Source: Candidatus Omnitrophota bacterium
GTDB lineage: Bacteria > Hinthialibacterota > Hinthialibacteria > Hinthialibacterales > JAKPRU01
DNA: 36,599 nt
Direction: 5' to 3'
Assembly (NCBI GenBank): GCA_029570205.1
Contig: JAKQSI010000015.1
Coordinates: forward strand, 1 to 36,599
This document shows positions 1 through 36,599 of the stretch, piece by piece. Position 1 is the first letter of the stretch. Every line of letters starts with the position of its first letter. Below the pieces are notes generated by a model. The model searched no databases. It was not told the DNA's origin and saw nothing but the letters and a program-made list of their open reading frames with translations. The position numbers and the translations under genes were made by a program.

Positions 1-157
1 GTTTCTTGAAGAGATGAGACCATGCAAGTCAGGATGAACAGAGAAACCCGCACCCCAAAAGGGCCGGATGGGGCTTCCGGGAGAGAGCAACAGACAGACC
101 TCGGCTCTGAAGGGGGCCTTGAATGGGACAAACGGGAAGGATCGGATGGCACTCCCA

Positions 158-325
158 CTACGGCGAAAACAGGGGGATGGCTTTCAGATTCGCATACGCT
201 GCAGCAAAGAGAGCCTGCAACACCGGATCGCTTCGCAATGCCTCATGATCGTTCAGATCCTCATCCCCCAACGCGATCGCGTACACCCATCGAATAACGT
301 TCCTGTACACTCTGTTTTCATAAGG
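158..325 (-). pseudogene. IS1380-like transposase fragment
   Basis: Reading the minus strand from about 325 down to a TAG at 158-160 gives a frame containing the segment VYAIALGDEDLNDHEALRSD. This closely resembles the motif of IS1380-family DDE transposases, in which a YALALGYEDLNDHDELR-like block follows the first conserved region. Only about 55 codons survive: an in-frame TGA precedes the block at 326-328 and the TAG ends it, so the N-terminal and catalytic parts are missing. The fragment is too short and interrupted to be functional. The assignment rests on one motif recognised by eye. The rest of 1-157 shows no continuation that I can identify. Confidence 0.6.
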
Positions 326-407
326 TCACTTTCCTGGCATACAAGAAGTTCTTATCACAACTCTATTTATGCCATAAAAGGTGGCCTTTAAAAATGGCTC
401 CCGTGAG

Positions 408-927
408 AAATCCGGGCTATGGCGGGTGAGCCGGTAGTGCAAGGGACGAATGATCATGAGGAGAAGAGTCTGGTGACCTCCGGCGGGTCGCCATCGGACA
501 GCGGAAAGGGTTTTGACATCGAAGGAATGGACTTTGCCGGCCGCGAAGGCGGAGACGGATTGCCAGGGGATGGATTCGTCCTGGCGGAGTGCTTCAGGGG
601 GGGCCGATCGCCGTAGGAGCGTTTGCGTCCGGGAGCGTCGGGGGGATGGTCGGGGAGGGCGTAGAGTTTGGCGTCCTTGCAGATGCGTCCGATGAGGACG
701 GTTCGTTCGGGCAGGTGTTGCAGGATGGTTCGGTTGGTGAAGCCGCCGTCGACACAGACGATGAGGGAACGGTCTTTGCCGGTGGGATTCTGATCGGGTT
801 CGTCTCGGAGGTGGTGAATGCGTTGGGAGGCTTGTTGGGAGGGATTGGAGCGTTGTTGTTCGAATCGATACGCCTCCTGGATTTCTTCGGGGGTGTTGGA
901 TCTGGGGCGTTGGGGTGTGGGGGTTGA
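408..927 (-). pseudogene. Decayed IS4-family transposase fragment, frameshifted
   Basis: The minus strand carries an internal piece of the same transposase that is intact at 20524-21966. Shared blocks include IQEAYRxEQQR, a second-aspartate region VCVDGGFTNRTILQHLPERT, KDAKLYALP, and, in a different frame, ALRQDESIPWQSVSAFAAGK. The frame shift falls at a G-run near 597-605, where the intact copy has extra bases. The N-terminal third with the first catalytic Asp and the C-terminal third with the Y-R-E-K signature are both absent, and no terminal inverted repeat is seen. It is a dead internal fragment, clearly diverged from the intact copy, so it is not a recent duplicate. Confidence 0.85.
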
Positions 928-1020
928 CGGAAAATGTGCTCTCCCCACAATCAAACTTCCCGCCCTCCATCAGTCCGCGTACAATCGGCTCGAAATTATT
1001 TTCCCGAAAGGATCGAGCGG

Positions 1021-2004
1021 ATGTACAAAATCGGATTGGTCGGCTGTGGCAGTATTTCCCGGGCACACATCGAGGGGTATCTGGCTATTCCCGAACGAGT
1101 CAAAATCACGGCGATCTGCGACGTTGTTGAAAGCGCACTGGACAGAACTACCGAAAAAATTGGCCCTGCCGAGAGGTACAACAGCTATGACCAGATGATC
1201 GTCAGAGCAGATATCGACGCGGTGGATATTATGCTGCCGCACCACCTTCACAAGGACGCCATTGTCAAGGCCGCAAACAACGGCAAGCACATTCTCTGCG
1301 AGAAACCACTCTGTATCAGCCTGGAACAGGCCGACGAGATCACCGGGGCGGTGGAGTCGAACGGGGTCACGCTGATGTGTGCCCACAACCAGGTGTTCAG
1401 CCCGTGCGTTCAGGAAGCGAAGAGACGGTTGGTGGCGGGTGAACTGGGCGAGATCTGGCAAATCCGCACCTGTGACTGTTTTCGACTGGATCCAAATTTC
1501 AATTTCGGATGGCGCGGATCGCCGGCAACAGCAGGCGGCGGCGAATTGATCGACACCGGCTATCATCCCTCGTACCTGCTGATGCACCTTACCGGTTCGA
1601 GGCCGGTCGCAGTTACCGCCATGCTCGGACAATACCTTCACAAAACAATCGAGGGCGAGGACTGCGCGAATGTGCTGGTTCGTTTCGCAAACGGAAGCGT
1701 CGGGATGATCTATACCAGCTGGGCGTGGGAATGGCCGGAAGGTCACAATCAATTCCATGTGATCGGCGAGAAGGGGCAGATGTACGGGCGCGGAAACCGG
1801 TTCTGCATCAAGCTGCTCGGCGAGGAGCCGGTCGAAACGGAACTGCCCAAGCGGCACGAATTCCATGCGGAAATCGACCATTTTATCCAGTGCCTGGAAA
1901 ACCATACCGCGCCGGTCCAGTCGCATATTGAGGGGATCGACGTGCTCAAGATTATCCTGTCGGCCTACCGATCCGTAAAAACCAACACCATCGTGACGCT
2001 GTGA
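1021..2004 (+). CDS. Gfo/Idh/MocA family oxidoreductase (cytoplasmic)
   Basis: A 327-residue NAD(P)-dependent oxidoreductase that probably acts on a sugar, cyclitol or sugar acid; the substrate cannot be read from sequence. The N-terminal Rossmann fold begins directly at the start (GLVGCGSIS, residues 5-13). The family EKP motif is at 94-96, with catalytic Lys95, and the D-x3-H pair Asp178/His182 (DTGYH) matches the usual active-site histidine region. There is no signal peptide, unlike the two other family members in this window. I chose the ATG at 1021 because AAAGGA at 1005-1010 lies at suitable spacing and the Rossmann strand starts immediately; the upstream open frame runs into transposase debris. 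It stands alone on the plus strand, downstream of decayed insertion sequences. Confidence 0.9.
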   Translation: MYKIGLVGCGSISRAHIEGYLAIPERVKITAICDVVESALDRTTEKIGPAERYNSYDQMIVRADIDAVDIMLPHHLHKDAIVKAANNGKHILCEKPLCISLEQADEITGAVESNGVTLMCAHNQVFSPCVQEAKRRLVAGELGEIWQIRTCDCFRLDPNFNFGWRGSPATAGGGELIDTGYHPSYLLMHLTGSRPVAVTAMLGQYLHKTIEGEDCANVLVRFANGSVGMIYTSWAWEWPEGHNQFHVIGEKGQMYGRGNRFCIKLLGEEPVETELPKRHEFHAEIDHFIQCLENHTAPVQSHIEGIDVLKIILSAYRSVKTNTIVTL

Positions 2005-2043
2005 TGGGCAGGTGTGCTGTCTGTCGTGCGATGATGTTATTCA

Positions 2044-2134
2044 CCGGCAAGATGCCGGCGCCACCCGCAATTGGCCTCTCCCTAATCCGCAATCCGCAAT
2101 CCGCAATCCGCAATCGAACGGGCTTCCAGCCTGT
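2044..2134. repeat. Cluster of short hairpins and a heptamer tandem repeat
   Basis: Three repeat types occupy this gap. A hairpin CCGGCA-aga-TGCCGG lies at 2044-2058. Four perfect tandem copies of AATCCGC lie at 2084-2111, with a partial fifth. A hairpin ACGGGC-ttcca-GCCTGT lies at 2118-2134, with one G-T wobble. The last has the same arms as the large array at 30465-30836 apart from one base. These look like dispersed intergenic repeats rather than coding sequence; the open frame crossing them from 2001 is judged spurious. Confidence 0.75.
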
Positions 2135-2135
2135 G

Positions 2136-2603
2136 ATGATAATGACCCTGCTCCTGTGGGGAGTCTGCAACACCTTCGCAGACGGTCACCTGACTGCCTC
2201 CGGTTCGGGACAATTGATCCCACCGAATACCTGCACAACGGAGCCGCTGACCGTCCACCTGGAACGCACAGAACAAGGCTTCGACCAGCCGGTGCGGTTT
2301 GCTGTGATTTCCACGCCCAAAGGAGCGCAGGGCTACGGCCTGATTCTATCGGCTACAGATATCGGTTCCCCGCGTAGCGAGATCGACCTTACATTATCCG
2401 CTTCCGGGGAAGCGACGGTTTATTTTTGCGCAGGCGATACCGAAGGCGCGTATATCATCACCGCAGAACACCCTGCCGCAGAGAATGTCATCACCTTTTT
2501 TGTCCACGCGCGGCGAAAGATTTGGAAGTATTTAATACCGGTGGTGATAGTTGTGGGGGTGGGGCTGGTGGGATGGGGGGTATGCCTGCGGCGCAGGGGT
2601 TAG
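2136..2603 (+). CDS. Small membrane-anchored extracytoplasmic protein, unknown function
   Basis: About 155 residues if the ATG at 2136 is used. It opens with a short hydrophobic signal-like segment (MIMTLLLWGVCNTFADG), continues with about 100 residues rich in beta-type Thr/Ser/Val sequence, and ends in a transmembrane helix (about residues 129-149) followed by an Arg-rich tail (CLRRRG). The expected topology is an exported domain tethered by a C-terminal membrane anchor. The start is uncertain: no good ribosome binding site precedes 2136, and the longer frame from 2001 passes through repeats. It lies just downstream of the oxidoreductase and converges on rodA. I recognise no family, and the gene could be a recent or decaying one. 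Confidence 0.55.
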   Translation: MIMTLLLWGVCNTFADGHLTASGSGQLIPPNTCTTEPLTVHLERTEQGFDQPVRFAVISTPKGAQGYGLILSATDIGSPRSEIDLTLSASGEATVYFCAGDTEGAYIITAEHPAAENVITFFVHARRKIWKYLIPVVIVVGVGLVGWGVCLRRRG

Positions 2604-2708
2604 CGGTCCGGGTGTATTGATTCTCGTATCGCGCGAAACTGCGTTGCACGCTACCCCCCACCTCACCTCGCCGCCTGGCCTTTTTCAGGAGGAACAAAGT
2701 GAGGAACC

Positions 2709-3965
2709 TCAATCCCGGAACCCGCCGCGCGATTCATGTAAACAAAGGCTGAGAACCAGCCCCATCGCCAGCAAATTGGTCAACATGAACGACCCCCCCT
2801 TTGAGACAAAGGTCAGCGGCAAACCCGTGATCGGCAAGAGTCCCATCGCCATGCCGATATTGATGATGACATGCCCGGCATACAGAGACATCACGCCGCA
2901 AATCACCAGCGCACCCGCAAGATGTCTGCTGTTCTGAGCACGGATCAGACCTCGCGCAATCAGGAACGTAATCAGACCAAGAAAAATTACGCATCCCAGA
3001 AATCCCCACTGTTCTGCCATAACGGAAAAGACAAAATCCGTCTCGACTTCGGGAAGGAACTGCAACCGGCTCTGGGTTCCCTGTCCCCACCCATGTCCCC
3101 AGAATCCGCCGGAGCCGACCGCAATTTTCGACTGGATGGCATTCCAGTTGACATCTTGAGTGCTGAAAGTGGGATTCATATAACCGTAAATCCGGTTCTT
3201 CCAATGAAGCGGGAACTGTTCCCATATCCCCGGTCCGAATACACGCACGCCGACATAAGTCCCCAAGTTCAATACTCCGAAGGTAACAAAAACCGGCAGA
3301 GTGACCTCTCGATACAACGCATGCGCCAGGATCGCGCAGAGAACAACAAGCCAGATGAGGAAATGAAAGAGACCGGATGACATCCCCAGAAACCCCAGGA
3401 ACGGTGAAAACAACAGCAGAAAGTAGGCAGGGTCCAACCCGGCAATGTACATCATAATCAGCGTGATCGGCGCATAAATCATGGCGGTCCCCAAGTCAGG
3501 TTGCGCCAGGGTCATTACCGCCGGGATGGCACCGATCAGCAACGGCTCGAACAAACCCCAGAATCCTTTCACTTCCCCCCCGTGTCGGGCCAGCCGATGG
3601 GCCAGAAACAAGATTACAAACAGTTTCATAAACTCCGAGGGCTGAAAGCGAAGCGGCAACCCCGGAACGAGAATCCATGAATGTGCCCCTTTGATGGGAC
3701 GTGTGTAAAAAGCGGCCACGAGCAAACCCAGGCCGACGATATAAAGGAACCAGGAAGATTTCAGAAGCCACTCGACTCGGATCAAAAGACAGCAGAGAAT
3801 GCCCGCCAGACCGATCCCGATCCAGAGCGTCTGCCGAATCCAGAGGTCTTCCATATCCGGCCTGTCGCAGGTCGCTCCGGCGATCAATATGACCCCCATG
3901 GCAGTCAACGCAAACACGTTGAGCAGCAGGAGGTAGTCCACATTACGCAATGTCTTCGCGTCCAC
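2709..3965 (-). CDS. rodA: RodA, SEDS peptidoglycan glycosyltransferase
   Basis: A 418-residue polytopic membrane protein that polymerises glycan strands from lipid II during cell elongation, working with PBP2. SEDS hallmarks are present: RFQPSEFMKLFVILFLA (normally FQPSE in RodA/FtsW), AQPDLGTAMIYAPI, and a C-terminal block PLTFVSKGGSFMLTNLLAMG matching the family's PFvSxGGSS region. About ten hydrophobic helices can be counted. The start is a GTG at 3963-3965, so the gene overlaps the end of mrdA by 23 bases; a GGAG lies about 13 bases upstream, rather far. A later in-frame GTG is a possible alternative. It is the last gene of the shape operon. Confidence 0.93.
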   Translation of the reverse strand: MDAKTLRNVDYLLLLNVFALTAMGVILIAGATCDRPDMEDLWIRQTLWIGIGLAGILCCLLIRVEWLLKSSWFLYIVGLGLLVAAFYTRPIKGAHSWILVPGLPLRFQPSEFMKLFVILFLAHRLARHGGEVKGFWGLFEPLLIGAIPAVMTLAQPDLGTAMIYAPITLIMMYIAGLDPAYFLLLFSPFLGFLGMSSGLFHFLIWLVVLCAILAHALYREVTLPVFVTFGVLNLGTYVGVRVFGPGIWEQFPLHWKNRIYGYMNPTFSTQDVNWNAIQSKIAVGSGGFWGHGWGQGTQSRLQFLPEVETDFVFSVMAEQWGFLGCVIFLGLITFLIARGLIRAQNSRHLAGALVICGVMSLYAGHVIINIGMAMGLLPITGLPLTFVSKGGSFMLTNLLAMGLVLSLCLHESRGGFRD

Positions 3966-5769
3966 CGTTCAAATAAAACTCCAGAAAGTCTTTAACTACG
4001 GGCGAGGCGGATTCGCCGCCGTGCCCTCCGTGTTCCAGCAGGAACACGACCACGATTTCGGGAATGTTGTCCTTATCGGGACCGGCATCGCCGACCGGCG
4101 GGCTGACCGGACCGAAACAGACGTACCACGCATGAGGTTCCAATGGAGGTTTCTCTGCCGTGCCGGTTTTCCCCATCATGGGGAACCCAACAATCTGGCA
4201 TCGTCTGCCGGTTCCGTTATCGGCATTGACTACCTCCCACATTCCGCGTCGAACCAGGTCCCATGTCTTCGGAGATGCCTTGATCGTTCCCGTGACTTTT
4301 GGCGGAAACGGTTCGATCCAGGTTTCCCCGGACGTCGAATGGACCACCCCCGCTGCTACCCGTGGGGCATAAATCGTCCCGCCATTCGCGATTGCGGAAA
4401 CCGCGACAGCAAGTTGCATCGGAGTCACCAACACATCTCCCTGCCCGATAGCAGTGTTGATGGTGTATCCCGCGTACCACGGACGTTTCGTAAGTTTGGA
4501 TGGAAAGGGCGCCCACTTCTCATAGGGAATATCGATCCCGGTTTTCATTCCAAGATGAAAATTCTCCGCCCAGCGCGCCATTTTTGTAATTCCCAGCTCC
4601 TTCCCGGATTTGTAGAAAAACACATCACAGGAAATACGCAGGGCATCCACAATACCGACGTTGCCGTGCCCGTACTTGCGCCAGCAACGCCAAATCTGAT
4701 TCTGTCCCAGAGAAAAATATCCCGGGCAAAACACCCTGGAGTCCCGGTTAATAATTCCTTCCTCCAACAGTCCGAAAGACTCAAAAATCTTGAATACGGA
4801 ACCGGGAGGATACAAACCGGCCATGGCCCGGTGCGTTAAAGGGTGGGAAGCATCGTTGGACAGACGACCCGCATCTCTGCGGTATGTATTCAGATTGTAA
4901 CGCGGGCTTCCGGCCATGCAGAGAACCGCGCCGTTTCGGGGGTCCATGGCGATCAGCACGCCGACGGAAGCTCCGAGAACCTCTTCTGCTTTCCGTTGAA
5001 GCCGCAGATCAAGATTCAGAATAATGTCGCTTCCGCGCTCGGCGGGCGATTCTACACGCAGTACCTCCCGCAGGCGACGGAAACTGTCCAATTGAACAAT
5101 CTGCTGACCGTCGCGTCCCCGAAGCCAGGATTCATAGCTGTACTCGATTCCACTCCTTCCAATCCGGTCACCCATGCGATACCCCTGGTCCTGCAATTGT
5201 TTGAGGCGTTCGGAGTCGATTTCGCTTACATATCCCAATACATGCGCGGCAAGGTCGTCATGCAGCCAATGCCGCCCCGGAACACTTTCCATTACAATCC
5301 CCGGAAGTTCCAAAGCGCGCTCGCTCACCGCCACCATGGTGTGAAATGGAACCGCCTGCAATAAAAGCCGCCGACCTTTCAAATCCGGAATACTTGCCGA
5401 AATTTTGCTGCGAAGGAAACCCTCCGAATACCCGGTAATCTCCGAAAGAGTAACCAACAGCGCATCTTGTTGCTCTTTGTCCGGACACAACGATTTGTCG
5501 AAAAACAGGTTGTAATCCGGTCTATCCTCGGCCAGCACATTGAAATTCCGATCAAGAATCCGCCCCCGCATACTCGGAATCTTCACACTCTCTTCGTAAT
5601 TCGCGATGGATTGCCGCACATATTGCTCACCCTCCAAAAATTGCAGAGACCATAGACGAAAAACCAGAACGGAGACGACCAGGCAAATCCCAATTCCCAC
5701 CCGTCGGATACGGTACACCGTCTCCATGGAGGGCATCCCCCCCCCGGCATATCGTCGTTTCCGTCTCAT
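3943..5769 (-). CDS. mrdA: Penicillin-binding protein 2, elongasome transpeptidase
   Basis: A 608-residue class B penicillin-binding protein that cross-links peptidoglycan during lateral wall growth. A basic N-terminal tail leads into one transmembrane helix (about residues 20-40). A dimerisation region with MRGRILDRN follows, then the transpeptidase domain. Its three catalytic motifs are intact: SVFK with Ser324 and Lys327, SCD at 380-382 (the S-x-D form is usual in PBP2), and KTGT at 534-537. I place the start at 5769 because this ATG overlaps the mreD stop as ATGA, a coupling typical of this operon; the longer frame up to 5823 would intrude into mreD. It pairs with RodA, encoded immediately downstream. 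Confidence 0.93.
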   Translation of the reverse strand: MRRKRRYAGGGMPSMETVYRIRRVGIGICLVVSVLVFRLWSLQFLEGEQYVRQSIANYEESVKIPSMRGRILDRNFNVLAEDRPDYNLFFDKSLCPDKEQQDALLVTLSEITGYSEGFLRSKISASIPDLKGRRLLLQAVPFHTMVAVSERALELPGIVMESVPGRHWLHDDLAAHVLGYVSEIDSERLKQLQDQGYRMGDRIGRSGIEYSYESWLRGRDGQQIVQLDSFRRLREVLRVESPAERGSDIILNLDLRLQRKAEEVLGASVGVLIAMDPRNGAVLCMAGSPRYNLNTYRRDAGRLSNDASHPLTHRAMAGLYPPGSVFKIFESFGLLEEGIINRDSRVFCPGYFSLGQNQIWRCWRKYGHGNVGIVDALRISCDVFFYKSGKELGITKMARWAENFHLGMKTGIDIPYEKWAPFPSKLTKRPWYAGYTINTAIGQGDVLVTPMQLAVAVSAIANGGTIYAPRVAAGVVHSTSGETWIEPFPPKVTGTIKASPKTWDLVRRGMWEVVNADNGTGRRCQIVGFPMMGKTGTAEKPPLEPHAWYVCFGPVSPPVGDAGPDKDNIPEIVVVFLLEHGGHGGESASPVVKDFLEFYLNGGREDIA

Positions 5770-6254
5770 AATCTTACCGTGCCGAACATGGATCGTTTTG
5801 TTTGAGATTGCCCCAACCGGCATAAAACCGGGAAAAGCAGGGCATCAAGGGCCGCTCCGATCAGGAGCAACTCAAAAAACCGTGTCTCCGCCACATCGGT
5901 CGAAAATCGAGAAAGCCACAAAACGGCCGCCAGACCGCGAGTCGCAAAGGAAACAGCCAGCGCCAGCAAAAACTGGGTGATGGTATACTCGAACCACACC
6001 TTCAGATTCATCCGGCGAACAATCAGGACAAGGAGAAGCCAGACCAGGGAATGATGCAGGAAAATCCCGTGTCGACCGGCATCCCAAGCCGCTCCCGCAA
6101 CAAAAGCCAATGTCGGCACTGCATAATCATCCGTCCTGGATGCCTCCCACAGAAGCCATAAAACAAACAGCTGCGGATACGGCAGCCCCGGCAGGAACAT
6201 CCGCCAGATCATGTCCGCAAGAAAGGTGACGATGCAACCGAAATACAGATTCAT
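5766..6254 (-). CDS. mreD: MreD, rod-shape determining membrane protein
   Basis: A 162-residue protein made almost wholly of hydrophobic helices, the usual size and character of MreD. MreD links MreC to the RodA-PBP2 synthase in the inner membrane. Sequence conservation is poor across this family, so the call depends on position between mreC (27 bases upstream) and mrdA (ATGA overlap) together with the topology, including a family-like stretch in PQLFVLWLLWEASR. No strong ribosome binding site precedes the ATG, which fits translational coupling to mreC. Confidence 0.85.
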   Translation of the reverse strand: MNLYFGCIVTFLADMIWRMFLPGLPYPQLFVLWLLWEASRTDDYAVPTLAFVAGAAWDAGRHGIFLHHSLVWLLLVLIVRRMNLKVWFEYTITQFLLALAVSFATRGLAAVLWLSRFSTDVAETRFFELLLIGAALDALLFPVLCRLGQSQTKRSMFGTVRL

Positions 6255-6281
6255 GAGTCGTGTTCTGTCATCGGAGCGATT

Positions 6282-7172
6282 TTAGGAAACCTCCGACGGC
6301 TCCAGCAATTCCAGTTCTTCTCGACGCTCGATATCAAGCAGAATCAACAGTTCGTAGACCTTTCGGGCGTCCACGGTGGGAGCCACTCGATAGGATCCTT
6401 CCTGGGTTTCATCCGGCCCGATTACCTCGCCGACAAGAAGGTCCGGAGGAAAGACCCGCCCGAATCCCGATGTCAAAATCCGGTCTCCCGGCTCCGGGAC
6501 AACGTGTACATCGCCGGTCAGAAACAGATCGCTCATAATCAGCAATCCCTCCCTCGGATTACCTCGCACAATGGCTTCAAGGGATTTGTTCTCGACTCGT
6601 ACACCCACAACGCTGTTGTAATCGGTGATCAGCTGCACACGGGAGGTCCTGGACAGTGTTCGTTCGATCCGGCCCACCAGTCCCTGGGAGGCCGAAAGCA
6701 CGGGCTGGTTGACCGCCACGCCGTCTTCCTTGCCTCGGTTGATGATTAAGGCAAGTGACGTCCCCAAGTCGCGATTGATTACCAACGCAGACAACGCCCG
6801 GAACGGAGTCCGATCCGGCAGGTCGAGGAGAGCGCGCAAATGGGCTGCATCCGCAGCGGCAATGCGCAATTCCTGGTTCTCTTGCCGGAGATGTTCGGCC
6901 TCCTCGCGAAGCCGATCCAGCTCTTGATGGGTGTGAATGGCCAGCCGAACTTCCTCAACGGCATGGAGGACATACGCCCGTGTACCCTGCAGGAAACGGA
7001 GCGGGCTGCTCATGACATGAGTTACGGAGTTCTCGATCCAGCCCGATTTTTCCATTTTCCATCCCGCCACACTCACAAGGGCGACAATTAGAAGAATGGC
7101 GGTGTAGGTCGTCGGATTCCAGGGTTTGAATTTCCGACGGGATCGTCTGGGAAACGCCGGTTGAAGAATCAT
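6282..7172 (-). CDS. mreC: MreC, rod-shape determining periplasmic protein
   Basis: A 296-residue protein with a basic cytoplasmic N-terminus, one transmembrane helix at about residues 24-41, a coiled coil at about 75-110 (ELDRLREEAEHLRQENQEL), and a C-terminal beta-barrel domain with recognisable MreC blocks (SALVINRD, QGLVGRIERT, DYNSVVGVRV). It forms the periplasmic scaffold that activates RodA-PBP2. GAGGTGAGG, seven bases before the ATG, supports the start. A gap of 137 bases separates it from mreB, so a secondary promoter is possible, although none is obvious. Confidence 0.92.
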   Translation of the reverse strand: MILQPAFPRRSRRKFKPWNPTTYTAILLIVALVSVAGWKMEKSGWIENSVTHVMSSPLRFLQGTRAYVLHAVEEVRLAIHTHQELDRLREEAEHLRQENQELRIAAADAAHLRALLDLPDRTPFRALSALVINRDLGTSLALIINRGKEDGVAVNQPVLSASQGLVGRIERTLSRTSRVQLITDYNSVVGVRVENKSLEAIVRGNPREGLLIMSDLFLTGDVHVVPEPGDRILTSGFGRVFPPDLLVGEVIGPDETQEGSYRVAPTVDARKVYELLILLDIERREELELLEPSEVS

Positions 7173-7309
7173 GCTATGGCCTCACCTCGGTCAACAGTCA
7201 ACGTTGTGAAACCAGTGGGACAATTCCACGTCGCTTGTCCAATACAAAGCGGATCTCCGGCTGGGATGGAAAGACCCAAAAATTTCGGTTCCGACATGGA
7301 CCGGTCGAA

Positions 7310-8419
<1,110 letters not shown>

Positions 8420-8438
8420 TCAAGGGACCCAAATCCTG

Positions 8439-8466
8439 ATTATACAGGGATCTAGTTATTATGCAA
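8439..8466 (-). promoter_or_regulatory. Sigma-70-type promoter for the mreB operon
   Basis: On the minus strand a perfect TATAAT (plus coordinates 8439-8444) is preceded by 16 bases and then TTGCAT (8461-8466), a partial match to TTGACA. Transcription would start near 8432, leaving an untranslated leader of about 75 bases before the mreB ATG at 8356. The remainder of 8357-8607 separates mreB from the divergent gene at 8608; I see no convincing promoter for the plus strand there. Confidence 0.6.
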
Positions 8467-8607
8467 GATCGAAATTGCAGGTTGGAACACTTTTTGATAA
8501 GCCTGCTTCGACAAATCTGGTCCGGAATTTGCGTATTAACCCTATTTGGTTTTTTCCTATTTATAGTATGTTATTAAAAGCTCTTCTGAAAGCGAATGGA
8601 GACGACC

Positions 8608-9285
8608 ATGGGAGTGGAAAATCACTTTGAATATATTCCTCAAGCCTTCGGGCTGGACCTCTTCTACCCGCCGCTTGGTCTGTCGGACAAAATCATGCGC
8701 GAAATATACCTGGAATTGGCGGACAAATGCCGATTTACCGAGTTTCGTCAACTTGGAGAAGGACAAGGGGCACGGTTCGCAGAAGGAATGAACCGTCACC
8801 TGACCATCCTGCCCGATCGGCTGATGTACCTGGATGAATTCACACAATCCACCTTTCAGGGATTCGCTGAGGATATGCTTGCTTTTCTGCCGGTCGCGTC
8901 CGCCAAGTTGTCTATGCCGGTATGGCTTCACTGCAAGGTTCTGATTCGATTATTGCTCCCTTACCAAGGCGCGGGAACGACGGTGGAATTCCTGGCAAAC
9001 CGTTGCCTCAACCCTCTCATGGGAAATCTGAAACAGTTCAGCAGACCGACCTCCGGCCTGGGGATCCGTCTGGTTTTTCCGGCCACAACAGAAAAGCATT
9101 CGACGTTTCATGTGCGAATCGAGCCGTATTTTCGGGACTTGAAAATGTTCTTCCTGGAGAACCGCGCGCAATTCTTCGATCCCATTGTCCACCTGGACCA
9201 GATGCGGCCCTTGCTGACGGAAGCATACGAGTTTGTCAAGAATGAAGCAGGTCCCTTTATCCACTCCTGTGATACGCCACGTTGA
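8608..9285 (+). CDS. Conserved-looking hypothetical protein, about 225 residues
   Basis: I do not recognise this soluble protein. It is rich in aromatic residues and leucine, has no signal peptide or transmembrane helix, and shows no catalytic motif that I can name. It has one Cys near the C-terminus (FIHSCDTPR). GGAG at 8598-8601, six bases before ATG 8608, favours this start over the ATG at 8596. It is divergent from mreB and upstream of folB with a 106-base gap. The amino-acid composition and good ribosome binding site support a real gene. The N-terminal half (IYLELADKCRFTEFRQLGEG) resembles a small alpha/beta domain, but no function can be assigned. Confidence 0.7.
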   Translation: MGVENHFEYIPQAFGLDLFYPPLGLSDKIMREIYLELADKCRFTEFRQLGEGQGARFAEGMNRHLTILPDRLMYLDEFTQSTFQGFAEDMLAFLPVASAKLSMPVWLHCKVLIRLLLPYQGAGTTVEFLANRCLNPLMGNLKQFSRPTSGLGIRLVFPATTEKHSTFHVRIEPYFRDLKMFFLENRAQFFDPIVHLDQMRPLLTEAYEFVKNEAGPFIHSCDTPR

Positions 9286-9391
9286 AACGCGGGCATGAAT
9301 CCGGTAATCTCAAAAGGCTTTTTCGTAGCCGAAACCGTCCGCCGGCGGATATCTTCCGCTTGCGGCGACTGATCCGAAGGAGGGATCCGCT

Positions 9392-9754
9392 GTGGACCGT
9401 ATTGTAATCGAAAACATAGAGATCAGCGGTTGTCATGGCTATCTGGAACAGGAAAAACGGACCGCCCAACCCTTTCGAGTAGACGTGACATTGATGGGAC
9501 ATTTCTCGGTCGCAGCTCAGACAGATTCCCTCGATGAGACCGTTGACTATCGGCGGGTATTTGAAATTGTCAAGCGGGTTATGACCGGTGAGAGTGTCAA
9601 CCTGCTTGAGACATTGGCCGGGCGGATCGCCGAGGAACTCTCCACAGTCCAGCGGGTAGAGCATGTCCGGGTTCGAGTAACAAAACTGGCCCCCCCGATC
9701 CCGGATTTTCGAGGCACGGTAGCCGTAGAGGTCGAGCGAACCGGGCTGGGATAA
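9392..9754 (+). CDS. folB: FolB, dihydroneopterin aldolase
   Basis: A 120-residue enzyme of folate synthesis that converts 7,8-dihydroneopterin to 6-hydroxymethyl-7,8-dihydropterin and glycolaldehyde. Family blocks are visible: a DRIVIENIEISGCHGYLEQEK opening (usually HGvlpeER), TVDYRRVFEIV (usually tvdYaev), and LLETLAGRIAEEL carrying the conserved Glu, followed by a V-V-K-P-type strand (VTKLAPPIPDF). The start is a GTG preceded by AAGGAGGGAT at 9377-9386 with good spacing. No other folate genes are nearby. It converges on the helicase gene, with a 16-base gap. Confidence 0.9.
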   Translation: MDRIVIENIEISGCHGYLEQEKRTAQPFRVDVTLMGHFSVAAQTDSLDETVDYRRVFEIVKRVMTGESVNLLETLAGRIAEELSTVQRVEHVRVRVTKLAPPIPDFRGTVAVEVERTGLG

Positions 9755-9770
9755 ATGGCAATAATAATTC

Positions 9771-12700
9771 TTACCCAACATCGGAGTTTTCCTTGCGTAT
9801 CCCATAACCGGTAATCGTGGTCCGGGGGCAAATAGACGCATAACCGCATTGTTCACACGACACATTTGAGGGCCTCTCCGGCACTTCAGCCGCGCTCTCT
9901 ATGTCCACAAGAGTCTTGAATCGTTCGGAAAGAATCGCGGCCGCGCGGTTCAAACGGTGGCCGAGAGAGATATTCTTTATCCCATCACGGGTAACATGAA
10001 GTACAGCGGGTGGAACCGGAATGGAATTCTCCTGAAGTCCGAGAGATCGCAGATAAAGAAGTCCCTGTACCGCGTAGAGATCCATATCCTCATCCGTTAT
10101 CAACCCTTTTGTCTTAAAATCCTTAATAGCAGGATCCCCGGCCGCATTCCGGTCGATCAGGTCGACTCGTCCTCTTACTGTAACAAGAACTTTATCCAGC
10201 CGGAGCGTCCAGCGGACCGGACGTTCCACATCCCACGGAGCCGGTGTTTTTCTCGCCCATTCCGAATTCAAAAAGGAAGTCCATAACACATGGATCTTCT
10301 CATATACGCTTCGCGGCGCATGAGCATGATCCGCCTCCAGCAGGGTTCGGATACGATCCTCCGCCTGAAATGAGTAACCGTGTATCTTTGACGTATAGTA
10401 ATCTGCCGCCAGGTTGTGAAAAATCTCTCCTGTCAGCCTTCCATAATCGAATTCCCCCGAGTTCGATGTATCGCCAAACGGTTCCGGAAGTCCCCAGTAC
10501 CGGCTAATCCAATACTCAACAGGACAGCGTTGCACGCACTCCAATGCGGAAAAACTGGTCTCAATATTCTCTGGAATAGAGCAGAACGGCCGCATGGCAG
10601 AACGAAGAAGCGCCGGAGCCTCCGCGTGGCACGTATCCGGCGTGTCCAACCGCCCCGGCCCTTGCGGCGCATCATGTAGATAAGCGTAATAAGGATGAGT
10701 GTCGTCTTCTTTGCGGGAACAGTGAGATGTGATTAGTACTCGTTTGGCCCGCGTAAATGCCACATAAGCGATTCGACGCTCCTCGTCATTCTGTTCCTGG
10801 AACACCTTAAGGACAAGGGTCTTTAGAGTTTCTTCCTCAAAGAACTTTCCGGCGATAAGTCCCCAGTCCTCATCCAGTCCCCACGCCAGGCGCGACTGAG
10901 GCAGTTTCAGGCCGAGGGCAAAACAGGCATCGAATTCTAATCCTTTCGCCTGGTGAATCGTCATCAGCTGAACGCCGGAACGATCCGGCGGGGAGGCGTG
11001 CGGCAGCGAGACAGATTCGCTGGTGCGGTATAATTCCAGTAAATCTACGAAAGTATATACGCGCTCATCGAGACCGGACGCGGGCAGGGATTGCGCGATG
11101 GCGCGTAAGACATCGTAGCCGGATTGCCATCCCCGTAACTCGTCCGATACAGGGTGGTCGAGAATACCGGCCGTGCGAGCAATTTCAGTAAGAAATGCGC
11201 TTGCGGTCAAGACGGATCGTTGTTCGATCCAGCGGCACAGGCGATCGGCTACCGGCGCCACGGATTCCAGCGGAATGGCCTCCGTACAGAGCGCATCTGA
11301 TTTGCAGGAAATCCGGCGCATCAGTCCGCCAAACAGGTGATCCTCTCGGCGCTCGTCGGGTGAAGATCGTGTGGGGCGTGTAGCCAACAGGTAGATTTGC
11401 CTGTCCGACAGCCGAACGGGAGGTCGTTCAAGAATCCGACACAGCGCCGCATCGTCATGCGGATTCGCAATAGCTCGCAAATAGGCGATTACATCGCGGA
11501 CCAGCGGCTCTTCAAACAGTTCGCCTGCCCCCCCCTCCGAGAAAGGAATGCCCATGGGGCTCAATTCGGCCCGCAATGCAAAGACCCGTTTGCGGTCACG
11601 CAGAAGAATCGCGACATCGGAGTAACGGACGGGATCATCGCCTCGCTCTTTCAGGAAGCGGATTGTCTCTGCAACCCATTTCGCCTCCTGCCGACGCGCA
11701 TCGGATATCCGCGAACCTTTTGGAGCACGAAACAGCTCGGATAGATAGACCTCCCCATCCGCCTTTTTGTCGGCTATTAGACATTTATCGCCGGGTTCCA
11801 GGTCCGATCCGAGAGCATTCGCTACTCCAATGATCTTTTGAGTGGAGCGGAAATTCCGGCTGAGGAAATACTCCAGTGCATGACCCTTCGAAACCCAGTC
11901 ATCCGGCACCAATTCTGCAAGATTCCGCGGGCGTGCGTACCGCCAGACATAGATAGATTGCTTACGATCCCCCGTAATCATCAGATTCGCCGGTCCGTCT
12001 ACAGCCGAATGCCGTCGGCAAAGAAGATCGGTTAATCTCGCCTGAAGCCTGGAGGTATCCTGGAATTCATCCACCAATACATATTGGAATGCGTTGCGAT
12101 ACTGTTCTCGAATCTCCTTGGATTCGGTCAGCAAACGAACCGTTCGTTGAATGAGCTCGTTGAAGTCGATGTTCCCTTCGGCGTACAGAGTTCTGCGATA
12201 CTCCGCATAGATCGCTCGCGCCGCCCGCAAGACCGCTGCCTCCCGTCGGCGGATTTGCTTGAGGGACTTTGCCTTCTCTGCCATCTCCGGCCCCGGCACG
12301 TATCGTTTCAGACTTCGATTGTAGTCATATCCCAATGTCTTGATAAATTCCTTTCGCCGATTATTTTGAGAATGGCCAATCGGATTATCTGTGTAATGTG
12401 AAACCGGAAATCCCTGGGCCGTAAGACATTCGCGAAGTACATCAGGCGCCTCCATCCCGTCCTGTGGGGCACATTGAAAGAATCGTTCCAGAGCATTGTA
12501 GAATCGGGTCTGCGTATCCCCCACAGCCGTGTCCGACCGCTCGTCGTTCAAATCTTCGGGTTCCCATCCCATGCCCCGGGCATCTTCGACTAATTTGTAC
12601 AGAGTCTTGCTCAGCTGCGAAGTGCCATCGAAGGGCAGATCCCGCAAATCCTCTTCCGTCAGGCTCTCGGTAAGGGCGAGATCCATCTGCTTTGTGAAAA

Positions 12701-13118
12701 TGCGGTCGAGCAATAACCGCGAGCCGACCTCATCCAGAATGTTGACTCCTCCGGGGAGTCCGGCCTGGTAGGCATGTTGATGCAGAATGCGTCGGCACAG
12801 TCCATGGAACGTATGGATATAAAGTCTACCCTGGGGCGGCGCTACGCCGTTTCGTACCAGGGCATCGCCGATTCTGCGTTCCAGCTCTCCCGCGGCCTTC
12901 TCGGTAAATGTCACAGCGACAATCCGCGTCGGATCGAGTTGTTTCTGAAGAACCAGCCAGAGGAAACGACTGACAATTGTCTCCGTTTTCCCGCTTCCCG
13001 CTCCGGCAATTAGCCGAATGGGTTTATCGATGGGCGCGGCTATAACCGCCCGCTGCTCCTCGGTCGGCTTGTAACGAACCGTGATTCCCAATCTGTCATC
13101 ACAGGTCCATTCGGCCAT
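9771..13118 (-). CDS. AddA/AdnB-like UvrD helicase with RecB-type Fe-S nuclease domain
   Basis: A 1115-residue superfamily 1A helicase-nuclease, expected to process double-strand DNA ends for recombination with the partner encoded upstream. Motif I is GAGSGKT at 39-45, Ia TFTEKAAGEL, II VDEFQDTS at about 349, III GDRKQSIYVWR, IV SRNFRST, V TIHQAKGLEF at about 717, and VI RIAYVAFTRAKR at about 780. The C-terminal nuclease has DLID and IKDFKTKG near 980-1000. Cysteines near 858-862 (C-x3-C, the first perhaps a ligand) and the terminal C-x2-C-x5-C (CEQCGYASIC) look like the four-cysteine Fe-S cluster that in AddAB sits in AddB. Canonical AddA lacks this, so I give no symbol. It lies three bases after the partner gene. 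Confidence 0.9.
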   Translation of the reverse strand: MAEWTCDDRLGITVRYKPTEEQRAVIAAPIDKPIRLIAGAGSGKTETIVSRFLWLVLQKQLDPTRIVAVTFTEKAAGELERRIGDALVRNGVAPPQGRLYIHTFHGLCRRILHQHAYQAGLPGGVNILDEVGSRLLLDRIFTKQMDLALTESLTEEDLRDLPFDGTSQLSKTLYKLVEDARGMGWEPEDLNDERSDTAVGDTQTRFYNALERFFQCAPQDGMEAPDVLRECLTAQGFPVSHYTDNPIGHSQNNRRKEFIKTLGYDYNRSLKRYVPGPEMAEKAKSLKQIRRREAAVLRAARAIYAEYRRTLYAEGNIDFNELIQRTVRLLTESKEIREQYRNAFQYVLVDEFQDTSRLQARLTDLLCRRHSAVDGPANLMITGDRKQSIYVWRYARPRNLAELVPDDWVSKGHALEYFLSRNFRSTQKIIGVANALGSDLEPGDKCLIADKKADGEVYLSELFRAPKGSRISDARRQEAKWVAETIRFLKERGDDPVRYSDVAILLRDRKRVFALRAELSPMGIPFSEGGAGELFEEPLVRDVIAYLRAIANPHDDAALCRILERPPVRLSDRQIYLLATRPTRSSPDERREDHLFGGLMRRISCKSDALCTEAIPLESVAPVADRLCRWIEQRSVLTASAFLTEIARTAGILDHPVSDELRGWQSGYDVLRAIAQSLPASGLDERVYTFVDLLELYRTSESVSLPHASPPDRSGVQLMTIHQAKGLEFDACFALGLKLPQSRLAWGLDEDWGLIAGKFFEEETLKTLVLKVFQEQNDEERRIAYVAFTRAKRVLITSHCSRKEDDTHPYYAYLHDAPQGPGRLDTPDTCHAEAPALLRSAMRPFCSIPENIETSFSALECVQRCPVEYWISRYWGLPEPFGDTSNSGEFDYGRLTGEIFHNLAADYYTSKIHGYSFQAEDRIRTLLEADHAHAPRSVYEKIHVLWTSFLNSEWARKTPAPWDVERPVRWTLRLDKVLVTVRGRVDLIDRNAAGDPAIKDFKTKGLITDEDMDLYAVQGLLYLRSLGLQENSIPVPPAVLHVTRDGIKNISLGHRLNRAAAILSERFKTLVDIESAAEVPERPSNVSCEQCGYASICPRTTITGYGIRKENSDVG

Positions 13119-13121
13119 GGG

Positions 13122-16100
13122 TCACTCTCCGTTCGTCCGGTCGCACAGAAAGAGGAACGGACATTCCATACCGTATTTTCGACAGGCATCATTTCTCGGC
13201 TCGCGCGGGAAGAACTGCGCTTGTTCGGTTTGAATCGCCAGTGCAAATGCTTCATCAAGAACCGTTAAGATCTCTTGTTCCGTTAATTCCCCCTTAGTCG
13301 GTTCACCCTCCCGGATTACTCGATACGACAGTTCCGTGAATCCCTTTTTTGCGCCGTACGCCGGAACAATGTGATATTGGCAAAGATACGTTTCCTTTGG
13401 TGCAGAAATGAGAAAATAATACAACGGTAGCTGATAATCGCGATCAGCGGGGACGTGTGTGGTGTCCCCTTCTCGGTATACCATCCTGCGGCGTAACTCA
13501 TCCCGGCTGGGCGGACGAGTGGTTTTAAAATCGATGATAGCCACGGCTTTGCCGGAAATATCTTTTGCAAGATCAATTGTTCCGGTCAGGGTGATCTCGC
13601 CGTTCGAAAGAGAAACCGTACGCTCCAATCGCCGCTCAACTACCGGCTCCCCGTTCAACAGGTAAGCCGGCTCGGTAAAGAATCCAGATTTGTTATCGAA
13701 AAAGTCCTGCAAAGCGGAGGTCATCCGGTCCCTGTAAAAACGAAATTGTATTTCACTGGAAAAGCGGCTCCGATTGCTATCGATAATCGCGGCGACATCC
13801 GCACGTTTCATTACGTGCTCTACCTGAAGGGATTGCGGCGGGTCAATCGTCAGATTCTGGAGGATCTTGTGAACCATGATCCCGTAAATCTGTGCATCCG
13901 TTACAGCGTGGTCCAATTGGAGGGCAGTCTGATAAAAATACTTGCGGGGACAGAGCCGGCAAACGGAGAGAGAAGACGGACTGTGCCGCACAGTAACCGA
14001 ATCGAACACCGGCCCCGGCGATGCCGGAATGGGGTACGGGTCTTCCCGGACAGGCGGAAACCAATAGGCTTCAGGGGGAGCCGTGTACCGATACACCTCG
14101 GAAACCTCTACCCAATCCAGCTGCCGGATGGGTTGTTTTCTAAAATGTGCAATAGCCTTTCGGACATAAATGGAAGGGGGTATGTCGCGGTCTCCATCCC
14201 GCTCGCTCCAGGAAAGAATCAGGCATGCGGTTGCCCTGGAGGCAGCCAGCGTAAACAAGTGGTCCTCCTCTTCCCTCGAATCGCGGGGGGCCTCGGCGAA
14301 TCCGACAAAGGAGAATGCGCCTATCCCCAGCCGGCGTTGCGCGGCCAGATGTTCCGCCCGTTCCTTGAGCGCCAGAGCGGTCTCCTCCCGAAACAGCGCG
14401 GAGATTTGCGGGTCGGCGGGGAACACATGCTCGTTGAGTCGGGGGAGGAACACAACCGGCCAATGCCGACCGCGGGTTTCGTGCGCCGGAATGACGGCTA
14501 CTCCGGTCCGATTGTCGGGCGGGGCGCTGTGTCCGACCAGCTCAGACAACTGAACTCGGATCATGCCGGGGTGGATAGGACCATTGAGTCGCCGGACGGT
14601 TTCCTCGGCCATACGAATGCGCTGAAGCGCCTTGCCGAGCGCCCGCATTGCGGGAGATAAAAGCGGCTCGCGGAGAAAGCGGTCCGGGCGAAATATCTCT
14701 ATTAGCCATGTCAGCACGTCGGAAATAGAGTTTCCCGCGCGAATCTGTCGAAGCGCCTCGTTCAGTTCATTGAGACGTTCACACTGTCCCGCAATCTTCG
14801 ACGCAAAAACTAACTCTCTCTTATCCGGCGCAGGTTCGGCTAACGGAATGCCCTCTTCCTTGAGTTCTTCCGCCAGGGTCATCATGTTCGTTGTAGCCTC
14901 CGCCCCCTGTCCGGCGAGACTGACCAGAGCAAAGACCGACCTCGCAAATAGAGAATCCGGTGCGGCAGAACTGCCGGATTTCAGTAGTTGAATTCCGTTG
15001 TCTAAAAACTCCAGGATGTGATCCAGCAAAACCATTACTGTCCCCGCACCTGCGCCGCCGGCGCCTTCGCTGGCGGGAATACCCAATTCATGAAACAGGG
15101 CCGAAAACGCCCGGCATTCGGCATGGGTTCGGGTAATAACCGCAATGTCCCGGGGCAATAGTTCAACCCCCTCTGTGTCTCCCCCAATCTTGGGGGAAAT
15201 AGTTCTTCCTTCCAGCCGCGCAATAATCTCCGCCGCCACGGCTTCCCGTTCGGCGGTAACATCCCGGCAGCATCGAAGGATCGTCGGGGTCGCCTTCCGG
15301 TCGGCGTCTTGAATATCCGAGGCGGCAAAGGAAGTCGGCCTGGCATTTTCCCCTCCCGGCAGACTGACTATCTCCGGTTCGATCCGATTTCCGTGTGTAT
15401 GCGACAAAAGCGTCTCAAGCGATTTCACCGGATCGCGCAGGGCATATCGGAACCGAAACGCGGCGGTTTCGGGACAATAAGTAACGGTTAATTCGCTGTC
15501 GGGAAGCAATATCCGCGTGAGCAGTTCCGCCTCCAGCGCGCTCAGATCCTGAACATCGTCAAAGAGTACAACGTCGTAGTTCGAAATGCGATATCCGGAC
15601 GCCATCGTTGCTGCATAAGCATTCCAAAGAATTCCCTGGGCGTCGTATCGTTGATCTTTTCTCAGTATCTCCTGGTACATCCGGTAAATCGTGCCGAGTA
15701 ACCGCAACTCCGCCTGCTGAGGCAGGCCGTCGATGAACTGTTCGTAGGACATAGCCGAGCCGGGATGATCCGATTCGGGCGCGATCCGGTGCTGCTTCAG
15801 CTCGGCGATGTAGGCATGGACGTCCTCGATGAATCCCGCGCTGCGTAACCGGATGGCCTCCATGTAGGCATTACGGGGAGCGTCGTCGGATTCGGCAGTT
15901 TGCTCGGAGAAGGCGCGATCGATCACCGCCTGAAGGACAAGGCGCTCCTCGATATCGTCCATCGGACGGTGATACGCAAATTCGGGGGTCTTGGTGAGGA
16001 TTTGCCCGGCGATTCCCTGCATTGTATCGAATCGGACCGGAAACCAGGTTCCCTGATCCAGCGCGGCCCGGTCGAACCGCGCCGACAGCCGCCGCGCATC

Positions 16101-16238
16101 CGCATTTGTGGGAGCCAGGACCAGCGTCGACTCGGCGGAAATCTCCCCGTTCCGCAGTCGGCCCAGTAGAGACTCCACGATCCACTGCGTTTTCCCGGCG
16201 CCCGGAAGCCCACGAATCACTTGAAATTTGCGGGTCAT
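13122..16238 (-). CDS. AddB/AdnA-like helicase-nuclease subunit with Fe-S nuclease domain
   Basis: A 1038-residue partner of the downstream helicase. Walker A is intact (GLPGAGKT, residues 10-17). A degenerate motif II, FDDVQDLS, lies at about 224-231. The motif V region reads VIPAHETRGRHW, well away from the TxHxAKGLE consensus, so its motor may be weak or inactive as in AddB. The C-terminal RecB-like nuclease has TGTIDLAKD and IIDFKTTRPPSRDE near 880-905, bracketed by cysteines at about 758-761 (CRLC) and a terminal C-x6-C-x5-C (CRKYGMECPFLFLC), consistent with an Fe-S cluster. The gene pair resembles AddBA order. Which subunit recognises Chi-like signals cannot be told from sequence. Confidence 0.85.
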   Translation of the reverse strand: MTRKFQVIRGLPGAGKTQWIVESLLGRLRNGEISAESTLVLAPTNADARRLSARFDRAALDQGTWFPVRFDTMQGIAGQILTKTPEFAYHRPMDDIEERLVLQAVIDRAFSEQTAESDDAPRNAYMEAIRLRSAGFIEDVHAYIAELKQHRIAPESDHPGSAMSYEQFIDGLPQQAELRLLGTIYRMYQEILRKDQRYDAQGILWNAYAATMASGYRISNYDVVLFDDVQDLSALEAELLTRILLPDSELTVTYCPETAAFRFRYALRDPVKSLETLLSHTHGNRIEPEIVSLPGGENARPTSFAASDIQDADRKATPTILRCCRDVTAEREAVAAEIIARLEGRTISPKIGGDTEGVELLPRDIAVITRTHAECRAFSALFHELGIPASEGAGGAGAGTVMVLLDHILEFLDNGIQLLKSGSSAAPDSLFARSVFALVSLAGQGAEATTNMMTLAEELKEEGIPLAEPAPDKRELVFASKIAGQCERLNELNEALRQIRAGNSISDVLTWLIEIFRPDRFLREPLLSPAMRALGKALQRIRMAEETVRRLNGPIHPGMIRVQLSELVGHSAPPDNRTGVAVIPAHETRGRHWPVVFLPRLNEHVFPADPQISALFREETALALKERAEHLAAQRRLGIGAFSFVGFAEAPRDSREEEDHLFTLAASRATACLILSWSERDGDRDIPPSIYVRKAIAHFRKQPIRQLDWVEVSEVYRYTAPPEAYWFPPVREDPYPIPASPGPVFDSVTVRHSPSSLSVCRLCPRKYFYQTALQLDHAVTDAQIYGIMVHKILQNLTIDPPQSLQVEHVMKRADVAAIIDSNRSRFSSEIQFRFYRDRMTSALQDFFDNKSGFFTEPAYLLNGEPVVERRLERTVSLSNGEITLTGTIDLAKDISGKAVAIIDFKTTRPPSRDELRRRMVYREGDTTHVPADRDYQLPLYYFLISAPKETYLCQYHIVPAYGAKKGFTELSYRVIREGEPTKGELTEQEILTVLDEAFALAIQTEQAQFFPREPRNDACRKYGMECPFLFLCDRTNGE

Positions 16239-16407
16239 AGCGACGGCATTTTCCTTAAGAAAGAATCAGAAACGTTACACATCAGTTTTGCACAAGAGGC
16301 AGATTTTTGCCACTATATCGCCTGTCCACACTGTCCATAGAGTTCACCGCACCACTCCCCCGCATTCCACCTTGAAACAAACTTCGCTCCGTGGTAAGAC
16401 CCTCTGC

Positions 16408-17394
16408 ATGAACATCCCCGCCCATCGTCTCTGCGCTCAATTCGACCTCGGCGAATTTGTTCGTGCCGATCCTGCCGGCGGGACACGGAACCGGAATTAT
16501 ATCCTGCACACGAACCGGGGGCGATGGTTTGTGCGCGAACGATATACCGGCTACTGCGAACCGGAGCGAATTCGGTTCGATCATGAATGTGCCCGGTACC
16601 TTGCGGACCACGGCGCGCCGGTTGTTCCCCCATGTCTCGCATCAGACGGAGAAACCTGTTGGCGTGACGGCAATACAGTGTGGGAGGTGTATCCCTTTGT
16701 GGAGGGGTGTGCGTTTCGTGACGGCAGCCGCGAGGACCTGTCCGCGCTGGGGGAATCTTTGGCGATTTTTCATAAGATCGGGCGCGATTTTCCCTTGCGG
16801 TTTGAGAAAGCCGCGCCGCGCGGCGAAACGGACCCGGATCGGCTCCTGTTACGTCTGGGTGATCTGGAACGCGAAGATCCGGAGATCGGGGAAGCGGCAG
16901 CCGTGTATCGAGATGCGTTGATTCGAGCGGGTGCGGACCTGCCTTTCGAGATTTATTCGCAGTTGCCGCATACGCTCATCCATGGTGACCTGCAACCCGC
17001 CAATATCCTGGTGAAAGACGGGAAAATCGCCGCGTTTGTGGACCTGGATTGGTGCGGTCGGCAAACCCGCATCTATGACATCGCTTTTGTTCTGCTTTGC
17101 TGTTGCGGACATGATACCCCGTTTGATGGGGCCGATATCCGGTCACTGACCCAGCCCCCGCGACTGGATTGTGACCTTATGCGCAATTTCCTCCGCGCTT
17201 ATGAAGGCGCCGGGGCGCCTCTATCGCTTGAAGAGAAATCCGCCCTGGTTCCGCAGGTAATTCTGAGCTGGTGCGAAATGCGCATTGATGGCGCACATAA
17301 AGTCGCCAAAGACAAGCAGCGTGAGTTCCTGTCCCGCGAACCGGCGCCATTCGAACGGCTTATTCGGCGGACAGTTCGCGAGGCCGTGGGATAA
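16408..17394 (+). CDS. APH-fold kinase (aminoglycoside phosphotransferase family)
   Basis: A 328-residue kinase of the APH/choline kinase/ThrB-like fold. The catalytic loop is HGDLQPAN, with His192, Asp194 and Asn199. The metal-binding motif FVDLDW follows at 210-215, with Asp212. The N-terminal lobe contains FVRERY, whose Arg replaces the usual Lys region, and RIRFDHECARYLADHG. Substrates in this family range from antibiotics to homoserine and sugars; the subgroup with N-terminal RNRNYILHT resembles homoserine kinase type II-like proteins more than resistance enzymes. The ATG at 16408 is chosen because homology-like sequence begins there; the open frame continues upstream to 16228 without support. 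It is flanked by minus-strand genes on both sides. Confidence 0.82.
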   Translation: MNIPAHRLCAQFDLGEFVRADPAGGTRNRNYILHTNRGRWFVRERYTGYCEPERIRFDHECARYLADHGAPVVPPCLASDGETCWRDGNTVWEVYPFVEGCAFRDGSREDLSALGESLAIFHKIGRDFPLRFEKAAPRGETDPDRLLLRLGDLEREDPEIGEAAAVYRDALIRAGADLPFEIYSQLPHTLIHGDLQPANILVKDGKIAAFVDLDWCGRQTRIYDIAFVLLCCCGHDTPFDGADIRSLTQPPRLDCDLMRNFLRAYEGAGAPLSLEEKSALVPQVILSWCEMRIDGAHKVAKDKQREFLSREPAPFERLIRRTVREAVG

Positions 17395-17497
17395 GATCCT
17401 TTACAAAGGTCTTCGCTTATTCTCTTTTCGCGCCACAGGCCGGAAGACTGTGCTGTCCTCTTTTCCTCTACTTTCTTTCCGGCAGATCCAATTGGTC

Positions 17498-19105
17498 TTA
17501 TCTCCACCCTCTTCGCAGCAGCCGCCCAATCCGTGATCGCAAACCGAACCCCCTGTTGCTCTTCAGGCGATCCACCTCCCTCCGAAGACGCTCATTTTCT
17601 TTCGTAAGTTTTTCAATGTGTGTGTCCTTGTGTTCGAAATACGTATCCGGCACAAAGGTGGCCTTGCAAAGCGCTTTCTCCATCTCTTCGAGAGCCGTGG
17701 GATCATTGCGCAGCGACTCCCGATCTGCAAAGGATCGGAGCGTCTCGCGTGGAACCTGGGGATATTTGGTCAGGCGAAGCAATGCCAGCCAGAATCGGTT
17801 GTACGGTGTCTCCTCCGCGATCGCCGCATGAGTTCCCTGCACATGTACCAGCGGATGCCCCGCTTCTTCCATTGCCCTGGTAATCGGATAGTTCCGATAA
17901 AACACCATAGGCCAGACATTCAATCCGAACGGCAGCGGCAAACTCAGCATGAGGTCCAACGTGGCCCGAAGGTCTTCCTCCGTCTCCAGCGGATTGGCGG
18001 CCAGAACATCGTACACCGGGTAGATCCCCAGGTTTTTCAAAACCTGCGCGGCCTCCAAAACCTTGCGCGGGCTGATTTTCCTGCCGTAAATCTCCCGAAG
18101 TGTCCGCTCGGAACCGCTCTGGATACCGATATTGAGATGGATCAGACCGATCTCATGCAGCGGTTTCAATATCTCCGGGTCGCACATATCCGGGTAGGCG
18201 TACACCCAGAATGGAATATCGATCTCCCGTTTGTACTGCTCCGCGAAAGACCGAATCCAGTTCCGGTCGAATGTGAATACATCATCGTAAAACATCACCA
18301 TGGCGGTGTCGGGTTTTTTCCGCTTATACTCGGCCAGCTCCTCAATGACGTTTTCGACAGATCGGCGGCGAAGATATTTCCCTTTGCCCTGAGCAATCAA
18401 ATGACCCGCCGAGTTGTAGCAGAACGAGCATCGAAACGGACAGCCGCGTGAAGTCATGATGATATATGAGGTATTGAGTGGCGAACTCGGCGGCAGATGG
18501 CCCAGCAGCATCTCATTCCGGTCGATATGCCATGCTGTTGCATGGTCGAAATCGGGAAACGGCAAATCGTCCAGGTTTTGAATCAGGGGCCGAATAGAAT
18601 TGCGGACAATCTGTCCACTCGGTTTTCGAATCCAGAGATTCTCGATCGAATCCAAGTCGCACTGACCCAGAAGCGCCTCGGTAATCTCCAGGCAGACCGG
18701 CTCTCCCTCGCCGATACAGATCATATCCGCATGTTGAATCGCCCATTCCGGATTGACCGTGGTATCCACGCCCCCCCAGACAATCGGAGATTTTGAAACC
18801 TCGCGAATCCTGCGTGTCAGTTCCTCTGCCAGTCCTGATGAGACCGAAGCGAAAGAGAATCCTATCCACAATGGATTTTTCTCAACTACAAACCCTTGCA
18901 GAAGCGCAATCTCCAGTTCGCCGGCATAAAAATGCTCCAGGTAATCTCCGGGGGTCTGTTTCTGTGGGGGAGTCTCATCGGCGGCGTGGACATGTTTGAA
19001 CAGCACGCGCTCTACCTCGTGCCCCGCTTGTTTTAGCACGGATGAGAGATACCGTGGCCCAAGGCAGAACTCATCATACAGACTGATCAAAACAATCCGC
19101 GCCAT
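17498..19105 (-). CDS. B12-binding radical SAM protein
   Basis: A 535-residue enzyme with an N-terminal cobalamin-binding-type domain (ISLYDEFCLGPRYLSS, IGFSFAS, IVWGGVDTT, CIGEGE). A radical SAM barrel follows with the cluster motif C222-x3-C226-x2-C229 (GCPFRCSFC), then typical downstream blocks (YDDVFTFD, IGIQSGSERTLREI). The DxHxxG B12 ligand motif is not obvious, as in many members. The C-terminus ends in a basic coiled coil (LTKENERLRREVDRL). Relatives methylate or rearrange lipids, cofactors and natural products; the substrate is unknown here. GGAG, eight bases before the ATG at 19105, supports the start. It lies 13 bases after the oxidoreductase, so the two are co-transcribed. Confidence 0.88.
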   Translation of the reverse strand: MARIVLISLYDEFCLGPRYLSSVLKQAGHEVERVLFKHVHAADETPPQKQTPGDYLEHFYAGELEIALLQGFVVEKNPLWIGFSFASVSSGLAEELTRRIREVSKSPIVWGGVDTTVNPEWAIQHADMICIGEGEPVCLEITEALLGQCDLDSIENLWIRKPSGQIVRNSIRPLIQNLDDLPFPDFDHATAWHIDRNEMLLGHLPPSSPLNTSYIIMTSRGCPFRCSFCYNSAGHLIAQGKGKYLRRRSVENVIEELAEYKRKKPDTAMVMFYDDVFTFDRNWIRSFAEQYKREIDIPFWVYAYPDMCDPEILKPLHEIGLIHLNIGIQSGSERTLREIYGRKISPRKVLEAAQVLKNLGIYPVYDVLAANPLETEEDLRATLDLMLSLPLPFGLNVWPMVFYRNYPITRAMEEAGHPLVHVQGTHAAIAEETPYNRFWLALLRLTKYPQVPRETLRSFADRESLRNDPTALEEMEKALCKATFVPDTYFEHKDTHIEKLTKENERLRREVDRLKSNRGFGLRSRIGRLLRRGWR

Positions 19106-19118
19106 GCCGGTCGCTCCA

Positions 19119-20369
19119 TCACAGGATTTCGCGTCTGATCGGATCGTAGCGGACCCGCCTGCCCTGATCGGCGGCGTTATGTGCCATGATCGCAATCACG
19201 GAATGCGCATAGCCTGCATGAACATCGGCAGTTGGTTTTGCGCCGCTGCGGATGCAATCCAGCCAGTTTTTCACATGATCCGTATGTTTCTCGGGCGGTT
19301 TCTCGACAGCAATCGGTTCCTGAATGGCCTCCTCTTTTTTCCCTCCCAGGCCGCTTGCCGTCATCGTTGTCGTATCGAATGTCCCCCTCAGCCCCCGGAA
19401 CTGCGTGTTGTCATCTCCCGCCGAATTCCCCAGACGGGAGACAAATCGCATTATGAATCCTTTGGGGAACAGAAAGGCGCTTTCCATGGTGTCGTAGTGT
19501 TCGCGTTTCTCTTTCCAGATCAAGATTCCGCCCAGGCCGACAGCGCTTTCCGGCACAGGATCATCCAGGAACCATGTGCCGACATCGATAATGTGCGAAC
19601 CCAAAAGTCCCACCAGGCCGGTGGTGTAATCCCGATACAGGTGCCAACAACTCAGGCGGCAGGGATCAAACGGTCGTGGTGGCAGGTACATTAAGAATTG
19701 CTCCCAATCGACATCTTCCTTTTTCATATCGGCATAAGTCTGGGGATCATCCAGCCAGCTGGGGACATTGCGGTTCCAGCTGCATTCCACCTCGGTGACC
19801 GGACCGAGAACGCCTGACCGCACCAGTTCGCAAGCCTTCTGAAACCACGGGCTGCTTCGACGCTGGGTTCCGACCTGGCAAATAACCCCGGTGGATTCCA
19901 CGGCATCCACGGCGGCACAGGCATCGGTCAGGTTGTTCGACATGGGTTTCTCGCAGAACACATGTTTCTTTGCATACGCGGCCTCCGTGAGAATACGCGA
20001 GTGCGCAAAATCGGGGGTCGCGATCATCACCGCGTCTACGTCATTCAAAGCAAGCACATCGCGATATCGCTGAAATCGTTTCGGATCGGCCCCGAAATTC
20101 GCTTTCACCTCATCGCCGGTCTTGTTCAGGTTCTTTTTCCAGACATCGCAGACCGCGACAATTTCCGCGTTGCCTTCCTCGCCAAGTTCCTTGACAACGC
20201 CTCTCAGGTAATTCCCTCGCCCGCCGCAGCCGATCAGCCCGATACGGACTCGATCGTTTGCGCCCAGGGCGCGACTGCTTGCCGACATACCGGATGCGGC
20301 CAGAATCCCCGCGGCCCCGGTGACCGTGGTTTTCAGGAACGAGCGTCGATCGGAACGGTTTTCCATCAT
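19119..20369 (-). CDS. Tat-exported Gfo/Idh/MocA family oxidoreductase
   Basis: A 416-residue oxidoreductase with a twin-arginine signal (DRRSFLKTTVTGAAG at residues 7-21), followed by the Rossmann motif GLIGCGGRGNY, then FCEKPM and a SHIIDVGTWF active-site region. Export implies that it is folded with its cofactor in the cytoplasm, as known for glucose-fructose oxidoreductase-like proteins. AGGAG, seven bases before the ATG-ATG pair, supports the start at 20369. A longer frame to 20537 exists only because it runs through a REP-like repeat and the IS end. The gene leads the two-gene unit with the radical SAM gene. The 20370-20490 leader holds its likely promoter plus a GC-rich imperfect repeat at about 20441-20488. 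Confidence 0.9.
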   Translation of the reverse strand: MMENRSDRRSFLKTTVTGAAGILAASGMSASSRALGANDRVRIGLIGCGGRGNYLRGVVKELGEEGNAEIVAVCDVWKKNLNKTGDEVKANFGADPKRFQRYRDVLALNDVDAVMIATPDFAHSRILTEAAYAKKHVFCEKPMSNNLTDACAAVDAVESTGVICQVGTQRRSSPWFQKACELVRSGVLGPVTEVECSWNRNVPSWLDDPQTYADMKKEDVDWEQFLMYLPPRPFDPCRLSCWHLYRDYTTGLVGLLGSHIIDVGTWFLDDPVPESAVGLGGILIWKEKREHYDTMESAFLFPKGFIMRFVSRLGNSAGDDNTQFRGLRGTFDTTTMTASGLGGKKEEAIQEPIAVEKPPEKHTDHVKNWLDCIRSGAKPTADVHAGYAHSVIAIMAHNAADQGRRVRYDPIRREIL

Positions 20370-20490
20370 GATTTTTCTCCTGCGTGAGTGTGATTTTGCC
20401 TGGATAATGACTATACAACAAACGGTTGGATGGCGGGAGATGCGTAGCGCGCGCCTTGGAGTGCGGCAGCGCAGCGGCAGCCTTTGCCTG

Positions 20491-20512
20491 GATTCCGGCT
20501 TTCGCCGGAATG
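20491..20512. repeat. REP-like palindrome flanking the IS, left copy
   Basis: A 22-base unit built on the hairpin ATTCCGGC, loop TTTC, GCCGGAAT. An identical unit in the same orientation lies at 22298-22319, directly outside the other end of the insertion sequence. This palindrome is a common dispersed intergenic repeat in many bacterial genomes (general knowledge). Here it looks either like the duplicated target of the element or like two pre-existing copies. Confidence 0.85.
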
Positions 20513-20523
20513 CTGGAGTTTGG

Positions 20524-21966
20524 CTATTTTTGGGCATAGAAGCAAGCGGAGTGAAGGGAATATAGGAGACGATGGAGATTCTGGGGCTTCGTAGTGGGTG
20601 GAGAGGGATTTGCGAAGCCGGAGAAATGGTTGGTCTGGATGGCGAGTCCCCAGAGTTCTTGTCGGAGAAGGGAGATGAGTTCGGCGGTGGAGGGCCGATG
20701 GTTGGGTTGTTGGGGTCTCCATTTGGGGGTGAGGGATTGGAGACGTTGAGGGATTCCGTCGGTGTGGTGAGCGGCGAGGAGGAGGAAGGCGTAGGCGGCG
20801 GTGAAGAAAGCGGGAGCGGAAGCGACGGCTTGGGGGATGCGGACTTGAGGTTGTTCCATGCCGAGGAGAGTTTTTTCGTCGCGGAAATTGAGTTCGATTT
20901 CCCATCGATGGAGGTAGTGTTGAAGGAATTGATCGAGGGGAAGGTTGGGATCGGTACAAAGGAGATAGGAGGGATTGTGGTAGAGAAAAGGACTGTTGCG
21001 GGAGAGCCGGTAATGCAGGGGGCGAATCACGAGGAGTCGAAGAGTCTGCTGACCTCCAGCGGGTCGCCATCGGACAGCGGGCAGGGTTTTAATCTGGAAG
21101 GAGTGGATTTTGCCGGCGGCGAAGGCGGAGACGGATTGCCAGGGGATGGATTCGTCCTGGCGGAGTGCTTCGGGGGTGGGGAGCCGATTGCCGTAGGATC
21201 GTTTGCGTCCGGGAGCATCGGGGGAATTGTGGGGGAGGGCGTAGAGTTTGGCGTCCTTGCGGATGCGTCCGATGAGGACGGTTCGTTGGGGCAGATGTTG
21301 CAGGATGGTTTTGTTGGTAAAGCTGCCATCGACGCAGAGGATGAGGGGCCGATCTTTTCCGGAGGGGTCGTGATCGAGTTCCTCTCGGAGGTAGTGAATG
21401 CGTTGCGCCCCTTGCTGGGAGAGATTGCAGCGTTGTTGTTCCTGCCGATAGGCTTCTTGGATTTCTTTGGAGGCGTTGGGTCGGGGTCGCTGGGGAGAGG
21501 GACAATGCTGGAGGTCGATGGGGATGGCGCGGGCGCGGGAGGGTCCGGAGTGTTCGGAAACGAGGACGGAGAATTGCAGGAATCGCAGTGCCCAAATGAA
21601 ATTGTCGTAGAACGCGGGTCCGAGGGGATCGTGCCGCCAGGCCGTGCCGTCGATCTTGCGCCCGCGTTTCCGCAGGAGGGTGTCATCCAGGACGACGACA
21701 AAAGGAGCGGTGGGGTTCTCCTGCGACTGCACGGCCTGCCGCACGACACGAAACAAGGCGTCGGGATTGAAGCGCCCGCGCTCAAAGAGACGGAAATCGG
21801 CGGACCAATCGGTGAATTGCCGACCGGCGGTGGTCAGGAGTCCCGTGACGGTGTGACGTCCCAGGCAGAGAAGGGCGCTGAGGGCGAGTCGCCTGGCGCG
21901 TTCCCAGGTTCGCTCCTGGGCGAAGGCAGGCCGGGTTTCTTGCCAGAGTCTGTCCCAAGCGTCCAT
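20524..21966 (-). CDS. IS4-family DDE transposase
   Basis: A 480-residue transposase. The catalytic triad can be placed: Asp94 (or 95) in VVLDDTLLRKRG, Asp213 in LCVDGSFTN, and Glu358 in YLHRWEIELNFRDEK, which fits the IS4-family signature Y-x2-R-x3-E-x6-K exactly. Length and spacing are normal for the group. The ATG overlaps the stop of the AbrB-like gene as ATGA, so translation is probably coupled. The TAG stop shares one base with the left terminal repeat. The plus strand opposite is open for 582 codons because of biased codon use; that frame is not a gene. Confidence 0.93.
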   Translation of the reverse strand: MDAWDRLWQETRPAFAQERTWERARRLALSALLCLGRHTVTGLLTTAGRQFTDWSADFRLFERGRFNPDALFRVVRQAVQSQENPTAPFVVVLDDTLLRKRGRKIDGTAWRHDPLGPAFYDNFIWALRFLQFSVLVSEHSGPSRARAIPIDLQHCPSPQRPRPNASKEIQEAYRQEQQRCNLSQQGAQRIHYLREELDHDPSGKDRPLILCVDGSFTNKTILQHLPQRTVLIGRIRKDAKLYALPHNSPDAPGRKRSYGNRLPTPEALRQDESIPWQSVSAFAAGKIHSFQIKTLPAVRWRPAGGQQTLRLLVIRPLHYRLSRNSPFLYHNPSYLLCTDPNLPLDQFLQHYLHRWEIELNFRDEKTLLGMEQPQVRIPQAVASAPAFFTAAYAFLLLAAHHTDGIPQRLQSLTPKWRPQQPNHRPSTAELISLLRQELWGLAIQTNHFSGFANPSPPTTKPQNLHRLLYSLHSACFYAQK

Positions 21967-22169
21967 CAGGGTTCCTGCCGTTTTTTTTTGAGAGCGGAGG
22001 GAGGCGGATCGAGACGGCGAAGGACCAACTGGGCCTTGTTTTCAATGAGCCACTCGACGATCTCGCCGCGCTGGAATTCCATGGCGTGGGCGATGGCGGC
22101 GGGGAAATTGACGTACCATTGTTCGCTGGCTTTTCGTTTGATGAGTTGGACTTTGGTGGGGTATCCCAT
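21966..22169 (-). CDS. AbrB/SpoVT-like small DNA-binding protein carried by the IS
   Basis: A 67-residue protein upstream of and overlapping the transposase (ATGA). The middle (QWYVNFPAAIAHAMEF, then RGEIVEWLIE) has the pattern of the swapped-hairpin AbrB/MazE domain: a beta strand, an alanine-rich short helix preceded by a proline, and a G/E-x-V-x-W strand. The C-terminus is basic and proline-rich (LDPPPSALKKKR). AGGAGG, six bases before the ATG, is a strong ribosome binding site. A likely role is repression or tuning of transposase expression, inferred from position and fold only; an antitoxin-like role is less likely because no toxin gene is present. Confidence 0.75.
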   Translation of the reverse strand: MGYPTKVQLIKRKASEQWYVNFPAAIAHAMEFQRGEIVEWLIENKAQLVLRRLDPPPSALKKKRQEP

Positions 22170-22180
22170 GGGAATCCTCC

Positions 22181-22208
22181 TGGTATCTAGTTATATCACT
22201 AGATCCCA
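22181..22208. promoter_or_regulatory. Inverted repeat just upstream of the AbrB-like gene, candidate operator
   Basis: The arms TGGtATCTAGT and ACTAGATcCCA are separated by six bases (TATATC): ten pairs with one mismatch. The dyad abuts the AGGAGG ribosome binding site of the small gene and lies inside the IS. On the minus strand it includes a TATAAC hexamer that could be a -10 element. It would suit autoregulation by the AbrB-like product, though an mRNA hairpin is equally possible. Confidence 0.5.
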
Positions 22209-22297
22209 GGATACACCGAAAACCGGGCGAAATCAAGCAAAAATTTCACCCGATGTAATTTTCAGTCCGTTTTCTCTAGTAAAAGGCCAAACTCCAG

Positions 22298-22319
22298 GAT
22301 TCCGGCTTTCGCCGGAATG
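22298..22319. repeat. REP-like palindrome flanking the IS, right copy
   Basis: Same 22-base sequence and orientation as 20491-20512. Outside it, sequence continues as GACGCC, the usual continuation of this palindrome when found alone, whereas the left copy is joined to CCTG outside. The pair therefore looks like one palindrome split or duplicated by insertion. Confidence 0.8.
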
Positions 22320-22330
22320 ACGCCTCCGTG

Positions 22331-22370
22331 TCCCCTCTCCCGCCGAGAGAGGTTCCGGGTGAGGGTCCTA
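22331..22370. repeat. Dispersed-type intergenic repeat (CCCTCTCCC ... GGGTGAGGG)
   Basis: An imperfect inverted sequence in which CCCTCTCCCGCC and GAGAGG are followed by GGGTGAGGG. This arrangement is a familiar dispersed intergenic repeat type. The remainder of 22371-22460 before the antiporter gene shows no gene or clear signal. Confidence 0.5.
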
Positions 22371-22460
22371 TCCCTCTCCACGACAGAACGTTCCAACTGC
22401 GGCGTTTATCCGGTGAGAGGGGACGCAAAGAAACACGGGGGAAACGGAGCGGCACGCTAT

Positions 22461-24134
22461 TCACCCCCCAATGGTTTTTTGCACCTCTTGTGCCAATAGC
22501 AGGCCCACAGATTTTTCCTCGTTGATAATCGCCTCCGCGCCGGCTTCACGGAGATCCGACTCGAAACGGTTGTATCGGGCGCGAGCGATGATCTTCGCCT
22601 GCGGAGCGAGCGACCGGCAGAGATGGATAATCCGGCGACTCAGCAGGGGGTCGGGCAGCGTAACAACGACCACGGAGGCCGCGGAGATATGCAGGTGGTC
22701 CAGCACATCCGGATGCCCGGCATCGCCGATATGCGCCTCAATCCCATACCCTTTCGCGAGGCGGACATTTTGCGGATTCAGGTCAATCACCATCAGGCGG
22801 TCCCGGTGTTGCGCCAGAAGCGTTTCGACAACCCCTTGCCCCGCCGGTCCGAATCCAACCACCAGAATAATATCCTGCCGCTGCCGTGTTCCCGATGAGG
22901 AATACACCGCCGGATCAACTCCCTCGGCGGGGGACGTAGATTTAATCAGGTGTTTGATCGGCGAGGCGGTCTCCAGCCAATAGGCCGTGCCGGGCGCAAG
23001 ACGGACCAGGTATGGCGCAAGGAACAGCGTGACCACGGTCGCCGTAATGATGAGACGGAACAACTCGATATCCAATATCCCCGCCGTCAAGGCAATCTGC
23101 GCCAGCACGAACGAAAACTCCCCCACCTGCGCCAGGCACAGGCTTGTCGCCAGCGCCAGCCCGCTGCTGAACCCAAACGCTCGCACAATCGCCCAGATCA
23201 GAAGAGTCTTTCCCACAACAATGCCGGATACCAGAACCAACACAAGTACCCAATGCTCCACCGCCCAGGCCGGATTGCCCAACATACCGATTGCCGCAAA
23301 AAACAGGGTCATCAGCACCGCGCGCAGCGACCCGATATCGGCGCGGATCTGCGCCGCAAACGGCGATTCCGCCAGCAAAAGCCCGGAGAGAAACGCGCCG
23401 AATGCCGGGCTGAGACCGGCCCGGTGCGCCGCCAGTGCGGACCCGATGGCAGTCACAATCGCCAACAGGGTCGGCAGCTCCCGATTTCGAGACCAGCTCC
23501 GCAACGTCAGAAGAGACGGTATGAAATAATTCAGGCAGACATACAGAACAGCAAACAGAAGTCCGCCTAATCCGAGGGTTCGAAAGAAAGTCCACGCAAT
23601 CCGCCCGATTCCATCGCCGCTGCCAAGAGAGGAAACTACCAGCACCAGCGGCACAACGGCCATATCCTGCAACAACAGAATCCCGATGGCGTTTCGACCC
23701 ATCGGGCTGTCGGTTGCGGTCATACTCATCAGCACCTTCAGCACACAGGCCGTGCTGGACATGGCAACGATCCCGCCGATTACAATTCCGGCGGCATGGG
23801 TACACCCGAACGCCGTCGCCACCCACCAGCCCACAACGCAAGTAATCAATACCTGCGCCGTCCCTCCCACAAACGTAATCGGTCCCAGACTGAGCAGCCG
23901 TCGAAAAGAAAACTCCAGACCGATCGTAAACAACAGCAGCGCCACGCCCAGTTCCGCAATGACATTTACCTCTCCCCGCACGGTCACCCATCCCAACATG
24001 TTCGGCCCGACCAGCATTCCCGCGAGCAGATACCCGATAATCGCGCTCTGTCGCAATTCCTCAGCGATTGTGCCGAGGGCCAGCGCGGCAGCAAGCAGAA
24101 TTGAAACATCCGTCAACGTGGACCAGGCATCCAT
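22461..24134 (-). CDS. CPA2-family monovalent cation:proton antiporter with TrkA-N domain
   Basis: A 557-residue KefB/KefC-like transporter that exchanges K+ or Na+ for protons in the inner membrane. The N-terminal 370 residues hold about 12 hydrophobic helices, with the family-like IIGYLLAGMLVGP near residue 33 and LLFTIGLEFSFRRL in helix 3-4. A cytoplasmic Rossmann TrkA-N domain follows from about residue 416 (VVGFGPAGQGVVETLL, VIDLN, IGDAGHPDVL), which senses NAD(H) or nucleotides in relatives. The ATG at 24134 is used because the transporter fold begins directly there; the longer frame overlaps the upstream gene. It lies eight bases downstream of the glycosidase-like gene, in one operon, with no evident functional link. 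Confidence 0.9.
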   Translation of the reverse strand: MDAWSTLTDVSILLAAALALGTIAEELRQSAIIGYLLAGMLVGPNMLGWVTVRGEVNVIAELGVALLLFTIGLEFSFRRLLSLGPITFVGGTAQVLITCVVGWWVATAFGCTHAAGIVIGGIVAMSSTACVLKVLMSMTATDSPMGRNAIGILLLQDMAVVPLVLVVSSLGSGDGIGRIAWTFFRTLGLGGLLFAVLYVCLNYFIPSLLTLRSWSRNRELPTLLAIVTAIGSALAAHRAGLSPAFGAFLSGLLLAESPFAAQIRADIGSLRAVLMTLFFAAIGMLGNPAWAVEHWVLVLVLVSGIVVGKTLLIWAIVRAFGFSSGLALATSLCLAQVGEFSFVLAQIALTAGILDIELFRLIITATVVTLFLAPYLVRLAPGTAYWLETASPIKHLIKSTSPAEGVDPAVYSSSGTRQRQDIILVVGFGPAGQGVVETLLAQHRDRLMVIDLNPQNVRLAKGYGIEAHIGDAGHPDVLDHLHISAASVVVVTLPDPLLSRRIIHLCRSLAPQAKIIARARYNRFESDLREAGAEAIINEEKSVGLLLAQEVQKTIGG

Positions 24135-24142
24135 AAAATATC

Positions 24143-26428
24143 TCACATATCGGAATACGGTTCGGGGAGCGCCAGGCGCAGCCAGTCCGTTGTAATTTTC
24201 AGCAGCGCGGACGGAATCGGCCCATTGTGCCCCTGGATCACGCCATGGTATTGGCTGTCGGCATCGCGCCACAGGGCGATATCCGCCGGAGTATCCAAAC
24301 TCAGTTCGAACCCCTCCATGCCGACATGCTTCAGTTCCCCCGCTGCCAGCGCATCCAATCGCCCTGCCGCATCCAGGCGAATCGCTGCAACTCCAACTGC
24401 CTCCATATTTACCTTGCGCCCTTCAATCTCGAATGTGATATCGAACGAATCGCCCCGGACATTCTTCGTACTCGCTGCCCAAATCATGGTTCCATCCACC
24501 AACCGACAGAATCCTTCTGTGGGTGGGCAATTCGAGGGTTCGGCGAATGCCTCCAGCCGGGCAAGAGCTGGAGTTTGCGCCGTAATCGCCTTCTCGCCGA
24601 GAGCCTTACACACCTCGGACAAAACCGCCTGATTCTCAGTCAGCAGAGTCACCGATTCGGCCAGAGCCGCGTTGCCGTCGAACGGATTCCCTTCAAAGTC
24701 ACGGGTCCAGTCGCCAAGTTGAAACATTTTCGTTTTGCCTTTGGCCGCTTTCTTCAGAAACTCAGCCGTCCCCGGATTCTCAAATTCGGGATGATAAAGC
24801 GCTGCCGCGGTATAGCACTGGGGACCGTAATGAAGCCACCCTTCCGACGTGACCGCAAGGCTTCCGTTTTCAATCTCGCTGCTCGGGATCAGGTCCGCCG
24901 GATATCCCGCACGCCAGAACGCATCCGCAATCTCCATCCCGACATCGTTATAGGCCGGTCCCGCCCAGTTCATTGCACAGGCGTGGCCAAAAATGACAGC
25001 AACCGGACAATCCAGCGGGCTTCGCGTAATAAAATTGAGGAGCCGGATACGGCAATCCGCACGCATGAGATCGCCACGCAACAACGCAGCGCTGTTCTCA
25101 AGAATCGTTCCGTCGTGCGGATAAAGCGGATGATAATTGATTCGCCCGCCGCCCAGCGCATGGGTCCAGACATGTCGCTCGTAATCCTCTTTTTTCGAGG
25201 AGTAATACATGTTGTACCAGACCGGGCTGCCCCACTTCTTGGCGAGCGAAGTTCGAACGGCGAATGGAGTTGTTTCATCGGTCTGCGCCCAATCCCGTGG
25301 CGCAGCCCACCAGTCCAGGCCGTTTTTCTTGAACTCCCGCAGGTCCGGGTACGGCCACCAGGTAGGATGCGTGGCCACCATCGCTTTCGGGCCGAATGTT
25401 TCTTTCACGGCAACATAGAAATCCCGCTCGATGCCGCCATTTCGTTCCAGGGACATCTTCATGAAGCGATTGATGGCGGCGATTCGTTCCCGCTCCAGCC
25501 CCGTGATGCCGCGGTGCATCAGGAGAAAATCGGCCAGGAGATCGCGACCGCCGGTCCGTTCGGCATATTCCTCAGCCTCGAAGGGGGAATACCAATATTC
25601 ATCCTTTTTGGGATTCCCATCAAAACAGGGGGGAAATCCCCATTCATCTTTACATGCTCCCACCAATGGCGCATCCGCATATTGTCGGAGGATATCCCGC
25701 TGGAATGCCGTAAGGTGCGGCGCGAAAACATCCGGGCAAAAGTGGGTAAAAGCCACGATTGCGCAGGCATATCTGTCTCCGGCATCCTTCTGCGGAGGCA
25801 CGGTAACTGTCACCGCCTGCGTGGATGCCTCGGTCAAACTGCACGACGATGTAATCTCCTTCAGCGTATCCGGGTCGATCCCCGCCGGGCCACACCGATA
25901 GGAGTAGACCCGCAGCAAAGATCCTTCCAGGGAAATATAGGGCGTCGTTCGGCCTGTATAATGATCGGTCAGTTCCCGGCTTTTCGTTTCGATCCGGGTT
26001 TCCTCACCGGCGCGCTGGGGAACTTCGTGCAAAATCACCATTTGCTGCAATTCATCGGGATACCTGTCCTGAAACGCTTTTCGAGCCAGGCGAACATCGA
26101 GATCTATCACCACCGACAGGCCGTGTTCTAGCGCGTAGGCCGCCGCTTCCACGATGCGGTCATGCACATCCCGGTCAGTGACCTCTTTCAGCGGAATACG
26201 CAGGCTGGTGGTCAGCAGATTGTACGGTGAGTGTCGGCTGACAATATCCACAAACGCCTTATATCCATCCGATTCGAATTCCGCCTCGTGCCAGAACCAG
26301 CAGCCCAGAACCGGCGGCACACCATCGGGCAGACGGGGAGAAGCGGAAACCGCTTCCTCCCCCCACGCCTGTATGGAAAGCGGCAGACTGAGAAGACAGA
26401 TCAACAATCCAGAGACATTTCGAAACAT
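24143..26428 (-). CDS. Secreted glycoside-hydrolase-like protein, specificity unknown
   Basis: A 761-residue protein with a clear signal peptide (MFRNVSGLLICLLSLPLSIQAWG). The central part has the rhythm of a TIM barrel of clan A/beta-galactosidase type: LSVVIDLDV, LVGACKDEWGFPP, YVAVKETFG, GRINYHP. The Asp/Glu in CKDEWG and the Glu in VKETFG are possible catalytic acids by position only. A flavodoxin-like domain follows (VAVIFGHACAMNWAGP, then AFWRAGYPADLIPSSEI), similar to the domain after the barrel in GH42 enzymes, and the C-terminus is beta-rich. I cannot name the family with confidence. AAGGGTG seven bases before the ATG supports the start. Divergent from the symporter genes, it may supply the sugar they import. 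Confidence 0.7.
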   Translation of the reverse strand: MFRNVSGLLICLLSLPLSIQAWGEEAVSASPRLPDGVPPVLGCWFWHEAEFESDGYKAFVDIVSRHSPYNLLTTSLRIPLKEVTDRDVHDRIVEAAAYALEHGLSVVIDLDVRLARKAFQDRYPDELQQMVILHEVPQRAGEETRIETKSRELTDHYTGRTTPYISLEGSLLRVYSYRCGPAGIDPDTLKEITSSCSLTEASTQAVTVTVPPQKDAGDRYACAIVAFTHFCPDVFAPHLTAFQRDILRQYADAPLVGACKDEWGFPPCFDGNPKKDEYWYSPFEAEEYAERTGGRDLLADFLLMHRGITGLERERIAAINRFMKMSLERNGGIERDFYVAVKETFGPKAMVATHPTWWPYPDLREFKKNGLDWWAAPRDWAQTDETTPFAVRTSLAKKWGSPVWYNMYYSSKKEDYERHVWTHALGGGRINYHPLYPHDGTILENSAALLRGDLMRADCRIRLLNFITRSPLDCPVAVIFGHACAMNWAGPAYNDVGMEIADAFWRAGYPADLIPSSEIENGSLAVTSEGWLHYGPQCYTAAALYHPEFENPGTAEFLKKAAKGKTKMFQLGDWTRDFEGNPFDGNAALAESVTLLTENQAVLSEVCKALGEKAITAQTPALARLEAFAEPSNCPPTEGFCRLVDGTMIWAASTKNVRGDSFDITFEIEGRKVNMEAVGVAAIRLDAAGRLDALAAGELKHVGMEGFELSLDTPADIALWRDADSQYHGVIQGHNGPIPSALLKITTDWLRLALPEPYSDM

Positions 26429-26643
26429 CGCGGTTCACCCTTTTTTCGCCATTATATGCACACCTTTGCAATAGAATCCATGCGATAGACCCAAGTTCCA
26501 TTTCGACAGAATCCCTTGCTCTTTCTTTCTGCAAAAATACGTAACACAATTACGGTCGATGGACTGGCTCTTGATCTGTCCGCACAAATTAGGAAGAATC
26601 CGGGGTTTCCGAATTATCAAGACCGCTGAGAGGAGACTGTATA

Positions 26644-28422
26644 GTGGCGGACCCCACAATTGCGGTTATTCGCTTTGGTGATTTGGCGGTATTGATCATC
26701 TATCTTTTAATCACATTCGGTGTGGGGCTTTGGGCGGGGATGCGGGCGAAAACAACAGAGGGATATTTCGTGGCGGGACGCGGGATGTCCGGTTGGGCGG
26801 TCGGAATCTCCATTCTGGGCACGGCGATCAGTTCCATCACATTTCTGGCGTATCCCGGTTCTGCGTATGACGGCAATTTCAGCCGGATTGTGCCGGGCCT
26901 GGCCTTTCCGGTCGGTGCGCTGATGGGGATTTATGTTTTCGTCCCATTCTATCGTCAGACAGGCTATATCAGCGCGTATACCTATTTCGAGCGTCGATTC
27001 GGGCTATGGGCGCGAGTTTATGTGTGTCTTCTGTTCAGTCTGGCACAGTTCTGGCGCATGGGATTGATCCTGTACCTGCTGTCTGTTGCGATGAACCAGA
27101 TGTCTCCTCAAATGAACCTTCAGGTGAGCATTTTCTGGATCGGAGTGTTTGTGACGGTCTACACGGTTCTGGGGGGAATTGAGGCCGTGATCTGGACGGA
27201 TGTTTTCCAGACCATTGTGCTGATCCTGGGAGGACTGGCGGTGGTCATCGCAGTGTTCCTGACTGTGGATGGGGGCGCGTGGACGGTTCTGAGCATGGGA
27301 TATGAGAATGGGAAATTCTCACTCTTCGGAAAGGATGTCGCCTCGGCATTCGATCTCAGTTTCTCGCGCGACACCCTCTTGATGCTCTTTATCATCGGCA
27401 GTATTGGAAGCGTGTGCGAATTCGCGTTGGACCAGACGCATGTTCAGCGCTATATCGCTGCGGAGTCCGATAAAGCCGCCCGACGCGCCGTGTGGATCGG
27501 AGCCGGCGGCTGTGTTCCGGTCTGGCTTCTCTTCATGTTTGTCGGGACCTGTCTGTGGGTGTTCTATCAGTTGTTCCCGAGCCATCTTCCTCGCGAGATG
27601 CTGGCGGATGAAGTGTTTCCCTTCTATATTCTCCATGAGCTGCCGAACGGCTTGGGTGGTCTGGTCATTGCCGGTGTATTGGCGGCGGCCATGTCCTCCA
27701 TCAGCTCCTGTATCAGCGCGACAGCCACCGTTATGACAGAAGATATTTACAAACGGATACTCTTCCCGGGACAGGTAGATTCCCATTACCTGAAGATAGG
27801 GAAAACGATCTCCGCCTTGAGCGGCGCTTGTATGATCGTTATCGCATTGTGGCTCACCACCATGCGGCAGGAGACCATTCTCGAGATGTGTTTTGTGGTC
27901 GGCGCCATGCTGGGCGGGGCGATGGGCGGAATGTTCCTGGTCGGGTTTTTCACAACGCGCGCCAATAATTTCGGCCTCATTGTCGGGGTGATTTTGTCGA
28001 CCATCGCCACCTTCGGAATGACGTATATTGAGGCGAAAGCCATGATGTGGGAGAGTCGTGTGAGTTGGATGATCGAGGATATGACGAAAAGCGGTGAAAT
28101 TGACACGAAGGCACTCCGAGCCGAAATCAGCGCCGAAGCGCAGGCCCAGGGCAAGACATTGAAACTTGCCGAGGTGCTGAAGATCGAGAAGGATCGGATT
28201 CGCGCCAGTCTGGAAGACCGAATCCAGGCGAAACTCGGCCCGCAGCCGCCCCACCTGGGTGAGGCTATTGGATTCCACCCCTTCATGATGGGCGTTCTCT
28301 CGAACCTTGTCGCGTTCATCGTGGGGTATTTTTTCAGTTTTCTGCGTCCGCCGAAGTCCCTGAAAGAACTGGGGGGGCTGACCTGGAAAACACGGCATTT
28401 GCCTAAATTCGAGGGTATCTGA
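26644..28422 (+). CDS. Sodium:solute symporter (SSS family), copy 1
   Basis: A 592-residue inner-membrane transporter of the SSS family that drives uptake of a sugar, cyclitol or organic acid with Na+. Family marks are TTEGYFVAGRGMSGWAVGISIL near residues 35-55, ISSITFLAYPGSAYDGNF, GGIEAVIWTDVFQ and LAAAMSSISSCISATATVMTEDIYKR. About 13 helices. Between the last two there is a charged insertion at about 467-542, ending in PQPPHLGEAIGFHPF, that also occurs in copy 2. The start is a GTG; AGGAG at 26631-26635, eight bases upstream, supports it. The 215-base divergent region 26429-26643 must hold promoters for both sides; I cannot place them. Confidence 0.92.
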   Translation: MADPTIAVIRFGDLAVLIIYLLITFGVGLWAGMRAKTTEGYFVAGRGMSGWAVGISILGTAISSITFLAYPGSAYDGNFSRIVPGLAFPVGALMGIYVFVPFYRQTGYISAYTYFERRFGLWARVYVCLLFSLAQFWRMGLILYLLSVAMNQMSPQMNLQVSIFWIGVFVTVYTVLGGIEAVIWTDVFQTIVLILGGLAVVIAVFLTVDGGAWTVLSMGYENGKFSLFGKDVASAFDLSFSRDTLLMLFIIGSIGSVCEFALDQTHVQRYIAAESDKAARRAVWIGAGGCVPVWLLFMFVGTCLWVFYQLFPSHLPREMLADEVFPFYILHELPNGLGGLVIAGVLAAAMSSISSCISATATVMTEDIYKRILFPGQVDSHYLKIGKTISALSGACMIVIALWLTTMRQETILEMCFVVGAMLGGAMGGMFLVGFFTTRANNFGLIVGVILSTIATFGMTYIEAKAMMWESRVSWMIEDMTKSGEIDTKALRAEISAEAQAQGKTLKLAEVLKIEKDRIRASLEDRIQAKLGPQPPHLGEAIGFHPFMMGVLSNLVAFIVGYFFSFLRPPKSLKELGGLTWKTRHLPKFEGI

Positions 28423-28512
28423 AAGAAGGAATCCCGGGGTTCGCGCCGAAAAAGTCGGTCATGTCCCTCGGACGACATAGATTACAATCTCGTGACGAAG
28501 GGATAAAGAAAC

Positions 28513-30288
28513 GTGGAAAATGCTGCCGTTGGAGTTACTCGCACCTGGGATATTGTCGTATTGATTGCCTATCTGCTGGGAACATTGGGCCTGGCGGTGT
28601 GGTCCAGCCTGCGCATTAAGAACACGGAAGGCTATTTTCTGGGGGGGCGCAAGCTGCCGGGCTGGGCTGTCGGGATTTCCATCCTGGCTGCTGCGATCAG
28701 TTCGATTACATTCCTCGCCTATCCCGGCTCCGCTTATGAAGGCAATTTCAGCCGCGTCGTTCCCGGCTTGGCTTTTCCCGTCGGCGCGATCATCGCCATT
28801 TTCATTTTCGTTCCATTCTATCGGCAAGTGGGGTTCATCAGCGCCTATACCTATTTCGAGCGGCGATTCGGGTTGTGGGGTCGAATCTATGTCTGCGTTC
28901 TGTTTGTTCTAGGCCAGATTTGGCGTGTCGGGTTGATTCTCTACCTTCTCTCTCTTCCACTGACGATAATGTTTCCGCAGCTCGACAAAACAACCTTGAT
29001 CATTGCAAACGGTGTGTTTGTGGCTTTCTATACGGCGATCGGCGGGTTGGAAGCCGTGGTCTGGACCGATGTGTTTCAAACCTTTGTTCTTTTTCTGGGA
29101 GGATTGGCCGTCATTCTGATTGTTTTCCTTAACGTAGACGGCGGAGCGTTGACCGTATTCAGCATGGGAATGGCAAACGGGAAGTTCTCTCTCTTCGGCC
29201 AGAATGTGCAGTCGGCGTTCGATTTCAGCCTGGCAAGAGACACCGTACTGATGCTCTTGCTGAGCGGAATCATCGGCAGCACACAGGAATTCGCGCTGGA
29301 TCAGAACAAGATTCAGCGCTATTGCTCCACCCCGACAACCCGCGCGGCGCGCAACGCCACCTGGACAGGGGCGGTCGGGTGCATCCCTGCCTGGTTGCTC
29401 TTCATGTTCGTCGGGACATGCCTGTGGGTATTTTATCAGGCATACCCGGAACGGATGTCGAATGAGATGCTTGCGGATGAGGTGTTCCCGTATTTCATTC
29501 TGACCGAGATGCCGCAAGGGTTCGGCGGATTGGTGATCGCCGGTCTCCTGGCTGCCGCCATGTCCACATTAACCTCCTCCATCAGCGCCATGTCGCTTGT
29601 GACCACGGAAGATATCTATAAAAGGCTTCTCGTTCGCGGACGGGACGATAATCATTATCTGAAAGCCGCCAAGGTTATCTCTGCATTAAGCGGAATTTGC
29701 ATGATTCTGGTCGCGCTGGCGCTCACGAAACTCCGACAGGAGACGATTCTTGAAGTTGCTTTTATCATTGGAGCCATGTTGGGAGGAGGAGTCGGGGGGT
29801 TGTTCTTCATCGGATTCTGCACCAAGCGCGCGAACAGTTTCGGGGGAGCGGTAGGCATCGTGCTGGCGGTCTTGGCAACCTTCGGCATGACCTATATTGA
29901 AGCGAAGGCGATGTTGTGGGAAAGCAATGTCGAATGGATGGTCAGTGATGCGGTCAAGTCCGGTGAAGTCAATTCCGACGCAATTCGCGGGGAGATTCGT
30001 ACAAAAGCCGAGGCGGAAGGTGTGAAAATGAAATTGGCAGATGTCCAGAAGGCTGAAAAGATGCGAATTCGTGAAATCCTGGCCGGTCGCATCCTGAGCG
30101 AGCTCGGTTCCCAGCCTCCACACTTGGGAGAGGCCATCGGTGTGCACCCATTCTTGATGGCGGTAGTGACTAACTTTATTGCTTTTCTCGCAGGATTCCT
30201 GTTCAGCTTCCTGCGCCCGGCGCCGACTCAAAAGCAACTGGCGGGATTGACCTGGTGGACACGGCATGAGAAACAAATCGAGACCTGA
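28513..30288 (+). CDS. Sodium:solute symporter (SSS family), copy 2
   Basis: A 591-residue paralogue of the preceding gene, colinear along its whole length. The same blocks recur: NTEGYFLGGRKLPGWAVGIS, ISSITFLAYPGSAYEGNF, GGLEAVVWTDVFQ, and LAAAMSTLTSSISAMSLVTTEDIYKR. The C-terminal charged insertion at about 467-540 is also present, diverged in sequence but with the same PQPPHLGEAIG-like ending. It starts at a GTG at 28513, with a GAAGGGA-type ribosome binding site. The gap to copy 1 is 90 bases and contains no terminator, so the two are probably co-transcribed. The tandem duplication is not recent; differing residues in the helices suggest different substrates or affinities. Confidence 0.92.
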   Translation: MENAAVGVTRTWDIVVLIAYLLGTLGLAVWSSLRIKNTEGYFLGGRKLPGWAVGISILAAAISSITFLAYPGSAYEGNFSRVVPGLAFPVGAIIAIFIFVPFYRQVGFISAYTYFERRFGLWGRIYVCVLFVLGQIWRVGLILYLLSLPLTIMFPQLDKTTLIIANGVFVAFYTAIGGLEAVVWTDVFQTFVLFLGGLAVILIVFLNVDGGALTVFSMGMANGKFSLFGQNVQSAFDFSLARDTVLMLLLSGIIGSTQEFALDQNKIQRYCSTPTTRAARNATWTGAVGCIPAWLLFMFVGTCLWVFYQAYPERMSNEMLADEVFPYFILTEMPQGFGGLVIAGLLAAAMSTLTSSISAMSLVTTEDIYKRLLVRGRDDNHYLKAAKVISALSGICMILVALALTKLRQETILEVAFIIGAMLGGGVGGLFFIGFCTKRANSFGGAVGIVLAVLATFGMTYIEAKAMLWESNVEWMVSDAVKSGEVNSDAIRGEIRTKAEAEGVKMKLADVQKAEKMRIREILAGRILSELGSQPPHLGEAIGVHPFLMAVVTNFIAFLAGFLFSFLRPAPTQKQLAGLTWWTRHEKQIET

Positions 30289-30354
30289 AAAGGTGCTGTT
30301 GCTGGGATAGAGAGGCTCTAGTGTCCTGTAACCAAACTGCCTTTACAGAGCGTC

Positions 30355-30460
30355 ACGTCATCGCGAGGAGCCGCCCGGAGTCTGCGAAGGGCGGCGACGT
30401 GGCGATCTCAGGCTTGCGCGTTGGAACGGCGAGGTTGCCACGCTTCGCTCCTAAGAAAGC
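30355..30460. repeat. Dispersed-type intergenic repeat (CGTCATCGCGAGG ... GTGGCGATCTC)
   Basis: The sequence CGTCATCGCGAGGAGC, then GACGTGGCGATCTC, then GAGGTTGCCACGCTTCGCTC matches a common non-coding dispersed repeat of bacterial genomes, known as the source of spurious short predicted proteins. It directly precedes the hairpin array. No gene is called here. Confidence 0.6.
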
Positions 30461-30464
30461 TCGT

Positions 30465-30836
30465 CCATCGACAGGCACAGAGGCCTGTCCTACCAGTGGG
30501 CCAGGCGTCCCTGCCTGGCAGATTTCTTCACCGACAGGCACGGAGGCCTGTCCTACCAGTGGGCCAGGCGTCCCTGCCTGGCAGATTTCTCCATCGACAG
30601 GCACGGAGGCCTGTCCTACCAGTGGGCCAGGCGTCCCTGCCTGGCAGATTTCTCCATCGACAGGCACGGAGGCCTGTCCCACCGTTTATCTTTTTTCGAC
30701 AGGCACGGAGGCCTGTCCTACCGTTTATCTTCTTTCGACAGGCACGGAGGCCTGTCCTACCGTTTATCTTCTTTCGACAGGCACGGAGGCCTGTCCCACC
30801 AGTAGGCCAGGCGTCCCTGGCCGGCAGATTTCTTCA
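30465..30836. repeat. Array of seven hairpin repeats of two alternating types
   Basis: The core ACAGGCACGGAGGCCTGTCC occurs seven times, beginning at 30471 (one base different), 30534, 30597, 30660, 30699, 30738 and 30777. Intervals are 63, 63, 63, 39, 39 and 39 bases. The core folds as ACAGGC-loop-GCCTGT. The 63-base units also hold a second hairpin, GCCAGGC-gtccct-GCCTGGC; the 39-base units replace it with a T-rich CGTTTATCTT(C/T)TTTCG segment. A final degenerate long unit ends near 30836. Both periods are multiples of three, so the array is open in frames on both strands. It lies between the symporters and the next oxidoreductase. Confidence 0.92.
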
Positions 30837-30963
30837 CCCAATCACCGGCCCCGCCGGAGCGAGGCTCGCAAAGATGATATTGTCAAAACTATTTATTTAC
30901 ACAACTCTAGCGGACGGCCACGGGAATCCGGAGCCGGAACGCTTTCATGGAGGTGCTGCCACA

Positions 30964-32178
30964 ATGAAAAAAGAAATCGGTCGTCGGGAAATGGTCAAAT
31001 CGTCGGTAATCGCGGGAGCGGCTCTGGCTGCGCCGCTGATTCTTCCCAAACGAGTGTTTGGCGCAAATGACCAACTCATCATGGGCATTATCGGTCCCGG
31101 CGGACAGGGACGCGGCCTGATGGGAATACACCAGAAAGCCGGCGCGAAATTCGTCGCCGTCTGCGATGTCTCCGAACAGAACCTGCAAAAGGGGCTGGAG
31201 ATCGCCAAGAGAGATAACGAGGGAAAGGTCGATGACTATCTCGACTACCGGGAATTGCTGGAACGAAAAGACCTGGATGCTGTAATTATTGCTACACCGG
31301 AACACCAGCATTGTACCCAGATGATCGACGCTGTGCAGGCAGGTCTCGATGTGTATTGCGAGAAACCCATGTCACATTCCATCGAGGAAGGGGCCAGAAC
31401 AATCCGGGAAGTTCGCAAAACCGACCGGATTGTCCAGATTGGAATGCAGCGTCGCAGCTCTCCCCTGCTGTTCAAAGCCCGCGATGCCGTCCGGTCCGGG
31501 ATGCTGGGACAGGTCACCATGGTTAAGGCCGAATGGAACTGGAATTGCGCCGGACCGACCAACAACGAGCCGTTGGGGTACAATCTCGACTGGGAACGGT
31601 TTATGTGGCCCGCCAAACGGGTGAAGTTTGAGCCGATGAAAGTCCGCAATTGGCGCGGGTTCTGGGCCTTCTCCGGCGGATTCAACTGCGACCAGGGCAC
31701 GCATATCATGGATGTGGTGCAGTGGTTCATGGGAACCGGCACGCCACGCGAGGCAGAGTGTTTCGGCAAAGTTTTCAATATGACCGGCGTGGAAACCCCC
31801 GAAGTATTTACTTCCATTTACTATTACGACGGATACATCGCCTCCTGGACCCTCAACTACAACAGCACCTATATGGACTGGTGGCATATTCTGTTCCAGG
31901 GCACAAAGGGGACCATGCACGTGGATCGCTTCGGCTTCCAGGTATATCAGGAGCCGATCGACCCCGTCCCGAAGAATCCCGTTCTCGCCGAGGTGGGCGA
32001 ATTGGAGATTACTCCCCATGTCGAGAATTTCATCGAGTGTGTCAAAACACGCAAGGAACCGAATGCGCCGGTGGAAGTTGGGCATACAGCGGTCTGCGGT
32101 CCGCACTTGGCCAATGTCGCCTGGCACAAGCGCCGCCGCGCCAAGCTCAACCCGGAAGCCACAAAAGTGACCACATAA
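30964..32178 (+). CDS. Secreted Gfo/Idh/MocA family oxidoreductase
   Basis: A 404-residue NAD(P)-dependent oxidoreductase with a Tat-like signal (GRREMVKSSVIAGAALAAP at about residues 6-24), ending near VFGAND. The Rossmann segment MGIIGPGGQGRG follows, then YCEKPMS and DQGTHIMDVVQWFMG, the family active-site histidine region. GGAGGTG at 30949-30955 supports the ATG at 30964. The frame is open far upstream, through the hairpin array, back to 30421, but that extension is repeat sequence, not protein. It probably belongs with the symporters as part of a sugar or cyclitol utilisation cluster, and ends at a strong terminator. Confidence 0.92.
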   Translation: MKKEIGRREMVKSSVIAGAALAAPLILPKRVFGANDQLIMGIIGPGGQGRGLMGIHQKAGAKFVAVCDVSEQNLQKGLEIAKRDNEGKVDDYLDYRELLERKDLDAVIIATPEHQHCTQMIDAVQAGLDVYCEKPMSHSIEEGARTIREVRKTDRIVQIGMQRRSSPLLFKARDAVRSGMLGQVTMVKAEWNWNCAGPTNNEPLGYNLDWERFMWPAKRVKFEPMKVRNWRGFWAFSGGFNCDQGTHIMDVVQWFMGTGTPREAECFGKVFNMTGVETPEVFTSIYYYDGYIASWTLNYNSTYMDWWHILFQGTKGTMHVDRFGFQVYQEPIDPVPKNPVLAEVGELEITPHVENFIECVKTRKEPNAPVEVGHTAVCGPHLANVAWHKRRRAKLNPEATKVTT

Positions 32179-32201
32179 GGCGGTATCCCTGAAAGAACGA
32201 T

Positions 32202-32243
32202 CTTGCCCCCTTGGGTCTATCCGCCTGAGGGGGCAAGTTTTTT
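32202..32243 (+). terminator. Rho-independent terminator
   Basis: The arms CTTGCCCCCT (32202-32211) and AGGGGGCAAG (32228-32237) form ten perfect pairs around a 16-base loop, followed by six T (32238-32243). It terminates the plus-strand oxidoreductase 23 bases after its stop. The loop and right arm also encode the last residues and TAG stop of the convergent alpha-galactosidase gene. On the minus strand no T-run follows, so it works mainly in one direction. Confidence 0.92.
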
Positions 32244-34334
32244 ATACCGAACCAACAGGCTCGACCTCGGAGGCAGTTTGATCTCGCGGCCCGTCATCAA
32301 CGCCTCCCCGGAGAGATCCTCCGAATTTGCAGGACTGTCGCCCTCGCGGATTTCAACCCGGTAGAGCGCCTTCGGATCGAGAGCCTGAAGACGCAGCATC
32401 CAACCTGTATACGGAGACTCCGTTCGCCGAAAGACCATCGCTATTCCGGCGTCCAGGTCCGGGCGATGAAGCTGCCGGCCACACCACAGTTCCGGCGATG
32501 GGTCCCCGGATGTCAGCGGATAAAAGTCACCGTACCAGTATTTTCGCAGTTCCTTCAATTCCGCCAGATTCGACAAGGCTTCCTTCATTGGAAAGTCCCC
32601 GTTCAGGTAGTCCCATTGACAGATTAATCCGGCGGTCATTGTGCTTCGCATCACGTAGGAATCCGGGGTCCAGGCACAGGCCGTATTGAGAGGGATCAGG
32701 GAACACAGCCCCACGGTGTGGGACTGGGTCCATTCCTCCCGCCCGGGGAAGCAATTCGTGTCGCTGCGCCACAGGGGAACCGAACGCATACAGGTTTCCA
32801 GATCGATCCGTCGCCCGCCGCTGGAGCAGTTGTCGATCCAGAGCATCGGATGGCGCGCGCGCAGCTCGTCCCACGTCTCGTAAAGGCCCTCAACGTAATG
32901 AATCTCCGTGATCCCCTCACGGTCCGGCTCATCATTTCGATGCCAGAACGAAAGCGGGTCCATGTTGAAATCGTTTCGGTAAATGTCGATGCCGTATTCG
33001 GAGATTCGTTGGGACAAAAGATCAGTCAACCACCGTCGCGCATCAGGATCGTTTAACTTGAACAGGCCACCTTCCGCGCCGCCGATAACAAACTCCGGGT
33101 GTTCCCGCGCAATTCGCGACCCGGCGGCAACCCGTTCCGGCTCGAACCAGACCAGAAACTTGAGTCCGGCGGCATGGCAGGCATCGGCGACAGGACGAAG
33201 CCCGTTCGGAAACTCTTTCGGCTTGTGCTCCCAGTTCCCCACTCCGTTCGGGAATCCGCCGATAAACCAGGCGGCATCGAACCAGAGCGTGTCGAATCCC
33301 GCCTGGGCAGCAAACTGAGCGGCCTTGATCTGTCCCGCCTCCGTTGCCCACTCCGGCATGGACCAGCTATATCGGTCAAAACACTGTAACGCAAACGGAA
33401 GAAGGATCGGCTTCCCGTCGATCTTCGGGAAATACTCAAACAGCATCAGGCGTCGAAATCGCTGATGAGCAAGCGTAAGGTCGCCTTCACTTGTCATAAG
33501 CAGGATGCGCGGCGTTCGTACGGACTCGCCGGGTTGTAAGTAGAATCGCGTCCGCTCCATTCCGGCCCGAAGGCGGACTGATCCCGTTGCAGTGCATATT
33601 ACATCGGCTGCCCATTGCCCAGACCAGCCTACAGCGACAATCAGATTCTCTGTTCCAGTCGGATGATCCCCGTATTGAACCTCAAAAAACGGGAACGCCC
33701 CATTCGACGACCTGCCGCCATGCGGTGCAATATGGACACTGTCCCCATTATTCAAACCGGTCGTGAAAAAGGAGAAGCTGCGCTCGTCGAAAACATCCCC
33801 GTAGTTGCGGCGCACCGTGACTGTCTGATTTCCCTTTGTACGCAGAGGCATGTCCAATGCCTGAATATCTTCAAGGATCGGCGAATTCCCCGAGCCGGTA
33901 TTCCGGAACCGAATCACCCAATCCGTCGCCGGATATCGGCGAAAACTGCGCACGGTTGCCTGGACTTGAATCTTTGTATCCGGGTCGGTCCAACTGACCT
34001 CACGGCGAATCCAGTCCGCTTCCTCAACAGTCCGACTTTCGTACGCCCAGGTTCCCATAAGGTCTCGCGACAGTTTGCCGCCATACACAAATGAAAACGG
34101 AAGCGATCCGGCGCCCAACAGGGAATCCATGCGGTTGTCCGGCCACATTTTCTTCCCATCGGCAGTCCCGAAAACCAGATCGGCCCAATCTTGTATCTGA
34201 GCAATTTCTCTCGGACCGGCCATGATCGAGTCCTGCGGCGGAGCAGAAGGAATTTCGTTCATGTCTACACACCATCCCGGTGAACTTGTAATCAACAGTA
34301 CGGCGAACAGGCAGGATAGTTTTTTCAGGTCCAT
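32217..34334 (-). CDS. Secreted alpha-galactosidase-type glycosidase (GH36)
   Basis: A 705-residue enzyme with a signal peptide (MDLKKLSCLFAVLLITSSPGWC; the Cys might be a lipobox-like site, but the context is weak). An N-terminal beta domain covers about 60-320, then the barrel: TLWFDAAWFIGG, LKFLVWFEPERV, DIYRNDFN with nucleophile Asp455, NCSSGGRRID, and RSDTNCF with acid/base Asp525. These are the GH36/GH27 clan D motifs. It would release alpha-linked galactose from oligosaccharides outside the cytoplasm. The ATG at 34334 has GGAG seven bases upstream; the longer frame to 34496 runs through a tRNA fragment. It converges on the oxidoreductase unit and is the last chromosomal gene before the integrated element. 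Confidence 0.9.
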   Translation of the reverse strand: MDLKKLSCLFAVLLITSSPGWCVDMNEIPSAPPQDSIMAGPREIAQIQDWADLVFGTADGKKMWPDNRMDSLLGAGSLPFSFVYGGKLSRDLMGTWAYESRTVEEADWIRREVSWTDPDTKIQVQATVRSFRRYPATDWVIRFRNTGSGNSPILEDIQALDMPLRTKGNQTVTVRRNYGDVFDERSFSFFTTGLNNGDSVHIAPHGGRSSNGAFPFFEVQYGDHPTGTENLIVAVGWSGQWAADVICTATGSVRLRAGMERTRFYLQPGESVRTPRILLMTSEGDLTLAHQRFRRLMLFEYFPKIDGKPILLPFALQCFDRYSWSMPEWATEAGQIKAAQFAAQAGFDTLWFDAAWFIGGFPNGVGNWEHKPKEFPNGLRPVADACHAAGLKFLVWFEPERVAAGSRIAREHPEFVIGGAEGGLFKLNDPDARRWLTDLLSQRISEYGIDIYRNDFNMDPLSFWHRNDEPDREGITEIHYVEGLYETWDELRARHPMLWIDNCSSGGRRIDLETCMRSVPLWRSDTNCFPGREEWTQSHTVGLCSLIPLNTACAWTPDSYVMRSTMTAGLICQWDYLNGDFPMKEALSNLAELKELRKYWYGDFYPLTSGDPSPELWCGRQLHRPDLDAGIAMVFRRTESPYTGWMLRLQALDPKALYRVEIREGDSPANSEDLSGEALMTGREIKLPPRSSLLVRYKKLAPSGG

Positions 34335-34426
34335 GTCAAGTCTCCGATCTCGTTCATTGCGTCCCATGAGGAAAAGGAATTGGATGGAATGATATGGATG
34401 TCCTGGAAAAGTGGAAGACCGGCGAG

Positions 34427-34469
34427 CTGGGGAGGAAGGAGTCGAACCTTCAAGTGCCGGTTCCAAAGT
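34427..34469 (-). other. tRNA-Gln(TTG) 3' fragment, likely attachment site of the integrated element
   Basis: On the minus strand this segment has the 3' half of a tRNA: anticodon loop CTTTGGA (anticodon TTG, Gln), stem ACCGG, a five-base variable loop, T-arm GAAGG-TTCGACT-CCTTC and acceptor strand CTCCCCA with discriminator G. The 5' half is absent: no TGGGGAG lies upstream, and the bases before the loop do not pair with ACCGG. A lone tRNA 3' end beside an integrase is the standard scar of tRNA-targeted integration. Its orientation places the chromosome to the left, and the element and intact tRNA to the right. The amino-acid identity is moderately certain. Confidence 0.75.
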
Positions 34470-34610
34470 TCCGCAGAATACATAATTCCACAACACTACA
34501 TTTACGAAAACCCTTGCAAATAAAGGGAATTGGCGATATGCTGGTTTTAGTCAATTTGCCTGAATTTGCAGAAAACAGTAGCTAATCAGTAGCTGGATGG
34601 TGAACAGAAA

Positions 34611-35696
34611 ATGACCTGGAAATTGACCAAACGCGGCAAGGGATGGTATGCGCGGAACCAGTCCGGGGGAAGGCAACGCTGGAAAAAGATTGATGCCGGT
34701 GGCAAACGAGACGCCGAACAGATGGTTCACTTGATGAATGAGCGAGAGCAAAAAGTCCGATACGGTGGTTCCCGCTTCGATCCCGGCGCGGTTCCCACCA
34801 TCGCCGAAGTTCTTCCGGCATACCTGGGGCATTCTCAGGCCCGGCACGCATGGAAATCGCATACCAGCATTGAAGGATATATCAGAAAGCACTTCGCGCC
34901 GCTCCTGCAACGCCGCATGAATGAAATCGGCAAGGGTGATATTCAAGACTGGCAGAACGGCCTTCTGCGGAGCGGATTGAAACGAGCAACCGTCAACAGA
35001 ATCGTGTCGATTCTTTCGTGCGTCTACACGTTCGCAATCGACCATGACATGATTGATGCGCAGTGGAAACCCTATATCAAGCGGCTGAAGGAAGACAGGC
35101 CGCCGATACGCTGGTTCCGGGATGATGAGGTCCGGGCACTGTTTGAGGTTGCGCCGCAGCTGGGGGATGATGTTGCGCTCTTTGTCCACCTTGGCATTCA
35201 GGCAGGTCTGCGGTTGATGGAGATTCTCTCGCTTCGGTACATCGACATCGACCGAACACACGGGCAAATCATTATCTCCCAGCATGAGGATGATGGATTC
35301 AAACCGAAGTCCAGGCAGGAACGGAGGATTCCCGTGCATCCCGATTTGTGGCCATACCTGAACAAGATTCAATGCGGACGGTATTTCCCACCAGGCCCGA
35401 AGGGGATACCACAAGGGAATCAGTACCGAGTCAAATTTGACGGCCCGTGGAACGATCTCATGCGGTGCGCCGGAATCGAGGTACACGCTTCGCCGCACGC
35501 GATGCGGCACACATTCGGGACATGGCTTGCGCGGAACGGATGTAGTGCCTTCGAGATTCAGCAATTGATGGGGCATTCATCCGTTGCGGTAAGCGAGCGA
35601 TACATTCACCTTGTGGGCGGCCCTGGACTCCGCCGGGCAATCGAGACGTTGACGATTCCGGCACTCCCGGAACCGAAAAAGATCGTTGAAAAGTGA
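34611..35696 (+). CDS. Tyrosine recombinase / integrase
   Basis: A 361-residue site-specific recombinase that integrates and excises the element. The catalytic residues are complete: Arg201 (AGLRLMEIL), a beta-hairpin Lys near 235 (KPKSRQERR), His296 and Arg299 (HAMRH), His322 (LMGHSS) and Tyr331 (SERYIHL). An N-terminal arm-binding domain is followed by a core-binding SAM-like domain (EVLPAYLGHSQARHAWKSH ...). It begins about 140 bases from the tRNA fragment, which fits an attachment site next to int. The upstream stretch 34470-34610 holds an 8-base direct repeat CAGTAGCT (34576-34583 and 34587-34594), possible recombinase or excisionase sites. Confidence 0.95.
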   Translation: MTWKLTKRGKGWYARNQSGGRQRWKKIDAGGKRDAEQMVHLMNEREQKVRYGGSRFDPGAVPTIAEVLPAYLGHSQARHAWKSHTSIEGYIRKHFAPLLQRRMNEIGKGDIQDWQNGLLRSGLKRATVNRIVSILSCVYTFAIDHDMIDAQWKPYIKRLKEDRPPIRWFRDDEVRALFEVAPQLGDDVALFVHLGIQAGLRLMEILSLRYIDIDRTHGQIIISQHEDDGFKPKSRQERRIPVHPDLWPYLNKIQCGRYFPPGPKGIPQGNQYRVKFDGPWNDLMRCAGIEVHASPHAMRHTFGTWLARNGCSAFEIQQLMGHSSVAVSERYIHLVGGPGLRRAIETLTIPALPEPKKIVEK

Positions 35697-35714
35697 CCAC
35701 TTCGCAAAAATAAA

Positions 35715-35730
35715 GTGCTACCCGTAGCAC
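35715..35730. promoter_or_regulatory. Inverted repeat GTGCTAC-cc-GTAGCAC
   Basis: A seven-base perfect dyad with a two-base centre, 19 bases after the integrase stop. There is no T-run, so it is more likely a protein-binding site than a terminator. It precedes the promoter of the next operon. Confidence 0.45.
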
Positions 35731-35750
35731 TCTTGTGAAAATTCGCAGAA

Positions 35751-35785
35751 AAGGGACTTGACTAGTCCCTTAATTGTGGTAGATT
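35751..35785 (+). promoter_or_regulatory. Promoter overlapped by an operator-like dyad
   Basis: TTGACT at 35758-35763 and TAGATT at 35780-35785 are 16 bases apart. The -35 box sits in the centre of an eight-base perfect inverted repeat, AAGGGACT (35751-35758) and AGTCCCTT (35764-35771). A protein bound there would occlude the -35 region. The likely target is the AlpA-like gene at 35846 and its followers; the likely binder is that product or an element-encoded repressor outside the window. Confidence 0.6.
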
Positions 35786-35845
35786 ACCTATGGTGAACAA
35801 AGAACAGATCGGCAGGAGAAAATCTCAATCGAGGAGGTTTCTCCT

Positions 35846-36055
35846 ATGTCCGTCTCCAACCCAGATCTCACTCTACTGAAGCAACGTGAAGCATCCAAAA
35901 TCATCGGTGTGTCGCCGCGAACGATGGAGTTATGGCGGCGGCGCGGAACCGGTCCACGCTTTGCGCAACTAACGCGGCGATCCATCCGATACGATCCTGC
36001 CGACTTGCGCGACTGGCTTGAGTCGAGCAAACGAAATCCCACTGTCGAGGAATAA
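35846..36055 (+). CDS. AlpA-like helix-turn-helix regulator or excisionase
   Basis: A 69-residue protein of the MerR-like winged helix (HTH_17/AlpA) type: LLKQREASKIIGVSPRTMELWRRRG forms the helix-turn-helix and RRSIRYDPADLRDWLES the wing and last helix. Such proteins regulate integrase genes or act as excisionases in satellites and integrative elements. AGGAGG at 35832-35837 is the ribosome binding site; its AGGAG pairs with CTCCT at 35841-35845, immediately before the ATG. It ends one base before the next gene, so the three genes from here form one operon. Confidence 0.85.
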   Translation: MSVSNPDLTLLKQREASKIIGVSPRTMELWRRRGTGPRFAQLTRRSIRYDPADLRDWLESSKRNPTVEE

Positions 36056-36056
36056 G

Positions 36057-36356
36057 ATGGACGTTCAAATCCTCTCCGAGGAGGACGTCCGTCAAATCGC
36101 GATGGAGGTCTTCCGACAATTACACGAAGCCGATTCCGGTGCGCTCTTGAATGTGGACGGCGCGGCTGAATTCCTGCAATGTTCGCGGCAAACAGTGTGG
36201 GCACTGCGCCGCCGGGGGGACATTCCGGCTGTCGAAATATCTCCGGGATGTTACCGATTCCGACCATCCGATTTGAAAGCATGGATCGCGAATCGTACAG
36301 GCCGGGCAAGGACGCCGCGACAGAAGGCCGCCGCGATCATGGAGGGCGCGGAATGA
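36057..36356 (+). CDS. Second small helix-turn-helix DNA-binding protein
   Basis: A 99-residue protein. The N-terminal about 30 residues are acidic and helical; the MerR-like helix-turn-helix follows (LLNVDGAAEFLQCSRQTVWALRRRG, then YRFRPSDLKAWIAN). It is related in fold to the preceding gene but longer. The start at 36057 follows the previous stop by one base, with a GAGG-type site inside that gene. It overlaps the next gene as ATGA. Function: an element-encoded regulator or recombination directionality factor, not determinable from sequence. Confidence 0.82.
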   Translation: MDVQILSEEDVRQIAMEVFRQLHEADSGALLNVDGAAEFLQCSRQTVWALRRRGDIPAVEISPGCYRFRPSDLKAWIANRTGRARTPRQKAAAIMEGAE

Positions 36357-36599
36357 GCGAACCGGGCGGATTCTGTCGGCTTCCTCACAGCCTCAAGGTG
36401 GCCCCCATCACGAGAATATGCGGGATTCCGGCTGCACTGGTTTTCATCGACCTTTACCGAAGGTCGTTCGGATTTCAGCGGGAAACGTGCGAAGCGTCCA
36501 TAAACGACGTTGCCGACAGCACGGGACTGTCCAGAAACGCGGTTCGCAATGCGTTATCCCGCCTTTTGAAATTCGGTTTCCTTTCCCTCTCCGTTGGAT
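36353..36599 (+). CDS. Helix-turn-helix protein, possibly replication initiator, truncated by the window end
   Basis: Eighty-two codons are visible. After a short lead, the segment IPAALVFIDLYRRS is followed by SINDVADSTGLSRNAVRNAL and RLLKFGFLS, a clear winged helix-turn-helix like that at the N-terminus of plasmid and satellite replication or partition regulators. The ATGA overlap with the preceding gene shows that it belongs to the operon. The C-terminal part lies beyond the window, so a replication role is only suggested. Confidence 0.7.
   Translation, partial: MSEPGGFCRLPHSLKVAPITRICGIPAALVFIDLYRRSFGFQRETCEASINDVADSTGLSRNAVRNALSRLLKFGFLSLSVG

Follow-up and report, generated by a model that had tools for sequence, protein, structure and literature searches.

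A probable integrative element with a small terminase gene at tRNA-Gln(TTG) of an uncultured Omnitrophota bacterium, a candidate phage satellite

The genome of a Candidatus Omnitrophota bacterium (GCA_029570205.1, here G000) very probably, with a likelihood of about 93%, carries an integrative element, 5.8 kb or more in length, that entered the tRNA-Gln(TTG) gene by a tyrosine-recombinase crossover at the anticodon loop. The assembly comprises 131 contigs with a total of 4.39 Mb and is 93% complete. The stretch of DNA that was analysed, referred to as the window, is the whole contig JAKQSI010000015.1 (C37), which ends at position 36,599, and the other end of the element is found on contig C71. 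The original prediction, that a tRNA-Gln 3' half in the window forms the left boundary of an integrative element, was confirmed in its observation and is supported in its interpretation. A genome of the same genus (G002), one of the same order (G005) and a sister genome (G001) were used for comparison. This mode of integration is well known; the element, and the family to which it appears to belong, are new.

The tRNA-Gln fragment, its intact copy and the empty site

Read on the minus strand, the fragment (Table 1) is CTTTGGAACCGGCACTTGAAGGTTCGACTCCTTCCTCCCCAG, 42 bp that begin with the first anticodon-loop base of tRNA-Gln(TTG) and end with its discriminator base. It comprises the anticodon loop CTTTGGA with the anticodon TTG, the 3' anticodon strand ACCGG, the variable bases, the T-arm GAAGG-TTCGACT-CCTTC, the acceptor strand CTCCCCA and the discriminator G. 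The 5' half is absent, as had been noticed, and neither ARAGORN nor Rfam calls a tRNA in the window, as expected for half a gene. All 42 bases are identical to those of an intact tRNA-Gln(TTG) gene (C71:54949-55023), which contains the only other copy of this core in G000. The reversed control pattern of the 42-mer gave no matches, and a chance exact match of 42 bases in a 4.4-Mb genome is excluded. The extent first assigned to the fragment, 34,427 to 34,469, designates a real stretch but is one base too long, since the repeat stops at 34,468, and at base 34,469 the element and the intact tRNA no longer agree.

Table 1. Features at the two ends of the element inserted in tRNA-Gln(TTG)
Feature	Position	Strand	Evidence
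GH36-like alpha-galactosidase gene, host chromosome outside the element	32217..34334	-	PF02065 Melibiase, E 1.2e-25; 93% identical ortholog beside tRNA-Gln in G002
Displaced 3' half of tRNA-Gln(TTG), att core at the integrase end	34427..34468	-	Exact match to C71 tRNA; window-flank homology to the empty site begins at the core's first base
27-bp CAGCTACTGATTAGCTACTGTTTTCTG, paired 8-bp direct repeats 11 bp apart, probable integrase arm-type sites	34569..34595	-	Identical 27 bp at C71 end
Tyrosine recombinase (integrase), 361 aa	34611..35696	+	PF00589, E 8e-20; phrog_1, E 2.7e-51
Small HTH_17 protein, 69 aa, excisionase/AlpA-like	35846..36055	+	PF12728, E 5e-9; phrog_66 excisionase/regulator; 44% identical to sister-element gene
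Second HTH_17 protein, 99 aa, excisionase/regulator-like	36057..36356	+	PF12728, E 1.8e-13; phrog_66, E 9.7e-12
O-like replication initiator gene, 5' part, cut at contig end	36353..36599	+	Phage_rep_O, E 1.3e-4; phrog_270 positions 49-99
Replication gene, probable 3' part	L003:12055-12639 (C71)		phrog_270 positions 142-247

The prediction called for a complete tRNA-Gln(TTG) on the minus strand where the element finishes on the right, with its last 40 or so bases equal to the fragment, and the C71 copy fits this place and the predicted orientation. With C71 turned to match the window, the tRNA is a minus-strand gene on the right, element genes occupy the stretch from the tRNA to the end of the contig, and this end is reached 3.6 kb past the tRNA. 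A search of contig ends revealed no overlap between C37 and C71, or of either with any third contig. The two would join within the replication gene, no single contig covers the whole element, and further genes could sit in the gap.

The uninterrupted site is found in G002, where an 11-kb contig contains an FG-GAP gene, tRNA-Gln and a GH36 gene consecutively. The two protein-coding genes are orthologs of the outer-flank genes on C71 (96% protein identity) and in the window (93%), respectively. At the DNA level the C71 flank is 94.8% identical to G002 over 1547 bp, with homology ending 5 bp past the core, and the window flank is 92.9% identical over 1500 bp, starting at the core's first base. 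Because the homology of the flanks breaks at the core, the insertion lies exactly in the tRNA, and the 42 bp represent the duplicated att core. The same flank identities indicate that C37 and C71 come from one organism, neither being a binning error. Presence of the fragment in a relative lacking the element had been named as evidence against the prediction; in G002 no tRNA-Gln 3' fragment was found, and its one intact copy has both outer flanks adjacent to it.

Gene content, putative arm sites and probable mechanism of integration

The gene next to the fragment was likewise correctly recognised as that of an intact tyrosine integrase (Table 1), in which the R, K, HxxR, H and Y residues are all present on inspection by eye. 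Two genes for HTH_17 proteins and the truncated replication initiator gene follow. On C71 the order from the contig end towards the tRNA is the 3' part of a replication gene, a gene for a PC4-like protein (79 aa), orf92, orf178 and terS, the latter encoding a P27-type small terminase (PF05119, E 1.7e-15; phrog_83, E 3.5e-26) with best phage relatives 25-29% identical. The simplest reading is a single replication gene that extends across a short assembly gap, near a repeat run within the gene, which would give an element of about 6 kb; the assembled parts total 5.8 kb, a lower bound on its length. About 1.2 kb between terS and the tRNA contain no clear gene. Several palindromic repeats, of the types GTGGTAGGACA..TGTCCTACCAC and GTGGCACA..TGTGCCAC, were observed in this stretch (L003:9590-9970).

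Paired direct repeats are expected of the arm-type sites of tyrosine integrases. Each end of the element has a copy of CAGCTACTGATTAGCTACTGTTTTCTG, both copies pointing the same way; the distance to the core is about 84 bp on C71 and 100 bp in the window. This sequence holds AGCTACTG twice with a spacing of 11 bp, and the repeats are probable arm-type sites. In a search for exact 8-bp repeats 10-12 bp apart and no more than 200 bp from the core, such a pair was found in 10 of 12 element-side ends belonging to this and other elements, a set that includes related copies and is not fully independent. The period is always 11, while the sequence varies by element. None of three host-side flanks contains a pair, and the frequency in background 200-bp stretches is 2.3%.

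From the anticodon loop onward attP and attB are homologous, in agreement with the tRNA islands of the anticodon-loop crossover class described with Islander (PMC4383910). Such islands are defined there by an intact tDNA and a fragment in the same orientation, with a 3' fragment lying downstream, a tyrosine integrase gene within, and both on the same replicon 2-200 kb apart. The window element resembles the 3'-fragment type at the anticodon-loop (A) subsite in its intact tRNA and displaced fragment of the same orientation, in the integrase gene inside the element and beside the fragment, and in the anticodon-loop crossover. There is no essential difference, although here the ends are on two contigs, the assembled parts between tRNA and fragment sum to 5.8 kb, and the order across the gap follows from the G002 empty site, which joins the outer flanks. 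According to this scheme, the attP of the element would bring a tRNA 3' half, and integration would restore an intact tRNA at the C71 end and shift the original 3' half to the window end. Excision would run this reaction backwards at the 42-bp core, where the integrase would span core and arm repeats together with an HTH excisionase. The element is presumably still mobile.

Related elements in the same genome and order

Two more small terminase genes are encoded in G000 at the ends of contigs C27 and C28, just behind tRNA-Arg(ACG) and tRNA-Glu(CTC), respectively. The two contigs end in identical sequence, and each overlaps contig C3 by exactly 77 bp, so that C3 represents the collapsed body common to both sister elements. 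It contains genes for an HTH_17 protein and a primase-helicase (phrog_239, E 4.5e-27; AAA_25), a gene without assigned function, a PC4-like reading frame, orf95, orf180 and the start of terS. Contig C122, which carries a second integrase gene, was considered as the missing body and rejected as it has no link to these elements; they are known without their integrase ends. Compared with the window element, protein identity is 82% for orf92, 35% for orf178, 46% for the PC4-like protein and 44% for the HTH protein, and 387 bp of DNA are 82% identical. The block of the PC4-like gene, orf95, orf180 and terS is common to the three G000 elements, at tRNA-Gln, tRNA-Arg(ACG) and tRNA-Glu(CTC), and includes no structural gene. 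This tRNA-side block is thus conserved, while the replication gene and target tRNA differ.

The terS genes of the sister elements (C27, L051:9049-10575; C28, L050:1-1114; body C3, L082) are mosaic. The pair is identical over its initial 120 bases and again over a 63-bp block close to the 3' end, but only about half identical in between.

A related element of 8.8 kb is complete on one contig of G005 (C24, L040:2978-11770), between tRNA-Gln(TTG) and its 3' fragment. It resembles the window element in the tRNA used and the position of the core, in an integrase gene at the same end (29% identical), in a replication gene of phrog_270 and in a repeat pair spaced by 11 bp, and it also carries an excisionase-like gene. 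Unlike the window element, it has genes for a major capsid protein and a tape-measure protein. Neither terS nor any other terminase gene nor a portal gene was recognised in it, and this gene set is odd for either a prophage or a satellite. tRNA-Gln(TTG) is thus the target of at least two distinct elements in the order.

Phage satellite or remnant of a prophage

An integrase, excisionase-like regulators, a replication gene and terS in the absence of structural genes are the classical content of phage satellites. Like PICIs (SaPI-like), the window element combines an integrase, HTH regulators or excisionase, a replication initiator and terS with no structural genes in the assembled parts; it is smaller (about 6 kb as assembled) and has a P27-type terS with orphan neighbours. 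PICMIs, the minimalist satellites of Vibrionaceae, adjoin fis, and PICMI115 is without a terS homolog, while in other satellite families terS is among the genes for the redirection of packaging (PMC10803314). The window element shares with PICMIs the small gene set, the integrase and the lack of capsid-remodelling genes, but differs in its location in tRNA-Gln and in the possession of terS. On the evidence of gene content, it is rather probable that the element is a phage satellite, which would replicate by itself and use its small terminase to enter the capsids of a helper phage.

The main rival to a satellite is a temperate prophage in decay, in which the integrase, replication and small terminase genes were left after the loss of structural genes. 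Small terminases occur in decayed prophages too, the P27-type small terminase is a phage packaging gene, the replication gene is phage O-like, and the related G005 element at the same tRNA carries major capsid and tape-measure genes. However, all genes in the assembled parts read intact, and the same block free of structural genes is found at three tRNAs, which decay would not readily reproduce. No capsid, portal, large terminase or tail gene of a complete temperate prophage was found in the assembled 5.8 kb, which leaves the contig gap unread. The lack of a TerL_ATPase (PF03354) match anywhere in the 93%-complete G000 is mild evidence in the same direction, as the control matched only 3 of 14 known genomes. 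A decayed prophage is rather unlikely.

A cryptic island unrelated to phages, moving as a plasmid-like circle with a terS homolog in another role, is distinctly less probable. The integrase, excisionase-like and replication genes would suffice for a replicating circle, and orf92 and orf178 have no phage-family match; against it, the small terminase is kept, clearly within its family, in all three elements, and no relaxase or conjugation gene was seen in the element. That there was no insertion, and that the 42-bp fragment arose by partial tRNA duplication or chromosomal rearrangement, is scarcely credible, with nothing in its favour beyond the gap between contigs and with the adjacent flanks of the G002 empty site already contradicting it, as do the core-exact breakpoints, the integrase gene beside the fragment and the repeats common to both ends.

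With a phage satellite as the preferred reading, the three G000 elements may tentatively be regarded as an undescribed family of small terS-bearing satellites of an uncultured lineage. Its members would have in common the PC4-like/orf95/orf180/terS block by the tRNA but exchange their integrases, their replication modules (O-like initiator or primase-helicase) and the tRNAs that they target (Gln, Arg, Glu); a genome would hold several of them, and terS would be mosaic. No description of such a family was found in the literature, and titles and abstracts on Omnitrophota together with satellites or prophages held nothing on point. Scans of viral contigs with the integrase, TerS, orf92/95 and orf178/180 revealed no relatives. 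A 42-bp piece of a tRNA gene, read from the sequence alone, was enough to predict both ends of a mobile element correctly. The analysis also exposed a group of small terminase-bearing elements, apparently a family, located at several tRNA genes within one uncultured bacterium. The att and arm sequences are precise enough for searching reads for excised circles.

Further tRNA fragments and integrase genes were observed in these genomes. In two 3' fragments of tRNA-Arg(ACG) in G000 (C20:199278-199299 and C120:177073-177094; L070, L074), the core is bordered by similar sequence to its left and right, with arm-like repeat pairs; this resembles an attP or a tandem junction more than the end of a simple element. 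On C114 of G000, a 466-aa integrase-like ORF (L073:1451-2941) converges directly on tRNA-Arg(TCG) and is accompanied by the motif ACTGGACTTACGTACT, which is also present past the C27 and C28 tRNAs and beside a tRNA fragment at G001:C783. The latter fragment was rejected as the same site because its anticodon loop differs (GACTCTGGATC); it derives from another tRNA, probably Gln(CTG). Nor does G001 provide a second empty site, since a different gene follows its tRNA. The first 11 bases past the tRNA on a G001 contig (C659, L039:641-652; TTCGCTTTTCC) equal the element-side bases past the tRNA on C71, as if the attP had taken up flank from a G001-like host. In the empty-site species, contig C92 of G002 (C92:5500-5667, L043) contains a 56-aa integrase piece with an internal stop, 66% identical to the window integrase and possibly a remnant of a related element.
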